The notes under the pieces were generated by a model. The model made no database searches, was not told the origin of the DNA, and worked only from the letters and a program-made list of their open reading frames with translations. A stretch of DNA of 64,000 nt from Coriobacteriaceae bacterium EMTCatB1. Lineage in GTDB: Bacteria; Actinomycetota; Coriobacteriia; Anaerosomatales; Anaerosomataceae. Location: contig BDLO01000001.1 in the NCBI GenBank assembly GCA_001950395.1, positions 372,001 to 436,000 on the forward strand, given 5' to 3'. Positions 1 through 64,000 of this stretch are shown in pieces (position 1 is the first letter of the stretch; each line of letters starts with the position of its first letter). The position numbers and the translations under genes were made by a program.

Positions 1-1
1 C

Positions 2-346
2 GTGCTGCGGAGTGCGACGATCGGTGCTGCTGTGCTGTCGGCGGCCGTGTTGTTGGCTGTGGCGACGGGCCAGCCGTGGTTCCGGGAGGCGTGCGGTGCG
101 GCGGGGCTTCCCGCAGCGGGCGCTGCAGCGGCCGTCGGTCTGGTGGCGCTGGTCGCCGGGTCTCTTGCGGTCAACCGGCGAGACCCGGGTGGGGCCGGCG
201 CGCGACGTCGTGACTCTCGCGAATGCCCCGAGTGCGGTCAACCGCTCTTGCCGGATTGGCGTATGTGCCCGTACTGTGGCGCCTCGGTGGATCGTTCCGT
301 CGAGAGGCGCCGAGCAGACGAGAAGAACAGGAGCGAGCATGTCTGA
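2..346 (+). CDS. Membrane protein with C-terminal zinc ribbon (possibly 5'-partial)
   Basis: About 114 residues are visible from a GTG at base 2; the gene may begin before the window. The first ~60 residues hold two hydrophobic segments, likely membrane helices. The C-terminal third carries a zinc-ribbon pattern, CPECG...CPYCG (two CxxC knuckles about 13 residues apart). Such ribbons on short membrane proteins bind zinc structurally; no specific function can be assigned. The stop overlaps the ATG of the downstream HMA protein by 8 bp, so the two are probably co-transcribed. Confidence is good that it is a gene, low for role and for the true start. Confidence 0.6.
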   Translation: MLRSATIGAAVLSAAVLLAVATGQPWFREACGAAGLPAAGAAAAVGLVALVAGSLAVNRRDPGGAGARRRDSRECPECGQPLLPDWRMCPYCGASVDRSVERRRADEKNRSEHV

Positions 347-560
347 GGAAGCCAGGATCGAGATCCCGACCCACGGGATGCACTGCCGCTCGTGCGAGGC
401 GCTGATCGAGCTGTCTGTCGGTGAGCTGGACGGGGTCGTGTCAGTGAAAGCCGATCGTGCCGCGGAGGTCACGCACGTCGAGTACGACCCTTCGAAGATC
501 GACGTCGCTGCGATCGTCGACGCCATCCGCTCCGCCGGGTATCAGGCCGACCTTCCGTAA
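339..560 (+). CDS. Heavy-metal-associated (HMA) domain protein, CopZ-like
   Basis: A 73-residue protein consisting of a single HMA domain. The metal-binding loop is GMHCRSC (residues ~12-18), matching the GMxCxxC signature that chelates Cu(I) in copper chaperones and P-type ATPase N-domains. The ferredoxin-like length (~70 aa) fits a stand-alone chaperone. It overlaps the upstream zinc-ribbon gene by 8 bp and is followed at 571-600 by a palindrome resembling copper-repressor operators, ahead of a CcdA gene. A role in cytosolic copper handling is inferred from family and context; no copper ATPase is present in the window. Confidence 0.85.
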   Translation: MSEEARIEIPTHGMHCRSCEALIELSVGELDGVVSVKADRAAEVTHVEYDPSKIDVAAIVDAIRSAGYQADLP

Positions 561-570
561 GCACCGGTGT

Positions 571-600
571 ACGAAGCATACCCAACGGGGTATACTTCGT
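571..600. promoter_or_regulatory. Imperfect palindrome resembling a CsoR-type operator
   Basis: Two 13-bp arms, ACGAAGCATACCC (571-583) and GGGTATACTTCGT (588-600), are inverted around a 4-bp AACG spacer with a single mismatch. The core ATACCC-N4-GGGTAT resembles the G/C-tract palindromes bound by CsoR/RcnR-family copper or nickel repressors (established family knowledge). It lies between the HMA copper-chaperone-like gene and ccdA, just upstream of the ggaggt ribosome site at 620-625. Control by a CsoR encoded elsewhere is inference; the site could also act as a transcript hairpin. Confidence 0.6.
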
Positions 601-629
601 ATGCAATAGCGGTTCGAGCGGAGGTATAG

Positions 630-1373
630 ATGGGCGACCAAGTCGGCCTCCTGGCAGCGTTCGCTGGAGGCGTGCTCTCGTTCGTGGCGCCGTGCGTGCT
701 GCCCCTGATCCCTGGCTACCTTTCCTTCATCACCGGTCTGTCCGCATCCGATCTTCGCTCACAGAAGCGCACGGTCGCGTCGGTGGCCGTGCCGAGCCTT
801 CTGTTCGTGCTCGGGTTCAGCGTTGTGTTCGTGCTGCTTGGCCTGGCTGCGGGAGCCGCGTCGCAAAGCGTCGGGCCGGTCGTTGCGAGCTACAAGCGAG
901 CGCTTGCCATCGGCGCGGGTGTCGTGGTGGCTGCATTCGGGATCCTCATGATGGACGTCATCCGAGTCCCGTGGCTGTACCGAGAGTTCCGTGCGGACCT
1001 CTCAGCCAGCAAGAAGTTCGGTAGGGCGGCGGCGCTCGTGATGGGTGCGGCCTTCGGGCTGGGATGGACGCCATGCGTGGGTCCGATCCTCGCGGTGATC
1101 CTCGGCATCGCCGCTCAGACAGGTGATGCAGGGAAGGCGGCTGTCCTGCTCGCGGCGTACTCGGCGGGGCTCGGCGTCCCATTCGTCCTCACGGCGTTGC
1201 TGTTCGGTCGCGCTGAGAGAGCCCTCAAGGCGATCGGTCGGCACTCGCTTCTCATCTCCCGCATCTCGGGCGCCATCTTGGTGGCCATGGGGGTCCTCAT
1301 CGCCACTGGCCAGATGGGGCGCGTGTCAGCCGCTCTCGTCCGGCTCTTCCCATTCCTCAGCACGCTTGGGTGA
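630..1373 (+). CDS. ccdA: Cytochrome c biogenesis / thiol-disulfide transporter CcdA
   Basis: A 247-residue polytopic membrane protein of the CcdA/DsbD-beta family, which carries reducing equivalents from cytosolic thioredoxin across the membrane. About six transmembrane helices are visible. The two redox-active cysteines sit in the characteristic repeats: APCVLPLIPGY (residues ~20-30) and GWTPCVGPIL (~145-155). Length matches the short CcdA family. ATG 630 is preceded by ggaggt at 620-625. The upstream neighbour is an HMA copper protein with a CsoR-like palindrome between, so it may serve metal-linked thiol chemistry or heme-protein maturation. No partner thioredoxin is adjacent. Confidence 0.9.
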   Translation: MGDQVGLLAAFAGGVLSFVAPCVLPLIPGYLSFITGLSASDLRSQKRTVASVAVPSLLFVLGFSVVFVLLGLAAGAASQSVGPVVASYKRALAIGAGVVVAAFGILMMDVIRVPWLYREFRADLSASKKFGRAAALVMGAAFGLGWTPCVGPILAVILGIAAQTGDAGKAAVLLAAYSAGLGVPFVLTALLFGRAERALKAIGRHSLLISRISGAILVAMGVLIATGQMGRVSAALVRLFPFLSTLG

Positions 1374-1463
1374 GCGTGCGCGGGGGCGTGTTGGTGACGC
1401 CCGCTCGCCCTTGCACTACGATGGGGGCATCGTTGCCGATGGCCAGGACAGGACGGGCATTCC

Positions 1464-4400
1464 GTGAAGCTGACCATCCTGAGCCGAGACAGTCTTGCCG
1501 CCAGGTACACGCGCATCGCCGCGGCGCTCGCCCTCGCGACGACCGTGCTGCTGGGCGCGACGGCGGCCTTCGGCGTCTACCGCGTGATGAGATCCGAGCA
1601 GCAGGCCCGCGTGGGTGCGTATCGCGACATCCTGCGGCTCGAGGTGTCGTCTCACCTTCAGACTGCTCATAGACTCGCTCGTGGGCTCGCTGACCGGAGC
1701 GAGGTCGCCGCGGGCGTCGGGTCCCGTGCCAAGCTCGTTCTGGGAATGGCCATACTGGACAACGGCGCGTATCTCTCGCAGCTCACGTTGGCTGAGCCAT
1801 CGGGGACAGTGGTGGCCTCGTACCCTGCGACCGACACGCCTTCTCCTGCAGACATCCGGGCGTGGACCGAGCACCTCCGCTCGGAAGGTAGCCGGAGTGC
1901 GTGGATAGCCGACGGGTCGACGGTGCGCATCGCGTTTTGGGCGGGCCCTTCAGGAAGCACGAGCCGCGTGCTGTTCGCTCGGGTGCAGACCGAACACATC
2001 ACGAGCACGCTCGAGCAGATCGCGTCGACTGCGCGATCGCCTATCGCGTTCATACGTGATGAGCAGGGGCGCATCCTGTTCTCGGGGGGCCCGATCGCGG
2101 AGGTCAGAGCGGCAGAGATCGAGGCGACTGGCGACCTCGAGGGCGCGGGTGGGCGTATCTCGCTCATACTGCCCCGCGGTCGCATGGAAGGCGCGATCGG
2201 CCGCGTCACTGGTGTGCCGGGCATCGCCTGGGACGTCGCGGTGCTGGAGCCCGCGCGTGCCGCCATGAACGAGACGTGGGCTGCTTTGCGTCCCGCCATC
2301 ATCGTCTACCTAGGGGTGCTTGTCCTCGTCGTGGTGGTGGCCGCGGTAGCGTTCTCGTGGCTGGTGCGCCCATTGCGCGCTCTGGAATCGCGGGCTCGGG
2401 CTGCGGCCCAAGGCGCGGTGCTCGATCCGGTCGCGGTCGACCGTGGCGACGAGGTCGGCCGTCTGCTCGAGTCGTTCAACCTCGTCACCATGCGGCTCAA
2501 CCGTCTGCAGGAGTCTGCGCGGCTGCTCGCCAAGACGGAGGAGCTCGACGAAGTCGCGCACAACGTCGTGCGTGCGGTCGTCCACCTCGTCGGCGTCTGC
2601 GACGCGGCGGTCTTGCTGGCTGACGAGGACGAGCAGGACGGCGGCGCCCTGCGGGTCGCTGCTCTTCGCGGGTCGTTCCAGCAACGGGCTGCGGCGGCGC
2701 GCATCGGCGTGACGTCTCGTGCGGTGCGAGACGTCGTGGAGTCCGGGGAGGCGAAGGTCGTCGCCACAGGGATGCAGTCGCTTCTCGGCGACGGCGAAGA
2801 GCTGGATGCGAGCGATTCTGTGAGCCTCATCGTGCCTCTTCGCGCCTCTGGCGGCACCATCGGCGTGCTGGCGGTCTCCAGGACGGGGGAGCGTCCTTTC
2901 TCCGACGCAGAGAGAGAGCTGCTCGCATCGTTCTGCGTGCAAGCCGCCCTGGCGCTCGAGAAGGCACGCCTGTTCGAGCGTGAGAGGCAGGCGCGAGTCG
3001 AGGCCGAGGTGCTGCAGCGAGCAGCTCGCCTCCTCGTGGAGGAGCCCGACCTGTATGAAGCGCTCCGGCAAGTCGCGAAGTGCGAAGCGGAAGCGCTCGA
3101 CATGCCGTGGTCGTTCGCCTGGCTGGACCCGGCTCTCTCCTCTGGTGATGTCGAGACGGCACCGTCAGCCGAGATCAGCGAACTCTTGGAGACGGTCGAG
3201 CGGCGTCAGCGGGGGATGGAGCAGGAGGGGGTCTGGTCCGGCGTGCTCGAGGTGCGTGCTGCTGACGGAGAGCCCGCGTCCGCGTGGCTGGCGCGTCACG
3301 CGCTCGCGGTCGCGCTGGTGACCTACGCAGTTCACGACGGGCGCGTGATGGGGATGCTCGTCGTGGGCAGCGAAGACGCTTCATCTGTGGTGGACGAGCA
3401 CCGCATGCGGATCGTCGAGACCATCGGCAAGGAGATCGCCCTCGCCCTGGAGCGCGCTCGGCTGTTCAAGGAAGCCCAAGACCGAGCTGCGAGCCTCGAG
3501 ACGGTGTTTCGCATCTCGCAGGCGGTCTCCTCGTCGCTCCAGGTCAACGTCGTGCTCGGCAGGGTCCTGGACGTGGTGCAGAAGCTTTTCAACGCCGATG
3601 CGGTCATCCTCATGCGGTGGAACCACGACAGGCGCGTCCTCGAAGTCCCTATGGCTCGCGGCATGCTGGACCGGGCGATGCTCGACTACCGCTGCGGTGC
3701 CGACGAAGACCTGCCGGGCGCCGTGCTGCAGACGCAGCAGGTCATGCTCGTATCCCATCTTGAAGAGGTAGGGACGAGGTTCGCCCGCATGGTGCTGCGC
3801 AAAGGGTTGCGATCGGCTCTGCTCGTGCCGCTCGTCGCGCGCGGCAAGGCGATCGGCGTCCTCGTGACCCTCGGGACGCAACCCGAGCGGTTCACCCGCT
3901 CGGACGCCGACCTGCTGAGCACGTTCGCGTCGCACGCGGCTCTCGCGATCGATACGGCCGAGCTCTTCAGCCGGGAGCACGAGGTGTCGCGGGTGCTCCA
4001 GGCGAGCATCTTGCCCGCTCGCCTTCCGGAGTTCGACGGGCTCGAGCTCGGCTCCGCCTACGCTCCAGCTCAGGGTGCGGCTCGGATCGGCGGGGACTAC
4101 TACGACGTCTTCGCAGCCGCCGATGGGAGAGTCGTGCTCGTGATCGCGGACGTCTGCGGCAAAGGCGTGGAGGCAGCCACGAAGACGTCCATGATCAGAT
4201 TCACCGTGCGGGGGATGGTGGCTGCTGGGGCAGGCCCGAAGGACATCCTGGAAGCGCACAACCAGATGGTTCACGACAGCGGAGATCCCAGCGACATCTT
4301 CACGATCTGGCTTGGCATGCTGGACGTCGAGGGCGGCCTGCTGACGTGGGCAGACGGCGGCCACCCGCCCGCCCTCCTGTGGAGACGAGCCGACAACGCC

Positions 4401-4754
4401 ATCGAGCGCCTCGGAACGACCGGCCCGCTGCTTGGCGCGGTGCGCGACGCGACGTACGAGGAGTCTGCCGTCACGCTGGCTCCCGGCGATCGAGTCCTGC
4501 TGTACACCGACGGCGTCAGCGAGGCGAGACGGAACGGCCAGCTGTTCGGTGAGGGACGGATCCGCCGCGTGCTGCGGCGCGCCCGAGATGCGGCCTCCGT
4601 GCCGGGTGCGTTGCTCGCGGAGGTGCAGCGGTTCTCCGGCGGAGCGATCCGCGACGATGCAGCGATCCTCTCAGTGGGGTATCTGGGAGTGGTGCGGTTT
4701 ACTCCTGAGGGTACCAGGGGAAACACCATCGGGTACGACGAGCCGAAGGCATGA
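1464..4754 (+). CDS. Membrane sensor with HAMP, three GAF domains and SpoIIE/PP2C phosphatase
   Basis: A 1096-residue RsbU-like protein serine phosphatase. Order: TM1 (~18-40), extracytoplasmic sensor region (~41-272), TM2 (~274-297), HAMP (~298-350), three GAF-like domains (~352-500, ~512-662, ~672-832) and a C-terminal PP2C/SpoIIE domain (~842-1075). The phosphatase metal-binding motifs are visible: RIGGDYYDVF (~873), DVCGKG (~896), WADGGHPP and LYTDGVSEA. These enzymes dephosphorylate STAS anti-sigma antagonists to release a sigma factor or other output. The STAS-HATPase gene 4 bp downstream is the obvious substrate/partner. The start is GTG 1464 without a strong ribosome site, so the N-terminus is approximate. 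Confidence 0.88.
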   Translation: MKLTILSRDSLAARYTRIAAALALATTVLLGATAAFGVYRVMRSEQQARVGAYRDILRLEVSSHLQTAHRLARGLADRSEVAAGVGSRAKLVLGMAILDNGAYLSQLTLAEPSGTVVASYPATDTPSPADIRAWTEHLRSEGSRSAWIADGSTVRIAFWAGPSGSTSRVLFARVQTEHITSTLEQIASTARSPIAFIRDEQGRILFSGGPIAEVRAAEIEATGDLEGAGGRISLILPRGRMEGAIGRVTGVPGIAWDVAVLEPARAAMNETWAALRPAIIVYLGVLVLVVVVAAVAFSWLVRPLRALESRARAAAQGAVLDPVAVDRGDEVGRLLESFNLVTMRLNRLQESARLLAKTEELDEVAHNVVRAVVHLVGVCDAAVLLADEDEQDGGALRVAALRGSFQQRAAAARIGVTSRAVRDVVESGEAKVVATGMQSLLGDGEELDASDSVSLIVPLRASGGTIGVLAVSRTGERPFSDAERELLASFCVQAALALEKARLFERERQARVEAEVLQRAARLLVEEPDLYEALRQVAKCEAEALDMPWSFAWLDPALSSGDVETAPSAEISELLETVERRQRGMEQEGVWSGVLEVRAADGEPASAWLARHALAVALVTYAVHDGRVMGMLVVGSEDASSVVDEHRMRIVETIGKEIALALERARLFKEAQDRAASLETVFRISQAVSSSLQVNVVLGRVLDVVQKLFNADAVILMRWNHDRRVLEVPMARGMLDRAMLDYRCGADEDLPGAVLQTQQVMLVSHLEEVGTRFARMVLRKGLRSALLVPLVARGKAIGVLVTLGTQPERFTRSDADLLSTFASHAALAIDTAELFSREHEVSRVLQASILPARLPEFDGLELGSAYAPAQGAARIGGDYYDVFAAADGRVVLVIADVCGKGVEAATKTSMIRFTVRGMVAAGAGPKDILEAHNQMVHDSGDPSDIFTIWLGMLDVEGGLLTWADGGHPPALLWRRADNAIERLGTTGPLLGAVRDATYEESAVTLAPGDRVLLYTDGVSEARRNGQLFGEGRIRRVLRRARDAASVPGALLAEVQRFSGGAIRDDAAILSVGYLGVVRFTPEGTRGNTIGYDEPKA

Positions 4755-4758
4755 CGCG

Positions 4759-5553
4759 ATGATGATCGACCTGAAGTACGAGAGCGACCGCACGTGCGTG
4801 GCCCGGATCGAGGGCGAGATCGACCTCGCGTCTGTGAAGGAAGTGCGCGATACGCTGAGCGAGGCCCTCGAGCGTGGCTGCAACAATGTGGTTCTGGACC
4901 TGTCCGACGTCAGCTACGTTGATAGCTCGTGCGTCGCTCTGCTGGTGTGGCTGAACCGAGTACTGGAGCCGCGCCAGGGGCGACTTGTCCTCGCTGGAGC
5001 CAACCGAGACGTGAGCCGTGTCTTGGAGCTGTCCGGACTGCTGAGCGTCGCTCCGGTCCTTTCCACCGCCGACGATGAGGCCGACGCGCTCTCGTCGCTC
5101 GGCATGGGCGCCGTCGCGCAAGAGCCGGCATGGGAGCGCACGTTGACGTTCGCCGCGGACACTGCCGAGCTTGCTTCCGCTCGGCAGCAGGTCATGGGTC
5201 TCCTGGACGGGCTCGGAATCTCTGAGTCTGTGATGTTCGACATCCGCGTCGCCGTGGGAGAAGCGCTCGCGAATGCGATGCGGCACGGTTCGCCTGGCGG
5301 CACGTCTGATGTGGTGGAAGTCACCGTCGAGGCGTACGAGGAACGGGTCGCAATCGTGGTCACCGATCAGGGCTGCGGATTCGACGGCTCGCTGCCAGAC
5401 GAGTCGGACATCTACGCAGCGTCAGGTCGGGGTGTGATGTTCATGCGCGCTCTGATGGACCGCGTGGAGTTCGCTCCGTGCGAAAGCGGCGGGACGAGCG
5501 TGAGATTGGAAAAGCACGTAAAGCGAACGGCGGGAGTCCAGGGTCGTCCGTGA
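4759..5553 (+). CDS. STAS anti-sigma antagonist fused to HATPase anti-sigma kinase domain
   Basis: 264 residues. The N-terminal half (~1-105) is a STAS domain with the phosphorylation loop VSYVDSSC, where the second Ser would be the phospho-acceptor. The C-terminal half (~125-260) is an RsbW-type HATPase with an N-box (GEALANAMRHG) and a nucleotide-binding motif (VTDQGCGF). In most systems antagonist (RsbV) and kinase (RsbW) are separate proteins that bind each other; here they are one polypeptide. The start at ATG 4759 (with ATG 4762 adjacent) lies 4 bp after the phosphatase gene, so the two form a partner-switching module. No sigma factor is adjacent and the output is unknown. Confidence 0.85.
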   Translation: MMIDLKYESDRTCVARIEGEIDLASVKEVRDTLSEALERGCNNVVLDLSDVSYVDSSCVALLVWLNRVLEPRQGRLVLAGANRDVSRVLELSGLLSVAPVLSTADDEADALSSLGMGAVAQEPAWERTLTFAADTAELASARQQVMGLLDGLGISESVMFDIRVAVGEALANAMRHGSPGGTSDVVEVTVEAYEERVAIVVTDQGCGFDGSLPDESDIYAASGRGVMFMRALMDRVEFAPCESGGTSVRLEKHVKRTAGVQGRP

Positions 5554-5596
5554 TATCCTTCTGACAGTAGCGACTTCGAGGTGCGGAGGTGTGCGG

Positions 5597-6163
5597 GTGG
5601 AGCTTAGAGAGGCGCTGAAGCGCAGGCACTCGATCCGGCTGTACACGGGGGAGCCGGTCTCGAAGGACGTTCTCGAGGACCTCATAGAGGCGGCCATCGC
5701 CGCACCCTCTTCGCTCAATGCTCAGCCGTGGCATTTCCACGTCGCGCTCGGCGATGCGCGGCGGAGGGTGGGAGAAGCCGTCGCGCAATCGACTCGCTTT
5801 CTCGAAGAATACGCTGGCGTGCTTCCCCCCGGCATGCTCGAGAAGGCCGCGGCCTTCTACGCTGATTTGGGCAAGGCGCCCGTAGTGATCGGTGTCTCCG
5901 TACCGGACAGCGCAGACGAGGTCGAGCTCATCAACTTCTTGGTTGCTGCTGGAGCGGCCATCGAGAACCTCATGCTGCGCGCGACCGACCTCGGGCTCGG
6001 TGCCTGCTGCATCACGGCTCCGCGCTGGGTCGTTGAAGAAGTGAAGGCGGCGCTTCAGGTACCCGCCGATCGCGTGCTGGCCGGACTCGTGCTCGTCGGC
6101 GAACCGGCCGAGGAGCCACCAACCACCGAGCGCAGGCGCGACGTCGTCACCTACCTCGAGTGA
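5597..6163 (+). CDS. Nitroreductase family protein
   Basis: 188 residues of the FMN-dependent nitroreductase fold. The N-terminus reads LKRRHSIRLYTGEPV with the family's RRSIR-like FMN phosphate-contact motif, followed by AAPSSLNAQPWHF, another FMN-binding signature. A C-terminal block (GLGACCIT) matches the FMN site. These enzymes use NAD(P)H to reduce nitro, quinone or other acceptors; the substrate is unknown. GTG 5597 is preferred over in-frame GTG 5591 because the ggaggt at 5585-5590 gives 6-nt spacing to 5597 but none to 5591. The stop overlaps the next ATG (TGATG), indicating co-translation with the HAD hydrolase. Confidence 0.88.
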   Translation: MELREALKRRHSIRLYTGEPVSKDVLEDLIEAAIAAPSSLNAQPWHFHVALGDARRRVGEAVAQSTRFLEEYAGVLPPGMLEKAAAFYADLGKAPVVIGVSVPDSADEVELINFLVAAGAAIENLMLRATDLGLGACCITAPRWVVEEVKAALQVPADRVLAGLVLVGEPAEEPPTTERRRDVVTYLE

Positions 6164-6876
6164 TGCGCCCCCGGGCTGTCTTCTTCGACGTCGGGAACAC
6201 GCTCCTGGAGCCGTACCCGAGCGTGTCGAGCGTGTGCCAGGAAGTCCTGAGGGAGTTCGGTCACGACGCCGATCTGGCTGCGATCGACTCGCTCATGCCG
6301 CTCGTCGACGAGTACTACGAGGACCGATACCGGGCAGACGACACGTTCTGGACGGACGAGGAGGAGACATCCTCCGTGTGGGTTGGGATGTACTCGCTTC
6401 TGTGCGATCGGCTCGGCATCTCTGGGCAGGCACCGGTCATCGCGCGCAGGGTGTACGACGAGTTCGGGAAGCCCGAGCGGTGGCGTCCGTATGCGGACGT
6501 CGTGCCTGCGGTGCGCGCGCTGCGGGAGGCGGGCGTCGCGACCGGCATCATCTCGAACTGGGACAAGCGGCTCAGCTCGCTCGTCGATGGGCTTGGGCTG
6601 AGCGGGCTGTTCGACGTCGTCGTGTCATCGGCAGACGTGGGTCTTCGCAAGCCGGATCCCCGGATCTTCATGCTCGCGTGCGAGGCGCTGTCGGTCTCGC
6701 CAGAGGAGGCGGTGCACGTGGGCGACCACCACTACGCCGACGTCTTGGGTGCGCGGGCGGTGGGCATGACGCCCGTGCTCATCCAGCGCAACGGCGATTC
6801 GACGCCTGTAAGAGCGGCGTGTGCGCGGATCCGCACCTTCGCGGATCTGCCAGGGCTGCTCGGAATCGACGGCTGA
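6163..6876 (+). CDS. HAD-superfamily hydrolase
   Basis: 237 residues with the haloacid dehalogenase motifs: motif I FFDVGNTLL (residues ~6-14, where the second catalytic Asp position is Asn), motif II IISNWD (~128), Lys of motif III in RKPDPRIF (~160) and motif IV GDHHYADVLGA (~188). Motif I reads DVGNT rather than the usual DxDxT, a variant found in some HAD proteins (for example REG-2-like). Likely a phosphatase of a small metabolite; substrate unknown. ATG 6163 overlaps the nitroreductase stop. It is followed 9 bp later by the ubiD-like gene, so it may be the third gene of one long operon. Confidence 0.85.
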   Translation: MRPRAVFFDVGNTLLEPYPSVSSVCQEVLREFGHDADLAAIDSLMPLVDEYYEDRYRADDTFWTDEEETSSVWVGMYSLLCDRLGISGQAPVIARRVYDEFGKPERWRPYADVVPAVRALREAGVATGIISNWDKRLSSLVDGLGLSGLFDVVVSSADVGLRKPDPRIFMLACEALSVSPEEAVHVGDHHYADVLGARAVGMTPVLIQRNGDSTPVRAACARIRTFADLPGLLGIDG

Positions 6877-6885
6877 GGAGGACTG

Positions 6886-8382
6886 ATGGCGTTCCGTGAC
6901 ATGCGGGAGTTCATCGCGCTTCTGGAAGCGAAGGGCGAGCTTCGCCGAGTGCAGGCCGAGCTCGACGTCTCGCTGGAGATCCCTGAGGTCGCCGACCGTG
7001 TGAGCAAGCGCCACGGTCCGGCGCTCATCTTCGAGCGTCCCGTCGATCGGGCGTCTGGGCGCGGGTTCGACATGCCCGTGGTGATGAACCTCTTCGGCTC
7101 GTACGAGCGCATGGCGTGGGCGCTCGGCGTGGAACCGCAGACGGGCGGGTGGCGCGACTTGGACGCCAAGGCGCGCCAGCTGATGGATCTCATACCGCTC
7201 GACGCTCCGGCCTCGCTCAGGGGCAAGCTCGATGCGCTGCTCGGCCTCAAGGATCTGGCGGCGTCGGGCCCGAAGGAGGTCAAAGCGTCGAAGGCGCCGG
7301 TGCAGCAGGTGGTGCTGCGCGGAGCCGACGTCGACCTGCGGGCGCTTCCAGTGCTCACGACCTGGCCGGGCGATGGCGGGCCGTTCATCACGCTTCCGCT
7401 CGTGGTGACGAAGTCGCTCTCGGGTCGGCTGAACGTCGGGATGTACCGGCTGCAGGTCTTCGACGAGCGAACGACCGGTCTTCACATCCACGAGCACCAC
7501 GACGGTGCGAAGAACCTGCGCGAGTGGACGGCAGCCGGCCACGACACCATGCCGGTGTCGGTGGCGCTCGGCGCGGATCCCGCGACCATCTACTCGGCCA
7601 CCGCTCCCGTCCCGCCGATCATCGACGAGTACCTGTTCAGCGGCATCCTGCGCGGTGAGTCGGTCGAGGTCGTTCGGTGCGTCACCAACGACCTGCTCGT
7701 GCCGGCGCACGCCGAGATCGTGCTAGAGGGCCACGTGCAGATCGGCGAGACGCGGCGAGAGGGGCCGTTCGGCGACCACACAGGCTACTACTCGCTCGCG
7801 GGCGACTTCCCGGTCTTCCACGTGGACGCGATCACCATGCGGAGCGATCCGCTGTATCCCGCGACGATCGTCGGTCGGCCTCCGATGGAGGACTGCTACA
7901 TGGCGAAAGCCACCGAGCGGTTGTTCTTGCCGGTGATCAAGGCGATGATGCCGGAAGTCGTCGACTACGACCTGCCGCTCGAAGGCGTGTTCCACAACTG
8001 CGCGATCTTCCAGATCAAGAAGGAGTTCCCCGGTCAGGCGTTCCGGGTGATGAACTTCGCGTGGTCGATGGGCCAGATGATGTTCACGAAGTACGTCATC
8101 GTGGTGGACGAGGACGTGGACTGCCACGACTACTCGGAGGTGGCGTGGCGCTGCTTCAACAACGTCGACCCGAGCCGTGACGTGCTCATCACCAAAGGGC
8201 CGCTCGACCGGCTCGACCACTCGAGCAGCTACGAGAGCTTCGGGTTCAAGATGGGCATCGACGCCACCAAGCCGCTGCCGGGCGAGGGACACCTCCGGGA
8301 GTGGCCGGATGCGCTCGAGATGAGCCCCGATGTGAAGGCGCGGATCGACGAGCTGTGGGAAGGGCTCGGCCTCGATGGGTAA
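6886..8382 (+). CDS. ubiD: UbiD-family decarboxylase (putative late menaquinone step)
   Basis: 498 residues, normal for the UbiD family of prenylated-FMN-dependent aromatic (de)carboxylases. Family blocks are seen, including REGPFGDHTGYYSLAGDFP (residues ~288-306) and VVVDEDVDCHDYSEVAWR (~405-422). It begins an operon with a UbiA-type prenyltransferase (8-bp overlap) and UbiX, the prenyl-FMN synthase that makes its cofactor. In bacteria using the futalosine route, such a trio (MqnL/MqnP/MqnM) decarboxylates and prenylates 1,4-dihydroxy-6-naphthoate derivatives. Assignment to menaquinone rather than ubiquinone is inferred from the high-GC anaerobic context. A ggagga ribosome site precedes ATG 6886. 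Confidence 0.9.
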   Translation: MAFRDMREFIALLEAKGELRRVQAELDVSLEIPEVADRVSKRHGPALIFERPVDRASGRGFDMPVVMNLFGSYERMAWALGVEPQTGGWRDLDAKARQLMDLIPLDAPASLRGKLDALLGLKDLAASGPKEVKASKAPVQQVVLRGADVDLRALPVLTTWPGDGGPFITLPLVVTKSLSGRLNVGMYRLQVFDERTTGLHIHEHHDGAKNLREWTAAGHDTMPVSVALGADPATIYSATAPVPPIIDEYLFSGILRGESVEVVRCVTNDLLVPAHAEIVLEGHVQIGETRREGPFGDHTGYYSLAGDFPVFHVDAITMRSDPLYPATIVGRPPMEDCYMAKATERLFLPVIKAMMPEVVDYDLPLEGVFHNCAIFQIKKEFPGQAFRVMNFAWSMGQMMFTKYVIVVDEDVDCHDYSEVAWRCFNNVDPSRDVLITKGPLDRLDHSSSYESFGFKMGIDATKPLPGEGHLREWPDALEMSPDVKARIDELWEGLGLDG

Positions 8383-9403
8383 GGTGCTAGACAAAGTCAA
8401 GCTCTTCGCGGAACTCGTGAAGTTCGAGCACTCGATCTTCGCGCTCCCGTACGCGTACGTGGGTGCGCTGTACGGGGCGTCAGTGGCGTGGCTTGCGCCG
8501 TCGGGCGTGTGGCTGCGGGTGCGCGAGACGGTCCTCGGCTACCTGGGGCAGCACCTGGCCCTTGCGTGGACGTTTCAGGGAGACGCTCTCCCGCCGCAGG
8601 TGAGGCCCGTGAAGCTGCCGTGGGCCAGGGATGCCGTGACGCTCCTGCCGACGTGGTCTGCGCTGGCGTGGATCACGCTCGTCATGGTCGGGGCACGGGC
8701 GTTCGCCTTCGTGCTCAATCGCGCAATCGACAAGGAGATCGACGCGCGCAACCCGCGTACCGCTGGGCGCGCGGTCCCCGCAGGGCTCGTCAAGGCGTGG
8801 GAGCTGTGGCTGTTTGCGGCAGCGATGCTCGCGCTGTACCTCGTCGGGGTGTGGCAGCTCGCGCCGGTCGTTCGCCCGCTCGCGCCGATACCGCTCATCG
8901 CGTTCGTCGTCTACCCGTACACCAAGCGGTTCACGAACCTGTGCCACTACTGGCTGGGGATGTGCCTTGGTCTGGCGCCCGTCGGGGCGTGGCTCGCGGT
9001 GGGCGCTCCCGCGAACCATCCCGCGCCGTGGCTCATGGGAGCAGCCGTCGCGCTGTGGACGGCCGGGTTCGACATCATCTACGCCACCCAAGACGTCGAG
9101 TGCGACCGGCGGGACGGCGTGCACTCGATGCCGGCGGACGTCGGCGTCGCGCCGGCGTTGCGGCAGACGCGAGCCGTCCACGCGGCGACCGTCGTGCTGT
9201 TGGTGGCGGCAGGCGTTCTTGCAGGGGCTGGGCTGCCGTGGTTCCTCGGGGTGGCCGTCGCGGCGGGCTTGTTGTGGTACGAGAACTCGATCGTGAGCGC
9301 GGAGGACTTGAGCCGCGTGGATGCTGCGTTCTTCACCACGAACGGGATCATCGCCATCGTGGTGCTTCTCGGCGCGGTGGCCGACGTGTTGACGGGGGTG
9401 TGA
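8375..9403 (+). CDS. ubiA: UbiA-family prenyltransferase (MqnP-like)
   Basis: 342-residue polytopic membrane prenyltransferase. The two Asp-rich motifs that bind Mg-prenyl diphosphate are NRAIDKEIDARNPRTAGR (~residues 110-127) and DIIYATQDVECDR (~232-244). It starts within the end of ubiD (8-bp overlap) and is followed 3 bp later by ubiX. The paralogous enzymes prenylate 4-hydroxybenzoate or dihydroxynaphthoate; the operon with UbiD/UbiX suggests quinone synthesis, most simply menaquinone by the futalosine pathway. Odd feature: about 50 extra residues (~35-85) sit between the first helix and the first Asp-rich helix, making it longer than the usual ~290 aa. Confidence 0.88.
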   Translation: MGKVLDKVKLFAELVKFEHSIFALPYAYVGALYGASVAWLAPSGVWLRVRETVLGYLGQHLALAWTFQGDALPPQVRPVKLPWARDAVTLLPTWSALAWITLVMVGARAFAFVLNRAIDKEIDARNPRTAGRAVPAGLVKAWELWLFAAAMLALYLVGVWQLAPVVRPLAPIPLIAFVVYPYTKRFTNLCHYWLGMCLGLAPVGAWLAVGAPANHPAPWLMGAAVALWTAGFDIIYATQDVECDRRDGVHSMPADVGVAPALRQTRAVHAATVVLLVAAGVLAGAGLPWFLGVAVAAGLLWYENSIVSAEDLSRVDAAFFTTNGIIAIVVLLGAVADVLTGV

Positions 9404-9406
9404 GCG

Positions 9407-10012
9407 ATGGGGCGCATCGAACGGGCCGCGGTGATCGTCACGGGCGCGTCTGGCTCGGCGTACGGGCTTCGAGCCATCCAGCAGCTCGCTGACGGCGGCG
9501 CAGATACGGTGGCGATCTTCACACCCACGGGCGAAGCGGTGGCGAAGCACGAGGTGGGGCTGTTGCTCGATCCGCACGACCGGGCAGGCTCGCTCGCGGC
9601 GTTCCTTGCGTTGGGCCCCAGCGCTCGCGTGCGGGTCGCGGACGACGCCGACCTGTTCGACCCCGTGTCGAGCGGCTCGAACGCGCTCGATGCGGTGATC
9701 GTGGCGCCTGCGTCGATGGGCTTCGTGGCGTCGGCGGCTGCCGGCCTGGCGAGCGACCTTGCCGAGCGCGTGGTGGACGTGGCCCTCAAGGAGCGTCGGC
9801 CGGTGGTGTTCGTTCCGCGCGAGACGCCCTTGAACCTCATCCACCTGCGCAACCTCACGACGCTCGCCGAAGCGGGCGCGGCGATCGTGCCGGCGATGCC
9901 TGCGTACTACACCATGCCGAAGACCGTGGACGACATGGTGGACTTCGTGGTCGGTAAAGCGCTGGACGTCCTCGGGTTCCCGCACGAGCTCTTCAAGCCC
10001 TGGGGCTCGTAG
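9407..10012 (+). CDS. ubiX: UbiX-family flavin prenyltransferase
   Basis: 201 residues of the UbiX/Pad1 flavoprotein family, which makes prenylated FMN from FMN and dimethylallyl phosphate for UbiD. The N-terminal FMN-binding loop VTGASGSAYG, the VIVAPASMGFVASAAAG region and the late block VPRETPLNLIHLRN are all characteristic. ATG 9407 lies 3 bp after the prenyltransferase stop. Its place beside ubiD supports the cofactor-supply role. Presumably translated as the last enzyme gene of the quinone operon. Confidence 0.93.
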   Translation: MGRIERAAVIVTGASGSAYGLRAIQQLADGGADTVAIFTPTGEAVAKHEVGLLLDPHDRAGSLAAFLALGPSARVRVADDADLFDPVSSGSNALDAVIVAPASMGFVASAAAGLASDLAERVVDVALKERRPVVFVPRETPLNLIHLRNLTTLAEAGAAIVPAMPAYYTMPKTVDDMVDFVVGKALDVLGFPHELFKPWGS

Positions 10013-10113
10013 GTGCGCTTGACTTCGCTGTGCCCAACGGAGCACAATCGAGGAGCAAGCGGGTCATCGTAGCAGCAGACGCAGTATCAGTCGTAGCAGT
10101 GAAGGAGCAGGCC

Positions 10114-10266
10114 ATGACCCTTTCGCAGGCGCGGAAGCGCTACCCCCTGGTCCCACGCGAGATCGTGAAGTGGGCCGTCGAGAACATCCAGGATCCTGAT
10201 GCGCTTGCTCGCGGTCTGTACCGTCTGGAGCAGGCGCGCCGCATCCAGATCAAGTACGGCGTGTAA
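10114..10266 (+). CDS. Small hypothetical protein (50 aa)
   Basis: A 50-residue basic protein starting MTLSQARKRYPLVPREIVKW and ending RIQIKYGV. ATG 10114 has a good ribosome site (aaggag, 10102-10107); an upstream in-frame extension lacks one. It is predicted mostly helical with an Arg/Lys-rich C-terminus. I do not recognise a family. A strong hairpin terminator begins 5 bp after the stop, which supports it as the last gene of the transcription unit. Confidence 0.6.
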   Translation: MTLSQARKRYPLVPREIVKWAVENIQDPDALARGLYRLEQARRIQIKYGV

Positions 10267-10270
10267 GAGA

Positions 10271-10298
10271 AAGCCCCGACGCGCACGCGCCGGGGCTT
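10271..10298 (+). terminator. Hairpin terminator after the ubiDAX / small-protein unit
   Basis: Stem AAGCCCCG (10271-10278) pairs with CGGGGCTT (10291-10298), with an inner CGCG/CGCG pairing in the loop. It sits 5 bp beyond the small-protein stop and just before the convergent tRNA-Cys, so it may work in both directions. Confidence 0.75.
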
Positions 10299-10306
10299 GT
10301 CACTTC

Positions 10307-10380
10307 TGGAGGCGACGCCCGGATTCGAACCGGGGATAAGGGCTTTGCAGGCCCCTGCCTTGCCACTTGGCCACGTCGCC
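10307..10380 (-). tRNA. tRNA-Cys (GCA)
   Basis: 74 nt read on the minus strand. The acceptor stem GGCGACG/CGTCGCC, a T-arm with GGTTCGAATCC and an encoded CCA end are all present. The anticodon GCA (complement at 10346-10348) identifies cysteine. It is followed upstream on the same strand by tRNA-Gly, so the two are probably one transcript. Confidence 0.95.
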
Positions 10381-10460
10381 GTCGTCTTGGGGCTATCAAT
10401 CGAGAAGGTTGGCCCGTGCGGGCCCGTCTCGGCCTCGGACCAACCTTCCGAACGGTCATC

Positions 10461-10536
10461 TGGAGCGGACGACGGGACTCGAACCCGCGACCCCAACCTT
10501 GGCAAGGTTGTGCTCTACCAACTGAGCCACGTCCGC
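10461..10536 (-). tRNA. tRNA-Gly (GCC)
   Basis: 76 nt on the minus strand with acceptor stem GCGGACG/CGTCCGC, D-arm GGCTCAGTTGGTAGAGC, T-arm GGGTTCGAGTCCC and encoded CCA. The anticodon is GCC (complement at 10501-10503), giving glycine. It lies 80 bp from tRNA-Cys in the same orientation. Confidence 0.95.
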
Positions 10537-10653
10537 GCGCAACGCGTAGTCTAACAATGGGGCCGGATGCGTGCAAGGTGGGAGGCCGTGCGAAATTCGG
10601 GGTGGCGCGCGAGCGGGTTGCTGGTACAATATGCGTCGCTGTCCTTGACAGAC

Positions 10654-10728
10654 GGGCGCTTAGCTCAGGGGGAGAGCACTTCCTTGACGCGGAAGGGGTC
10701 GTAGGTTCAAATCCTACAGCGCCCACCA
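10654..10728 (+). tRNA. tRNA-Val (GAC)
   Basis: 75 nt with acceptor stem GGGCGCT/AGCGCCC, D-arm AGCTCAGGGGGAGAGC, T-arm TAGGTTCAAATCCTA and CCA encoded. Anticodon GAC (10686-10688) reads valine codons. A TACAAT box at 10625-10630 is a plausible -10 element. A strong terminator follows at 10745. The accessory cassette-like stretch begins downstream. Confidence 0.95.
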
Positions 10729-10744
10729 TCGAAACCCCGGTGTG

Positions 10745-10788
10745 GGGGCGGTATCGGTCAGAGCGCCGATGCCGCCCCGCTTGTTTTT
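10745..10788 (+). terminator. Rho-independent terminator after tRNA-Val
   Basis: GGGGCGGTATCGG (10745-10757) pairs with CCGATGCCGCCCC (10766-10778) with one G-T wobble, followed by GCTTGTTTTT. It ends the tRNA-Val transcript. Confidence 0.88.
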
Positions 10789-11025
10789 CGGGCAGGAGTG
10801 GGGTGGTGCGATCGGGAGGGTGGCGGCTGGAGGAGGGCAGGGGCTGAGCTGCGTGGCGGGCCGTCTGCGAAGATGGGGCTGGTTGTTGGGTGTCAGACGG
10901 ATGGCTAGACTGAAGCGGGGAGCCGCACCGAGGGGCTATGCGGTTCCGGTAAAGGAGTGTTAGGTGCTGTGTCAGTGCTCGGTGCAACAATCGGCCTCAG
11001 ACATGGTAATGAGAAGGAGTCTGCG
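10789..11025 (+). other. Intergenic region with possible cassette-start core site
   Basis: No convincing gene was found in this 237-bp region. GTTAGGT at 10959-10965 matches the integron R' core consensus GTTRRRY and precedes the first accessory gene. TAGACT (10907-10912 region) resembles the -10-like TAGACT that also occurs inside two of the downstream attC-like sites. A clear L''/L' pairing was not found here, so this is only a candidate left boundary of the cassette array. Confidence 0.35.
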
Positions 11026-11445
11026 ATGGATTGCTGGCGGACAGTCCGCAAGGGTGGATTTGATATCCACGTGTCGTACGGGCACACTTACTCGAACAAC
11101 CTCTACGCCTACAACACTCGTGTCCGCGGGGAGCCGCAGCTGGAGATCGAGGTCGACCTCAACCCCAATCTTCGTAGGCGCGACAAGGATTCGAGCATGG
11201 CGCTTGACGCCAGGGAGCTCGCGGACGGCGGCATCGCCCGACTCAAACTCTTCCAAATTGACGACCCGAAGCTCCTCGGCGCGCTCGAGGTCATCGGCCG
11301 GGAACTCGGCGGCTTGCCCGAGACTTGGCTACTTACCGTGCTGTTGAACGGCACCCACAGATTTCGCGTCACTCCAGAACTCAAGCAGTCGGGGGCGTGG
11401 ACATCCCTATTGCTCCACGTGGACGAATCTGATACACGCGGCTAA
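11026..11445 (+). CDS. Hypothetical protein in cassette-like position
   Basis: 139 residues, unrecognised. The protein begins MDCWRTVRKGGFDIHVSYGH and has no signal peptide or membrane segment. It reads as a mixed alpha/beta cytosolic protein with many Asp, Arg and Leu. ATG 11026 has a good ribosome site (aaggag, 11014-11019); upstream in-frame starts do not. Its stop lies inside the first clear attC-like site (11440-11524), exactly where a gene-cassette ORF would end. It could belong to the many functionless-so-far integron cassette proteins; no function can be given. Confidence 0.65.
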   Translation: MDCWRTVRKGGFDIHVSYGHTYSNNLYAYNTRVRGEPQLEIEVDLNPNLRRRDKDSSMALDARELADGGIARLKLFQIDDPKLLGALEVIGRELGGLPETWLLTVLLNGTHRFRVTPELKQSGAWTSLLLHVDESDTRG

Positions 11446-11524
11446 CAAACGCATCCAGCTGACGCGCAGAAGCGCTAGACTGAGTGGACGGCATCGGCGG
11501 GCAGCTGATGCGCAAGTGTTGGGT
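11440..11524 (+). repeat. attC-like integron recombination site 1
   Basis: Ordered attC features: R''-like GGCTAAC (11440-11446), L'' GCATCcAGCTG (11451-11461), central spacer, L' CAGCTGATGC (11502-11511) and R' GTTGGGT (11518-11524, matching GTTRRRY). L'' and L' are complementary except for one extra C, the extrahelical base typical of folded attC strands. It is roughly three-quarters identical, with short gaps, to the element at 15256-15341. R'' deviates from RYYYAAC at its second base. Confidence 0.7.
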
Positions 11525-11556
11525 CGCTTGTTGAGGCAAACTGAGACTAGTGAACC

Positions 11557-14500
11557 ATGGACAGTCTTCTAAAGACCTACCTTAGCTCTATTGCAGACCT
11601 CACTCGGCGTGGCGATGCTCGTGAGGAAAGTTACTACCCCGTGCTCAAGACGTTGCTCGAAGGTACCAGTCAGGAGCAGGGGCGAGCCATTCAGGTCACC
11701 GTCCTGCCGAAAAAGACCGAAGCCGGCAATCCCGATTTCCGCGTTTGGGACGGCTCGCATCAGGTCATCGGCTATATTGAGGCCAAAGCGCCGGGGGCAA
11801 CACTGGACAAGGTCGAGACCTCGGAGCAACTCCAGCGTTACCTGCATACCTTCCCCAACCTGATCCTGACCGATTTCTACGAGTTCCGCCTGTACCGCCA
11901 GGGCGTGCCGATCGAGCGCGCTGTGCTTGACCGTCCATTCAACGCGCAGACGGTCAAGACGAAACCGCCCGCCGAACAGGTCGAGGCGCTCATACACCTG
12001 CTGGAGACCTTCTTCTCTTTCGCGCTGCCGCCCACGCTGACTTCCGAGGCGCTCTCGGTCGAACTGGCGCGGCGCACCCGTTTCCTGCGCGATCAGGTCA
12101 TCTTGCTAGAACTGGCAGAACAAGTCGCAAAACAGCAGGGCGACCTCTATGGCTTCTACGATGCCTTCAAAGAATACCTCGTCTCCGGCCTGACCGAAGC
12201 GCAATTCGCCGACCTCTATGCTCAGACCATCACCTACGGTCTCTTTGCCGCCCGCACCCGCGCCCAAGGCCCTTTCAACCGCCAGATGGCTTATGCGCTC
12301 ATCCCCCCGACCATCGGCATCTTGCGCGATGTCTTCCATTTCATCTCCCTTGGCAGGCCCTCGCCGCAGATGGAAGTCATCGTGGACGACATCGCCGCCG
12401 TGTTGAACGCCGCCGATGTGCAGGCCATCCTGACGCAATACTACCGCCAGGGCAAAGGGGATGACCCCATCCTGCACTTCTACGAGACCTTCCTGGCCGA
12501 GTACGATCCCGAAACCCGCGAACGGCGCGGCGTCTATTACACTCCCCAGCCGGTGGTGAACTACATTGTGCGCGCGGTGCATCAGTTGTTGAAAGATCGC
12601 TTTGGATTATCCGACGGCCTGGCCGATGCGCGCGTCACCCTGCTCGATCCGGCCGCCGGCACGCTCACTTTCCCCGCCGAAGCGATCCGCCTAGCCTTCC
12701 AGGAGTTCACCGGCAAGTACGGTGAGGGTGCAAAAGAGACCTTCCTGCAGCAGCACATCCTGCCGCACTTTTACGCCTTCGAGTTGATGATGGCTCCCTA
12801 TGCCATCGGCCACATCAAGATCGGTTTCCTGCTCGAGGCGTTGGGAACGCCCTTGCGCAAGGGCGAGCGCGTCCAGTTCTACCTGACCAACACGCTGGAG
12901 ATGGAGGATCTGCTGCAGACCCCCATCCCCGGTCTGGCTTCGCTCAGTGAAGAGAGCCATCACGCGGCTCAGGTCAAGAGAAGCACGATTCTGGTCATCC
13001 TGGGCAATCCGCCTTATTCCGGCATTTCCGCCAACCAGAACAAGTGGACGGAACGCTTGCTCAAGACCGATCTGGACGGCGCCCAGAGTTACTACACGGT
13101 GGACGGCAAGCCGCTGGGCGAGCGCAACCCCAAATGGCTACAGGATGACTACGTCAAGTTCCTGCGCCTCGCCCAGTGGAAAATTCACGAGGCCGGGCGC
13201 GGTGTCGTGGCGATGATCACCAACCACAGCTACCTGGACAACCCCACCTTCCGCGGCATGCGCCAGAGTCTGCTCAAGACCTTTGACGAAATCTACATCC
13301 TCGACCTGCACGGCAACAGCCTGAAGCGCGAGACCGCCCCCGGCGGCGGCCCGGATGAAAACGTCTTCGACATCCGCCAGGGCGTGGCCATTGGTATCTT
13401 CATCAAGCACGGCAACGAGGGGAAGCGCGGCGTTTACCACGCCGACCTCTACGGCAAACGAGAAGACAAATACCGCTGGCTCGAAACGCACGACCTGACT
13501 AGCGCTGGTTATCAGCCCATCCAACCCACCTCGCCCTATTACTTCTTGATTCCGCGCGCCACAGCGAACCTGCACGCCTACCAGTCTTGGCCATCCGTGC
13601 CGGAGATTTTCTCCGTGAACAGCGTCGGTATCGTCACGGCGCGGGATGGTTTTGTCATTGCTTTCGAGAAGACCGAACTGCAAAACCGTGTCCTGCAATT
13701 CCAGAACATACAGGGTTTGCCCGATGAAGTACTGGCGCAGGCGTATCACCTGAAAGACAAGGCCGGTTGGTCTTTAAGCGCGGCGCGCAAACGCATCCAG
13801 GCCGAGAGCAACCCAGAGGCGCACGTTCACCCCATCCTGTATCGCCCGTTCGATGTGCGCTACATTCTCTACCACGAAGCCGTCATCGAACGCCCTCGCC
13901 CCGAAGTCATGCGCCACATGCTGGCAGGGGAGAATGTGGCGCTGGTGATGCCTAGGCGGGTGGAGCATGTAGGCACGTGGCAACACGTATTGATTAGCGA
14001 CCGGCTAGTTGAGCATGTTGCTGTTTCCCTGAAGACAATTGACTATTGCTTCCCCCTCTACCTCTACCCCTCTGCCACCGCGCCGGATATGTTCCAGCAG
14101 GCCAGGAGGGCCAATCTGGCTGAATGGCTGCTGCCCGAACTCGTCGCGGCCTATGACTTCACCCCCACGCCGGAAGAGGTGCTAGCGTACATCTACGCCG
14201 TGCTTTACAGCCCGGCCTACCGCCAGAAGTACGCCGCCGAACTACGCATTGACTTCCCGCGCGTCCCCTTCACCGCCGATGCCGACCTGTTCCGCCAGAT
14301 GGCTGCGCTGGGGCAGGAGTTGATTGACCTGCATCTGCTGCGCACAGTCCCCGCCCAACCGGGCGTCAAATACCAGGGCCAGGGCAGTGATCGGATCGAA
14401 TTCGTGCGCTACGACCCGCAGAGCGGGCGTGTCCACATCAACCGCGATAAGTACTTTGAGGGCATCACGCCGGAGATGTGGAACTATCAGATCGGCGGCT

Positions 14501-14658
14501 ACCAGGTGCTGGAAAAGTACCTGAAAGACCGCAAGGGCCGCCAGATGGACGACCCTGTGCGCTATATCCACATCGCCGCTGCGATTGAGCGCACAATAGA
14601 CATTCAGGCTCAAATTGAGCAGGCGTATCCACAAGTGGAAGTCAATGTCTTGCCGTGA
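11557..14658 (+). CDS. Single-chain restriction-modification enzyme (type IIG/ISP-like N6-adenine methyltransferase)
   Basis: 1033 residues. An N-terminal nuclease-like region has the PD-(D/E)XK pattern GNPDFRVW...GYIEAK (residues ~57-78). The central N6-adenine methyltransferase has motif I LLDPAAGTLTFP (~362-373) and motif IV GNPPYSG (~482-488). The C-terminal ~350 residues resemble target-recognition regions of type ISP/IIG enzymes. No helicase motifs are seen. Such proteins modify self DNA and cut unmodified phage DNA. The lower GC and different codon endings compared with neighbours suggest transfer. It lies between two attC-like sites, and at 3.1 kb would be an unusually large cassette. 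The ribosome site is weak. Confidence 0.85.
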   Translation: MDSLLKTYLSSIADLTRRGDAREESYYPVLKTLLEGTSQEQGRAIQVTVLPKKTEAGNPDFRVWDGSHQVIGYIEAKAPGATLDKVETSEQLQRYLHTFPNLILTDFYEFRLYRQGVPIERAVLDRPFNAQTVKTKPPAEQVEALIHLLETFFSFALPPTLTSEALSVELARRTRFLRDQVILLELAEQVAKQQGDLYGFYDAFKEYLVSGLTEAQFADLYAQTITYGLFAARTRAQGPFNRQMAYALIPPTIGILRDVFHFISLGRPSPQMEVIVDDIAAVLNAADVQAILTQYYRQGKGDDPILHFYETFLAEYDPETRERRGVYYTPQPVVNYIVRAVHQLLKDRFGLSDGLADARVTLLDPAAGTLTFPAEAIRLAFQEFTGKYGEGAKETFLQQHILPHFYAFELMMAPYAIGHIKIGFLLEALGTPLRKGERVQFYLTNTLEMEDLLQTPIPGLASLSEESHHAAQVKRSTILVILGNPPYSGISANQNKWTERLLKTDLDGAQSYYTVDGKPLGERNPKWLQDDYVKFLRLAQWKIHEAGRGVVAMITNHSYLDNPTFRGMRQSLLKTFDEIYILDLHGNSLKRETAPGGGPDENVFDIRQGVAIGIFIKHGNEGKRGVYHADLYGKREDKYRWLETHDLTSAGYQPIQPTSPYYFLIPRATANLHAYQSWPSVPEIFSVNSVGIVTARDGFVIAFEKTELQNRVLQFQNIQGLPDEVLAQAYHLKDKAGWSLSAARKRIQAESNPEAHVHPILYRPFDVRYILYHEAVIERPRPEVMRHMLAGENVALVMPRRVEHVGTWQHVLISDRLVEHVAVSLKTIDYCFPLYLYPSATAPDMFQQARRANLAEWLLPELVAAYDFTPTPEEVLAYIYAVLYSPAYRQKYAAELRIDFPRVPFTADADLFRQMAALGQELIDLHLLRTVPAQPGVKYQGQGSDRIEFVRYDPQSGRVHINRDKYFEGITPEMWNYQIGGYQVLEKYLKDRKGRQMDDPVRYIHIAAAIERTIDIQAQIEQAYPQVEVNVLP

Positions 14659-14660
14659 GG

Positions 14661-14732
14661 GCGACCCGGCCCGCGCTTGCAGCCGACCACTTCGCGCTCG
14701 CTTCGCGGCCGCTGAAGCGCAAGTCGCTAGGT
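14661..14732 (+). repeat. Degenerate attC-like site
   Basis: Directly after the restriction-modification stop. GCGCTTgCAGC (14673-14683) pairs with GCTGAAGCGC (14711-14720) except for one extra G, the same single-base bulge seen in the other two sites. It is followed by AAGTC and GCTAGGT (14726-14732), one base from the GTTRRRY core. The R''-like half is poorly conserved. Confidence 0.5.
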
Positions 14733-14760
14733 GTAGCCGCAGGAATCTTCGGGGGTCCGC

Positions 14761-15243
14761 TTGGTCTGGGTCATTTGGCCGCTGTTGGCGTGGGGCCTCA
14801 CAGCGCTTGTGAGCAAGCTCCTCGGCACTCGTCTTGCCGCGGCCGGCGGGCGTCTCCCTCTGGCTATGCGGATGGTAATCGTCCTTGGGTCGGGAGCGAT
14901 TTCGTTCGCGTTGTTCTGGTGGCTGTTCGACGTCCCGGGATTCCTGGAGAGCCAGCGTCTCATTGCACGAGGGGACTTGGAGGCGGCAGTACGGGCACAT
15001 CACCCTCTTTGGAATCCGGATCCAATGGTGGTGTTCCAGATAGCCCTGCTCGCCCTGTCGGTTCTGGGCATACACATGGCAGCGCGACCCGCCTGGTGGT
15101 TCAGGAACGGCTTCCCCGGCAAGGCTCCCGATGACGTGGCTGTAGACCACCGGGCTGTTCGAAGGTTCCGGGTCTACGGTGTCCTCATCGCGGCGGCTGG
15201 TCTCTTCGCGGTGGCGGCTACTGCTCTCACGTTCTTGAAGTAG
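14761..15243 (+). CDS. Hypothetical polytopic membrane protein
   Basis: 160 residues from a TTG start preceded by a gggggt ribosome-like sequence at 14751-14756. Four hydrophobic stretches (about residues 1-20, 35-55, 88-107 and 135-157) suggest 3-4 membrane helices, separated by an acidic/His loop. I do not recognise a family. It is bracketed by a degenerate attC-like site upstream and a clearer one starting 12 bp after the stop, so it looks like single-gene cassette cargo. The start is uncertain. Confidence 0.55.
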   Translation: MVWVIWPLLAWGLTALVSKLLGTRLAAAGGRLPLAMRMVIVLGSGAISFALFWWLFDVPGFLESQRLIARGDLEAAVRAHHPLWNPDPMVVFQIALLALSVLGIHMAARPAWWFRNGFPGKAPDDVAVDHRAVRRFRVYGVLIAAAGLFAVAATALTFLK

Positions 15244-15255
15244 GAGTCGGGCGAC

Positions 15256-15341
15256 AGCTAACAAGCGCATCCAGCTGAGGCGCACGAGGTAGACTGACTA
15301 AGACGGCATCGGAGCGCAGCTGAGGCGCCAAGGCGTCAGGT
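15256..15341 (+). repeat. attC-like integron recombination site 2
   Basis: 86 bp, co-linear with the 11440-11524 element: AGCTAAC (15256-15262), L'' GCGCATCcAGCTG, shared TAGACTGA and CGGCATCGG blocks, L' CAGCTGAGGCGC (15317-15328) and GTCAGGT (15335-15341) at the R' position. The extra C in L'' is retained. R' carries C where GTTRRRY expects T, so the site may be weak or decayed. Confidence 0.65.
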
Positions 15342-15382
15342 AGCGACGCAACGACAGTACGTGTCGACGGCGAGGAGAAGAG

Positions 15383-16327
15383 ATGAAGCAGCCATTGGCA
15401 AAGCTCAAGAGACTTGACCCTAGGACTGTGTGGCCTAGCGAGCCGCGCGATTTCACGCCGTGGCTCGCTGAGAACATCGGCATGTTGGGTGAAGTGCTCG
15501 GAACGGATCTCGAAGTCACTGCGACTGAACAGAGCGTTGGAGATTTCTCTCTAGACATCCTTGCTAAGGACTTGTCCACGGGAGACGCTGTCGTAATCGA
15601 AAACCAGTACGGTTCGACCGACCATGATCACCTGGGGAAGCTTCTCACGTACGCATCCGGAGTAGAGGCCTCCATGCTCGTATGGATCGCCCAACAGATC
15701 CGGGACGAGCACCGACAGGCTTTGGAGTGGCTTAACGAGAGGACTGATTCCTCAACCTCGTTCTTCGCAATCGCCCTTAAGGTGCTGCAGATTGGTGACT
15801 CGCCGCCTGCAGTGAACCTCAATCCCATCGTCTTTCCCAACAAGTGGCAAAAGGCGACGCGCCGAGCCAGCCAAAGCCCGACGCCGAGAGGGCAGGCGTA
15901 TCAGCGGTTCTTCCAGGGACTCACTGACGAACTTCGGGAGCGGCACAAGTTCACCAAGAGCCACATCGCGCAACCTCAGAACTGGGCATCTTTCGCCTCT
16001 GGCGTTTCAGGAATCACCTATGCCGCTGTGTTTGCCCAGGGTGATCGTGTCCGCGTAGAGCTCTACATCGATCAGGGAGACGCTCAGAGGAACAAGGAGA
16101 TTTTCGACGGACTGCTCCTGAAACAACATGAGATTGAGAAGGAACTGGGCGAGGAGCTTTCCTGGGAGAGGCTCGACGACAAGAGGGCCTCACGTATAGC
16201 CGTGTACCGCGACGGATCAATCGAAGCGGATGAGCAGACTCTAGCTGAACTGCACAAGTGGATGATCGAACAGCTGCTTGCGTTCAAGCGCGTGTTCACG
16301 CCGTATCTCAAGGAGCTGACAGCATGA
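15383..16327 (+). CDS. DUF4268 PD-(D/E)XK-like nuclease-fold protein
   Basis: 314 residues. The N-terminal ~110 residues look like a PD-(D/E)XK fold: GDFSLDILAKD (residues ~52-62) followed by VVIENQYGSTDHDHLGKL (~70-87), with E-x-Q replacing the usual E-x-K. The C-terminal half (~175-310) matches the DUF4268 type often found near defence genes. A role in DNA cleavage or defence is inferred only from fold and context. ATG 15383 follows gaggagaag (15371-15379). GC is lower than in host genes. The gene sits 42 bp after an attC-like site; no clear attC follows its stop. Confidence 0.7.
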   Translation: MKQPLAKLKRLDPRTVWPSEPRDFTPWLAENIGMLGEVLGTDLEVTATEQSVGDFSLDILAKDLSTGDAVVIENQYGSTDHDHLGKLLTYASGVEASMLVWIAQQIRDEHRQALEWLNERTDSSTSFFAIALKVLQIGDSPPAVNLNPIVFPNKWQKATRRASQSPTPRGQAYQRFFQGLTDELRERHKFTKSHIAQPQNWASFASGVSGITYAAVFAQGDRVRVELYIDQGDAQRNKEIFDGLLLKQHEIEKELGEELSWERLDDKRASRIAVYRDGSIEADEQTLAELHKWMIEQLLAFKRVFTPYLKELTA

Positions 16328-16475
16328 AAGGGTGGCCGCTGGCAGCCTTCAGCTTGCTGCCGACGACCTTGTAGCGGCCTCCGGGGTTCGCTCAGATGGG
16401 CGATGAATGTCCCTGGAATCTGTATGCTAGGGAGGGCGCTGGCTGAATAGCGCCGCCGCTGCCGGCTGAGACGGA
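16328..16475 (+). other. Short intergenic stretch with inverted repeat
   Basis: No gene was recognised. GGCCGCT near 16335 and AGCGGCC near 16372 form a loose inverted repeat that could be a transcript hairpin after the DUF4268 gene. It does not show the attC architecture of the three upstream sites. Confidence 0.3.
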
Positions 16476-16811
16476 ATGGGGGGCTCATCGGAGAAGCTTT
16501 TCCAAGACGAAGACGTGGCACTGTCCGTCGAAGCGAGCGATCTTCTCCGCGTCGGCGTCATCCTGGTGGGACTCAGCGTCTTGGCGAAGGGCCTGGTCAG
16601 CATTGTTGCCGTTATGAACGACACACTGGGCGTGGCGTTGCTCTTCCAGCCGGAATTGGACTTCGACCCGTTCTCGTGGTCGGGAGCGTTCGTCGTAAGC
16701 ATAGTCATGAGCATCTTCCAGGTCGTCTTCGGAGCTCTGTTCGTGCTGCAGTCGCGGCGAGTCGCGGCGTGGCTGTGGCGGCTGGACGAGCAGGCGCCGG
16801 CGGTCGACTAG
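16476..16811 (+). CDS. Small hypothetical membrane protein
   Basis: 111 residues with two or three hydrophobic segments (about 24-45 and 70-92). The N-terminus MGGSSEKLFQDEDVALSVEA is acidic and cytosolic-looking. No family is recognised. The start codon is ATG without a strong ribosome site, so the gene itself is only moderately supported. It lies between the DUF4268 protein and the cell-wall protein, at the right edge of the accessory region. Confidence 0.45.
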   Translation: MGGSSEKLFQDEDVALSVEASDLLRVGVILVGLSVLAKGLVSIVAVMNDTLGVALLFQPELDFDPFSWSGAFVVSIVMSIFQVVFGALFVLQSRRVAAWLWRLDEQAPAVD

Positions 16812-16945
16812 CCTGCGTTCCGTCCGAACCGCGGCGCGAGATTCGACCCGCAAGACGACGCGGACGCCGAAGCAGCACGATGCCCGTAGCCAGCTCGGGC
16901 GTGTTATCGTTTCTGAAGGCGAGGCGAACGGCGGAGGGTGGGCTC

Positions 16946-18640
16946 ATGCGGAAGACGGCGATATTCGTACTCGGTCTGGCCATCAGCTGCTCTCTTGCCG
17001 CGCTTCCTGCAGCCGCCGTGGCGGCCTACGACGGCGGCGACGTGTGCGTGACCACGCAGCGGCTTTCGGGAGTGGACCGATACGGCACCGCGGTCGCCGT
17101 CTCCGAAGCCGCGTTCCCCGGTTGGGAGGGCGTCCGGACCCTCGTCGTAGCGTCGGGCGAGGATGCGTCGATCAGCGACGCGCTTGCCGCATCGGCGCTC
17201 TCTGGTGCGATGGACGCGCCGCTGCTGTTGGTGCGCCGCGACGGCGTGCCTGCCCCCGTGCGGAGCGCGCTTCAGGCGATCGCCTCACGCGAGCCGACGG
17301 TGGCGGTCGTGGTCGTCGGAGGTCCCGGCAGCGTCAGCGACGCCTGTGTGCGCGCGATCCGAACCGAGCTCGGATCGTCGGCAGAAACCACGCGTGTCTT
17401 CGGGCCCGACAGGTACGCCACGGCTGCGGCCGTCGCCTCGCTCGTGGCCTCGCGCGATACTTCGTCGTCGCCCGCAATGGTGCTCGTCGCCAACGGCGAG
17501 CCCTCGAAGGGCCTCGTCGACGCACTTGCTGGGTCAGGAGTTGCGGCGTCAGCTCGCGCGCCGATGCTGTACGTCGCCCGCGACAGCGTCCCTGAGGCCA
17601 CGAGGTCGGCTCTGGAGTCGCTCAGTGCTTCCCAGGTGGTCGTCCTCGGCGGTGAAGGAGTCGTGTCCGATGCGACCGCACGCGCCGTGGGAGCCACGGA
17701 GCGGTGGTGGGGCAGCAACCGGTATGGCACCGCCGCAGCGATCGCTCGCGAGGCGCGCGAGCGCGGGATCGTCGATGCGACGTCAGCTGTGGTGGCTCGG
17801 ACGGTCGTGGACGCCGTCGCTTCGGCGCAGCTGACCGCGCGTGGCGGCGGCCCACTGGTGCTCGTGAGCGCGACGGGGGTGCCGCAGGAGACCGCAGCGT
17901 GGCTCTCGGATCCTGGCGCCGGGATCTCGCGGGTGACGCTCGTGGGTGGGGAGGGCGCAGTGCCGCGGGCAGTGCAGTCGGAGCTCGAAGGCCGTGCGCA
18001 CGCCCCGGAGTTCGTCGTCCCAGTCAGGAACGCGCCCGTCGGCAAGAAGGTGGTCGTGACTGTGCGCACCGGCGTGAACACGCGCACGGTCAGGCTCTAT
18101 GGCGGGACCACGCTGCTTGCTGAGAAGAGCGCAGCACCGTACTCGACCGTGTCGTTCGGAACCGTCGCCAGCCCGAACGACGGCGAGGCGTTGCGTGCGG
18201 TGGCGGTATCCAGCCGCGGTTCCACGGGCGAGTCGGCGATGCGGTTGCGGCGGCTGGCGTACCCTGCGGCAACGAGCATCGTGGTAGACAAGTCGGACTT
18301 CCGGCTCTACTGGGTCAAGAACGACGTGCTCGTGAAGGCGTACCCGATCGCCATCGGCAGACCCGGCATGGAGACGCCGGTGGCGATCTGGAAGATCGGC
18401 GCGAAGTACTACACCGACCCTCAAAGCGTGTACGGCCCGCGCAAGATGCGCCTGTTCCGGCGGGTGGTCAGCGGCGATTCGGTGCGTTACGTCTACACGG
18501 CGTACGGCATCCATGGGACGAACCAGCCGTGGGTTATCGGCACCAAGGCGTCCCACGGATGCATCCGCATGTACAACAAAGACGTGCTGGAGCTCTTCCC
18601 GCAGGTGCCGCTCGGCACGCTCGTTCAGACTCGGGAGTGA
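16946..18640 (+). CDS. Secreted cell-wall protein: CWB2 repeats plus L,D-transpeptidase (YkuD)
   Basis: 564 residues. A signal peptide spans ~1-28 (MRKTAIFVLGLAISCS, Ala-rich cleavage region). Residues ~35-325 form three cell-wall-binding repeat 2 domains, each beginning like RLSGVDRYGTA (also FGPDRYATA, WGSNRYGTA). A short beta domain follows (~335-440), then a YkuD L,D-transpeptidase (~445-564) with the catalytic SHGCIRM motif (~535-541) and an upstream IHGTNQ His. CWB2 anchors proteins to wall polymers; YkuD makes 3-3 peptidoglycan crosslinks. ATG 16946 follows ggaggg (16933-16938). It overlaps the convergent lipid-kinase gene by 16 bp. Confidence 0.9.
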   Translation: MRKTAIFVLGLAISCSLAALPAAAVAAYDGGDVCVTTQRLSGVDRYGTAVAVSEAAFPGWEGVRTLVVASGEDASISDALAASALSGAMDAPLLLVRRDGVPAPVRSALQAIASREPTVAVVVVGGPGSVSDACVRAIRTELGSSAETTRVFGPDRYATAAAVASLVASRDTSSSPAMVLVANGEPSKGLVDALAGSGVAASARAPMLYVARDSVPEATRSALESLSASQVVVLGGEGVVSDATARAVGATERWWGSNRYGTAAAIAREARERGIVDATSAVVARTVVDAVASAQLTARGGGPLVLVSATGVPQETAAWLSDPGAGISRVTLVGGEGAVPRAVQSELEGRAHAPEFVVPVRNAPVGKKVVVTVRTGVNTRTVRLYGGTTLLAEKSAAPYSTVSFGTVASPNDGEALRAVAVSSRGSTGESAMRLRRLAYPAATSIVVDKSDFRLYWVKNDVLVKAYPIAIGRPGMETPVAIWKIGAKYYTDPQSVYGPRKMRLFRRVVSGDSVRYVYTAYGIHGTNQPWVIGTKASHGCIRMYNKDVLELFPQVPLGTLVQTRE

Positions 18641-19518
18641 GCGTCCGGAGCGACGACGAGCGCAGCGCCAGGCAGCACCCGAGCAGTCAGCGGTGTCGCG
18701 CCGTCGACCTCGCCGTCGTGCTGCACTGGAAGCGGCGGCTCTGCGATCACCTCGACTTCGCGCGCGGTGTGGACTTCGAAGCCAGGCCGGTCGGGGTACG
18801 ACCCCAGGCGATCGAGAAGCGCGGCCCACACCGCAGGCACGAGGTCCGCGAGCGAGCGCGTCTTCATGACGACGACCTCGAAGACGCCGTCCGTGGCGTC
18901 GCTCTCGTGCACGAGCGCAAGGTCGAACTGGATCCGCGCGAGGTTGACCAGCAGCACTGCGGTCCCCTCGGTGACCACCTTCTTGCCGTCGAGCGTCAGT
19001 ATGAGCGTCGAAGGCCAAGAGCGCGCCGCTTGCAGGGCTGCGAGGATGTACGCGCCTTCGCCGAGGGACGGCTTGAGTGGCTCAGCGCCAGCCATGATCT
19101 GCGCGTCGAACCCTGCCCCCGCGACGACGAAGAAGCCCTTCGTCGCATCGCCGACCGTCATCTCGCCGAGGTCGAAGCGTCGGGGCGAGCCGTTGAGCGC
19201 GAGCTCGGCGAGCGCATGCGGGTCGCTCGGGAGCCCGAGGTTTCGAGCGCAGAGGTTGGCCGTGCCCGAGGGGAAGAGCGCCACCGGCACGTGGAGGTGT
19301 CGCGCGGCGTACAGCACCGACGACGCGGTTCCGTCGCCTCCTGCAGCCACGACGCGGTCGAACGAGCCCGCGTCGCGCATGAGCTCGTCGATGGGCGCGT
19401 GCGGCGCGACGAAGCGCATCGTGACCGATGCGCCGAGGGTCACCAGCGAGTCGATGAACTGCAGAAGCCGTGCGTCAGTCGAGCCGGAGCGCAGGTTGGC
19501 GACAACGAGGACGTCCAT
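18625..19518 (-). CDS. YegS/DgkB-family lipid kinase
   Basis: 297 residues of the diacylglycerol-kinase catalytic family. The nucleotide-binding motif AAGGDGTASSVLYA (residues ~58-71) and the follow-up PSGTANLCARNLG (~83-95) are diagnostic. These enzymes phosphorylate diacylglycerol, ceramide-like or other lipids with ATP; the exact substrate is not readable. A second member of the family is encoded at 53841-54746. It is transcribed away from RNase D, and its 3' end overlaps the L,D-transpeptidase gene by 16 bp in convergent orientation. Confidence 0.88.
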   Translation of the reverse strand: MDVLVVANLRSGSTDARLLQFIDSLVTLGASVTMRFVAPHAPIDELMRDAGSFDRVVAAGGDGTASSVLYAARHLHVPVALFPSGTANLCARNLGLPSDPHALAELALNGSPRRFDLGEMTVGDATKGFFVVAGAGFDAQIMAGAEPLKPSLGEGAYILAALQAARSWPSTLILTLDGKKVVTEGTAVLLVNLARIQFDLALVHESDATDGVFEVVVMKTRSLADLVPAVWAALLDRLGSYPDRPGFEVHTAREVEVIAEPPLPVQHDGEVDGATPLTARVLPGAALVVAPDAHSRV

Positions 19519-19598
19519 GCGGTTCCTGTCGGAGCGTTACGGTACACTTCTGATGCGGTACGTCCCCGATTCTACTTCACGCGACTCACGAGGCGGCT

Positions 19599-20774
19599 GT
19601 GCTGATCGATTCTGCTGAAGGGCTCGCATCCTTCGTCGAACGTGCGTCGAGCGCGGATGCGCTCGCCGTCGATGCGGAGTTCCTGCGAGAGCGCACGTAC
19701 TACCCACGCCTCTGCCTGCTGCAGCTGGCAACGGACGAGGAAGCCGTGGCGGTGGATCCGCTCTCTGGGCTCGATCTGGCTCCGCTTGCCTCCCTGATGC
19801 GAGATCGCGGCATCACCAAGGTGTTCCACGCTGGCGGGCAGGACATCGAGATCCTCTGCCGCGTCTTCGGAGCGCCTCCGGCGCCGGTGTTCGACACCCA
19901 GGTTGCGGCGACGCTCACGGGTCACGCCTCGCAGACGAGCTACCAAGACCTTGTCGCTGCGATGCTGGGCGTCCCGCTCGAGAAGTCCCAGCGCTACACG
20001 GACTGGTCGGCGCGTCCGCTGTCGAAGGAGCAGGTCGAGTACGCTCTCGACGACGTGCGCTACCTGTTGCCGCTGTACCGCACGATCCACAGCCTGCTGG
20101 AGTCGTCCGGCCGGCTTGCGTGGCTCGCCGACGAGTTCGAGCGCATGGCGGACCCGGCGACCTACGCGGTGGTTCCCGAGCAGCAGTACCTGCGCGTGAA
20201 GCGGGCATCGTCGCTCAGGGGCAGGTCTTCTGCGGTCTTGCGTGAGCTTGCAGCGTGGAGGGAGCGCGAGGCGCAGCGGCGCGACATACCGAGGCGCTGG
20301 CTCGTGCCCGACGAGACGCTGGTCGAGATCGCCCGCAGAGCACCCGAGCGAGAGGCGGACCTCGCGGGCATCCGCGGGCTTTCGGATCAAGTCGCGCGTC
20401 GCTACGGCAGAGCCATCGTGGAGGCGGTCCAGCGAGGGCGAGCGGTTCCGCGCGACCAGTGGCCGTCGCTGCCGCACAAGCACGCTCGCCGGGCCGTGCC
20501 GTCCGAGGTCGTCGACTTGATGGCGGCCCTAGTGCGGGCGCGGGCGCGCGAGCACGGCGTCGCGCCGACGCTGATCGCGAGCCGCTCAGACCTCGAGGCG
20601 TTCGCGGAGGGCGAACCTGACAGCCCGCTCGCGTCTGGGTGGCGGCACGCCATGGTCGGCGCCGAGCTGGATGGGCTGCTGCGCGGCGAGATCGCGCTTG
20701 CCGTTTCCGGGAACGGCGTCGTCGTCAGGCCCGGCGAGCCGCCGTTGGCGAGCGAGAAGGGGGGTGAGTCGTGA
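19599..20774 (+). CDS. rnd: Ribonuclease D (DEDDy exonuclease with HRDC domain)
   Basis: 391 residues. The DEDDy motifs are visible: ExoI AVDAEFLRE (~23-31), ExoII AGGQDIEIL (~79-87) with DTQ (~99-101), and ExoIII YALDDVRYL (~148-156) with the catalytic Tyr and Asp. A central HRDC domain (~205-290) and a second helical region follow. RNase D trims tRNA and other RNA 3' ends. The start is taken as the alternative codon at 19599, which gives the usual N-terminus. The 4-bp GTGA overlap with xseA indicates translational coupling. Confidence 0.9.
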   Translation: MLIDSAEGLASFVERASSADALAVDAEFLRERTYYPRLCLLQLATDEEAVAVDPLSGLDLAPLASLMRDRGITKVFHAGGQDIEILCRVFGAPPAPVFDTQVAATLTGHASQTSYQDLVAAMLGVPLEKSQRYTDWSARPLSKEQVEYALDDVRYLLPLYRTIHSLLESSGRLAWLADEFERMADPATYAVVPEQQYLRVKRASSLRGRSSAVLRELAAWREREAQRRDIPRRWLVPDETLVEIARRAPEREADLAGIRGLSDQVARRYGRAIVEAVQRGRAVPRDQWPSLPHKHARRAVPSEVVDLMAALVRARAREHGVAPTLIASRSDLEAFAEGEPDSPLASGWRHAMVGAELDGLLRGEIALAVSGNGVVVRPGEPPLASEKGGES

Positions 20775-22108
20775 ACGGGGATGCGATCTCTGTCTCCGAA
20801 GCGCTTGCGCTTGCGAAGAGCGCGCTGGAGACGATCTCCGTGCGCGTGATCGGCGAAGTGTCCGAGGCCACGCTCAAACCCGGCTACAAGGCGGTGTACT
20901 TCACGCTGGCGGACGACCGCGCTGCGATGCCCTGCTTGATGTGGCGGGATGCGTACGAGCGGTGTGGGTTCGAGCTGCGCGCCGGCATGCTCGTCGAGGC
21001 GGTCGGGACGTTCACGGTGTACGCGCAGAAGGGCAGGATGCAGTTCCAGGTCCGGAGCATGGCGCCGGCCGGTGAGGGCGTCTTGAGGATGCAGGTGGCG
21101 GCGCTCGCTCGAAAGCTGGAAGCCGAGGGGCTGACGTCCGACGCGATCAAGCGGCCGCTGCCGGCGTATCCGCGGCGCATCGGCGTCGTGACCTCGCCGC
21201 GCGGCAAAGCGGTGCACGACGTGCTTCAGACGCTCAAGCGGCGCTACCCGGTCGCCGAGGTCATGATAGCGGGCGTGCAGGTGGAGGGCGACGGCGCGGT
21301 CGAGGCGATCGTGGAGGGGCTCCGCCGCGTGGGCGAGGAGCCAGGCGTCGACGTGGTGATCCTGTGCCGCGGAGGCGGCTCGTACGAGGACTTGATGCCC
21401 TTCAACAGCGAGCTCGTCGCCCGAGCGATCCGAGCATGTCCGGTGCCCGTGGTGAGCGGCATCGGGCACGAGCCGGACGTCTCGATCGCCGATTTGGTCG
21501 CCGACTTCCACGCGTCCACGCCGACGGCTGCTGCTGAGGCCGCCGCTCCCTCGATAGCAGAGGTCAGGAAGCGGTTCGACGAGCAGCAGCGTCTGCTCGC
21601 TCGCGCTCTGCGGCACGGCGTCCAGCGCCAGCGTCACCGTCTGGAGATGCTCGCCCAGCGACGCCCCTTCTCGGATCCTCACGCGGTGCTGTCTGGGTGG
21701 ATGCAGGCGGTCGACGACGCGGCCGCCGCCCTCGCCGCGGCGCTGCCTGCGCGGATGTCTCGCGAGCGAGAGCGTCTCGATGCTCTGCGGTGTGCGCTCG
21801 AGACCGCGGGCACGCGCGTCCTCGAGCAGACGCGGTCGCGGTGCGCGCTCATCGAGCGCGATCTCGTGCGCGCGGGTGCGCGTATGCTGGACGAACCCAA
21901 GCGGCGGGTGGCGCTCGGCGCTGCGAAGCTCGATGGGCTGTCGCCGCTCAAGACGCTGAGCCGCGGATATGCGGTATGTTATGCGAAGGCGACGGGACGT
22001 CTCGTCCGGTCTGTCGACGACGTGGCAATCGGCGATGCGATTGCCGTTCGCGTGCAAGACGGACGGATGGCGTGCACCGTCGACGAAGTGGAGAAGGAGC
22101 GTACATGA
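20771..22108 (+). CDS. xseA: Exodeoxyribonuclease VII large subunit
   Basis: 445 residues, normal for XseA. An N-terminal OB-fold (~15-110, LADDRAAMPCLMW) precedes the catalytic domain with PRRIGVVTSPRGKAVHDVL (~137-155), VDVVILCRGGGSYEDLMPFN (~193-212) and SGIGHEPDVSIADLVAD (~229-245). The C-terminal coiled coil (~270-400) binds small subunits. The enzyme degrades single-stranded DNA during repair. GTG 20771 overlaps the rnd stop, and its own stop overlaps the xseB ATG. Confidence 0.95.
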   Translation: MNGDAISVSEALALAKSALETISVRVIGEVSEATLKPGYKAVYFTLADDRAAMPCLMWRDAYERCGFELRAGMLVEAVGTFTVYAQKGRMQFQVRSMAPAGEGVLRMQVAALARKLEAEGLTSDAIKRPLPAYPRRIGVVTSPRGKAVHDVLQTLKRRYPVAEVMIAGVQVEGDGAVEAIVEGLRRVGEEPGVDVVILCRGGGSYEDLMPFNSELVARAIRACPVPVVSGIGHEPDVSIADLVADFHASTPTAAAEAAAPSIAEVRKRFDEQQRLLARALRHGVQRQRHRLEMLAQRRPFSDPHAVLSGWMQAVDDAAAALAAALPARMSRERERLDALRCALETAGTRVLEQTRSRCALIERDLVRAGARMLDEPKRRVALGAAKLDGLSPLKTLSRGYAVCYAKATGRLVRSVDDVAIGDAIAVRVQDGRMACTVDEVEKERT

Positions 22109-22341
22109 CGGACGCGAATGCATCAGTCGAAGCCGCCGATCTGTCGTTCGGCGACGCGCTTGCGGAGCTCGAGCGGATCGTGGCGGACCTCGAGAGCGGC
22201 ACGCTCGAGCTGGAAGAGAGCCTCGCGCGGTACGAGCGCGGCGTCGCGCTCCTGCGCGCGTGCCGGGCGAAGCTTGAGACGGCAGAGCAGAAGGTGACGA
22301 TGCTGATCGGCGAGCTCGAGGACACGCAAGAGACCGAGTGA
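22105..22341 (+). CDS. xseB: Exodeoxyribonuclease VII small subunit
   Basis: 78 residues with the XseB core LSFGDALAELERIVADLESG (residues ~13-32) and the following LELEESLARYERGVAL. It forms the helical hairpin that packs on the XseA coiled coil. ATG 22105 lies in an ATGA overlap with the xseA stop, giving coupled translation in the expected 1:many stoichiometry context. Confidence 0.93.
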   Translation: MTDANASVEAADLSFGDALAELERIVADLESGTLELEESLARYERGVALLRACRAKLETAEQKVTMLIGELEDTQETE

Positions 22342-22363
22342 GCACCAGAAGAAAGGGGCGGCT

Positions 22364-22711
22364 GTGAGCGAGTGTGTGTTCTGCATGATTGCCAGGGGCG
22401 AGATCCCCGCCAAGGTCGTCTACGAGGACGACCAGGTGCTTGCATTCGACGACATCGCGCCGCAAGCGCCGGTGCATACGCTCATCATCCCGAAGGAGCA
22501 CTTCGACAGGATGGGGCCCGACGTGCCGGCAGAGGTCATCTCCGCGCTGTTCACGGCGGTTCCGAAGGTCGCTGAGGCGAAGGGCGTGGCGGAATCCGGA
22601 TACCGAGTCATCGTCAACAACGGTCCTGATGCGATGCAAACGGTCGGGCACCTCCACGTGCACGTGATCGGCGGCAAGCGCATGTCGCACGGCATGGTCC
22701 ACTTCGAGTAG
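22364..22711 (+). CDS. HIT-family (histidine triad) nucleotide-binding protein
   Basis: 115 residues with the HIT signature HLHVHVIGG near the C-terminus (~98-106) and an N-terminal CxxC (CVFCMI) that can bind zinc in this family. These proteins hydrolyse nucleoside phosphoramidates or related adenylylated compounds. Start is GTG 22364, with agaaagggg upstream. It sits between xseB and a DegV gene in a same-strand run. Confidence 0.92.
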   Translation: MSECVFCMIARGEIPAKVVYEDDQVLAFDDIAPQAPVHTLIIPKEHFDRMGPDVPAEVISALFTAVPKVAEAKGVAESGYRVIVNNGPDAMQTVGHLHVHVIGGKRMSHGMVHFE

Positions 22712-22723
22712 CAGGCGGACACG

Positions 22724-23572
22724 ATGGCGACACGGAGAGTCGGCGTGGCTACCGACAGCACGTCGGACATCACACCTGATCTCGCGGCGGAGCTCGGCAT
22801 CGAGGTCGTTCCGCTGTCGGTGACGGTCGGCGGCCAGACATTCCAAGACGGCGAGCTCACGCAGAAGGAGTTCTTCGAGCGGATGGCCGAAGCGCCAGAG
22901 CTCCCGACGACCTCGCAGCCGTCCGTCGGTTCGTTCGTCGACGCGTACGAGCGGCTTCTCGAGCGGCTCGAAGAGGTCGTGTCCGTGCACATCTCCTCGG
23001 CGCTCTCAGGGACGATCGAGTCCGCGCGGGAGGCGGCCAAGCGGTTCGCTGGCCGCGTCCACGTGTTCGACACGCGCAACCTCGCCTGGGGCGAGGCGCT
23101 GCAGGTGCTGGAGGCCGCTCGTGCAGCGACGGCCGGTGCGGACGCGGCGCGCGTGCTCGAGGTGCTCGAAGACGCCCGGGCGAAGACCAAGATGATCGTC
23201 GGGTTGGACAAGCTCGACAACCTTGCCAAGGGCGGACGGATCGGGAGGGTCTCGGCGCTCCTGGGCGGTCTGCTCGACTTGAAGGTGATGATAAGTCCGG
23301 ACGAAGACGGCGCCTTCGAAGCGGTGGGCCGTGCTCGCGGCACGCGAGCGGCGCTCGATAAGACCCTCGCGTGGGTCGAGCGGCAGATGGGCAGCCACGT
23401 CAAAGGCGTGTTCGCCGTGATGCACGCGCTCTCGGAAGACAAGGCGAGATACCTTGCCGAGCGCATCTCCGAGCGGTACCAGGTCGAGGAGATGCACGTC
23501 GTTGAGGCGGGTCCCGTGATCACGGCGCACACCGGCACGGGCTGGGGCGTCGCGCTTCTGCCGCGGACATGA
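22724..23572 (+). CDS. DegV-family fatty-acid-binding protein
   Basis: 282 residues with the DegV N-terminal signature ATDSTSDI (residues ~8-15) and the DxxxxSQPS-like block LPTTSQPSVGSFVD (~62-75). The fold binds a fatty acid; in Firmicutes homologues (FakB) present fatty acids to a kinase, FakA. No FakA is adjacent here. It ends in an ATGA overlap with the downstream 2Fe-2S ferredoxin. Confidence 0.92.
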   Translation: MATRRVGVATDSTSDITPDLAAELGIEVVPLSVTVGGQTFQDGELTQKEFFERMAEAPELPTTSQPSVGSFVDAYERLLERLEEVVSVHISSALSGTIESAREAAKRFAGRVHVFDTRNLAWGEALQVLEAARAATAGADAARVLEVLEDARAKTKMIVGLDKLDNLAKGGRIGRVSALLGGLLDLKVMISPDEDGAFEAVGRARGTRAALDKTLAWVERQMGSHVKGVFAVMHALSEDKARYLAERISERYQVEEMHVVEAGPVITAHTGTGWGVALLPRT

Positions 23573-23865
23573 GCGCGCGCGCGTGCCGCGTCCGCTTCGA
23601 GCCTTTTGGCGTCGAAGCGGTCGTTCCAGCGGGTGCGACTGTCCTTGAGGCCGCTCGCAAGTCGGGCATCGCGATAGCCGCTCAGTGCGGCGGTCGAGGG
23701 ACCTGTGGGCAGTGCGCGGTGCGCATCCTGGAAGGCGCGCCGGCCGCCATCCGTCCTGCGCTCGGCAGAGCCGCCGCGCTGCCGAAAGGGATGGTTCTCG
23801 CGTGCCTCGCTGAGGTTTCGGACGGTCTCGTCGTGAAGCCCGTGAACGCGACGCGTTCGGCGTAG
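23569..23865 (+). CDS. 2Fe-2S ferredoxin-type protein
   Basis: 98 residues with a plant-type 2Fe-2S ligand set: CGGRGTCGQC (residues ~42-51, Cx5Cx2C) and a later Cys in VLACLAE (~83). Electron-transfer protein; partner unknown. ATG 23569 overlaps the DegV stop by 4 bp. It is the last gene before a strong hairpin terminator at 23885-23914. It resembles the N-terminal ferredoxin domain of RACo/corrinoid-activation proteins, but the rest of that protein is absent. Confidence 0.85.
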   Translation: MSARACRVRFEPFGVEAVVPAGATVLEAARKSGIAIAAQCGGRGTCGQCAVRILEGAPAAIRPALGRAAALPKGMVLACLAEVSDGLVVKPVNATRSA

Positions 23866-23884
23866 CATCTCTTCCGATACGACG

Positions 23885-23914
23885 GAGAGCCCTGGCCTTC
23901 GGGCCAGGGCTCTC
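23885..23914 (+). terminator. Hairpin terminator with UUCG tetraloop
   Basis: Perfect 13-bp stem GAGAGCCCTGGCC (23885-23897) and GGCCAGGGCTCTC (23902-23914) around a TTCG loop. It ends the rnd-to-ferredoxin run. No T-tract follows on either strand; the palindrome could also act on a minus-strand transcript from 24050. Confidence 0.8.
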
Positions 23915-23920
23915 ACCATG

Positions 23921-24096
23921 CCTTCCCTGTCTACCCCTGAGTCTCGTAAGGCCTGCGGCCTTCCGCCGCCGGATCGGGATGCCGGTCACCGACCCTTACG
24001 GCCCGCCGTTCGTATGCCGTCCCCGAACGGCTCGCACTGAGGGAAGGGAAACTGTTGCGGCGCGAACATAGCGCAAGCCTCTCGAGATTGCAACAG
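23921..24096. ncRNA. Unassigned structured intergenic element (candidate ncRNA or leader)
   Basis: Part of a 445-bp gap between ferredoxin and acetyl-CoA synthetase. An outer helix CCTTCCCT (23921-23928) with AGGGAAGG (24040-24047) closes two arms: CGTAAGG (23945-23951) with CCTTACG (23994-24000), and GCCGTTCG (24005-24012) with CGAACGGC (24024-24031). This is a three-way junction. A further hairpin CTGTTGC (24052-24058) with GCAACAG (24090-24096) follows. Nested long-range pairing of this kind suggests a functional RNA. Strand and class are unknown: I could not match it to TPP, SAM, cobalamin, c-di-GMP, SRP, 6S or T-box consensus by eye. From 24097 to 24309 I see no further feature. Confidence 0.45.
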
Positions 24097-24309
24097 CGGT
24101 TACATTTCACATGTGCGCCGCGTACGCGAGGTGTCCGTGGCACAGACAGAACCGTCCGGCGACCCTGCGTGCCGTCTACCGAGAATTCACAGCCGGACAC
24201 CTGGGGCAGAGCGGGATGCGAGCCATCGTCCCGTACCATGTCCCAAAGAGCGCGTCCGAAGCGGCTGCCAAGCCGGGGCGCCTGACTGTCCGAAGCAAGG
24301 GAGGCGAGC

Positions 24310-26298
24310 ATGTCGGAGTCGACGCACATCGAAGCGCTGTCGCAGGAAGATCGCGTCGTCCAGCCACCCGCGTGGGTCGCTGAGAGGGCGTACATCAACA
24401 GCATGGAGCAGTACGAGGAGATGTACCGCCGTTCGGTGGAGGATCCGGAGGGGTTCTGGGCCGAGATGGCGGAGGAGATGCTCCACTGGCACAAGAAGTG
24501 GGACACCGTCCTGGACTACGAGTTCGACACGCCGCGGATCGAGTGGTTCAAGGGCGGTAAGCTCAACGTGACCTACAACTGCATCGATCGCCACCTCAAC
24601 AGCTGGCGCCGGAACAAGGCGGCCATCATCTGGGAGTCAGACGAGGGCCGCACGAAGATGTACACCTACCAGTCGCTGTACTACAAGGTGTGCCGCTTCG
24701 CGAACGTGCTCAAGAAGCACGGCATCAAGAAGGGCGACCGTGTGGCGATCTACCTCCCGATGATTCCCGAGCTGCCGATCGCCATGCTTGCGTGCGCACG
24801 CATCGGCGCGATCCACTCGGTGGTCTTCGGCGGCTTCTCATCCGCTGCGCTGCGCGACCGCATCCAGGACTGCGGCGCGAAGATGCTGATCACGGCAGAC
24901 GAGGGCATCCGCGGCGGCCGTCTCACGCCGCTCAAGGCGGAAGCGGACGTGGCGCTGCTCGAGTGCCCGTCGGTGGAGTCGGTCATCGTCGTGTCGCGCG
25001 CTCGGACGCGCGTCGACATGGAGCCGGGCCGGGACTTCTGGTACCACGAGGAGGTCCGTGCCGCCGACGTCAAGCGTCACTGCGACATCGAGTGGATGGA
25101 CGCCGAGGATCCGCTGTTCATCCTCTACACGTCCGGCTCGACCGGGAAGCCGAAGGGCGTCCTCCACACGACGGCTGGCTACCTGCTGTACGCTGCAACG
25201 ACGTTCAAGTACGTCTTCGATTACCACGACGAGGACGTGTTCTGGTGCACCGCCGACATCGGTTGGGTGACGGGTCATTCGTACATCGTGTACGGTCCGC
25301 TCGCCGTGGGTGCGACCACGGTGATGTTCGAAGGCGTGCCGACCTACCCGGATCCAGGTCGCTTCTGGGAGATCATAGAGAAGCACGGCGTCAACCAGTT
25401 CTACACGGCGCCGACCGCCATCCGTGCTCTCATGAAAGCAGGCGAGGAGTGGCCGGCGAAGTACGACCTGGGCACGCTGCGCGTTCTGGGCACGGTGGGC
25501 GAGCCGATCAACCCCGAGGCCTGGATGTGGTACTACAAGAACATCGGCCGGGAGCGGGTGCCAATCGTCGACACCTATTGGCAGACAGAGACCGGCGGCC
25601 ACATCATCACGAACCTGCCGGGCGCCACTCCGATGAAGCCCGGTTCAGCGACGCGGCCGTTCTTCGGCATCGTTCCCGAGGTCGTGAACGAGGACGGCAC
25701 GCCCACGCCCGTGGGCAGCGGCGGCCGTCTGTGCATCGCCAAGCCGTGGCCAGGCATGCTTCGCGGCACGTGGGGCGACCCGGAGAACAAGCGCGTGAAG
25801 GAAGTCTACTTCACGGCGTTCCCCGGCAAGTACTTCACCGGTGACGGGGCACGCGTGGACGAGGACGGCTACTACTGGCTGCTCGGTCGCGTGGACGACG
25901 TCATCAACGTCTCTGGCCATCGCATGGGCACCGCAGAGATCGAGAGCGCGCTGGTGAGCCACCCTGCGGTCGCGGAAGCCGCGGTCGTCGGATATCCGCA
26001 CGAAGTCAAGGGCGAGGGCATCTACGCCTACGTGATCCTGAGGCAAGGCAACGAGCCCAGCGAGACGCTGGCCAAGATCCTCACCGGTCACGTGCGGGAA
26101 GAGATCGGCCCGATCGCCAAGCCGGACTTCATCCACTTCGTGCCCGAGCTCCCCAAGACCCGGTCGGGGAAGATCATGCGCCGCATCCTACGGAAGATCG
26201 CAGCCGGGGAGCGCGACATGGAGGCGTTCGGCGACATCAGCACGCTTGCGGATCCGAGCATCGTCCAGAAGATCCTGGACACCGCTCCGAACGCGTGA
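24310..26298 (+). CDS. acsA: Acetyl-CoA synthetase (AMP-forming)
   Basis: 662 residues, standard for Acs. The ATP-binding P-loop [11 protein letters not shown] (residues ~272-282), the A4/A5 block [10 protein letters not shown] (~420-429) and the C-terminal [14 protein letters not shown] (~614-627) are present; the last contains the Lys that is acetylated in Acs regulation. It activates acetate (or propionate) to acyl-CoA via an acyl-AMP. ATG 24310 is preceded by aagggagg (24296-24303). The gene is monocistronic, bounded by a 445-bp leader region and a terminator hairpin at 26327. Confidence 0.95.
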
Positions 26299-26326
26299 CC
26301 TGAGCGGCAGCGCACGCAATACTTCA

Positions 26327-26355
26327 GCGGGCCTCGGCGTGATGCCGGGGCCCGC
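26327..26355 (+). terminator. Hairpin terminator after acsA
   Basis: GCGGGCC-T-CGGC (from 26327) pairs with GCCG-G-GGCCCGC (to 26355) around a GTGAT loop. There is no T-run. It separates acsA from the heme operon. Confidence 0.7.
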
Positions 26356-26411
26356 GACGCTATCTGCGTGGTAGACTTGTGCGCGGCTTTCTCCCGTACG
26401 AAAGGACCCCG

Positions 26412-27491
26412 ATGCCGTTCAACGACTTGTTCTTGCGCGCCTGCAGGCGCGAGGCCACGGAGCGGACGCCGATCTGGATGATGCGGCAAGCCGGTCGCTA
26501 CATGCCGGAGTACCGTGCTATTCGGGAGAAGCACGGCTTCCTCGAGATGTGCCGCACTCCGGAGCTCGCCGTGGAAGTGACGTTGCAGCCGGTCGACATC
26601 ATCGGCGTCGACGCGGCGATCCTTTTCTCCGACATCCTGGTGCCGTTCCCTGGAATGGGGCTTGAGCTCGAGTTCGCGAAAGGGGAGGGTCCGGTCATCC
26701 ACAACCCGGTGCGTTCTGCTGCGGACGTAGCGCGCCTGCACGTCGCGGATCCCATCGACGACACGGGCTTCGTGATGGAGGCGATCCGCATCCTGCGCCG
26801 CGAGCTCGCTGAGAAGGTGCCGCTCATCGGTTTCGGCGGTGCGCCCTTCACGCTTGCGAGCTACATGATCGAGGGTCACGGCACGCGCGATTACGAGATC
26901 ACCAAGGCGCTCATGTGGAGCGATCCGGCCGCGTGGGACGAGTTGATGACGAAGATCTCGGACACGGTCATCGCGTACCTCTCGGCGCAGATGGACGCCG
27001 GAGCGCAGGCGGTGCAGGTCTTCGACAGCTGGGTGGGGTACGTTGCGCCGCGCGACTACGAGCGTTACGTGCTCCCGCACACCGCTCGCGTCGTGCAAGC
27101 GCTCATCGAGCACGGCAAGAGGGTCGATCCGGACGGCGTGCCGGTCATCTACTTCCCGAACGGTGCGACCTCGATGCTCGACCTTGCGCTCCAGACGGGG
27201 TGTGACGTGGTCGGCATCGACTGGCGTCTGGACATGCGCAAGGCAGTCGAGATGATCGACGAGCGGTTCGGGATCCAGGGCAACATCGACCCAGTGGCGC
27301 TGTTCGCTCCGGACGAGGAGCTGGAGCGCATGGTCGTGGAGATCCTCGAAGCGGTCGGGACGAGGCCGGGGCACATCTTCAACCTGGGGCACGGCATCCA
27401 CAAGACGACCGATCCCGAGAAGGCGAAGACGCTCGTGCGGCTGGTGCACGAGCACTCGGACCGCATACGCGGCGGGAAGCATGCTGGCTGA
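26412..27491 (+). CDS. hemE: Uroporphyrinogen decarboxylase
   Basis: 359 residues. The N-terminal signature TPIWMMRQAGRYMPEYR (residues ~19-35) and the block IIGVDAAILFSDILVPF (~64-80) are diagnostic; the FDSW motif (~203) is also present. The enzyme decarboxylates four acetate side chains to give coproporphyrinogen III in the cytosol. ATG 26412 follows aaagga (26401-26406). It starts a heme cluster, overlapping the ferrochelatase gene by 11 bp. Confidence 0.96.
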   Translation: MPFNDLFLRACRREATERTPIWMMRQAGRYMPEYRAIREKHGFLEMCRTPELAVEVTLQPVDIIGVDAAILFSDILVPFPGMGLELEFAKGEGPVIHNPVRSAADVARLHVADPIDDTGFVMEAIRILRRELAEKVPLIGFGGAPFTLASYMIEGHGTRDYEITKALMWSDPAAWDELMTKISDTVIAYLSAQMDAGAQAVQVFDSWVGYVAPRDYERYVLPHTARVVQALIEHGKRVDPDGVPVIYFPNGATSMLDLALQTGCDVVGIDWRLDMRKAVEMIDERFGIQGNIDPVALFAPDEELERMVVEILEAVGTRPGHIFNLGHGIHKTTDPEKAKTLVRLVHEHSDRIRGGKHAG

Positions 27492-28449
27492 CGGCGTCCT
27501 GCTCAGCGGTTTCGGCGGCCCGGACTGCCCCGACGCCGTCGGGCCGTTCATGCGCAACCTCACCGGGCGCGACCCCGACCCGGCCGTGCTCGCGCGGGTG
27601 AAGGCTCGCTACGAGCGAATCGGCGGGTGCTCACCGCTCGCGCTCACTGCGCGTGAGCTCGCGGCGCAGGTGCGGTCTGCTCTCGCTGCTACGGGACGCG
27701 AGATGCCGGTCGAGGTCGGCATGCGGTACTGGCACCCGACGATCGGCGACGCGGTCGCTGCGCTGGCCGACGGCGGCGCCCGGTGCATCGCGCACGTCTC
27801 GCTGTCGCCGCTCGAAGCCGCTGTGACGCACGCGCGGTATCGAGAGGCGATCGACGAGGCGATCAGCGCGCGAGCCGGCCTGTCGACGTGCGAGGCCCCG
27901 CAGCTCGCCTCGCTCGACGCGTACCGCCGCCTGCACGCCGACGCGCTCAAGGAGGCGCTCGAAAGCGTCGGGAGCGCGCGGGCGCTCGTCGCGTTCACGG
28001 CGCACAGTCTGCCGGTGGCCGACGATGGCGCCGAAGCGTATGCAGGCGAGCTCGTGAATCTCAGCAGAGCGGTGGCGCGGGAAGTCGGATTGTCGAGCGG
28101 GCACGCCATCGAGGTGGCGCAGTCGAGCACGGTGGGCGACCTGGAGAGCGAGGTCTCCTGGGTCGTGTGCTATCAGTCGAAGGGCGCCCGAGGCGGGCAA
28201 TGGCTCGCTCCAGACCTGGAGGATGTGATCGCCCAGGCGGTGGGTCTTGGCTTCGAAGCGGTCGTGGCGGCGCCCGTCGGCTTCGCGCTCGACCACATGG
28301 AGACGCTGTACGACCTGGACGTGGAGGCCCGAGCGACAGCAGAGGAAGAGGGCCTGTCGTTCGTGCGGTCGCGTGTCCCGAACGCGCATCCGGCCCTCGC
28401 GAACGCGATCGCGGAGGTCGTTCTCGGCGTGGGGTGCGACCAGGGATAG
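27481..28449 (+). CDS. hemH: Ferrochelatase (probably coproporphyrin ferrochelatase)
   Basis: 322 residues. The catalytic His is in FTAHSLPV (residues ~174-181), followed by VCYQSKGARGGQWLAPD (~224-240) and DHMETLYDLDVEA (~276-288), whose Glu/Asp residues line the metal path. It inserts iron into porphyrin. With hemE just upstream and two HemY-type oxidases downstream, and no hemF/hemN in the cluster, the coproporphyrin-dependent route of Actinomycetota and Firmicutes is likely (CpfC rather than HemH). ATG 27481 lies inside the end of hemE. Confidence 0.92.
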   Translation: MLADGVLLSGFGGPDCPDAVGPFMRNLTGRDPDPAVLARVKARYERIGGCSPLALTARELAAQVRSALAATGREMPVEVGMRYWHPTIGDAVAALADGGARCIAHVSLSPLEAAVTHARYREAIDEAISARAGLSTCEAPQLASLDAYRRLHADALKEALESVGSARALVAFTAHSLPVADDGAEAYAGELVNLSRAVAREVGLSSGHAIEVAQSSTVGDLESEVSWVVCYQSKGARGGQWLAPDLEDVIAQAVGLGFEAVVAAPVGFALDHMETLYDLDVEARATAEEEGLSFVRSRVPNAHPALANAIAEVVLGVGCDQG

Positions 28450-28524
28450 GGGCCTGTAGGCAGCATGCCGACGCTCCGGCAGGCGGTCGCGTGCGTGGAC
28501 AGAGAACGAGGTGCGCAAGGCGGC

Positions 28525-30021
28525 ATGAAGCGGGTCACTGTCATCGGAGGCGGCATCGCGGGACTCGGCGCAGCGTACGAGATAGCCAAAGCTTCGCGCT
28601 CAGGAAGCGACGTCGAGTTCGTGCTCGTCGAGAAGGATCCCCGGCTCGGCGGGAAGATCTTCACCGATCGGGCCCCTGATCGCGGCGGCGGCTTGTACGT
28701 CGCGGACGGCGGCTCGGACTCGTTCCTCACCGAGAAGCCGGCCGTGCACCGAGCGGCTGCCGAGCTTGGCATCGCTGACCAGCTGTGCGGGACGCTCGAC
28801 GAGAACAAGCGGACGTTCATCGTGAAGGACGGCCGGCTGGTGGAGCTGCCGGACGGCATCATGATGTTCGCTCCCACCAAGATCGTCCCGCTCGCGACGA
28901 CGCGGCTGTACTCCTGGCCAGGCAAGATCCGGATGGCGCTCGACCTGGTGATACCGCGCAAGGAGCGGTGGGCGCCAGGGGAGACCGCACGAGACCACGA
29001 CGAGACGCTCGAGAGCTTCGTCGTACGACGCATGGGACGCGAGTGCCTCGATCGGCTCGCCGAACCGCTCGTCGGAGGCGTGAACGGGTCCGACCCGGCC
29101 ACGATGTCGCTGGCAGCGACGTATCCGAACCTGCTTGAGATGGAGCAGAAGCACGGCTCTCTCATCCGTGGCTTCCTGGCTCAGCGGAAGCGCATCGAGG
29201 CCATGCGAGCCAAGGCGCCTGCGGGGGCGCCGCGCCGAACGTTCTTCTCGTCGTTTCACGGAGGGCTGCAGACCATCACGGACGCGCTCGCGGACGCTGC
29301 GGGCAGGGAGCGCATCAGGACGGGATCGGCGGCGGTGCGGGTGAAGCGGACGGGTGGCGGCTGGCGGACGGAGCTCGAAGACGGCACCGCGATCGATGCC
29401 GACGCCGTGATCGTCGCCACCGAAGCGTGGGCGGCGGCGCAGCTCGCCGAGGGGATCGACGCGAGGATCGCGGAGCTCGTCGGCAGCATCCCCTGCTCGT
29501 CAGCAGCGACGGTCGTGCTCGCGTACGACGAGCGCGACTGCCCGTTCGATAAGCGCTGGCACGGCATCCTCGCTCCCGCCATCGAGCGCAGGCACGTGAC
29601 CGGCATCTCGCTCATGTCCTCGAAGTGGCCAGACCGTGCGCCCGAAGGGACGGTGCTGCTGCGCGGCTTCCTGGGCGGACCGCGTGACGAAGGCGTGCTG
29701 GAAGCGACTGATCAGGATCTGATCGCGTTGGCGCACGAGGAGCTTGCGGACCTCTTGGGCGTTCGACGTTCGGCGACGCCGCGGTACGCGCGGCTCTTCC
29801 GGTGGCCTGGCGGGATGCCCGAGTACACGCTGGGGCACCTCGACCGCGTGGATGCCATCGAGCGCTTGGAGTCAGAGCTGCGCGGCGTCGCGTTCGCTGG
29901 CAACGCGTACCGTGGGGTCGGTGTCCCGAACGCGCTGGAGAGCGGTCAGAGAGCTGCCCGCAAGGTGCTTGGGGACCTCGGCGTGATGGGCGCGGACGCG
30001 CAGCGAGAGGAGAGCAGATGA
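28525..30021 (+). CDS. hemY: HemY-type (copro)porphyrinogen III oxidase, copy 1
   Basis: 498 residues of the FAD-dependent protoporphyrinogen/coproporphyrinogen oxidase family. The Rossmann FAD motif VIGGGIAGLGAAYEI is at residues ~6-20, and the C-terminal FAD block FAGNAYRGVGVPN at ~463-475. ATG 28525 (ribosome-like caaggcgg) gives the expected N-terminus; an upstream in-frame start is 60 bp earlier without a site. Its stop overlaps the start of a close tandem paralogue. In the coproporphyrin branch HemY (CgoX) oxidises coproporphyrinogen to coproporphyrin for the adjacent ferrochelatase. Confidence 0.9.
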   Translation: MKRVTVIGGGIAGLGAAYEIAKASRSGSDVEFVLVEKDPRLGGKIFTDRAPDRGGGLYVADGGSDSFLTEKPAVHRAAAELGIADQLCGTLDENKRTFIVKDGRLVELPDGIMMFAPTKIVPLATTRLYSWPGKIRMALDLVIPRKERWAPGETARDHDETLESFVVRRMGRECLDRLAEPLVGGVNGSDPATMSLAATYPNLLEMEQKHGSLIRGFLAQRKRIEAMRAKAPAGAPRRTFFSSFHGGLQTITDALADAAGRERIRTGSAAVRVKRTGGGWRTELEDGTAIDADAVIVATEAWAAAQLAEGIDARIAELVGSIPCSSAATVVLAYDERDCPFDKRWHGILAPAIERRHVTGISLMSSKWPDRAPEGTVLLRGFLGGPRDEGVLEATDQDLIALAHEELADLLGVRRSATPRYARLFRWPGGMPEYTLGHLDRVDAIERLESELRGVAFAGNAYRGVGVPNALESGQRAARKVLGDLGVMGADAQREESR

Positions 30022-31523
30022 AGCGGGTCGTGGTGATCGGCGGCGGTGTTGCAGGACTCGGCGCCGCGTTCCGCATCGCTCGGGCGCGGGCGGCTGGCCA
30101 CGACGTCGAGGTCGTCGTCGTCGAGAAGAGCGATCGCATCGGAGGGAAGATCGCCACCGACTTCGTGCCAGACCCTGCGGGCGGCGAGTACGTCGTCGAT
30201 GGCGGATCGGACGCGTTCGTCTCGACGAAGCCGGCGGTGCGGCGCGTCGCACGGACGCTCGGCATCGAGGACGACATCGTTCCCGCGCTCGACGAGAACA
30301 AGCGGACCCTGATCGTGAAGGGCGAGCGGCTCATCGAGTTGCCGGACGGCATCATGATGTTCGCGCCGACCAAGCTGCTCCCGCTCGCGACGACGCCGCT
30401 CTACTCGTGGCCGGGCAAGATCCGGATGGCGCTCGACCTGCTGATCCCGCGCAAGGAGCGGTGGGCGCCAGGGGAGACCGCGAAAGACCACGACGAGACC
30501 CTGGAGAGCTTCGTCGTGCGCCGCATGGGGCGCGAAGCGCTCGACCGGGTCGCAGAGCCGCTGGTGGGGGGCGTCCACGCCTCCGATCCGAAGGTGATGT
30601 CGCTTGCCGCGACATTCCCGGAGTTTCTCGAGATGGAGCAGAAGCACGGCTCGCTGATCCTCGGCTTCCTGGAGCAGCGGAAGTCTCGCGAGGCGATGAA
30701 GGCTCGTCAGCCGGCGCGTCCCGGCGCGAAGCCGTGGTCGTTCTTCAACACCTTCGTGCGTGGTATGCAGACGCTTCCAGACGCGATGGCGGCCGCCATC
30801 GGCGCGGATCGGATCCTGCTCAGCAGGGCAGCCGCTGCGGTAGAGCGGTCGGGAGCGGGCTGGCGCGTGGCGCTTGAAGGTGGCGAGTTGCTGGCGGCTG
30901 ACGCGGTCGTGGTGGCTGTTGAGGCGTGGGCTGCAACGAGGCTCGTAGAAGGCGTCGACGAGCGGATCGCCGAGCTCCTGTCCGAGATCCCCTGCTCTTC
31001 GTCGGTCACCGTCCCGCTTGCCTTCGACGAGTCCGTGTGCCCCTTCGACAAGCGGTGGCACGGGATCCTGGTGCCGCTCGTCGAGCAGCGGCCGTTGCTT
31101 GCGGTGACGCTCTCGTCCTCGAAGTGGCCGGACCGAACGCCGGCAGGCCGCGTGCTCATGCGCGGGTTCATCGGCGGGCCGCAAAACCAGCACCTGACGG
31201 AGGCGAGCGACGAGGACCTGATCGAGACGACGCGTTCTGAGATCGTTCGCATGCTGGGAATGCCTGAGGACGCCAAGCCGGTCTTCGCTCGCGTCTACCG
31301 ATGGGCGGGCGGGATGCCGCAGTACACGTTGGGGCACCTCGACCGCGTCGAAGAGATCGAGGGGCGGTGCGCGGAGATTCCGGGCTTCGGCATGGCCGGG
31401 AGCGCGTTTCGCGGCGTCGGCATCCCGAACTGCATCGAAAGCGGCGAGCGGGCAGCAGACAAGGTGCTCCGCGAGCTAGGGATCGAGCACGCCGAGGACC
31501 GTTCGGTCGGCTCTCGCCGCTAG
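30018..31523 (+). CDS. hemY: HemY-type (copro)porphyrinogen III oxidase, copy 2
   Basis: 501 residues, closely similar to the preceding gene over its whole length; for example both share LPDGIMMFAPTK and IPRKERWAPGETA. The FAD motif VIGGGVAGLGAAFRI is intact at ~6-20 and FGMAGSAFRGVGIPN near the end. ATG 30018 is in an ATGA overlap with copy 1. Both copies keep the cofactor motifs, so neither looks dead. They may act as a pair, or one may have diverged in substrate. The 3' end overlaps the convergent phosphatase gene by 4 bp. Confidence 0.88.
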   Translation: MKRVVVIGGGVAGLGAAFRIARARAAGHDVEVVVVEKSDRIGGKIATDFVPDPAGGEYVVDGGSDAFVSTKPAVRRVARTLGIEDDIVPALDENKRTLIVKGERLIELPDGIMMFAPTKLLPLATTPLYSWPGKIRMALDLLIPRKERWAPGETAKDHDETLESFVVRRMGREALDRVAEPLVGGVHASDPKVMSLAATFPEFLEMEQKHGSLILGFLEQRKSREAMKARQPARPGAKPWSFFNTFVRGMQTLPDAMAAAIGADRILLSRAAAAVERSGAGWRVALEGGELLAADAVVVAVEAWAATRLVEGVDERIAELLSEIPCSSSVTVPLAFDESVCPFDKRWHGILVPLVEQRPLLAVTLSSSKWPDRTPAGRVLMRGFIGGPQNQHLTEASDEDLIETTRSEIVRMLGMPEDAKPVFARVYRWAGGMPQYTLGHLDRVEEIEGRCAEIPGFGMAGSAFRGVGIPNCIESGERAADKVLRELGIEHAEDRSVGSRR

Positions 31524-32326
31524 CGCTGTGCTTCGAGGACCGCTTGGAGCAGGTGGGCGTGCAGCGCCGGCCCTGCCGTGACGATCCCGGGCGCGAAGAC
31601 GTCCCAGTCCCTGCCGTCCGCGCCCGTCACGACAGCGCCGGCCTCGCGCAGTATGACGACCCCTGCCGCGAGGTCCCACGGCTTGAGCCCGAACTCCCAG
31701 AAGCCGTCGACCCGCCCGGCCGCGACGTGGCAGCAGTCGACCGCCGCGGAGCCGTCTCGTCGGATGTCGTGAGCGACGCGTGCGATGCGCTCGATCGCGC
31801 GCATCTGGATCTCGAACGGACGCCCGCGATCGTAGGGGATGCCCGTGACGAGAAGCGCGTCCTCGATGCGCTCGACGCCGCTCACCGTGAGCGGAGCGCC
31901 ATCAAGACGGGCTCCCCGACCGGTCTGTGCGACGGCGAGCTCGTCGAGAGCCGCGTTGTAGACCGCGCCCGCCACCGGCTGGTCGCCGCTCACGAACGCT
32001 ACGCTCGTCGAGTAGCACGGGTAGCCGTGCACGAAGGAAGTCGTGCCGTCCAGCGGATCGATGACCCATACGTCGTCGGCTCCAAGCTCGCCTCGGGCGA
32101 CGCCCGCGAGCTCGTACACCTCGGGTTCCTCGACGACGAACAGAGCGCCTTGCATCCGTTCCGCGATCGCGCGGCATGCCGCGACGCCGGCAGCGACGTC
32201 CGCATCCGTCACGAAGTCGACCCGAGAGGACTTGGTCCTCGCGGAGCCGAACTCCGAGCGCATCGATCGCAGCACCGTGCCTCCGGCTCGAGCGGCAGCA
32301 GCAGCGACGTCGAGCAGCGCCTCCAT
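31520..32326 (-). CDS. Inositol-monophosphatase-family phosphatase
   Basis: 268 residues of the Li-sensitive phosphatase fold. The metal-binding motif DPLDGTTSFVHG (residues ~91-102), an upstream EEPE acidic cluster (~66-69) and the C-terminal WDLAAGVVILREAG (~219-232) are seen. These enzymes dephosphorylate inositol phosphates, histidinol phosphate, PAP or fructose bisphosphate; the exact substrate cannot be chosen. It is transcribed divergently from transketolase with a 78-bp gap. Confidence 0.9.
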   Translation of the reverse strand: MEALLDVAAAAARAGGTVLRSMRSEFGSARTKSSRVDFVTDADVAAGVAACRAIAERMQGALFVVEEPEVYELAGVARGELGADDVWVIDPLDGTTSFVHGYPCYSTSVAFVSGDQPVAGAVYNAALDELAVAQTGRGARLDGAPLTVSGVERIEDALLVTGIPYDRGRPFEIQMRAIERIARVAHDIRRDGSAAVDCCHVAAGRVDGFWEFGLKPWDLAAGVVILREAGAVVTGADGRDWDVFAPGIVTAGPALHAHLLQAVLEAQR

Positions 32327-32403
32327 CGCACCTCCTGCGTCCTGTATCGGGTATGCTCATGGTACCTGGTTGCCGTCCCGGTGTCGCTGCACGAGGAGGA
32401 TCG

Positions 32404-34320
32404 ATGGTTCCAAGAGGCTTCGTGGTCCCGACGCTCGACCCGCAGACCGTGTCCGAGCTTGAAGAACGGGCCCGGCAGGCCCGTGGCGCCATTCTCACGA
32501 TGACGACGATAGCGGGCAGCGGGCACCCGGGCGGCTCGATGTCGTCCATAGAGACGTACCTGGTGCTGTGGAGCTTCGCGAACGTGGACCCATCGCACCC
32601 GTCGGCAGAGGACCGCGACCGGATCGTCGTCAGCCACGGTCACACGTCGCCTGGCGTCTACGCAGCTCTCGGGCAAGCCGGCTTCTTCGATCTCGACGAC
32701 GCCATCGCGCACTTCAGGCAGGCAGGCAGCCCGTTCGAGGGCCACGTGGAGCGCGCGGTCCCGGGTGTGGAGTGGGGCACCGGCAACCTCGGGCAGGGGC
32801 TCTCAGCGGGCGTCGGCTTCGCCCTCGCATCTCGCATGACCGGCAGAGGGTGGCGCACCTTCGTGGCGATGAGCGATGGGGAGCAGCACAAGGGCCAGGT
32901 CGGGGAAGCGAGACGGCTCGCTGCCAAAGAGCGGCTGGCGGATCTGACGGTGGTCGTCGACTTGAACGGCATCCAGATCTCCGGACGGACGGTGGACGTG
33001 ATGCCGGTCGACGTCGCCAGGGACTTCGCGGCCGACGGCTGGGGGGTTCTCGAGGTCGACGGGCACGACGTCGCCGCGCTGTACGAGGCGATCGCAGCAG
33101 CGGTCGCGGACCCGGAGCGACCGGTGGCCGTGATCGCGCACACGGTGATCGGGAAGGGCGTGTCGTTCATGGAAGGCAAGGCCGAGTATCACGGCCGAGC
33201 GCTGACTCCAGAGGAGTACGAGCGGGCGATGGCCGAGCTCGGTCTGGAGCCGATGCTCGAGCGGCATGCCCCCGCGCGAAGCTCGAAACCGGCCACGGCC
33301 CACGCTGCGGTCGTTGCGGACCCGCCTCGCCTGTCAGTTCACCCGTCTCGTCCAGAGGGCGATCTTGCGAGCACCGATTGCCGATCCGCGTGGGGTCTGG
33401 CGCTGTCCGACCTCGCGCGCGACAATCCCGCAGTCCCGATCGCGGTTCTGGACTGCGACCTCGCATCGTCGGTGAAGACCGATGGCTTCGCGCGTCAGCG
33501 CCCTGAGAGTTTCGTGCAGTGCGGCGTCGGCGAGCACAACGCCGCGACGGTCGCCGGCGCCCTGTCGATCAGCGGCGTGTTGACCTTCTGGGCCGACTTC
33601 GGCGTCTTCGGCAGCAACGAGGTCTACAACCAGCAGCGTCTGAACGACATCAACCGCACGAACGTCCGGCTCGCTCTCACGCACTGCGGGCTGGACGTGG
33701 GCGAGGACGGCAAGACGCACCAGTGCATCGACTACGTGGGCGCGTTCCGCAACCTCTTCGGGTGGCGGGTCGTCGTGCCGGCGGACCCTCTGCAGACATA
33801 CAAGGCCGTCACGGCTCTGGCCGACAGCCCGGGCAACCTCGTGTTCGCGATGGGCAGGTCGAAGCTCCCGCTTCTTGCGCGCAGCGACGGGAGCCCCTTC
33901 TTCGGCGACGGCTACGAGTTCGCGTACGGCGCGGTGGATTGGGTGCGAGAAGGCGCTGACGGCATCGTGCTCGTCATGGGCACGCCCTCTGGGGCGGCAG
34001 TGGAGGCGGCCGACCGCCTCGAGAGGGAGGGGATGCGCGTCGCAGTCGGCGTGGTGTCGTCTCCGCTCGACCTGCCTGATGAGCTCGCGGCGCGGCTCGC
34101 GTCGGCTCCGTTCGTGCTGTGCGTCGAGGACCACCACTGGCGCACTGGGCTGTGGGCGAGCGTCGTGGAGCTCCTCGCACGGCACGGCCTTTCGGGGAGG
34201 GTCGCGCCGCACGGCGTGCGTGGTTACCAGGGCTCGGGTCGAGCGGCGGACCTCTATGCAATCGCGGGACTGGATGCCGGGGGTATCGAGCGGCGGGTGA
34301 GGGAGCTTCTCGGCGCATGA
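32404..34320 (+). CDS. tkt: Transketolase
   Basis: 638 residues covering both halves. The N-terminal thiamine-diphosphate domain has GSGHPGGSMSS (residues ~38-48) and the GTGNLGQGLSAGVGFA block (~123-138). The C-terminal half has the GVGEHNAATVAG (~375-386) region, whose Glu activates TPP. It is somewhat shorter than the classic ~660-680 aa enzymes and carries a linker near residues 285-325. Transfers two-carbon ketol units in the pentose phosphate pathway. ATG 32404 is well placed after gaggagga (32391-32398). Confidence 0.9.
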   Translation: MVPRGFVVPTLDPQTVSELEERARQARGAILTMTTIAGSGHPGGSMSSIETYLVLWSFANVDPSHPSAEDRDRIVVSHGHTSPGVYAALGQAGFFDLDDAIAHFRQAGSPFEGHVERAVPGVEWGTGNLGQGLSAGVGFALASRMTGRGWRTFVAMSDGEQHKGQVGEARRLAAKERLADLTVVVDLNGIQISGRTVDVMPVDVARDFAADGWGVLEVDGHDVAALYEAIAAAVADPERPVAVIAHTVIGKGVSFMEGKAEYHGRALTPEEYERAMAELGLEPMLERHAPARSSKPATAHAAVVADPPRLSVHPSRPEGDLASTDCRSAWGLALSDLARDNPAVPIAVLDCDLASSVKTDGFARQRPESFVQCGVGEHNAATVAGALSISGVLTFWADFGVFGSNEVYNQQRLNDINRTNVRLALTHCGLDVGEDGKTHQCIDYVGAFRNLFGWRVVVPADPLQTYKAVTALADSPGNLVFAMGRSKLPLLARSDGSPFFGDGYEFAYGAVDWVREGADGIVLVMGTPSGAAVEAADRLEREGMRVAVGVVSSPLDLPDELAARLASAPFVLCVEDHHWRTGLWASVVELLARHGLSGRVAPHGVRGYQGSGRAADLYAIAGLDAGGIERRVRELLGA

Positions 34321-34334
34321 GATAGCCACAGCAG

Positions 34335-34356
34335 CTTCACGGCAGGTTCACGCGGC
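34335..34356 (+). promoter_or_regulatory. 11-bp direct repeat, PHO-box-like, upstream of response regulator
   Basis: CTTCACGGCAG (34335-34345) and GTTCACGCGGC (34346-34356) are tandem 11-bp units with TTCACG starting 11 bp apart. This matches the spacing of OmpR/PhoP-family binding and the GTTCAC-type repeat units of actinobacterial PHO boxes. It lies 34 bp before the start of an OmpR-family regulator, so autoregulation is plausible but unproven. Confidence 0.5.
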
Positions 34357-34389
34357 GCGGCGATGCTTGGAGCTGTGGAAGGAGCAGCG

Positions 34390-35082
34390 ATGCGACGGAC
34401 GGTCCTAGTGGTCGACGACAACGAGAAGATCGTCGAGGTGCTCGCCGCGTACCTCGAAGCGGCTGGATACGAGGTCGTGACGGCTCACGATGGCGAGGCG
34501 GCGATTGAGGCGGTCCGTGCGCGCCGCCCGGACATCGCGCTGCTCGACATCATGCTGCCTGGCGTGGACGGCATCGAGCTCACGCGCCGCTTCCAGCGCG
34601 ACTACGACCTTCCCGTGATCCTGGTGACGGCCAAGACAGAGGAGATCGACCGGCTGATCGGGCTCGAAGTCGGCGCCGACGACTACGTGTCGAAGCCGTT
34701 CAGCCCGCGCGAGGTGGTCGCGCGGGTGAAGGCGGTGCTCAGGCGCGTCGATCGCAGCTCGGCCACCTCGGCGGGGGAGACGATCGTGGTCGGTGACCTC
34801 GTCGTCGACACAGCGCGCAGGGAAGTCACGGTCGCTGGCGAGAAGGTCGAGTTGACGCGCACCGAGTTCGAGATCCTCGCGACGATGGCCGCTCATCCAG
34901 GACGGGTGTACAGCCGGCTGCAGCTGCTCGAGGCGGTCTCCGGCGATGCGTTCGAGGGGTACGAGCGGACCATCGACGCCCACGTCAAGAACATCCGAAA
35001 GAAAATCGGCGACGACCCGAAGGAGCCGCGCTACATCCGCACGGTCTTCGGGGTCGGCTACAAGGTGGAGGCGCCCTCGTGA
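34390..35082 (+). CDS. OmpR-family two-component response regulator
   Basis: 230 residues. The receiver domain (~1-120) has the acidic pair VVDDNE (~6-11), phospho-acceptor Asp in LLDIMLPGVDG (~50-60) and the conserved Lys in VSKPFSP (~101-107). A winged-helix DNA-binding domain (~132-228) ends in IRTVFGVGYKVE. ATG 34390 follows ggagcag at 34381; an earlier in-frame ATG lacks a ribosome site. The 4-bp GTGA overlap with the histidine kinase shows a co-translated pair. An 11-bp direct repeat in its promoter could be its own binding site. Confidence 0.93.
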   Translation: MRRTVLVVDDNEKIVEVLAAYLEAAGYEVVTAHDGEAAIEAVRARRPDIALLDIMLPGVDGIELTRRFQRDYDLPVILVTAKTEEIDRLIGLEVGADDYVSKPFSPREVVARVKAVLRRVDRSSATSAGETIVVGDLVVDTARREVTVAGEKVELTRTEFEILATMAAHPGRVYSRLQLLEAVSGDAFEGYERTIDAHVKNIRKKIGDDPKEPRYIRTVFGVGYKVEAPS

Positions 35083-36188
35083 AGCGCACACGCCTCACGT
35101 GGCAGGTCTTCTTGGCCATCCTCCTCGTCGCGCTCGCGTCCGTCCTCGTCGCGGGTCTCATCGCACGTCGAGCGTTGTCCAGCGCGTTCGCAGCGTACTT
35201 GAGCGCCTACGGCATGCACATGGGCCCGGGCATGGGGTTCGGGCGCATGGTGCTCGGGGCAGCGGAGCGCGCGTTCCTGGCGGGAGTCGATCGCGGCATC
35301 GTCGTGTCGGCTGCCGTGGCGGCTGCGACAGCCGCGTTGGCGGCGGTCGCGCTCGCTCGGTACCTGGTCCGCCCGCTCCGGCAGCTCACGTCAGGCGTCG
35401 AAGCCGTCGCGAGCGGCGACCTCGCGCATCGAGTGGAGGTGAGCGGACCCGCGGAGATCGAGGAGCTCGCGACGGCGTTCAACACGATGGCCGAGTCGCT
35501 GGAGCGCAGCGAGGCGCTGAGGCGTCGCATGGTGAGCGACGTCGCGCACGAGCTCCGCAACCCCATCGCGGCGCTCCGCGCCCAGGCAGAGGCGGTGGCA
35601 GAAGGCGTCATGCCGCTCGATGAAGCACGGCTGCGATCCATGGTGCAGGACCTCGAGCAGCTGTCGCGACTCGTCCACGACCTGCAGGAGCTCGCGGTGG
35701 CCGAGGCGGGCGCGTTGCGATACGAGATGAGCCAGACGGACCTGTGCGAGATCGCGCAGCGCGAGGTGGAACGTGCGAAGGTGCTTGCGCACGAGGGAGT
35801 GGAGGTCTCGCTGTCGTGTTCGCCTGCGCCCGCGATGGTGCATGCTGACGAGTTCCGGATCGCGCAGGCGGTGCGGAACCTGCTCGCAAACGCGCTTCGG
35901 CACACCACGCGGGGCCGTATCGCCGTGACCGTGGAGAGCATCGACGGCTGGATGCGCCTGACCGTGTCCGACACCGGGTCCGGGATACCAGAGAAAGACC
36001 TGCCGTACATCTTCGAGCGGTTCTACCGGGCCGACGAGGCGCGCGCCGCGTCCACGGGCGGCACTGGGCTCGGGCTGGCGATCGTCAAGCGGATCGTCGA
36101 GGACCATGGCGGCACGGTGTTCGCCACCAGCGTTGAAGGCGTGGGAAGCGCGATCGGGTTCGTGCTGCCGGTCTCGCCTCAGGAGTAA
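35079..36188 (+). CDS. Sensor histidine kinase (HAMP-HisKA-HATPase)
   Basis: 369 residues. TM1 (~8-30) and TM2 (~68-92) bracket a short extracytoplasmic loop rich in Met and Gly (around HMGPGMGFGRM). HAMP spans ~93-145; the phospho-His is in VAHELRNP (~154-161). HATPase motifs are NLLANALRHT (~267) and DTGSGIPEKDLPYIFERFYR (~299-318), then TGLGLAIVKR. The Met/His content of the short sensor loop might suit metal or envelope sensing, but this is speculative. Its 3' end overlaps the convergent hydrogenase protease gene by 10 bp. Confidence 0.92.
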   Translation: MKRTRLTWQVFLAILLVALASVLVAGLIARRALSSAFAAYLSAYGMHMGPGMGFGRMVLGAAERAFLAGVDRGIVVSAAVAAATAALAAVALARYLVRPLRQLTSGVEAVASGDLAHRVEVSGPAEIEELATAFNTMAESLERSEALRRRMVSDVAHELRNPIAALRAQAEAVAEGVMPLDEARLRSMVQDLEQLSRLVHDLQELAVAEAGALRYEMSQTDLCEIAQREVERAKVLAHEGVEVSLSCSPAPAMVHADEFRIAQAVRNLLANALRHTTRGRIAVTVESIDGWMRLTVSDTGSGIPEKDLPYIFERFYRADEARAASTGGTGLGLAIVKRIVEDHGGTVFATSVEGVGSAIGFVLPVSPQE

Positions 36189-36766
36189 GCGGCGGAGGAG
36201 CCGGTCTCGCGCAGGCGCGCGCGCATCTCGGCAAGCGCGCGTTCCACGGCGCCGACGAGCTCTGGGTCGGCGCCCGGACTCGTCTCGTGATGCGCACCGC
36301 GCTCTTCCAGCAGCATCAGGACCGCGGCGACGGCGCGCGGCACGGCGGCCTCGACGAGGGGCGTCAGGCCGATTGAGAACTCCTCCGGCGCGATGTCCTC
36401 CACTTGGACGCCGACGCACTCGACGTCCGGCTCGATGCCCGAGAGGCGCGCGGCGTTCAAGACGTCGACGAGCCGCACGTCGTGCAGCGAATGCAGCACT
36501 TGATTGGGAGCGAAGTGCTCCGGCTTCAAGCGGAGCACTGTGCCCGGGGGGTGGCTCGTGCCGTCGACGGCATCCACGACGAGGACGTAGTCAGCGTCGC
36601 GCAGGAGGTGCAGGATGGCGAACCCGAGCGTTCCCGCGTCAACGACGCGGACCGATTTCGGCAGGGTGTAGGCGCGCGACAGCTCCTCGACGACGCGGGG
36701 CCCGACGCCTTCGTCGCGCATCAGCGCAGTTCCCACGCCTAGCACCAGTATCCGCTCCTGCGCCAT
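36179..36766 (-). CDS. hyaD: Hydrogenase maturation protease (HyaD/HybD family)
   Basis: 195 residues of the endopeptidase family that removes the C-terminal tail of NiFe-hydrogenase large subunits once nickel is inserted. Likely nickel-sensing residues are visible: Glu in LMRDEGVG (residue ~19), Asp in VVDAGTLG (~43) or VVDAVDG (~65), and His in LHSLHDV (~93-98). It lies on the same strand, just beyond the hydrogenase genes, after a GC-rich hairpin. Its substrate would be the selenocysteine-containing large subunit, whose readthrough product keeps a 20-residue tail after the motif's His. Confidence 0.9.
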   Translation of the reverse strand: MAQERILVLGVGTALMRDEGVGPRVVEELSRAYTLPKSVRVVDAGTLGFAILHLLRDADYVLVVDAVDGTSHPPGTVLRLKPEHFAPNQVLHSLHDVRLVDVLNAARLSGIEPDVECVGVQVEDIAPEEFSIGLTPLVEAAVPRAVAAVLMLLEERGAHHETSPGADPELVGAVERALAEMRARLRETGSSAAYS

Positions 36767-36810
36767 CTCGCTCCCTTCGAAGAAGTCCGCTCGCCAAGCA
36801 TCATAGCGGA

Positions 36811-36836
36811 ACGGGCCCCGGATCTCCGGGGCCCGT
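36811..36836 (-). terminator. GC-rich intergenic hairpin between hydrogenase cytochrome b and protease genes
   Basis: ACGGGCCCCGGA (36811-36822) pairs fully with TCCGGGGCCCGT (36825-36836) around a 2-base loop centre. It lies 28 bp after the cytochrome b stop. There is no T-tract, so it may be a partial terminator or an mRNA-stability element separating expression levels. Confidence 0.6.
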
Positions 36837-36863
36837 CCGTGGCTTCGGCTGTGAGCGCATGCC

Positions 36864-37508
36864 CTAGTGCTTGCCCTCGGGCACGGTCTCCTTCCACAGG
36901 AAGATGAGTTTGCTCGGGGCGAAGTTGTAGATGTTCGCGAGGTAGGCGTGCACCATCGTGAACAGGATGAACACCCACATCCCCAGGTAGTGGATGACGC
37001 GCATGTTCATCGGCCCGCCGACCAGGTCGAGCCCGGCCCGGAAGAACCCGAGGTCCATGCTCGGCCCGTAGATCGCGAAGCCCGTGTACGCCTGCAGGTA
37101 GGTGAGCGGGATGGTCGCCAGGTACGCGATCTTCTGCAGCGACCCGTACTTGGCCGAGATCACGCCCTCCTTGCGCAGGAACAGGTAGTACTTCACGGTC
37201 TCCCAGAACTGGTGGCGGTTCTTCTCCTGCGGCAGCCAGTTCTTGATGTCGAGGTCGACCTCGCGCGAGTCCAGGTCCTGCGCCGTCTTGACGAAGAAGG
37301 CGGCGACGATCCGGAAGGTGAGGTTGATGATGACCACGTACATCGCGACGAAGTGCATGCCGCGGGCCACACCCATGAACCCGTCGAAGAACGGGTAGTG
37401 GATGTAGAAGCCGGAGAACGCCAGCATCACCATGCAGATCAGGTTGATCCAGTGGGTGATCACGAAGATGAGCGGATGCGCCTCACGGTAGTGCGGGTGC
37501 CCTGCCAT
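36864..37508 (-). CDS. hyaC: Hydrogenase cytochrome b subunit
   Basis: 214 residues with about four membrane helices and conserved-looking His residues (for example THWINLICM near the N-terminus, and IHYLGMWVFILFTMVHAYLA split across the last helix) that would ligate b-type hemes. It anchors the hydrogenase and passes electrons to the quinone pool, consistent with the menaquinone genes elsewhere in the window. ATG 37508 lies one base after the readthrough stop of the large subunit, confirming tight operon packing. Confidence 0.9.
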   Translation of the reverse strand: MAGHPHYREAHPLIFVITHWINLICMVMLAFSGFYIHYPFFDGFMGVARGMHFVAMYVVIINLTFRIVAAFFVKTAQDLDSREVDLDIKNWLPQEKNRHQFWETVKYYLFLRKEGVISAKYGSLQKIAYLATIPLTYLQAYTGFAIYGPSMDLGFFRAGLDLVGGPMNMRVIHYLGMWVFILFTMVHAYLANIYNFAPSKLIFLWKETVPEGKH

Positions 37509-37509
37509 C

Positions 37510-39183
37510 TCACATCACCCCCATCGGCGACGTCGAAAGCGTCACTTCCTTGCCGGTCACGGTGTCCACCACGTGGACAGCGCATCCGATTCAAGGATCG
37601 AAGCTGTGCGCGACGCGCAGGACCTCCAGCGGCCGCTCGGAGTCGACGACCGGCGTGCCGATGAGCGCCTGCTCCATCGGGCCAGGGACGCCCTTGCTGT
37701 CACGCGGCGCGATGTCCCAGGTGGTCGGGGCGACGACCTGGTAGTTGGCGATCTTGCCGCCTTCCACCGTCATCCAGTGACCGACGGAACCGCGCGGCGC
37801 CTCCCACAGGCCGGCGCCCTGTCCGGAGTCAGCACGGTCGGTGACGAAGAACGAGCTGTCTCCGCCCTTGAGCGCGGCGATGAGCTCGTTGACCCACTCG
37901 ATCGACCAGTCGGCGACGACCTTGGCCTCGAGGTTGCGGGCCGCGACGCGACCCAGCAGCGAGACGAGGACCGTCGGCTGAAGCTGCGCGCCAGCAGCGG
38001 CGGAGAGCTTGGCCAGGGTGTCGTCGATGATCGACTTCACCTCGGGGCGGCCGTTGACGTACGCAACGAGCATGCGCGACAGCGGGCCGACCTCGGCCGG
38101 CACGCCCTTGCACCGGGCGGCCTTGCCCCACGAGTACTTGCCGCTCGTGGAGTACTGCTCCCACTTCGGGACCGTCTTGCCTTCCTTCGGATTGAGGCCC
38201 GAAGGCACGTCGTACCAGGAGTGGTCGACGTCCTCCGTGACGTCGTCCGGACCGACTTCCTGCGCCGTGAGCCCCTTGGAGGTCTCCACGAAGCCTCGCG
38301 GCAGGTACCGGTTGTACGGATCCAGGTCCTCGGCCTCGAAGACGCCCCACGACAGGAAGTTGCCGCACCCGCCGCCGAACGACGCAGCGTCGAGGATGTA
38401 CGGCGCGATCGCGAGCGTGTCGGGGATGAGCGCCGTGTCGATGAACTCCTTGACGCGAGTGAAGCGGAACAGGATGTCGTCCAGCTTCTGCTCGGTAGGG
38501 ACGAACGCGGTGCCGCCCGGGATGGAGGTCATCTGGTGCGGGAACTTGCCGCCCATGATGCCGATGATCTCGGCGGCGACGGCCTGGAGCTCGAGGGCCT
38601 CGAGGTAGTGCGCCGTAGCGATGAGGTCGAGCTCCGGCGGCAGCACGTAGCCGGGGTGCTTCTCGGCGCCCACGCCGAACCAGCCCTCATGACCGGTGAA
38701 GATTGAGAGCTGGCCGTTCTCGACGAAGGCCTTGAGACGAGCAGCCACGGCGCCGAAGTCCGTGATGCGGGTGCCGGCGGCCTGCGCGAGCGCGTAGGTG
38801 TCAGCGATGTCCGCGCTGAGCGCGTTCACCGGGTTCACGTAGTCCAGCGCAGCCAGCGTGTAGAACCACAGGATGTGGCTGTGCAGGTACTGCGCCGCCT
38901 CGATGAGGTTCCGGATGATGCGCGCGTTGTTCGGGATCTTGATGCCGAGCGCGTCTTCGCACGACTGCGCGGAGGCGTGGCTGTGCGAGATCGGGCAGAC
39001 GCCGCAGATGCGCTGCGCGACCCAGAACGCGTCTTCAGGGGCCCGGTTCACGAGCACTTTCTCCATGCCACGCCACAGCGTGCCGGAGACCCAGGCGTCC
39101 GAGACCTTGCCGTTCGTCACTTCGACCTCGACGCGCAGGTGACCCTCGATTCGGGTCACGGGATCAACAACGACGCGAGCCAC
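37510..39183 (-). CDS. hysA: [NiFeSe] hydrogenase large subunit with in-frame UGA (selenocysteine)
   Basis: 557 residues if TGA at 37593-37591 is read as selenocysteine. The N-terminal nickel-binding motif RICGVCPISHS (residues ~58-68) is intact. At the C-terminus the frame reads HSFDP-TGA-IGCAVH, placing Sec at the first Cys of the DPCxxCxxH nickel motif, the known position in [NiFeSe] hydrogenases. After the His come 20 further residues ending VM, then TGA at 37512-37510, one base before hyaC. Without readthrough the enzyme would lack two of its four Ni ligands and leave an 82-bp gap in an otherwise packed operon. Start GTG 39183 overlaps the small-subunit TAG (TAGTG). Confidence 0.9.
37563..37579 (-). 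promoter_or_regulatory. Candidate bacterial SECIS hairpin downstream of the UGA
   Basis: On the minus strand, TGTCCA and TGGACA form a 6-bp stem with loop CGTGG, beginning 11 nt after the in-frame TGA. Pairing can extend below a C-C mismatch by about four more pairs. The distance and a G within the first two loop positions agree with published descriptions of bacterial SECIS elements. The nucleotides are coding as well, so conservation may reflect protein sequence. Confidence 0.6.
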
Positions 39184-40415
39184 TACTTATCGCCTCCCTT
39201 CTTCGCGAGACGCTTGCGGTCGTACGCCTTCATCTCCTCCATGGGAGGCCCGTCGCCGATGCGACCGGCGGCCTTCATGCCGATGCCGTGGACCACGAGG
39301 CCGGCAGCGGCCACTGCACCGACTGCCGCGCCGATGGTGCCCGGCTGGACGAAGGTGTCGCCGATGCGCATGTCGGACATGCGCTTGAGGAACGGGGAGT
39401 TGTTGTCGACCCAGTTCAGGCCGCCGCAGCCGATGCACGGCGCGCCGGACTCGACGCACCAGCTCGCCCGACGGTTCCACCGGGTGACAGGGCACTGCGT
39501 GAAGGTCTGCGGGCCCTTGCAGCCCACCTTGTACAGGCAGTAGCCCATGGCCTCTTCCTTGCTGCCGAGCTCGGTGACGAACTCGCCGTTCTCGAAGTGG
39601 CCGCGCCGCGGGCAGTTGTCGTGGATCGTCTGCCCGTAGATGGCCTTCGGCATCAGCAACGTCACCTTCTCGCCGGTGATGGCGTCCGTGTAGGGGACCT
39701 TCACCATCGGCGTGACTTGCAGGAACTTCGCGGGATCGCGGTCTGCCACGAGCAGCAGCTGGACGACCATCGCGACGACCCACTCGGGGTTGACCGGGCA
39801 GGTAGGCATGCTGACGACCGGGGTCGTGATGCCCTTGTGCTGCAACCACGCAGCGACACCGGTCGCCTCTGATGCGTTCGGATACCCGTAGATCCAGCCG
39901 CCGTCGACCGCGCACGATCCGACGGCGATGACGGCAGCCGCGTTCTTGGCGGCCTCTTCGAGGATCTCGATGCCTTTCTTGGCGCCCTCGTTCTCGGGTC
40001 CGCCGCCGACGAACAGCGTGTTGCCGTCCTGGCCGGTCATCACCGAACCCTCGTAGATGAGGATGTAGCCGCCCTCCTCAGCGCGCTTGGTGATGTTCTT
40101 CTCGGCCCACGAACCCGCGGCGGCCATGATCGTCTCGAAGTACTCGAAGGACAGGTAGTCGAGCACGATCGTGGCGACGTCGGGCGTGTCGACCTGCGCG
40201 ATGGACTCGGTGCAGCCGGTGCACGAACCGCCGTTGAGCCACAGGGCCGGCATCAGCTTCGGTGCCCCTTCGAGGGCTGCTGCGATCTGCGGAGCCATCG
40301 TCTCGGACAACCCAAGCATCGCGGCCACAGAGCCGCAGTACTTGAGGAAGTCGCGACGAGTCACGCCACGGACCGCGAGCAGGTCGTGCAATGCACCGTG
40401 CGCCTCTTGCGCCAT
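39183..40415 (-). CDS. hysB: [NiFe]-type hydrogenase small subunit, Tat-exported and membrane-anchored
   Basis: 410 residues. A Tat signal VTRRDFLKYCG is at residues ~17-27, so the folded heterodimer is exported. Fe-S ligands include GSCTGC (proximal cluster, ~63-68), GSCAVDGG (~165), PTCPVNP (~199) and the Cys-rich region KVGCKGPQTFTQCP plus CIGCGG. A C-terminal hydrophobic helix (~355-380) anchors it in the membrane. ATG 40415 has a perfect aaggaggt (40423-40430, complement) at 7-nt spacing; an upstream in-frame ATG 40451 lacks one. It passes electrons from the Ni site to cytochrome b. First gene of the operon. Confidence 0.93.
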   Translation of the reverse strand: MAQEAHGALHDLLAVRGVTRRDFLKYCGSVAAMLGLSETMAPQIAAALEGAPKLMPALWLNGGSCTGCTESIAQVDTPDVATIVLDYLSFEYFETIMAAAGSWAEKNITKRAEEGGYILIYEGSVMTGQDGNTLFVGGGPENEGAKKGIEILEEAAKNAAAVIAVGSCAVDGGWIYGYPNASEATGVAAWLQHKGITTPVVSMPTCPVNPEWVVAMVVQLLLVADRDPAKFLQVTPMVKVPYTDAITGEKVTLLMPKAIYGQTIHDNCPRRGHFENGEFVTELGSKEEAMGYCLYKVGCKGPQTFTQCPVTRWNRRASWCVESGAPCIGCGGLNWVDNNSPFLKRMSDMRIGDTFVQPGTIGAAVGAVAAAGLVVHGIGMKAAGRIGDGPPMEEMKAYDRKRLAKKGGDK

Positions 40416-40430
40416 GCCATACACCTCCTT

Positions 40431-40977
40431 GGTGTCATCTCGAACCGACATGCGTGCTTTCGTACACGTCGATCTTGCGGGGCTTCAGCCCCTCAGCGCA
40501 CCGTCCCTCCTTTCCCATCTCTCCAAAACCCAGTGACAGATATGGACGAATGCCGGCATCCGTCGCGTGACGCGAGTAACGCGGCATCGTTCCCGTGATG
40601 TGGGTGATCGTGCGGTATGTGTTCGTTGGACGATTGCGGCAGACCTGCCGCGAGGTGGGATCTCAAGACGCGCGAGGCGCAGAGTGCCGTCCGATGGGGC
40701 GTCGGCACGAAGTGTCTGTAGAAGCCCGCGGACATGCGCGACGCCACCGTGCCGGCGCGCAACCCCCTGGATCACATGCTGTCGCATGCGGTGTCATACG
40801 ACGAGTGTAACAAGAGAGTGACGATTTGTGCAGATGGGAATATCGAACTTGTCGACGGCTTCTTGTCAGCTCGTTGCATCAGGCGCGTGCAGGATATGCG
40901 CGGCTGGAGTGTAATCTGATGCTGTGCGGCCGCGGACTCGGCCGCGGTGCTACCTCGGCGTGGCAAGGAGGAGCCAG
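40431..40977. other. Divergent intergenic region upstream of the hydrogenase operon
   Basis: About 550 bp without a convincing gene. On the hydrogenase side a short hairpin GGGGC/GCCCC lies at 40479-40492, and an orphan ribosome-like aaaggaggg (minus strand, near 40504-40512) sits ~90 nt before the real start, suggesting a regulated leader. On the plus side, GCGGCCG/CGGCCGC (about 40926-40945) forms a hairpin just before the DUF2249 gene, and TAATCT (near 40912) could be a -10. Short open frames here have no ribosome sites and were not called. No clear FNR palindrome was seen. Confidence 0.4.
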
Positions 40978-41235
40978 GTGCTCGCTGCACCGACCGGTCT
41001 CGTGCTCGACATTCGGGGGTTGACGCCAGCGATGCGTCGGCCCGTGGTGTTCGCCGTCGTCGACAAGATGCTCGAGCTGGACTGCATGGACAGCATCGTT
41101 GTGATCTGCGACCACGACCCGTCTGGGCTCGGCTACCAGCTCGATCTTCGCCGCGAGTCGCGCGGCCGGTTCGAGTTTGACTGCGATCAGCGGCTCGACG
41201 GGGCTTGGGTGGCCCTCATCCGCCGGAAGATCTGA
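40978..41235 (+). CDS. DUF2249 domain protein
   Basis: 85 residues from GTG 40978, preceded by aaggagg (40965-40971). The sequence LDIRGLTPAMRRPVVFAVVD and the DHDPSGLGYQLD block match the small DUF2249/SirA-like fold often found near nitrite, hydrogenase or Crp/Fnr-type genes. Function is undetermined. Its 3' end overlaps the convergent HAD gene by 20 bp. Confidence 0.7.
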   Translation: MLAAPTGLVLDIRGLTPAMRRPVVFAVVDKMLELDCMDSIVVICDHDPSGLGYQLDLRRESRGRFEFDCDQRLDGAWVALIRRKI

Positions 41236-41929
41236 CGAGGGCGGGCAGCAGCGCGACGAGGTCGTCGAGCGATCCGCTGGCATCCGCCCACAGATTCCCC
41301 TCCGTGTCGCCGACGTAGAAGGTCTTCATGCCTACGTCCGAGGCCGGCATGTCGAGGAACCGGTCGTCGCCGACCATGAGGCATTCGTGCGGTTCGAGGC
41401 CAGCGAGGGCCGCGGCCTCGCGGAAGTACGTCGCGTGCGGCTTGCACGCGGTCGCATGCTCGTACGACGTCACGCCTGCGAACGGAAGGTCGTCCAGTCC
41501 CGCCCAGGCAAGCCTCGCTTCGACTGCGGATTTGGGGAAGATCGGGTTCGTGGCGATCACGACTGAGAGCCCCAGGTCCAGAGCAGTCGTGACCGCGCGG
41601 CGTGCTCCTGCGCGAGGCGCAGCGGAATCGCGAAGGCTGGGGAAGACCTCCGCGTAGAAGCGCTCGTAGACAGGCCACACGTCGTCCATAGAGATGCCGA
41701 TCAATCGCTGCATCTCGTCGTTGAAAACCTCGCGGTTCGTCCTTCCGAGATGGGGGGCCATCATAGCGCGGGTGCAGGCGCTGACGGCAGCGCGGAACGA
41801 TTGCGGCGGCGTTCCGGCGGGTAACACGGGAAGAGACCACTCGGTGAGAGCCTCGAAGTAGCGATCCAAGAATGACTGAAGATCGATGTCGAGGAGTGTT
41901 CCGTCGAGGTCGAACAGCACGCCGCGCAT
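41216..41929 (-). CDS. HAD-superfamily hydrolase
   Basis: 237 residues with intact HAD motifs: LFDLDGTLLDID (residues ~5-16), motif II VIATNP (~124), the Lys region CKPHATYF (~162) and motif IV VGDDRFLDMPAS (~183-194). A phosphatase of the phosphoglycolate/haloacid type; substrate unknown. ATG 41929 is the only start that gives the canonical N-terminus MRGVLFDLDGT. A much longer frame upstream on this strand is antisense to the neighbouring oxidoreductase and is not coding. The gene is divergent from the large FAD/Fe-S protein. Confidence 0.88.
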   Translation of the reverse strand: MRGVLFDLDGTLLDIDLQSFLDRYFEALTEWSLPVLPAGTPPQSFRAAVSACTRAMMAPHLGRTNREVFNDEMQRLIGISMDDVWPVYERFYAEVFPSLRDSAAPRAGARRAVTTALDLGLSVVIATNPIFPKSAVEARLAWAGLDDLPFAGVTSYEHATACKPHATYFREAAALAGLEPHECLMVGDDRFLDMPASDVGMKTFYVGDTEGNLWADASGSLDDLVALLPALVRSSGG

Positions 41930-41979
41930 AGGGGCCTTCCAGATAGCGAGATCAGCAACCAAGAAATCATAACAAAGCG

Positions 41980-42008
41980 TTGACGAGAGATACCGCGCGG
42001 GGTATTGT
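41980..42008 (+). promoter_or_regulatory. Sigma-70-type promoter for the FAD/Fe-S gene
   Basis: TTGACG (41980-41985) and TATTGT (42003-42008) are separated by exactly 17 bp. Expected transcription start is near 42014-42016, giving a leader of about 60 nt to ATG 42075. Confidence 0.65.
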
Positions 42009-42074
42009 GACCTAGGACAAGCATACCCCCGCCCGTATCGCCTGACGAGTCGAGTGAGGAAGGAAGCGAGACGC

Positions 42075-45000
42075 ATGGCAGCCGTCCCTGAGCAGTTGGA
42101 GCGTTCGCTCAAGGAGATCTTCGGTGCTCGCATGAGCACAGACCGGGTCGAGCGGAAACTGTACTCCGCCGACATCGGCTCGATGCCGAAGCTGGTCAAG
42201 CCGCTGATGCCCACAGGAGTGGCCGGTGCTGTCGTCCGGCCGTTGAGCGAGGACGAGGTCGTCGCAGTCGTGCGATCGGCGCGCGAGCACGGCGTCCCAA
42301 TCGTCCCGCGAGGCATGTCGACCTCGGGGTACGGTGGCGTCTTGCCGGTGCCAGGCGCGATCGTCGTCGACATGTCTGGCATGAGCAAGGTCCTCGAGAT
42401 CGATGAGACGGCCAAGACGGTGCGCGTGCAGGCCGGCATCATCTGGGAGCAGCTGCAGAAGCGTTTGGCCAAGCACGGACTCGACCTGGTGATGTACCCG
42501 TCGTCGCTTCCGTCGTCGACCGCCGCAGGCTGGCTCGCCCAAGGCGGCGCCGGATTCGGATCGTTCGAGCGCGGCTGGTTCAAAGAGAACGTGCTGTCCG
42601 CTCGCGTGGTCTGGCCCGACGGTTCCGTGAGCGAGGTCTCGGGCGATGAACTGCAGACGTTGGTTGCCGACGCTGAGGGCATCACGGGGATCATCACCGA
42701 GCTCACGATCCCGGTGCGGGACCTCGAGCCCGAGGTGCACCGGCTGATCGCGTTCCCCGACGCGTCTGCTCTTGCTGCTGCGCTGCGCGACGTGTCGGTG
42801 CAGCGCTTGCCGATTTGGTCCATCACCTTCCTCAACCCCGAGTCCGTACGGATGAAGAAGCGGTTGCCTCACCGTCACGGGCACCCGTACGAGATGGCGC
42901 ACATCGGGTTCGAGCCCGATCTGCCGGAGGCATACCTGGCAGTCATCGCGTATCCCGAGTCGCGACGCGGAGCCATCGACGCAGCGCTAGAAGCGATCGT
43001 GCGGGCGCACGGCGGCAGCGAGCTCGACGCGGAAGCTGCCGAGCACGAGTGGGAGCAGCGCTTCGCTCCGATGCGCTTGAAGCGGATCGGCCCTTCGATC
43101 GTGCCGACCGAAGTGGTCGTTCCGCTCGATCAGCTGGCCGAGGTCCTTTCAGAGATCGACCGAGCCTTGAAGCAGCCGTTCGTGCTCGAAGGCATGGTCT
43201 CGAAGGGGGACAAGGTCGTGCTGCTCGGGTTCGTGCCGCACGACGAACGCTCGCTCGCGTTCAATCTGGCGTTCGCGCTCGCGCTGGTCGTCATCAAGAT
43301 CGCCAAGAAGCACGGCGGCGGAGCGTACTCCACCGGCGTGTTCTTCCGCCAGGAAGCAGAAAGCGTGCTCGGCAAGAATAAACTCAACGCCCTACAGGCG
43401 TTCAAGCGTGAGAAGGACCCGAAGGGGCTTCTCAACCCGAAGAAGATCCTCGGCACCGGCGCCGTGAATGCGCTTATGAAAGTCGCGCTCGCCTTCGAAC
43501 CGGTCGTGCGGCCCATCGCCAACGCGGCACGTCCGCCCAAGGGCGATCCGGTGGGGACGAAGGAGCGCAACGGCGTGCCCGCGGACGTCGCTTACTACGC
43601 GTACTCGTGCGCGCAGTGCGGCTACTGCGTCCCGACCTGCGAGGAGTACTCGGTCCGCGGCTGGATGAGCCACTCGCCTCGCGGCAAGTACCTCTACCTG
43701 CGCGAGGTGATCGAGGGTCGCGAGAAGTTCGATCAGGCGATGGTGGACAAGTTCCTCGTGTGCACCACCTGCGAGGTCTGCAACATCCGCTGCCAGCTCC
43801 AGCTGCCGGTCGAGCACTCCTGGATGGAGATGCGCGGCAAGCTGATCCACGACGAGGGCCGCATGACCTTCCCGCCGTTCGAGATGATGGCGGCCGCGCT
43901 GCGTGGGCAGCTCAACATCTGGGCCGGCAAGCGCGACAAGCGGGCAGACTGGGTTCCGGAGCACATCAAGCCGAAGATCAAGGAGCAGGCGGACGTCTTG
44001 TACTTCGCGGGCTGCACAGCGAGCTACGTCAACACGGACGTGGCTAAGGCCACGGTCGAGCTCCTGGACCGTTCGGGCGTCGAGTTCACGTACATGGGGA
44101 CCGACGAGGCGTGCTGCGGCATCCCGATGAAGGTGGCCGGCAAGTGGGACGTGTTCGAGGAGATCTATCAGCACAACGTGTCCGAGGCGCGCAAGCGCGG
44201 AGCGAAGACGATCGTGACCTCGTGCCCGGCGTGCGGGCTCGTGTGGAAGGAGTTCTACGCGAATCTCGCAGCTGAGCGGGGCGAGGAGTACGAGTTCGAG
44301 GTCAAGCACTACTCCGAGCTGGTCGCAGAAGCGATCAAGGACGGCAGGATCGAGTTCGACCACGCCATCGAGAAGCGGCTCACCTTCCACGATTCGTGCC
44401 ACATGGGTCGTGCGCAGGGCATCTACGAGCCGCCGCGGGAGATGCTTCGTGCGATCCCGGGCGTCGAGCTCGTCGAGATGGAGCACAACCGCCAAGACGG
44501 GCTGTGCTGCGGCTCGGTGCTGACGCTCATCGGTGAGACGCCGGTCGCCCCTGAGCTGGGCAAGATGCGTCTCGACGAAGCAGTCGACGTGGGCGCTGAC
44601 GCGGTGGTCGCACTGTGCCCGTGCTGCCAGGTGCAGCTCCGCGACTCTTCGGAGAAGAAGGAGCTCGGGATGCCGGTCGTCGACCTCGCGCACGTCGCTG
44701 CAGAGGCGCTCGGCATCGAGATCCCGGATCCGACGGCGTACTCGATGGAGATGTGGGGCTACTTCGAGAAGTTCATCTACCTTATGAAGCCGGAGGTCGT
44801 CGCGGACATCATGGCAGCGCTGCTGCCAGAGATGATGAAAGCGATGCCGGCAGGCATGGTGCCGATGATGAAGGCGATGCGGTCGATTCCAGGCGGGCTC
44901 TCGCTGATGGGCGCGATGATGCCGAAGATGATGCCGGCGATGGTGCCATCCATCATGCCGAAGGTGATGCCTGCGTTGCTCGACGAGGTCTCGCGTCGTG

Positions 45001-45143
45001 TCGGCCCTCTGCCTGAGGACATGAACGACCTCATGCCGGACTTGCTGCCGAAGACGTTCGACGCGCTGCTGCCGAACCTCCTTCCGCTGGTGATCCCGCA
45101 CCTGATGCCGCGCATGCTCGACTACATCAAGAACGAGCTGTAA
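42075..45143 (+). CDS. FAD-linked oxidase / 4Fe-4S / CCG-domain fusion with Met-Pro-rich tail
   Basis: 1022 residues. Order: GlcD-like FAD_binding_4 (~40-215; PRGMSTSGYGG and SSTAAGWLAQGGAGFGS), FAD-oxidase C-terminal domain (~220-465), a two-cluster ferredoxin region (CAQCGYCVPTC ~511, CTTCEVCNIRC ~562), then two CCG heterodisulfide-reductase-like domains (DEACCGIP ~677; GLCCGS ~808; CPCCQVQL ~843). Residues ~910-1010 are hydrophobic and dominated by Met and Pro (MMPKMMPAM). It probably oxidises a 2-hydroxy acid or similar donor and passes electrons via Fe-S centres; the acceptor is unknown. The ATG follows ggaagcgag. A sigma-70 promoter is upstream and a terminator follows. Confidence 0.85.
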   Translation: MAAVPEQLERSLKEIFGARMSTDRVERKLYSADIGSMPKLVKPLMPTGVAGAVVRPLSEDEVVAVVRSAREHGVPIVPRGMSTSGYGGVLPVPGAIVVDMSGMSKVLEIDETAKTVRVQAGIIWEQLQKRLAKHGLDLVMYPSSLPSSTAAGWLAQGGAGFGSFERGWFKENVLSARVVWPDGSVSEVSGDELQTLVADAEGITGIITELTIPVRDLEPEVHRLIAFPDASALAAALRDVSVQRLPIWSITFLNPESVRMKKRLPHRHGHPYEMAHIGFEPDLPEAYLAVIAYPESRRGAIDAALEAIVRAHGGSELDAEAAEHEWEQRFAPMRLKRIGPSIVPTEVVVPLDQLAEVLSEIDRALKQPFVLEGMVSKGDKVVLLGFVPHDERSLAFNLAFALALVVIKIAKKHGGGAYSTGVFFRQEAESVLGKNKLNALQAFKREKDPKGLLNPKKILGTGAVNALMKVALAFEPVVRPIANAARPPKGDPVGTKERNGVPADVAYYAYSCAQCGYCVPTCEEYSVRGWMSHSPRGKYLYLREVIEGREKFDQAMVDKFLVCTTCEVCNIRCQLQLPVEHSWMEMRGKLIHDEGRMTFPPFEMMAAALRGQLNIWAGKRDKRADWVPEHIKPKIKEQADVLYFAGCTASYVNTDVAKATVELLDRSGVEFTYMGTDEACCGIPMKVAGKWDVFEEIYQHNVSEARKRGAKTIVTSCPACGLVWKEFYANLAAERGEEYEFEVKHYSELVAEAIKDGRIEFDHAIEKRLTFHDSCHMGRAQGIYEPPREMLRAIPGVELVEMEHNRQDGLCCGSVLTLIGETPVAPELGKMRLDEAVDVGADAVVALCPCCQVQLRDSSEKKELGMPVVDLAHVAAEALGIEIPDPTAYSMEMWGYFEKFIYLMKPEVVADIMAALLPEMMKAMPAGMVPMMKAMRSIPGGLSLMGAMMPKMMPAMVPSIMPKVMPALLDEVSRRVGPLPEDMNDLMPDLLPKTFDALLPNLLPLVIPHLMPRMLDYIKNEL

Positions 45144-45164
45144 CGAACGCTGCGGAGCGATCCG

Positions 45165-45196
45165 AAGGGCGCCGGGTTGTGACATCCGGCGCCCTT
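45165..45196 (+). terminator. Terminator after the FAD/Fe-S gene
   Basis: AAGGGCGCCGG (45165-45175) pairs with CCGGCGCCCTT (45186-45196), a perfect 11-bp stem with a 10-nt loop, followed by a weak CGTGCTT. Its position within the possible upstream start of the Crp/Fnr gene argues for the later start. Confidence 0.78.
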
Positions 45197-45253
45197 CGTG
45201 CTTCACTAATAGACGCTGACGACGGTCTTGCTCGCGGGAGAGAGGTGGGCGGA

Positions 45254-45955
45254 GTGCCGGAGGACATCACGCTGGCTCGCATCAGGGCGTTCCCTGTGTT
45301 CGCGGGGCTGCCGGACGGCGACCTTGAGAAGCTCAGCCGGCTGCTCACCTATCGGCGGTATTCGAAGGGCGCGCACATCGTCTCTCAGGACCAGCCCGGC
45401 ACCGCCATGTACCTGCTGACGTCCGGTCGCGTGAAGGTGGCGATCGCGTCGAGCCAGGGCAAGGAGCTCGTGCTCGACTACCTCGAGGCGCCCGCGCACT
45501 TCGGCGAGATGAGCATCGTTGACGCGGAACCGAGGTCGGCCGACGTCGTGGCGATGACAGACGTCGAAGTGCTGATGCTCGACGGCAGGGAACTCGCCGC
45601 GGCGGTCCAGATCCAGCCGAAGCTGGCGGTCAGCCTCATCGGCACGCTTTCGCGCCGGGTGAGAGGGCTTATAGGGCGGCTCGAGGACATCGTGTTCCAC
45701 GACGCATACCACCGGGTGATGCGGGTCTTGCTGAACATCGCGACGGCCTCGTACGAGTCGTTCGGCGTCCCTGTCATCGAGGGGTTCACCCACGCCGAGA
45801 TCGCTTCCTTGGCGGGAACGTCTCGCGAGACTGCGAGCAGGGCGATCTCGATGCTGGCGCGCGAGGGGCTTGTGCGGACCAAGGGTCGTAAGATCGTCGT
45901 CGACGTGATCGGGCTCAAAGAGCGGCTGGACTCGGAGCCGGACGAGTTGGACTGA
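45254..45955 (+). CDS. Crp/Fnr-family transcriptional regulator
   Basis: 233 residues. A cyclic-nucleotide-binding-type beta barrel (~15-125) is followed by a helix-turn-helix (~170-215) with the recognition helix in AGTSRETASRAISML. The N-terminal Cys cluster of true Fnr sensors is absent, so it is not an oxygen-sensing Fnr by sequence. The effector is unknown. GTG 45254 is preferred (gaggtggg upstream) because the earlier in-frame GTG 45179 lies inside the terminator stem of the previous gene. A cytochrome b5-domain gene follows 62 bp later. Confidence 0.88.
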   Translation: MPEDITLARIRAFPVFAGLPDGDLEKLSRLLTYRRYSKGAHIVSQDQPGTAMYLLTSGRVKVAIASSQGKELVLDYLEAPAHFGEMSIVDAEPRSADVVAMTDVEVLMLDGRELAAAVQIQPKLAVSLIGTLSRRVRGLIGRLEDIVFHDAYHRVMRVLLNIATASYESFGVPVIEGFTHAEIASLAGTSRETASRAISMLAREGLVRTKGRKIVVDVIGLKERLDSEPDELD

Positions 45956-46017
45956 CGCTCGGCGGTGTGACCGTTGGGGAAAGTACTTCCCGTCACCGAC
46001 AGCGCAAGGAGGCTCAC

Positions 46018-46245
46018 ATGAAGGAGTTCACGCTCGAGGAGCTCAAGTCCTACGATGGCAAAGACGGTCGGCCAGCGTACGTCGCGTACAAGGGCATCGT
46101 GTACGACGTGACCGAGAGCGCGATGTGGGCAGACGGCGACCACGAAGGGATGCACTTCGCCGGCCAGGACCTCACTGAGGCGCACGAGGACGCGCCGCAC
46201 GACGAGCACATCGTCGACTTCCCGGAGGTAGGCCGGCTGGTCTAG
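46018..46245 (+). CDS. Cytochrome b5-like heme-binding domain protein
   Basis: 75 residues matching the b5/progesterone-receptor-like fold: FTLEELKSYDG at the start, AYVAYKGIVYDVTES in the middle and HFAGQDLTEA later. His residues (HEGMHFAG and HDEHIVDFP) could ligate heme. It is free of a signal peptide, so cytosolic. ATG 46018 follows aaggagg (46006-46012). It lies downstream of a Crp/Fnr gene, which may regulate it, and overlaps the convergent rRNA methyltransferase gene by 4 bp. Confidence 0.88.
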   Translation: MKEFTLEELKSYDGKDGRPAYVAYKGIVYDVTESAMWADGDHEGMHFAGQDLTEAHEDAPHDEHIVDFPEVGRLV

Positions 46246-47528
46246 CGGCTGAAGAGCGCGACCGTCTCCACGTGGTAGGTCTGCGGGAAGAGGTCGACCG
46301 GCACCACGCGTTCGAGGCGGAACCCGGCATCTGCGAGGCGCGCAGCGTCGCGAGCCAGGGTCGTCGGGTCGCACGACACGTACAGCACGTGCGGGGTTCC
46401 CGTTGCGATCACCGCTCGCAGCGCGTCGGCGGAGAGCCCCGTGCGAGGCGGGTCGACGAGCGCGAGGTCCACGCCGCGCACCTCCGCAAGAGCGTGAGCG
46501 GCGTCTCCGGGAACCACGGCGACCGCAAGGCGTGCACGCTCGAGGTTCCTTCGCAGGTCCGCCAGGGCATACGAGGATGATTCGATGGCCGTGACGTCTG
46601 CCAGCCGAGCCAGCGGCAGCGTGAACGTCCCGACTCCGGCGTACGCGTCGACCACGCTGACGGGCGCGAGCTCCCGTGACAGGTCTACCACGAGCGCTCG
46701 CAAGCGCTCGGCGGCGTGGGTGTTCACCTGGAAGAACGACGGCGCCGAGACGACGTAGCGATCCTCGCCGAGCCGCTCCGTCCAGTAACCCGGCCCCGTG
46801 AGCACTTCGACCTTGCGGACGTCGCGGGCTGATGCAGGGCCCCGGGCCACGACGCGGGTGACGGTCCGAGCGCCCGTCGCGTCGGAGATGGTCTTCGCGG
46901 CAAGGTGACGCGGAAACGCGCTCGGCGGAGTCCACACGTCGACCTCGGTCTCGCCGTCGGAGGCGACGCGGATCGCCACACGCGAGATGGAGGTGTCTGC
47001 GCGACCGCTCACGAAGCGAAGCGCTCCCGTCACGGCGGCGGGGAGCCCTGAGCGTACCGAGGGCAGCAGCGCACACGACCTGACGGGCACGACGTCGGAC
47101 GATCCGAGGCGAGCGAATCCCATCGACAGGGGTGTGTCCGCGCTGCCAGGCAGGAGCTCGATCTTGTTGCGGTATCCGTACTCGGCCGGAGAGGGAACAG
47201 GCGGCTGGACCTCTGCACACACGTGTCCGATGCGGGCAAGCGCGTCCTCGACCGCCCGGCGCTTCCACTCGAGCTGCTTCTCGTAAGAGACGTGCTGCCA
47301 CTGGCAGCCACCGCACGATCCAAAATACGGGCACACGGGTTCGACGCGGTCGGGTGAGGGCTCTACGATCTCCAGGGCTCGAGCTTTCAGGTACCGCCCC
47401 TTGTCAGCGATGACTTCAGCTTCGACGACGTCTCCCGGGCACGTCGACGGGACGAAGACCGTCCTTCCGTCGGGTGCGACGGACACACCATCGCCTCCGT
47501 ATGCTAGTCTCTCGATAGACAGCCGCAC
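46242..47528 (-). CDS. rlmD: 23S rRNA (uracil-5-)-methyltransferase, RlmD/RumA-like
   Basis: 428 residues. The 4Fe-4S motif FGSCGGCQWQH (residues ~66-76), SAM-binding VDAYAGVGTFTLPLA (~289-303), LVDPPRTGLS (~354) and the catalytic Cys in YVSCDPTTLARD (~381-392) are all clear. An N-terminal TRAM-like domain starts at ~1-55. The enzyme adds a methyl group to uracil C5 in 23S rRNA. GTG 47528 has aaggag just upstream on the minus strand; an upstream 134-codon extension is noncoding. It overlaps the b5 gene by 4 bp at the 3' end. Confidence 0.9.
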   Translation of the reverse strand: MRLSIERLAYGGDGVSVAPDGRTVFVPSTCPGDVVEAEVIADKGRYLKARALEIVEPSPDRVEPVCPYFGSCGGCQWQHVSYEKQLEWKRRAVEDALARIGHVCAEVQPPVPSPAEYGYRNKIELLPGSADTPLSMGFARLGSSDVVPVRSCALLPSVRSGLPAAVTGALRFVSGRADTSISRVAIRVASDGETEVDVWTPPSAFPRHLAAKTISDATGARTVTRVVARGPASARDVRKVEVLTGPGYWTERLGEDRYVVSAPSFFQVNTHAAERLRALVVDLSRELAPVSVVDAYAGVGTFTLPLARLADVTAIESSSYALADLRRNLERARLAVAVVPGDAAHALAEVRGVDLALVDPPRTGLSADALRAVIATGTPHVLYVSCDPTTLARDAARLADAGFRLERVVPVDLFPQTYHVETVALFSR

Positions 47529-47679
47529 GTCCGCTCCTTCCGTGACCGGTCCATGATACAGCCCGGTCGGCGGGGCGGGCGTCTCGAGGGGACTGCAGGG
47601 TTCAGGCGGCGGCTTGGTATGCCGATACACCTGCACGTGTCTTCCGCCAAGGTGTCTCGATTGGAAGGGAACCTGAAGA

Positions 47680-49347
47680 GTGAGCGAACCGATCGTACTC
47701 GTCGTGCACGATGACCCCGCGTTCAGCGAGCGGCTGGATTCAGCGCTGAAGAGCGTCATGCCTGACGCGGTGGTGCGTTCGCTTCCGTCAGCGATGCGGG
47801 CGCTTGCGGTCGCCAAGCAGCAGCGTCCTGCAGTGATCATCGCCGACGGCGACTTAGCCGGGATGGACGGCTTCGCGATGACCCAGGAGCTGAAGGCAGA
47901 CGACGAGCTTTCGGACATCCCTGTGATCATCGTGGTGAACAGTCCGAGCGAAGCGACCGCTCTTCGGGCGAGGCAGGTCGGTGCTGTAGCGCACCTGCCG
48001 TCGAGCGTCGATGCGGCGACGCTGGTGCAGAAGATCTTCTCGCTGGTGTCGAGCGAGCCAAGCGAGCCTGCGCAAGATGCTTCGGCTGCTGCGGCTCCGG
48101 CAGGCGGTGAAGCAGCACCGCCGGCGGAGCCGGGTGTCGGGTACGGCGCGCCGCAGCCGCTGCCTCAAGACTCGCCGTTTGCCCAGGTCTCAGCTGGCTA
48201 CGGAGCCCCTCAGCCGGTCGCGCAGCCTCCGGCGCCCGAGCCTCGCGTCGAGGTCGGTGCGTCTCCGCCAGGCAGCGACGTGCCCCACGTGGACGACCTG
48301 TTGCGTCTGATGCTCGACATGGGCGGGTCGGACCTCCACATCACCGTCGGCAGCCCGCCGGGCATCCGGGTCCGAGGCGAGCTCATGCCCGCGGAGGGCT
48401 ACAAGTCGCTCTCGCCGCGTGAGACCCAGGCGATGATTTTGAGCCTCCTGTCGGAGGAGCAGCGCAAGCGGTTTGAGACCGAGCTCGAACTCGATTTCGC
48501 GTACAGCATCCCGGGGCTGTCCCGCTTCCGCGCCAACGTCTTCCAGCAGCGCGGGTCTATGGGAGCGGTGTTCCGTGTCATCCCGCTCACGATCCCGACG
48601 CTGGACTCGCTCGGCCTTCCGCGGGTGTGCAAGTTCCTGGCCGAGCGCCCACGCGGTCTTGTGCTCGTGACCGGCCCGACAGGCTCGGGCAAATCGACCA
48701 CGCTGGCGGCCATGATCGACCACATCAACGAGACGAGGCGCGTCCACATCATCACGCTCGAGGACCCCATCGAGTTCGTGCATCGGAACAAGAAGGCGTA
48801 CGTCAACCAGCGCGAAATCGGGGAGGACACCCACTCGTTCGCGGCTGCGCTCAAGCGCGTGCTGCGCCAGGACCCCGACGTCATCCTCGTGGGCGAGATG
48901 CGAGACCTCGAGACGATATCGGCGGCCATCACTGCAGCCGAGACGGGCCACTTGGTGCTGGCGACGCTCCACACGACGGGCGGACCGGCCACGGTCGACC
49001 GCATCATCGACGTCTTCCCGCCGCATCAGCAGCAGCAGGTGCGGATGCAGCTTTCAGGCACGCTCGAAGGCGTGCTCTCGCAGGTGCTGCTTCGCTCCGC
49101 TGACGGCAAGAGCCGCGTGCTGGCGATGGAGATCATGCTCGGCATCCCTGCGATCAGCAACCTCATCCGCGAGGGCAAGACGCACCAGATGACGACCATC
49201 ATCCAAGGCGGCGCGCAGCTCGGGATGCAGACCCTCGACCAGCATCTCAAGGCGCTGGTGCAGGCGGGCAAGATCACCTACGAGGAGGCCATGAGCAAGG
49301 CGCAAGAGCCGCGTGAGCTCGCGCAGATGCTCGGGCGCAAGATGTGA
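47680..49347 (+). CDS. pilT: Receiver-domain / PilT twitching-motility ATPase fusion
   Basis: 555 residues. The first ~120 form a response-regulator receiver fold (VVHDDPAF; phospho-acceptor-like Asp in IIADGDLAGMDG), but the usual Lys-Pro after strand five reads LPSSVD, so the conserved Lys is missing. A Pro/Gln/Ala-rich linker spans ~121-205. The PilT core follows (~208-555) with Walker A GPTGSGKSTT (~331-340), the Asp and His boxes and Walker B region ILVGEMRDLETI (~402-413). PilT ATPases drive type IV pilus retraction. Receiver fusion suggests a regulatory or polar-targeting input. No other pil genes are in the window. Confidence 0.9.
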   Translation: MSEPIVLVVHDDPAFSERLDSALKSVMPDAVVRSLPSAMRALAVAKQQRPAVIIADGDLAGMDGFAMTQELKADDELSDIPVIIVVNSPSEATALRARQVGAVAHLPSSVDAATLVQKIFSLVSSEPSEPAQDASAAAAPAGGEAAPPAEPGVGYGAPQPLPQDSPFAQVSAGYGAPQPVAQPPAPEPRVEVGASPPGSDVPHVDDLLRLMLDMGGSDLHITVGSPPGIRVRGELMPAEGYKSLSPRETQAMILSLLSEEQRKRFETELELDFAYSIPGLSRFRANVFQQRGSMGAVFRVIPLTIPTLDSLGLPRVCKFLAERPRGLVLVTGPTGSGKSTTLAAMIDHINETRRVHIITLEDPIEFVHRNKKAYVNQREIGEDTHSFAAALKRVLRQDPDVILVGEMRDLETISAAITAAETGHLVLATLHTTGGPATVDRIIDVFPPHQQQQVRMQLSGTLEGVLSQVLLRSADGKSRVLAMEIMLGIPAISNLIREGKTHQMTTIIQGGAQLGMQTLDQHLKALVQAGKITYEEAMSKAQEPRELAQMLGRKM

Positions 49348-49372
49348 GCGCCCCTTGCATGCAGGGTATGTT

Positions 49373-49389
49373 TTCAGCGACGCGCTGAA
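49373..49389. repeat. Short perfect inverted repeat between pilT and osmC
   Basis: TTCAGCG (49373-49379) and CGCTGAA (49383-49389) are separated by ACG, 28 bp before the OsmC start. It could be an operator for the downstream genes or a weak terminator for pilT. It is short, so chance cannot be excluded. Confidence 0.4.
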
Positions 49390-49417
49390 GGGCGTGCTTT
49401 CTCCTCGGAGGTGACAG

Positions 49418-49885
49418 ATGGACACGGTGCTCGTCCGGTGGGCTGCCGGCCGGCAGTTCGTGGGCTGGGACGCAGAAGGGCATACCCTCGTGATGGATGC
49501 GAAGGCGGCCCACGGCGGCGAGGGCGCCGGCATGCGTCCCTTGCAGGTGTTCCTGTGCGGGTTGGCGGGATGCACCGGGATGGACGTGGTCTCGATCCTC
49601 GAGAAGAAGCGGCAAGACGTGCGGGGTCTCGAGATCGTCGTCGAGGGCACACAGCGCGAGGACGAGTACCCGAAGATCTACGTCGACATCCACCTTCACT
49701 ACCGAGTGACGGGGTATGGCGTGTCGCCGGCGGCGGTAGAGCGCGCGATCGAGCTTTCGGAAGAGAAGTACTGTTCCGTCGGCGGCATGCTCGGCCCGCA
49801 GGTCGCGGTTCGCACGTCGTACGAGGTGCTCGAGGCAGATGCGCCCGGGAGCCCGCTCATCGACCGGCGAGGTCGTGACGCGTGA
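49418..49885 (+). CDS. OsmC/Ohr-family protein
   Basis: 155 residues of the OsmC fold. The first redox Cys is in LAGCTGMDVVSIL (residues ~48-60); a second is expected in the C-terminal part and is present in EKYCSVGGML (~116-125). These proteins detoxify hydroperoxides with a reactive Cys pair. ATG 49418 follows ggaggtgac (49407-49415). The gene heads a run with a glycosyltransferase, a PIG-L deacetylase and a BshC-like protein, so the group may concern thiol metabolism. It overlaps the glycosyltransferase by 4 bp (GTGA). Confidence 0.88.
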   Translation: MDTVLVRWAAGRQFVGWDAEGHTLVMDAKAAHGGEGAGMRPLQVFLCGLAGCTGMDVVSILEKKRQDVRGLEIVVEGTQREDEYPKIYVDIHLHYRVTGYGVSPAAVERAIELSEEKYCSVGGMLGPQVAVRTSYEVLEADAPGSPLIDRRGRDA

Positions 49886-50580
49886 GCGACGCGCTCGTCG
49901 TCCCCGTCTACAACGAAGCAGCAACCGTCGGCGCGGTCCTGTCGGCCGTGTGCGAGGTGTTCCAGGGCACGGTCATCGTGGTCGACGACGGCTCTACTGA
50001 CGACACGCCGCGCATCTTGAGGAACGCCGAGGGGATCGTCGCGATGCGTCACGAGGTGAACCGTGGCTACGGCCGTTCGCTCATCGACGGCTTCGAGACG
50101 GCGCTGGCGATGGGCGCGCAGCGCATCGTGACCATGGACTGCGACGGGCAGCACGAGCCGGCTCGCATCCCCGATCTGCTCCGCGCTCTTGAGGATGCGG
50201 ACGTGGTCTCTGGGAGCAGGTACCTCCCCGAGAGCGCCTCGATTGGGGCGGCCCCTCAAGATCGCGTGCGCGTGAACGCCGCTGTGACGCGGGCGATCAA
50301 CGAGGTGACGGGCTGGGGCATCACGGACGCGTTCTGCGGCTTCAAGGCGTACCGGCGAAGCGCGCTCGAGCGCATGCATCTTTCGGAGGACGGGTATGCG
50401 ATGCCGATGGAGCTGTGGGCCGAGGCGTGGAAGGCGCGGCTCTCAGTCCGAGAGGTCGCAGTCGACCGCATATACTGCGACGCCGACCGTAGTTTCGGCG
50501 CCGATCTCGACGACCCTGACAAGCGGCTCGCGTACTATCTGAGCGTGTGGGAGAACGCGTTGCGCCGCGGTGCGGCCTGA
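49882..50580 (+). CDS. Glycosyltransferase family 2
   Basis: 232 residues of the GT-A fold. The nucleotide-sugar DD motif VVDDGSTDDTP (residues ~33-43) and the metal-binding DCDGQHEP (~86-93) are clear. It resembles dolichol-phosphate mannosyltransferase-like GT2 enzymes that work at the membrane. It lies between OsmC and a PIG-L-type deacetylase, with overlaps on both sides. Whether it supplies a glycosylated substrate to the deacetylase is an open inference. Confidence 0.88.
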   Translation: MSDALVVPVYNEAATVGAVLSAVCEVFQGTVIVVDDGSTDDTPRILRNAEGIVAMRHEVNRGYGRSLIDGFETALAMGAQRIVTMDCDGQHEPARIPDLLRALEDADVVSGSRYLPESASIGAAPQDRVRVNAAVTRAINEVTGWGITDAFCGFKAYRRSALERMHLSEDGYAMPMELWAEAWKARLSVREVAVDRIYCDADRSFGADLDDPDKRLAYYLSVWENALRRGAA

Positions 50581-51284
50581 TGAGAAGCGAGGGCTCAGGA
50601 ATGGTCGACGTCGTGTGCATCGGCGCCCATCCCGACGACGTGGAGCTCGGTATGGGAGCCACGATCGCGAAAATGGTGCAGGCGGGCGCCAAGGTAGCGA
50701 TCCTGGATCTGACCGACGGCGAGCCAACCCCGTTCGGCACGCCTGAGCGCAGGGCGGCAGAGGCAGCAGAGGCGGCGCGGGTGCTCGGCGTCGAGCGTGT
50801 GACGCTCGGGCTGCCGAACCGTGCTCTCGAGGACACCGTCGAGGCCCGACGGGAGGTCGCTGAGGTCTTGCGCGCGCTGAGGCCGCGCGTCGTCGTCGGG
50901 CCGTACCGAGTGGACGCGCATCCCGATCACGTCGCCGCGGCCCAAATCGTCCTCTCTGCTCGCTTCTGGGCGAAGCTCAGCAAGGCGGGGCTTGCTGGCG
51001 AGCCGCACTACCCCAGGCGCATCTACCAGTTCGCCGCCTTCCACAGCGCGCTCGCGCTCGTGCCCTCGTTCGTCGTCCCGGTCGGAGAGGACGCGATCCA
51101 GGCGAAACTCACCGCTCTTGGCGCGTACCGCTCTCAGTTCATCGAGAACGCGGCGAACGCCCAGGTCATCGACCGCGTGGAGCTCCAGACGCGGTACTGG
51201 GGCTCTCTCGTGGGAGCGGCCGGAGGCGAGCCCTTCTTCGCCACCGAGGTCCTCGGCGTCGAGTCCCTCACGTCTCTCGTGTGA
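50580..51284 (+). CDS. PIG-L / LmbE-family N-acetyl-sugar deacetylase, BshB-like
   Basis: 234 residues with the zinc-binding AHPDDVELGMG (near residues 16-26) and the later DAHPDH (~113) typical of BshB/MshB deacetylases. In bacillithiol or mycothiol synthesis these remove acetyl from the GlcN moiety. ATG 50580 forms a TGATG junction with the preceding gene; ATG 50601 is an alternative start with a better ribosome site (gaggg). The next gene resembles BshC, so a bacillithiol-like pathway is suggested, but no BshA (GT4) is seen. Confidence 0.85.
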   Translation: MRSEGSGMVDVVCIGAHPDDVELGMGATIAKMVQAGAKVAILDLTDGEPTPFGTPERRAAEAAEAARVLGVERVTLGLPNRALEDTVEARREVAEVLRALRPRVVVGPYRVDAHPDHVAAAQIVLSARFWAKLSKAGLAGEPHYPRRIYQFAAFHSALALVPSFVVPVGEDAIQAKLTALGAYRSQFIENAANAQVIDRVELQTRYWGSLVGAAGGEPFFATEVLGVESLTSLV

Positions 51285-51287
51285 GCC

Positions 51288-52850
51288 GTGCGTCGGGCCC
51301 TGTCGATACCTCGTGGCAACGGTGAAGCGCTCGTCGAGCCGCCTCTTGCGGAGTGGCGTTCCCTCGTGCAGCGGACAGCGTCTGCGGCTCGCTCGTGGGA
51401 GACGCCTGTGGGCGGCGTTCCGCTGCGTGCGCTTCGAGAGCAAGCACGCGAAGAAGCGCTGCGGCTCTCGACGCGGACGTGCGAGCGGCTCGGCGTCTCG
51501 TGGGCAGAGCCCGTCCAGCCAGCGGCCCCCATCGTGATGACCGGCCACCAGCCAGAGCTGTTTCATCCGGGCGTCTGGGCGAAGCACTTCGCCGTGCAGC
51601 GCTACGTCGACGAGAACGGTGGGAACGCGCTCGAGCTCGTGGTGGACTCCGATCGGTGCGGCACGCTCGCGCTGCGCGTGCCCTGCGTGCGCGAGCGCGT
51701 TCGCCGGCACGACGTGGTGCTCGCGGATGGAGGCGACGCGTGCTACGCGTGCGTTCCGGCGCCGTCGCGCGATGCGGTCGAGAGGTTCGTGCGCGAAGCG
51801 GTCATCTGCGCGGAGACGCTGCCCGTAGCCGGCCCCGGGGAACGTCTGGCGCGCTTCGCCGGTTGTCTGCGCGACGCGGCTTCTTGCACCGCGAATCTGG
51901 CGGAGACGGTCGTGGCAGCACGGCGTGCGTACGAGCGGCCTGCTGGGACCACGTACGGGGAAGTGTTCGTTTCTGAGCAATCTGCGACGCCCGGTTTTCT
52001 GACCTTCGCTGCGCATCTCGTGAGCGAGGCCCGGCGCTTCGCCGAGGTGTTCAACGAGGAGGTCAGAGCGTACCGAGCTCGTTGGCGGGTCAGGTCCGCT
52101 GCGCATCCCTTTCCTGAGCTCCACGTGGAAGGCGGTGCGGTAGAGGTCCCTCTCTGGGCGCTCGTTGACGGCACGAGACGCGCGATCGCGTTCGAGCCGG
52201 AGGACGGTGTGCTGCGCGTCCAGGGTTCGGGGATCCTGCGCGCGGGGTCAGACCCGCGCGAGATCTTCCGCGCCATTGCCGACTCCGGCCTGAAGATCGT
52301 GCCGCGTGCTGTCTCGCTCACCATGTTCCAGCGGCTGTGCGTCGCGGACCTGTTCGTGCACGGCATCGGAGGGAGCAAGTACGAGGTCATCACGGACCGC
52401 GTGATCGAGCGGTGGCTCGGGATCTCGCCGCCGCCGTACGCAGTGGTCTCGCTCACCATGCGGCTTCCCGTCGGGGTCGCGTCTTCGAGCGAGGAGGAGC
52501 TGTCTGCGCTTCGGCACGCACTGCACGTGGCGAAGCACAATCCGGACAAGCTCCTCAAAGAAGCCTGGACCGGCGCACCGCTCGATCAGGACGCTATCGA
52601 AGAGCTCGTCGAACGGAAGCAGCAGCTCGTCGCGGAGGCTGCGGCGCCTGGCGCGGACAAGCGCGCGATCGGCGAAGCCATACGCGAGGTCAACGCGAAG
52701 CTGCGCACGGCGATCGAGCCTCTGGTGTCCGAGATCGAGCAGAGGATCGAGCGTCTGGAGGCGAGTCGCCAGGAGCACGAAGCGTTCTCCGACAGGGAGT
52801 GCTCGTTCCCGCTCTTCGACCCCCTGGAAGTCGCCGAAGCGGTGGGGTAG
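51288..52850 (+). CDS. BshC-like putative cysteine-adding enzyme
   Basis: 520 residues resembling the BshC superfamily: the N-terminal nucleotide-like motif TGHQPELFHPGVWAKHFAVQ (residues ~81-100), a middle block VADLFVHGIGGSKYEVITDR (~350-369) and a C-terminal coiled coil (~435-500). BshC joins cysteine to GlcN-malate in bacillithiol synthesis; the family is broad, and this is a distant member. Its place after a PIG-L deacetylase supports a thiol role. Start GTG 51288 lies 3 bp after the deacetylase stop. Confidence 0.65.
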   Translation: MRRALSIPRGNGEALVEPPLAEWRSLVQRTASAARSWETPVGGVPLRALREQAREEALRLSTRTCERLGVSWAEPVQPAAPIVMTGHQPELFHPGVWAKHFAVQRYVDENGGNALELVVDSDRCGTLALRVPCVRERVRRHDVVLADGGDACYACVPAPSRDAVERFVREAVICAETLPVAGPGERLARFAGCLRDAASCTANLAETVVAARRAYERPAGTTYGEVFVSEQSATPGFLTFAAHLVSEARRFAEVFNEEVRAYRARWRVRSAAHPFPELHVEGGAVEVPLWALVDGTRRAIAFEPEDGVLRVQGSGILRAGSDPREIFRAIADSGLKIVPRAVSLTMFQRLCVADLFVHGIGGSKYEVITDRVIERWLGISPPPYAVVSLTMRLPVGVASSSEEELSALRHALHVAKHNPDKLLKEAWTGAPLDQDAIEELVERKQQLVAEAAAPGADKRAIGEAIREVNAKLRTAIEPLVSEIEQRIERLEASRQEHEAFSDRECSFPLFDPLEVAEAVG

Positions 52851-52922
52851 CGCACCGCCGCGTCCGGTGTATCATGTGCGTACCGCTTCGGCGGCAGTGT
52901 CGTTTGGAGAAAGGATCGCGTC

Positions 52923-53099
52923 ATGGGCAAGCCTGTCGTCAACCCGGACCTCTGCACGGCGTGCGGCATCTGCGTGGACGAGTGCCCGACGAGCGCCCTC
53001 GACCTCGAGGACGTCGCGGTGCTCGCTCGGCCGGACGACTGCACCGAGTGCGGGACCTGTGAATCCGTGTGCCCGAACGAGGCCATCAAGCTCTCGTAG
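52923..53099 (+). CDS. Small 2[4Fe-4S] ferredoxin
   Basis: 58 residues with two complete CxxCxxCxxxCP motifs: CTACGICVDECP (residues ~11-22) and CTECGTCESVCP (~40-51). A classical bacterial low-potential electron carrier, useful for the Rnf complex. ATG 52923 follows gagaaagga (52910-52918). It is followed by a hairpin terminator. It is too short for routine gene callers' size cut-offs and could be overlooked. Confidence 0.93.
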   Translation: MGKPVVNPDLCTACGICVDECPTSALDLEDVAVLARPDDCTECGTCESVCPNEAIKLS

Positions 53100-53120
53100 C
53101 CCGGATCAAAGAGAAGGACG

Positions 53121-53151
53121 CGAGGCCGTCGGCTTCCAGCCGGCGGCCTCG
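53121..53151. terminator. Bidirectional hairpin terminator between ferredoxin and plsY
   Basis: CGAGGCCG (53121-53128) and CGGCCTCG (53144-53151) pair, and an inner GGCT/AGCC extends the stem. It lies between convergent genes (ferredoxin on plus, plsY-like on minus). Confidence 0.75.
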
Positions 53152-53167
53152 TCGCTTCACGGGGATC

Positions 53168-53839
53168 CTACCCCCGCGGACCTCCGGAGTCGTCCACGTA
53201 CATGCGCGGCTCCTCGCCGCGCGCGAGTCCGCGCAGCCGTCTGACGTGGGCAGCTATCACGACCGCTGACAGCACGATCGTGAACGGCAAGTCAGGCGAG
53301 CGCGTAAGCAGCGCTGTGGCCGGCAGCGCGAGGGCAGCGGCCACCTGGCCAGCCAGCATGATGCGCGTGAGAGCGAGAACGATGAGTCCTACTGCAAGCA
53401 CCGCAGCGAAGTACCGCGCGTCGTACGCCAAGAGCGCTCCCGCACCAGCGGCGAGCCCCTTCCCGGTTCTCCTGAGTCGGCGGTCCTTGATCGCGAGCCA
53501 GACCGAGTAGTTATGGCCGATGACGGCGCCAAGGACCGCCGCTTGGGGCAGCACGACCGAAGCCCCGGCTTGGCTGGCAGGGGTGAGAAGTTGTGTGCTC
53601 GCGAGCATCGTCTTGGCGAGCAGCGTGGGGAGCAGTCCCTTCGTAGCGTCCGCGAATACCGCCACCACGAACCACGACCAGGATCCCGTCGTACGGCGCA
53701 CGTTCATCGCTCCGACGTTCCCGCTCCCGTGGAGAGTGATGTCGTCGCCCGTGACTGCGCGCACGATGAGGTACGCCCACGGGATGGATCCGACGAGAAG
53801 AGAGGCGGCGAACACCGCCGCGGTCTTCAGGAGCGGCAC
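53168..53839 (-). CDS. plsY: Glycerol-3-phosphate acyltransferase, PlsY-like
   Basis: 223-residue polytopic membrane protein. The PlsY motifs GSGNVGAMNVRR (residues ~40-51), a GHNYSVWL block (~108) and TGKGLAAG (~126) are visible, though the loop before GKG departs from the usual GGKG. It acylates glycerol-3-phosphate with acyl phosphate, the first committed step of phospholipid synthesis. GTG 53839 has ggaggc (minus strand) with 7-nt spacing. The upstream lipid-kinase gene ends one base before this start, so both are in one operon. Confidence 0.82.
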   Translation of the reverse strand: MPLLKTAAVFAASLLVGSIPWAYLIVRAVTGDDITLHGSGNVGAMNVRRTTGSWSWFVVAVFADATKGLLPTLLAKTMLASTQLLTPASQAGASVVLPQAAVLGAVIGHNYSVWLAIKDRRLRRTGKGLAAGAGALLAYDARYFAAVLAVGLIVLALTRIMLAGQVAAALALPATALLTRSPDLPFTIVLSAVVIAAHVRRLRGLARGEEPRMYVDDSGGPRG

Positions 53840-53840
53840 G

Positions 53841-54746
53841 TCACGGCCTCCGCGGGACGACGCACGTGATCGCCTTCGGCAACAGGGAGATCTCGTAGCG
53901 GCTCTCCAGCATGACCTCTCCGTCGATCTGGGCGGGCACCGGCCGGTCTGCTTCGATGACCACCGAGCGATGACGCGACATGTGAACGGGTCGCATGCGG
54001 GTGTGCTTCCCCGCGATGACGAACGGGAGACGGACGAGGGCGTTCGGCAAAGAGAGCGGGTCGATGGCGCAGACCTCGAACAGACCGTCATCGGGAACGG
54101 CATGCGGCGTTATCTTGAAACCGCCCCCGTAAGTCTGGCCTACGGTGACCGCGAGGATGAGCGTTTCCATCGTGGTCGGCGGCTCCTCGTCGAACCCGAC
54201 CAGGGCCGTGAATCCGGACAGGTCGTTGAAGAGCACGTGGAGCAAGGCGGTGAGGTAGAGCCACAGTCCGTCACGCTGCTTCGTGACCTTGTACTCGACT
54301 GCCTTTGCAGTCACCTTGGCGTCGAGCCCGGCTGCGAAGCTGTTGTTGAAGAACAGGCCGTTGCAGACGCCGACGTCGAACGATCTGCGTTCCCCGGAGG
54401 CGAGCGTCAGCACGGCCTGAGAGAGGTCCGCAGGGATGCCGTAGGTGCGCCGCGTGTCGTTGCCTGAGCCTGTCGGCAGCAGGCCGAGGGCGGGTCGGTT
54501 CTCCGAAGGGATGGACATCAGGCCATTCAGCACCTCGTGGACCGTGCCGTCACCGCCGACTGCCACGACGAGGTCGTGCTCAGCGGCGGATGCGGCGATC
54601 TCTCGCGCATGCCCAGGACCTTCGGTGCGGACCGTGACGTGCGGCAGCACGCCCTCGAGAAGCTGCTCGATGACGGGCACGAGCGTCTCGGTCTCGCCGT
54701 GGCGAGCAGCGGGGTTCACGACGAGCAACGCGTTGTTGTGAGTCAC
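53841..54746 (-). CDS. YegS/DgkB-family lipid kinase
   Basis: 301 residues if started at GTG 54746 (ggag 5 nt upstream); ATG 54767 and 54779 are alternatives. The ATP-binding AVGGDGTVHEVLNG (residues ~62-75) and PTGSGNDTRR (~91-100) are diagnostic. It phosphorylates diacylglycerol or another lipid. The next gene on this strand, PlsY-like, works in phospholipid assembly, which fits recycling of diacylglycerol to phosphatidate. A second family member is at 18625-19518. Confidence 0.88.
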   Translation of the reverse strand: MTHNNALLVVNPAARHGETETLVPVIEQLLEGVLPHVTVRTEGPGHAREIAASAAEHDLVVAVGGDGTVHEVLNGLMSIPSENRPALGLLPTGSGNDTRRTYGIPADLSQAVLTLASGERRSFDVGVCNGLFFNNSFAAGLDAKVTAKAVEYKVTKQRDGLWLYLTALLHVLFNDLSGFTALVGFDEEPPTTMETLILAVTVGQTYGGGFKITPHAVPDDGLFEVCAIDPLSLPNALVRLPFVIAGKHTRMRPVHMSRHRSVVIEADRPVPAQIDGEVMLESRYEISLLPKAITCVVPRRP

Positions 54747-54857
54747 GACGTCTCCGTCTCTACGCATGTGCGAGGCCACGAGGATAGCGTGCCTGAGCCG
54801 CTTGGAAAAGGAGCCGCCCTATGGTACTGTTCTCCGGCGGTCGCGACGCGGCCGAGC

Positions 54858-54933
54858 GCCCTCTTAGCTCAGGGGATAGAGCGTCTGCCTCCGGAGCAGA
54901 AGGCCGCAGGTTCGAATCCTGCAGAGGGCACCA
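54858..54933 (+). tRNA. tRNA-Arg (CCG)
   Basis: 76 nt with acceptor GCCCTCT/AGAGGGC, D-arm AGCTCAGGGGATAGAGC, T-arm GCAGGTTCGAATCCTGC and encoded CCA. Anticodon CCG (54891-54893) reads CGG arginine codons. A perfect palindromic terminator follows. Confidence 0.96.
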
Positions 54934-54944
54934 GCAACGTCGAC

Positions 54945-54968
54945 GAGGGCCCGGCATGCCGGGCCCTC
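54945..54968. terminator. Perfect palindromic terminator after tRNA-Arg
   Basis: GAGGGCCCGGC (54945-54955) pairs with GCCGGGCCCTC (54958-54968) around AT. Placed between the tRNA (plus) and the end of the EF-G gene (minus), it can serve both. Confidence 0.85.
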
Positions 54969-54998
54969 GCTCTGCATCGAACGTCGCTTGCTGGGGCG

Positions 54999-57068
54999 CT
55001 AGTGCGATTCAGCGCGCTCCTTCTGAGACTGCTCGATGATCTTCTTCGCAAGGTCGTGCGGCACTTGCTCGTACGAGTCGATGGTGATCGAGTAGCTGCC
55101 GGTGCCGCTGGTGAGGGACCGTAGCTGAGGCGAGTAGTGCACGACCTCCGCGTAGGGGACTTGGGCCCTGATGACCTGGACGCCGGGCTCGGGAGAGTCC
55201 ATGCCGAGCACACGGCCGCGCTTCGAGCTGATGTCGCCCATGACCGCGCCCGCGTACTGCTCGGGCACTTCGATGGTGAGCGTCGCAATGGGTTCGAGCA
55301 GCACGAGGTCGGCCTTCTCTGCCGCAGCGCGGAAGCCGATGCGGGCGGCCGTCTTGAAGGCGATCTCGGAGGAGTCGACCGAGTGGTACGAACCGTCGTA
55401 GACGGCGACTTTCACGTCGACGACCGGGTAGCCAGCGAGCACGCCTTGCGCCATGGCCTCCTGGACGCCCTTGTCGACGGCCGGGATGAACTGACGGGGG
55501 ATCTTGCCGCCGACGATCTCGTCGATGAACTCGTAGCCGCCGCCCGGGTTCGGTTCGAGCCTGAGCCAGCAGTCGCCGAACTGGCCTGCGCCGCCGGTCT
55601 GCTTCTTGTGCCGACCCTGCGCGCTGGCGGTCTTGCGGATGGTCTCCCGGTAGGGGATGCGCAGGTCCTCGAGCTCGGCCTCGACGTGGAACCTGTCGCG
55701 AAGGCGCGCGAGCAGGATGTCGATCGCGATGTCGCCCATGGCGGAGATGACGGTCTGGTGGGTCTCCTCGTCGCGGCGCATCCTGAGCGAGGGGTCCTCG
55801 TCCACGATGGTCTTGAGGGCAGTGCCGAGCTTGTCCTCGTCTGCTTTGGTCTTCGCGACGATGGCGACCGGATACAGCGGCTCGGGGAGCGGCAGCGGAG
55901 CGAACGAGATGTCGCCCGTCGTCGAGAGCGTGTCGTTGGTGAGCGTGTCGGCAAGCTTCGTGAGGACCGCGATGTCGCCCGCGGGGGCTCCGTCGATGTC
56001 GGTGATCTCCTTGCCGGTCATCTTGAACACGTGCGCGATGCGCTCTTTCTTTCCGGTGCGCGAGTTGACGAGCTCGGTGTTGGGGGCGAGCGTGCCCGAT
56101 ACGACCTTCACGAGGTTGATCCGGCCGATGTACGGGTCGGAAAGCGTCTTGAAGACGTGCGCTGACGTGGGGCCGCTTGCGTCGAAAGGCACCTCGCGTC
56201 CGTCGACCGTCTTCATCGGGCCGTGAGCCGTGGGCTTCGGGAAGAAGGAGACGATCTCGTCCATGAGGTCCTCGATGCCCTGGAGCTTGAGCGCGGAGCC
56301 GACGAAGACGGGGATGAAGATGCCCTGGGCGATGGCCTTTCCCAAGAGGTCTTCGAGCTCCTCTTGCGTGAGCCGCTCGCCTTCGAGGTACTTCTCCATG
56401 AGCTCGTCGTCCGCTTCTGCGACGAGCTCGCAGAGCTTGTCGCGTGCCTCCTCCGCTGCGCCAGCCAGGTCGGCGGGGATGTCGACGATCTCCTCCTTGT
56501 CGCCCTCGTGGTGGTACGCACGCATGCGCACGATGTCGACGACGCCTCGGAAGGCGGACTCGGCGCCGATCGGGATCTGCACGGCGCCGACGCGGTGGCC
56601 GAACGACGTGGTGAGCGCGGACATCACCGCATCGAAGTCGGCGTGCTCCTTGTCCATCCGGTTCACGAAGACCGCCCGTGCGATGCCCATCTCTCCTGCG
56701 ATCTTCCAAAGCTTGCGGGTCTGGACCTGTGGACCCGAGACGGCGTCGACGACGAAGAGCGCCATCTCCGCGGCTTCCATGCCGGCGATCGCATCGCCGA
56801 TGAAGTCGGCGTATCCAGGGGTGTCGATGACGTTGATCTTCACACCGTCGTGCTCGACCGGTGCGAGCGCGAGGTTGATGGTCATCTTGCGTTTGACTTC
56901 CTCTGCGTCGTAGTCGAGGGTCGAGTGCCCTTCGTCGACGCTGCCGAGGCGCTTGGTCTGACCTGCCATGAAGAGCATCGCCTCGGCGAGAGAAGTCTTG
57001 CCTGCGCCTCCATGGCCTACCAAGACGACGTTGCGGACCTTGTCAGTGCTTGGCGCTCCCACGAGCAT
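54999..57068 (-). CDS. fusA2: EF-G-like translational GTPase (FusA2 type)
   Basis: 689 residues with the five-domain EF-G layout. The P-loop is GHGGAGKTSLAEA (residues ~18-30), not the AHIDAGKTT of canonical EF-G, marking the second, EF-G-like subfamily. Switch II is DTPGYADFIG (~78-87) and the guanine motif is NRMDKEHADF (~133-142). The canonical domain IV block is also present (GGGKIPRQFIPAVDKG-like, ~512). Subfamily members have roles in ribosome recycling or unknown translation steps. ATG 57068 sits too close to its ribosome site; GTG 57062 gives better spacing. It is probably not the housekeeping fusA of a str operon. Confidence 0.88.
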   Translation of the reverse strand: MLVGAPSTDKVRNVVLVGHGGAGKTSLAEAMLFMAGQTKRLGSVDEGHSTLDYDAEEVKRKMTINLALAPVEHDGVKINVIDTPGYADFIGDAIAGMEAAEMALFVVDAVSGPQVQTRKLWKIAGEMGIARAVFVNRMDKEHADFDAVMSALTTSFGHRVGAVQIPIGAESAFRGVVDIVRMRAYHHEGDKEEIVDIPADLAGAAEEARDKLCELVAEADDELMEKYLEGERLTQEELEDLLGKAIAQGIFIPVFVGSALKLQGIEDLMDEIVSFFPKPTAHGPMKTVDGREVPFDASGPTSAHVFKTLSDPYIGRINLVKVVSGTLAPNTELVNSRTGKKERIAHVFKMTGKEITDIDGAPAGDIAVLTKLADTLTNDTLSTTGDISFAPLPLPEPLYPVAIVAKTKADEDKLGTALKTIVDEDPSLRMRRDEETHQTVISAMGDIAIDILLARLRDRFHVEAELEDLRIPYRETIRKTASAQGRHKKQTGGAGQFGDCWLRLEPNPGGGYEFIDEIVGGKIPRQFIPAVDKGVQEAMAQGVLAGYPVVDVKVAVYDGSYHSVDSSEIAFKTAARIGFRAAAEKADLVLLEPIATLTIEVPEQYAGAVMGDISSKRGRVLGMDSPEPGVQVIRAQVPYAEVVHYSPQLRSLTSGTGSYSITIDSYEQVPHDLAKKIIEQSQKERAESH

Positions 57069-57195
57069 CGCCTCCTTGTCGACCGTGCCGGCTCAGCCGG
57101 CAGTCCGCTCACGCGCCGCCGAGCTCCCCATCGGCGGCTGCACGAGACGAAACGATAGCACACGCGTGCGCGCGTGCGGGCGGCGTCTGCGCGGG

Positions 57196-57224
57196 TTATG
57201 CGAGGCGTCGAGGATTGTTAGAAT
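57196..57224 (+). promoter_or_regulatory. Possible promoter of the lipoprotein-cyclophilin gene
   Basis: TAGAAT (57219-57224) is a good -10; TTATGC 17 bp upstream (57196-57201) is a weak -35. It lies 40 bp before ATG 57264 in a divergent gap. Confidence 0.35.
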
Positions 57225-57263
57225 CAGCGAAGCGTCGAGTTGTCGGCGAGCAGGAAGGAATCG

Positions 57264-57920
57264 ATGGAAGCGCGCAGCATCCCGCACGTCCTCGTCGCGA
57301 TCGCGACGTTGGCGCTGACGGTGTCGGTCTCCATTGCGCTAGGGTGCACGAGCGAGCGTCGCTCGCCCGATCAGATGCACGCAGGAGCGCTCAAGGCGTC
57401 AGAGGAGGCCTCTGTCGCCGTGTTTCCCGAGGAGGTTCCGTTGCACACATCGACTGTGAAAGTGCAAGGCGACGAGATCGCAGTCATCACGACCAAGAAA
57501 GGGAAGATCGAGATCCGCTTCTTCCCGCAAGATGCGCCGAACCACGTCGCGAGCTTCATCGAGCTGGCTGAGAGCGGCTTCTACGACGGCACGACCTTCC
57601 ATCGGGTCGAGCCAGGTTTCGTGGTGCAGGGAGGCGATCCATACTCCAAGACAGGAGAAGGTCCCGTCGGGACCGGAGGTCCTGGCTGGAGGCTCAAGGC
57701 GGAGTTCAATTCTCGGCATCACGTCGAGGGCACGGTCGCCATGGCTCGTGCGAAGGACCCAGACAGCGCTGGCTCTCAGTTCTACATCTGCCTCGCGCCC
57801 GCGCCCTTCCTCGACGGGCAATACACCGTCTTCGGGGAGGTCGTCGAGGGGATGGACGTGGTCAAGCGTCTCCAGCCCGGCGACGTGATGGAATCGGTCC
57901 GTATCGAACATCGACCCTGA
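57264..57920 (+). CDS. Cyclophilin-type peptidyl-prolyl isomerase lipoprotein
   Basis: 218 residues. A lipoprotein signal ends in IALGC (Cys ~ residue 27), so the protein is lipid-anchored outside the membrane. A short linker precedes the cyclophilin domain (~75-215) with FHRVEPGFVVQGGDP (~111-125) and SAGSQFYICLAPAPFLDGQ (~168-186). It would help fold exported proteins by Xaa-Pro isomerisation. ATG 57264 follows aggaagga; an earlier in-frame start lacks a site. A TPR gene follows 13 bp later, likely in the same operon. Confidence 0.9.
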   Translation: MEARSIPHVLVAIATLALTVSVSIALGCTSERRSPDQMHAGALKASEEASVAVFPEEVPLHTSTVKVQGDEIAVITTKKGKIEIRFFPQDAPNHVASFIELAESGFYDGTTFHRVEPGFVVQGGDPYSKTGEGPVGTGGPGWRLKAEFNSRHHVEGTVAMARAKDPDSAGSQFYICLAPAPFLDGQYTVFGEVVEGMDVVKRLQPGDVMESVRIEHRP

Positions 57921-57933
57921 CAGGGGGACGACC

Positions 57934-59187
57934 GTGGACGAGACGTCGCTTCGCACCGCTGACGAAGCATACAAGGCAGGCGATTGGCGCACGGCGGCAC
58001 GCGAGTACCTGCTTGCTGCCGGCTCTGGCGGTCCAGGCAGCGGGCCGGCGTTCGCCAAAGCAGGCAATGCTCTCGTGAGACTCGGGAGGCACTCTGACGC
58101 CGTCATGGCGTACACGCGCGCACTGGAGGACCCGGAGCTGAAGAACAGGGCGGGGATCCTGTGCAACCTCGGGACGGCGCAGGCCGCCGCCGGCGATCAC
58201 GAAGCCGCGCTGGTCTCGTTCAGGTCCGCGCTCGAGGACACGTCTTTCTCGAAGCGGCACAAGGCGTTGCAGGGCGTCGCAGGGTCGCTTGCCGCTCTCG
58301 GCCGGATGGACGAGGCCTGCGAGGCGTACAGGGCTGCTGCGCTCGACGGCGCGAATCCCGACCCGGGCAAGTCGCTGAACAGCCTCGGGCTGTGCTACCT
58401 CTCGCAAGGCCGTTACGACGAGGCCGCCGAAGCCTTCAAAGCCGCGATCGAAGTGGACGGGTACGGCGGGAAGGGAAAGGCGGCTGCCAACCTCGGACTA
58501 TGCTATGCGGCTCTCGGACGGCCGCACGAGGCCGTGGAGGCGTTCGACCGTGCGACTGGCGAGTTCGGCCACACGCTCGGGGAGGACGCGCTCTCGGCGT
58601 ACGACTCGTGCAAGCGAGCGATAGCCGAGCCCGTTCGCGAGACAGTGGAGGGCTGGCGCACTGGAGAGATGCCCCTGGTCTACGCAGTGGAGGACGACGA
58701 GGACGACCTCGCATTCTTCACCAGGACCGAAGAGGACATGAAGCGAGCGGACCGCGAGGCGCGTCGTGCCGAGCGTGCCGCGCGTCGCCAGAAGCAGGGC
58801 TTCCTCGTGCGTGTCGGGTCCGCAGCGGCCATCGTCGCGGTCGTGGTCGGGCTGCTTGGGTTCTTATGGGCGAGCGGGATTGGTTTCCCAACGCAGCAGA
58901 TGACGGTGAAGGGCCTGCTAGAAGCGCACCGGTCCGGCAAGCCGGTCGACGGATACTGGGTCGCCGTCCCTTCGGTGGACGTCGACAAGGAGATGAGCGC
59001 GTTGCCGCCGAGCTTCACCTCGTACAAGATCGGCGCCAGCGACCGATCGGCGAAGACGTCGACCGTCGAGGTGACGGTCGTCCTCGAGCAGGGCGCCCCG
59101 CTGGCGTACAAGGTCTCCTTGGCTCGCGAGGGCGTCGGGTGGAAGGTGAGCGGCATCGCCAACGATTGGCGCTCGACGGGCGACTGA
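57934..59187 (+). CDS. TPR-repeat membrane protein
   Basis: 417 residues. The N-terminal ~1-215 contain about five tetratricopeptide repeats (for example LNSLGLCYLSQGRYDEAAEA, NLGLCYAALGRPHEAVEAF), a protein-interaction scaffold. A charged region (~235-290, rich in Arg/Glu) leads into one membrane helix (~291-311). The C-terminal ~100 residues would be extracytoplasmic and are unrecognised. Start is GTG 57934 with aggggga just upstream. Possibly linked functionally with the cyclophilin lipoprotein through the operon; role unknown. Confidence 0.8.
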   Translation: MDETSLRTADEAYKAGDWRTAAREYLLAAGSGGPGSGPAFAKAGNALVRLGRHSDAVMAYTRALEDPELKNRAGILCNLGTAQAAAGDHEAALVSFRSALEDTSFSKRHKALQGVAGSLAALGRMDEACEAYRAAALDGANPDPGKSLNSLGLCYLSQGRYDEAAEAFKAAIEVDGYGGKGKAAANLGLCYAALGRPHEAVEAFDRATGEFGHTLGEDALSAYDSCKRAIAEPVRETVEGWRTGEMPLVYAVEDDEDDLAFFTRTEEDMKRADREARRAERAARRQKQGFLVRVGSAAAIVAVVVGLLGFLWASGIGFPTQQMTVKGLLEAHRSGKPVDGYWVAVPSVDVDKEMSALPPSFTSYKIGASDRSAKTSTVEVTVVLEQGAPLAYKVSLAREGVGWKVSGIANDWRSTGD

Positions 59188-59277
59188 CGTCGGGCGCGCT
59201 GCTCGCAAGCGTTGCGCCGCCGGAAGCCTTGTTGGTACCGTAACGCAGTCCTGTCCCGACACGACGAAGGAGTGCTC

Positions 59278-59679
59278 GTGTTCCAGCGTACCTACGTGAT
59301 GATCAAGCCAGATGGTGTGCAGCGTCGCCTCGTCGGGCGCATCGTTGCCCGCCTCGAGGACGTGGGTCTGACGATCGAGCGGATGGAGCTCGCTTCGGTG
59401 ACCCGAGAGCAAGCCGAATCGAACTACGCCGAGCACGCGGGCAAGCCGTTCTACGAGGGGCTGATCGAGTACGTGACCTCCGGTCCCGTCGTCAAGATGG
59501 TGGTGGCTGGCGAGGAGGCAGTCACGATCGTCCGCAAGCTCATGGGCGCGACGAACCCGAAGGACGCTGCGCCCGGTACGATCCGTGGCGACTTCGGGCT
59601 GTCGCTCGACGCGAACATCATCCACGGATCCGACTCGCCTGAGAGCGCAGAGCGCGAGATCAGCATCTTCTTCTCCTAG
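59278..59679 (+). CDS. ndk: Nucleoside diphosphate kinase
   Basis: 133 residues. The N-terminus [20 protein letters not shown] and the active-site His in [16 protein letters not shown] (residues ~113-128) are standard for Ndk. It exchanges gamma-phosphates among NTPs and NDPs. GTG 59278 is chosen over GTG 59272 because gaaggag (59266-59272) gives 5-6-nt spacing and the family N-terminus. The rnf cluster begins 124 bp downstream. Confidence 0.95.
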
Positions 59680-59803
59680 GGCGGTTGCCGCTGCGACCGT
59701 TCGCCGAGCGGAGGCGGCCGTTCATCGCGGGCAAGGCAGGTTGCAGGTCGGCCGGCGTGAAATCGTATGGCCATGCAAGCGTTCGCTGACACGAGGAGAC
59801 GGT

Positions 59804-61105
59804 GTGCCGAGGGACGCATTCAGGGGCGGCATACATCCGCCTGACATGAAGCACCTGAGCGCCGGGCGGCCGATAGAACGGGCGGCCGTGCCGGAACGCC
59901 TGGTCGTTCCAGCGATCCAGCACATCGGGGCGTGCTGCGAGCCGACCGTCGATCCCGGGCAGCGCGTCAAGCGCGGGCAGGCGATCGCGCTCGTGGATGC
60001 GTTCGTGAGCGCCCCTGTGCACAGCCCGGTCGATGGCGTGGTCGAGGAGATATCGGAGCACTTGACGGCCGCTGGCCTGAGGGTGCCGTGCGTCACCATC
60101 ATTCCAGACGCAGAGCAGGATTTCGATCGGTGGGAGCCGGTGGAAGGATCCGACCTGGCGGCTATCGTGCGCGCTGCCGGCGTGGTGGGCCTTGGCGGGG
60201 CGACTTTCCCGTCAGCTGTGAAGCTTGTTCCACCCAAGGAGTTCACGGTCACGACGGTCATCCTCAACGGGTGCGAATGCGAGCCCTACCTCACGTGCGA
60301 CCATCGGTTGATGCTCGAAGCGCCAGACCGCGTGGTCCGCGGCGGCGTCATCATCCGCGAGTCGCTTGGCGCTGAGCGTCTGGTGATCGGCATCGAGTCG
60401 AACAAGAAAGACGCAGCCGAGGCGGTGCGAGAGGCGGCTCAGGGCACGGAGGCTGAGGTTGTCGTTCTGCCGACGAAGTACCCGCAGGGGGCGGAGAAGC
60501 AGCTGATATGGGCGATCCTCCGCAAGGAGGTGCCGCACGGAAAGCTGCCTGCTGCGGCTGGGGCCCTCGTGCACAACGTGGGCACGGCCGCAGCGATCGC
60601 CGATGCCGTGGACGTGCGCAAGCCGCTCATGGAGCGCGTCGTGACGGTCACGGGACGCGTCGCCAAGCCGGGCAACTACCGTGTCCTTCTCGGGACGCTC
60701 GTAAGCGACCTCATCGAGATGGCAGGAGGATTCTCAGGCGAGGTGGAGCGTGTGATCGCAGGAGGCCCGATGACGGGCCCGGTCCTCGGCTCACTGGATG
60801 TGCCGGTCACGAAGGGCATGTCGGGCGTGGTCGTGTTGGGCCCTGGCGATGCAGCGAAGCCCGTGGACGAGGACCAGCCCTGCATCCGGTGCGGCCGTTG
60901 CTCTGAGGCGTGCCCGATGTTCCTGCAGCCGTTCGCGATCGGCACGTACGCGAACGCGCGGCTGTGGGACCGCACGGAGCAGTTCCACGCGCTCGACTGC
61001 ATCGAATGCGGGGCGTGCGCGTACGTGTGCCCCACGAGCCGGCCGCTCGTGCAGCTGATCCGCATCGCGAAAGCCGAGCTTGCTGCAAAGGGGGTGCGGC
61101 CGTGA
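59804..61105 (+). CDS. rnfC: Rnf electron transport complex subunit C
   Basis: 433 residues. An N-terminal RnfC barrel-like region (GGIHPP; later GCVEP-like segments), the NADH/FMN-binding block (VVGLGGATFPSAVKL ~128-142, ILNGCECEPYLTCDHR ~152-167), and two C-terminal clusters CIRCGRCSEACP (~359-370) and CIECGACAYVCP (~402-413). RnfC is the cytosolic NADH-binding subunit. GTG 59804 has gaggag 6-7 nt upstream. It starts the rnfCDGEAB operon with a GTGA overlap to rnfD. Confidence 0.95.
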   Translation: MPRDAFRGGIHPPDMKHLSAGRPIERAAVPERLVVPAIQHIGACCEPTVDPGQRVKRGQAIALVDAFVSAPVHSPVDGVVEEISEHLTAAGLRVPCVTIIPDAEQDFDRWEPVEGSDLAAIVRAAGVVGLGGATFPSAVKLVPPKEFTVTTVILNGCECEPYLTCDHRLMLEAPDRVVRGGVIIRESLGAERLVIGIESNKKDAAEAVREAAQGTEAEVVVLPTKYPQGAEKQLIWAILRKEVPHGKLPAAAGALVHNVGTAAAIADAVDVRKPLMERVVTVTGRVAKPGNYRVLLGTLVSDLIEMAGGFSGEVERVIAGGPMTGPVLGSLDVPVTKGMSGVVVLGPGDAAKPVDEDQPCIRCGRCSEACPMFLQPFAIGTYANARLWDRTEQFHALDCIECGACAYVCPTSRPLVQLIRIAKAELAAKGVRP

Positions 61106-62106
61106 GCGACACCGGACAGGAGCGCCGTCTCGTCGTTGCTGTGCCGCCGCACATCCACGGTCCGGAGAGCTGCAGGTCGATCATGCTCTGGGTCGTGGGC
61201 GCGCTCGCGCCGGCAGCAGCATGGTCGATGGTGCAGATGGGGACTCCGGCGGTCGTCACCTACGCCGTCTGCATCGGCACAGCGCTCGCGTCTGAAGCCG
61301 CGTGGAACGCGCTCGCAAAAAGGCCGCAGACGATCACCGACGGGAGCGCGCTCGTCACGGGGCTTCTGCTGGCGATGTCGCTGCCGCCGCTCACGCCGTG
61401 GTGGATCTCTGCGGTCGGCGCCGCCGTTGCCATCGTGCTCGGCAAGATGGTGTTCGGCGGTCTCGGCTGGAATCTGTTCAACCCGGCGCTGGTCGGCAGG
61501 GCCTTCGTGCTGCTGTCCTGGGGCGGCGTGTTGTCCAAGCTGCCGAGCAAGGGCTGGTACCGGACCATCGACGTGGCTGGGTCGGGGTCGCTCGACGCGA
61601 TAAGCGGCGCGACCCGTCTGGCGATCGCAGCAGCTGTCCGCATGGCCAAGGGCGGGTATGGCTTCGATCTTGCCGCGCAGTATCGACCGCTGCTGCTGCG
61701 CAACCTAGAGGGGTCGCTGGGCGAGGTGTCCGCCGCGCTTCTGATCGCGGGCGGGCTCGTGCTCATCTGGAAGCGCATCATCGACTGGAGGATCCCCGTC
61801 GGGTACGTGGGCGCCATGGCCCTCTTGTCGTGGGGGTTCGGCTCAGACCCCATATTTAACGTGCTCGCGGGCGGTGTGCTGCTCGGGGCGTTCTTCATGG
61901 CGACGGACTACGTGTCGTCGCCGATGACGCGAAACGCCCGGCTCGTGTACGGGATCGGATGCGGGGTGTTCAACGCGGTCGGGCGGTTCTTCGGGTCCAT
62001 GCCGGAGTCGACGACATTCGCGATCCTGTTCATGAACGGACTGGCGCCGCTCCTCGACAGGATCTTCGTTCCGCGCACGTTCGGGTGGGTGAAGCGCGAT
62101 GGCTAG
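61102..62106 (+). CDS. rnfD: Rnf electron transport complex subunit D
   Basis: 334-residue membrane protein with about eight or nine helices. The covalent FMN site is SGATR (residues ~167-171), preceded by VAGSGSLDAI. RnfD couples electron flow from RnfG/E to ion transport. GTG 61102 overlaps the rnfC stop; its own end overlaps rnfG by 8 bp. Confidence 0.95.
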   Translation: MSDTGQERRLVVAVPPHIHGPESCRSIMLWVVGALAPAAAWSMVQMGTPAVVTYAVCIGTALASEAAWNALAKRPQTITDGSALVTGLLLAMSLPPLTPWWISAVGAAVAIVLGKMVFGGLGWNLFNPALVGRAFVLLSWGGVLSKLPSKGWYRTIDVAGSGSLDAISGATRLAIAAAVRMAKGGYGFDLAAQYRPLLLRNLEGSLGEVSAALLIAGGLVLIWKRIIDWRIPVGYVGAMALLSWGFGSDPIFNVLAGGVLLGAFFMATDYVSSPMTRNARLVYGIGCGVFNAVGRFFGSMPESTTFAILFMNGLAPLLDRIFVPRTFGWVKRDG

Positions 62107-62680
62107 CTCTCCTGCGAGACTCGTGGCGTCGGTCGTGGTGACGTGCGTCGTGGCAGCTGGCGGATTGGCGGCGACGTACACGGTGACAGCTCCTCGCATC
62201 GCGGCGCAGGCTCGCGAGGCGGAGCACGCGGCTCTCGCGAAAGTCCTGCCGGGCGCAGCGCGGTTCGAGCCCGTCTCGGAGCAGCTGCTTTCCCGCGCAC
62301 AGCAGGCCGCCAGCGCTGGCACGATTGAGCAAGTCTGGCGGGCGATGGACGGCTCAGGCGCCGATGCCGGCTGGTGCGTGCGCGTGTCTGCTCGGGGATA
62401 TGGCGGTCCTGTGCACATGGTTATCGGCTTGGACAGGAACGGTAAAGTGCTCGGCCTCACCATCCTGTCCATGAACGAGACGCCGGGGTTGGGAACGCGT
62501 GTGGAGACGGAGGAGTGGTTCCTCAAGCAGTTCACCGAGCTTCCGGCCGGCTACGGAGAGCGAGACGTCAAGAAGCTCGATGCCATCTCCGGAGCGACGC
62601 GTTCTTCGAGGGCTGTGAAGAACTGCGTGACCGCGGCTGCGCAGGCGCTCGCGGTCATAGCAGGTGAGGAGGGTCGATGA
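62099..62680 (+). CDS. rnfG: Rnf electron transport complex subunit G
   Basis: 193 residues: one N-terminal membrane anchor (~8-28), then an extracytoplasmic FMN domain. The covalent FMN attachment motif is SGATRSS (residues ~163-169, in LDAISGATRSSRAV). It relays electrons on the outer face of the membrane. ATG 62099 lies within the end of rnfD, and its stop overlaps rnfE in ATGA. Confidence 0.95.
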   Translation: MASSPARLVASVVVTCVVAAGGLAATYTVTAPRIAAQAREAEHAALAKVLPGAARFEPVSEQLLSRAQQAASAGTIEQVWRAMDGSGADAGWCVRVSARGYGGPVHMVIGLDRNGKVLGLTILSMNETPGLGTRVETEEWFLKQFTELPAGYGERDVKKLDAISGATRSSRAVKNCVTAAAQALAVIAGEEGR

Positions 62681-63306
62681 GGCGGCTGCTGCAGACCTTC
62701 ACCAAGGGGATCACGCGTGAGAACCCGCTGATGGTGCTCATGATCGGCCTGTGCGCGACGCTTGCCGTCTCGACCCAGTTCCAGGGCGCCGTCTTCATGG
62801 GGCTCGCGGTCATCTTCGTCTTGACGATGAGCAACACGATCATCTCGGTCTTCAGGCGCTTCATCCCGGTCGAGGTGCGAATCCCGATGTTCATCGTGGT
62901 CATCGCGTCCTTCGTCACGATCGTCGACCTCGTGATGAAGGCGTTCGTGCCCAGCGTGTACGCGTTCCTCGGTATCTGGATCCCGCTCATCGTCGTCAAC
63001 TGCATCATCCTTGGAAGGGCGGAAGCATTCGCGTACCACAACGGCGTGCTCCAATCGATCGCTGACGGTCTTGGCATGGGCGTCGGGTACTCCCTCGTGA
63101 TCGTGCTCTTCGCGTTCGTGCGTGAGCTGTTCGGCTCAGGGGCGGTGAAGTTCTTCGGGGTCACTCTGCTGGCTCTTCCAAGCTGGTACGCGCCTCCGGC
63201 GGTGGTCCTCTTGTTCCCAGGGGCATTCGTTCTCTACGGCCTGTACCTCGCGGCTTGGCGACGGTTCGTCACGCGTCAGGGCAGAGAGGGCGGTGAGTGC
63301 GCGTGA
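62677..63306 (+). CDS. rnfE: Rnf electron transport complex subunit E
   Basis: 209-residue polytopic membrane subunit with about six helices. VNCIILGRAEAFA (residues ~108-120) contains the Cys typical of the paired RnfA/RnfE subunits, and ENPLMVLMIGLCATLAVS supplies another near the N-terminus. It forms the membrane Fe-S/ion-transport core with RnfA. ATG 62677 overlaps rnfG; the stop overlaps rnfA. Confidence 0.95.
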   Translation: MRRLLQTFTKGITRENPLMVLMIGLCATLAVSTQFQGAVFMGLAVIFVLTMSNTIISVFRRFIPVEVRIPMFIVVIASFVTIVDLVMKAFVPSVYAFLGIWIPLIVVNCIILGRAEAFAYHNGVLQSIADGLGMGVGYSLVIVLFAFVRELFGSGAVKFFGVTLLALPSWYAPPAVVLLFPGAFVLYGLYLAAWRRFVTRQGREGGECA

Positions 63307-63929
63307 GCACGGTGAGCCAGATGGCGCTGCTGTTCGTTGGCGCTGCGCTCATCAACAACATCCTTCTGACGAGGTTCATCGGGCTGTGCCCGTTCTTCGG
63401 CGTCTCCAGCAGCATGTCCACGTCTGTGGGGATGAGTCTGGCCGTCGTCTTCGTCATGACGTTGGCTTCCGGCGCTACGTGGATAGCGTGGAAGTTCGTC
63501 CTAGCGCCTTTGGGGGTTGGCGAGTTCCTCTACATCCCTGCATTCATCTTGATCATCGCGGCGCTGGTCCAGTTCGTCGAGATGTACCTGCGCAAAGCGA
63601 GCCCGGTGCTCTACCGCGCGATGGGCATCTACCTCCCGCTCATCACCACGAACTGCGCCGTGCTCGCCACGGCGACGGAGGCCGCGAAGCCCGGGTTCTT
63701 CAAGATGAACATCGCTCTGGGCGCGTCGCTCAGTCTTGGAGAGGCGCTCATCTATACGCTCGGAGTGTCTGTCGGATTCGGCTTCGCGCTGCTGACGTTC
63801 GCCGCGTTGCGTGAGCGCCTAGAGGCAGCCCCGGTGCCAGAGTCGCTCAAGGGCTCGCCCATAGCGTTCATCACCGCGGGGCTGCTTTCGTTCGCATACG
63901 TCGGTCTAGCTGGCTGGTTCGGGCTGTAG
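63303..63929 (+). CDS. rnfA: Rnf electron transport complex subunit A
   Basis: 208 residues, six-helix membrane protein paralogous to RnfE. The motifs NNILLTRFIGLCPFFGVS (residues ~16-33) and LITTNCAVLATA (~112-123) supply the Cys that bind the intramembrane 2Fe-2S cluster with RnfE. GTG 63303 gives a GTGA overlap with rnfE; GTG 63297 is an alternative start. rnfB follows. Confidence 0.95.
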   Translation: MSTVSQMALLFVGAALINNILLTRFIGLCPFFGVSSSMSTSVGMSLAVVFVMTLASGATWIAWKFVLAPLGVGEFLYIPAFILIIAALVQFVEMYLRKASPVLYRAMGIYLPLITTNCAVLATATEAAKPGFFKMNIALGASLSLGEALIYTLGVSVGFGFALLTFAALRERLEAAPVPESLKGSPIAFITAGLLSFAYVGLAGWFGL

Positions 63930-63937
63930 GGGGAACG

Positions 63938-64000
63938 ATGGACCCAGTGCTGGTCGGCAAAGCAGTCCTCGGGCTGGCCTTTCTTGGGCTTGCAGCCTCT
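63938..64000 (+). CDS. rnfB: Start of Rnf electron transport complex subunit B (partial)
   Basis: Only the first 21 codons are present: MDPVLVGKAVLGLAFLGLAA..., a hydrophobic N-terminal anchor. ATG 63938 follows aggggga. Identity as rnfB is inferred from the fixed C-D-G-E-A-B order and the membrane anchor; the Fe-S ferredoxin domain lies beyond the window. Confidence 0.8.
   Translation, partial: MDPVLVGKAVLGLAFLGLAAS

Follow-up and report, generated by a model that had tools for sequence, protein, structure and literature searches.

An orphan attI probably heads an integrase-less gene-cassette array in an actinobacterial chromosome

Introduction

How does a run of gene cassettes come to lie in an actinobacterial chromosome with no integrase beside it? 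This question is raised by a locus of Coriobacteriaceae bacterium EMTCatB1. The window analyzed here, a stretch of 64,000 nucleotides, covers positions 372001–436000 of its 1.84-Mb single-contig genome (G000, ~67% GC), and the original prediction described within it, from position 10959 onward, a CALIN-like array without a local integrase. Integrons are usually pictured as a single platform made up of one integrase with its adjacent attI, one promoter, and a mostly silent array. Actinobacteriota have been included in a listing of integrons (PMC8618304), and the IntegronFinder 2.0 survey of 2022 recorded zero complete integrons in Actinobacteria and suggested an incompatibility (PMC9024848). 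Cultured members of the order to which this genome belongs have been described (PMC9686372). We found no report of integrons in Coriobacteriia in the open-access literature, an absence that is no proof in itself.

Results

The array lies in an insert missing from related species

The array is carried by a 6.3-kb insert between a tRNA-Val (GAC) gene (10654–10728, + strand; called by ARAGORN and Rfam), which forms its left chromosomal flank, and a cell-wall-binding/L,D-transpeptidase gene, inside which homology to the relatives resumes at ~17024. The same tRNA-Val is present at the locus in 12 relatives, and no attC was found at the tRNA-Val locus in any of them. In genome G001, ~185 bp separate the tRNA-Val from the cell-wall-binding/L,D-transpeptidase gene, compared with 6.3 kb here; in G003, a related species, the locus lacks the insert; and in G002, it holds a tRNA-targeted element and another gene instead.

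In G002, an element with a phage-type integrase is integrated at this tRNA-Val, and the tRNA end is duplicated. We therefore considered whether the insert of the window arrived with a tRNA-targeted integrative element, with the att-like sites as passengers. This origin is extremely improbable. The insert has neither a second tRNA 3' end nor a phage-type integrase, and it begins downstream of the tRNA terminator, a terminator-like hairpin at 10745–10778 (+ strand) that is common to G002; the missing tRNA repeat already contradicts such an arrival.

Three attC sites follow the stops of cassette genes

The first attC scans were dropped as too loose for 67% GC DNA, in which they gave ~80 random matches per 64-kb strand at the score initially chosen, and were superseded by a strict scan and a covariance model. 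In random sequence of equal dinucleotide content, the strict scan returned 0.2 matches per 64-kb strand at scores of at least 13 and none at scores of at least 14; it independently scored attC 1 at 14.8. From the attCs that the strict scan collected in relatives, 23 belonging to other genera were aligned to build the covariance model. Its alignment has 93% of cells paired and 13 pairs changed on both sides, and its covariation score was reached by 0 of 500 shuffles. Across the 64-kb window, the model gave three significant matches only, all on the + strand, with the next match at E 1.1: attC 1 (11440–11524; 59.5 bits, E 5.4e-14), attC 2 (14664–14732; 31.7 bits, E 3e-6), and attC 3 (15256–15341; 57.1 bits, E 2.5e-13). 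The model thus recovered all three sites that had been predicted (11440–11524, 14661–14732, and 15256–15341), at scores far above background, and each directly follows a gene stop, as had been proposed. Gaps of ~3.1 and 0.5 kb separate the sites, and with at least two attC and no intI nearby the array is a CALIN by the usual definition, in line with the prediction. No further attC was found in the insert when the model search was run with filters off. In the whole genome, the 10 attC found at E up to 1 fall in only two clusters, at 383440–387341 (the window) and 1728604–1734672.

The predicted architecture held in part. In the model alignment, all three sites form an imperfect palindrome whose L''/L' arms pair except for an unpaired base. 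The R' core GTTRRRY is perfect only at attC 1 (GTTGGGT), attC 2 (degenerate GCTAGGT, with a short loop) and attC 3 (GTCAGGT) being one base off each, and the TAAC of R'' is missing at attC 2. The suggestion of a divergent integron class was not borne out, as the sites match the attC family of the host order, with two decayed cores; attC 3 shares 87% identity across 91 bp with an attC from G013, a genome of another genus. Bottom-strand folding, which had been proposed as a check, gave no support: predicted folding of attC 1–3 was not better than that of shuffles (z −0.9, 0.0, and 0.0), compared with z −4.6 and −3.9 for intact attCs of the main array of the genome and of a relative. We class the three sites as attC on their model scores, and the function of sites 2 and 3 is in doubt.

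The array contains three attC-bounded genes and a fourth gene without an attC, all on the + strand. Gene A (11026–11445) encodes 139 aa with no family match; its only other copy in the order, in G013, is 46% identical and is the first cassette of an integrase-less array, where it is likewise followed by an attC. Gene B (11557–14658) encodes a type ISP/IIG restriction-methyltransferase of 1033 aa (PF18135, E 2.4e-89; PADLOC REase_MTase_IIG, E 1.9e-264). Gene C (14761–15243) encodes 160 aa with no family match, and its hydrophobic stretches make the product look like a membrane protein. Gene D (15383–16327) encodes 314 aa with matches to DUF4268 (PF14088, E 1.6e-33) and to the phage-defence candidate PDC-S11 (E 3.5e-118). 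No attC lies behind gene D in the model search of the insert, and none is near its relatives in G025 and G039, which therefore lend no support to D as a mobile cassette. Two of the four genes are of defence type, which fits arrays that store anti-phage genes. The rest of the insert (16328–17023) includes a 111-aa open reading frame at 16476–16811. Joint movement of the genes, which would have spoken against cassettes, was not seen: A occurs in 2, B in 1, and D in 3 of the 69 genomes of the order, and no relative has two of these.

An attI-like site with a Pc-like promoter heads the array

The predicted start of the feature, 10959, coincides with the first base, G, of an attI core (GTTAGGT, 10959–10965). 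This core belongs to an orphan attI (attI', 10906–10965, + strand) that shares 76% identity across 59 bp with the attI linked to intI in this genome and has both the GTTRRRY core and the core-proximal element seen in attIs of the genus. BLAST was judged too insensitive for attI copies in the genus because the main attI went unfound, and a pattern search was used instead. The pattern occurs twice in G000, G002 and G003 have one occurrence each, and G001, the genome without intI, has none; it is confined to attIs in the four genomes, with zero control matches. When a matrix was made from the intI-linked attIs of other genomes, with G000 left out, position 10959 ranked first of ~128,000 positions. 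The distal repeat element, which lies ~100 bp upstream of the core in intI-linked attIs, had no match for attI' at up to 5 mismatches. Given this missing element and its place behind a tRNA, attI' may represent a variation on the orphan-attI theme and not its typical form. A candidate attI-like site after the same tRNA-Val in G002 was rejected, since its alignment was no better than shuffles (69 of 200 as good).

A Pc-like promoter is associated with attI' (10883–10911, + strand), consisting of TTGTTG, a 17-nt spacer, and TAGACT at 10906–10911. All four attIs of the genus have a TTG triplet 17 nt before TANACT, as would fit a Pc promoter. Nothing was called at attI' by a generic promoter scan, which is too strict for such an element.

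An intact integrase is encoded elsewhere on the chromosome

No integrase had been seen in the original prediction, which advised looking elsewhere in the genome. An intact, full-length integron integrase is encoded at 1726649–1727590 (TIGR02249, 470 bits; cut-off, 265); this integrase and the orphan attI at the head of the array had both been missed. It is the only above-cut-off IntI in the genome, can be aligned over its full length to 2A3V, an integron integrase of known structure (V. cholerae IntI), and heads a second array ~490 kb from that of the window. At this main locus, intI is followed on its own strand by an attI, whose core lies 161 bp past the stop, and then by the array. The main locus is accordingly a complete integron, in which intI adjoins attI and array, whereas the window locus is not; no trace of intI was found in the insert.

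The window therefore holds an attC array with an attI relative at its head, in an insert missing from related species, and an intact integrase lies elsewhere on the same chromosome. The feature is an attI-headed gene-cassette array, a CALIN that has an orphan attI of its own, and we favor, with a probability of roughly three in four, the reading that the chromosomal IntI would act on it in trans. Altered cores at two of the three attCs, weak folding, the missing distal element, a gene D without attC, the empty promoter scan at attI', and the lack of a −35 at the attC hexamers (see below) count against this reading.

Two other histories of the insert were weighed against the same evidence. Cassettes of the main array could have been inserted at an ordinary secondary site of the attG type, as for IntI1, the likeness to attI being coincidental. 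Insertion by IntI at secondary sites is established, as cited in PMC12901181, and elsewhere in G002 a lone attC accompanies a VapBC-type cassette that has 88% identity to a cassette of the main array. However, the likeness to attI spans 59 bp and includes the promoter spacing, and the top rank of the site was obtained with this genome left out of the matrix, so that we regard a chance secondary site as very unlikely. Alternatively, a second complete integron may have lost its integrase, leaving an attI and cassettes that decay with no present recombination. Such a fossil would fit the altered cores of attC 2 and attC 3, the folding values, the attI' element that is lacking, and the absence of an attC after gene D, and attI' differs by 24% from the main attI, which indicates that it is not a recent copy. 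The core and promoter-like spacing of attI' are nevertheless intact, as is attC 1, the insert retains nothing of an intI, an intact IntI is encoded in the same cell, and orphan attI-headed arrays are kept in other genomes too. On balance, we consider a fossil unlikely.

Orphan attI-like heads occur in several relatives, and integrases across the order

Sixteen attC-bearing stretches of the relatives have no intI within them. All were picked on attC matches except L205, which was reached via its gene A copy, and four of the 16 are cut by contig ends. By our reading, about nine of the other 12 open with an attI-like site. Four of these have the best support from profile or matrix. The head of L213 reaches E 1.9e-11 with the profile, that of L215 E 1.4e-6 and a matrix score of 31.5, and that of L206 a matrix score of 26.9; L208 scores 11.4 at its head and 21.7 inside the array. 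L216, outside the nine, has a strong core too (15.0). For the remaining heads, support comes from their position and from the distal element GCTTACACAGACTGC. L222, L223, L227, L231, and L236 were found via the element itself and are selection-biased, and matches were used only if a core was present, mostly with attCs nearby. Matches to the distal-element pattern are in part a conserved coding motif and not attI (e.g. L228, L237, and L239–L241). AttI-like heads follow proS (G010, G013, and G017) and a DinG-type helicase gene (G017), ~30 bp or less past the stop, and the two cases behind lysC (G005 and G019) are supported both by profile or matrix and by element and position.

An IntI above the curated cut-off is encoded in 46 of the 68 relatives of the order, compared with 0 of 30 genomes sampled elsewhere in the class and 15 of 396 in an even sample of the phylum. 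Of the 69 genomes of the order, 64 have attC matches, including 50 of the 51 of good quality. The order thus supplies clear integron systems in Actinomycetota, contrary to the picture given by the 2022 survey (PMC9024848). The IntI tree puts the genus close to sequences of Spirochaetota and Neomarinimicrobiota, a placement of moderate support, and does not recover the order as one clade. The IntI of Actinobacteria bacterium UBA2272 is identical to that of G014, and the IntI of HGW-Actinobacteria-7 to that of G027, which makes OPB41/Anaerosomatales of the Coriobacteriia the most likely identity of the order.

Most attC loops of the order contain a −10-like hexamer

A sense-strand TANNNT lies in the hairpin loop of 81 of the 88 attCs of the order, compared with 25 on the antisense strand and 10 in shuffles; after clustering at 70% identity, the count is 41 of 48 versus ~6. 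Among the 64 patterns of the form XYNNNZ, TANNNT shows by far the greatest excess, and attCs of other phyla show no excess of it (5 of 28). In the hexamer alignment, in which the columns T1, A2, and T6 are fixed by the selection of sites, the inner letters vary and a G two bases upstream is common. A −35 partner was looked for, and none is conserved. In the window, the hexamer reads TAGACT in attC 1 (11476–11481) and attC 3 (15290–15295) and is missing from attC 2. The next start codons, those of gene B after attC 1 and gene D after attC 3, lie ~75 to 90 bases past the hexamer.

The simplest reading of TANNNT is that it would serve as a −10 element for the next cassette. Shared ancestry or the needs of recombination might instead have preserved the hexamer, with no promoter function, a real possibility although we lean against it. 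This alternative accords with the relatedness of the attCs of the order to one another and with the unconserved −35. Descent fits less well with the excess that remains among sites less than 60% identical (21 of 26, versus 3.1 in shuffles), and the restriction to the sense strand, the varying middle letters, the first place among 64 patterns, and the absence from other phyla also argue against it.

Discussion

On the favored reading, the chromosomal IntI would act in trans on the window array. Its substrates would be the bottom strand of an incoming attC, in folded form, and the attI' core at 10959, as double-stranded DNA, and new cassettes would thereby land beside the Pc-like promoter of attI'. 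With the cores of attI' and attC 1 intact, cassette A should be mobile, and B to D probably have poor mobility owing to the changed cores at attC 2 and attC 3. The sense-strand hexamers in attC 1 and attC 3 probably drive the cassettes that follow, in which case distance from Pc would not have to silence a gene. We infer this movement, including the activity in trans, from sequence.

The window system belongs to an order-wide set of integrons that are chromosomal and have intI and cassettes on one strand; several genera have extra attI-headed arrays after housekeeping genes (proS and lysC). We tentatively propose, at somewhat less than even odds, a distributed integron: one chromosomal IntI would serve several attIs, mostly no more than ~30 bp past housekeeping stops or after a tRNA, and most attCs would bring their own −10 element, a common state in this whole actinobacterial order. 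Cassettes could then be expressed wherever they are inserted. In place of one platform with one promoter, the lineage suggests several attI platforms per genome under one integrase, with promoter elements inside attCs.

The window array resembles the CALINs defined by IntegronFinder in having at least two attC, one cassette orientation, and no intI nearby, and differs from them in a recognizable attI and Pc-like promoter at its head and in a likely cognate integrase in the genome; IntegronFinder seeks attI for class 1 only (PMC9024848). The main integron is like the chromosomal integrons of Treponema, with intI, attI, and cassettes on one strand and intI transcribed toward attI. Treponema integrons have this atypical intI orientation and one attI per integron (PMC3607928), whereas a second attI-headed array lies ~490 kb away here. 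Sedentary chromosomal integrons of the Vibrio type share the resident integrase, the attI, and an array with accessory and defence-type genes; here, the orientation of intI is opposite, the arrays are short, there are two platforms, and −10-like elements lie inside most attCs. Promoter-bearing gene-less cassettes of Vibrio and Treponema likewise place within arrays promoters that are able to drive later cassettes (PMC11014356), but there the promoters belong to particular cassettes, whereas here a −10-like element occupies the loop of ~90% of attCs. Finally, Delta-attI-type cassettes of mobile integrons also carry attI sequence away from an integrase (PMC12901181); in those cassettes a partial attI replaces attC within an array, whereas here the attI heads a separate array.

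Cassette arrays without an integrase in relatives

The congener G001 is a case of integrase loss with retention of the cassettes. Neither intI nor a match to the attI pattern was found in this genome, and several attC sites are kept, in two places: one is the right flank of the main integron locus, the other lies elsewhere (L191, L192). Elsewhere in the order, several cassette arrays that lack intI and are headed by an attI-like site have a housekeeping gene directly upstream; the genes directly before such arrays include proS (G010, G013 and G017), lysC (G005 and G019), uvrC (G011) and a DinG-type helicase gene (G017). Arrays that lack intI and start with an attI-like site, whatever gene precedes them, were observed in L205, L206, L208, L209, L210, L211, L213, L215, L216, L218, L222, L223, L227, L231 and L236. 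In L208 (G013:C12), a second, high-scoring attI-like core lies inside the array at 9328, besides the one at its head.

In the congener G002, L193 6435-7214 (G002:C8) holds a single attC located away from the integron of that genome; the DNA next to it shares 88% identity with the AbrB/VapC-type region of the G000 main array. In L148 (G002:C16), an integrated element sits at the same tRNA-Val as in the window; it carries a phage-type integrase and a duplicated tRNA-Val end, and the next gene encodes a 756-aa protein with cell-wall-binding repeats. At the right end of the window insert, the region that separates gene D from the chromosomal gene at the flank (16328-17023) holds a 111-aa ORF; the region contains no attC and had no match among the relatives compared.

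Features within attC sites

One attC of the main array (L008 ~1760-3215; G000:C1 ~1729760-1731215) appears to be interrupted by a transposase gene of the IS110 family (L008 2117-3106), which would part its L'' arm from the remainder; the right part still has a model score of 19 bits. Across the order, 81 of 88 attC sites carry a TANNNT hexamer in sense orientation in the loop; in the window it lies at 11476-11481 and 15290-15295. This hexamer looks like a -10 promoter element within the recombination site.
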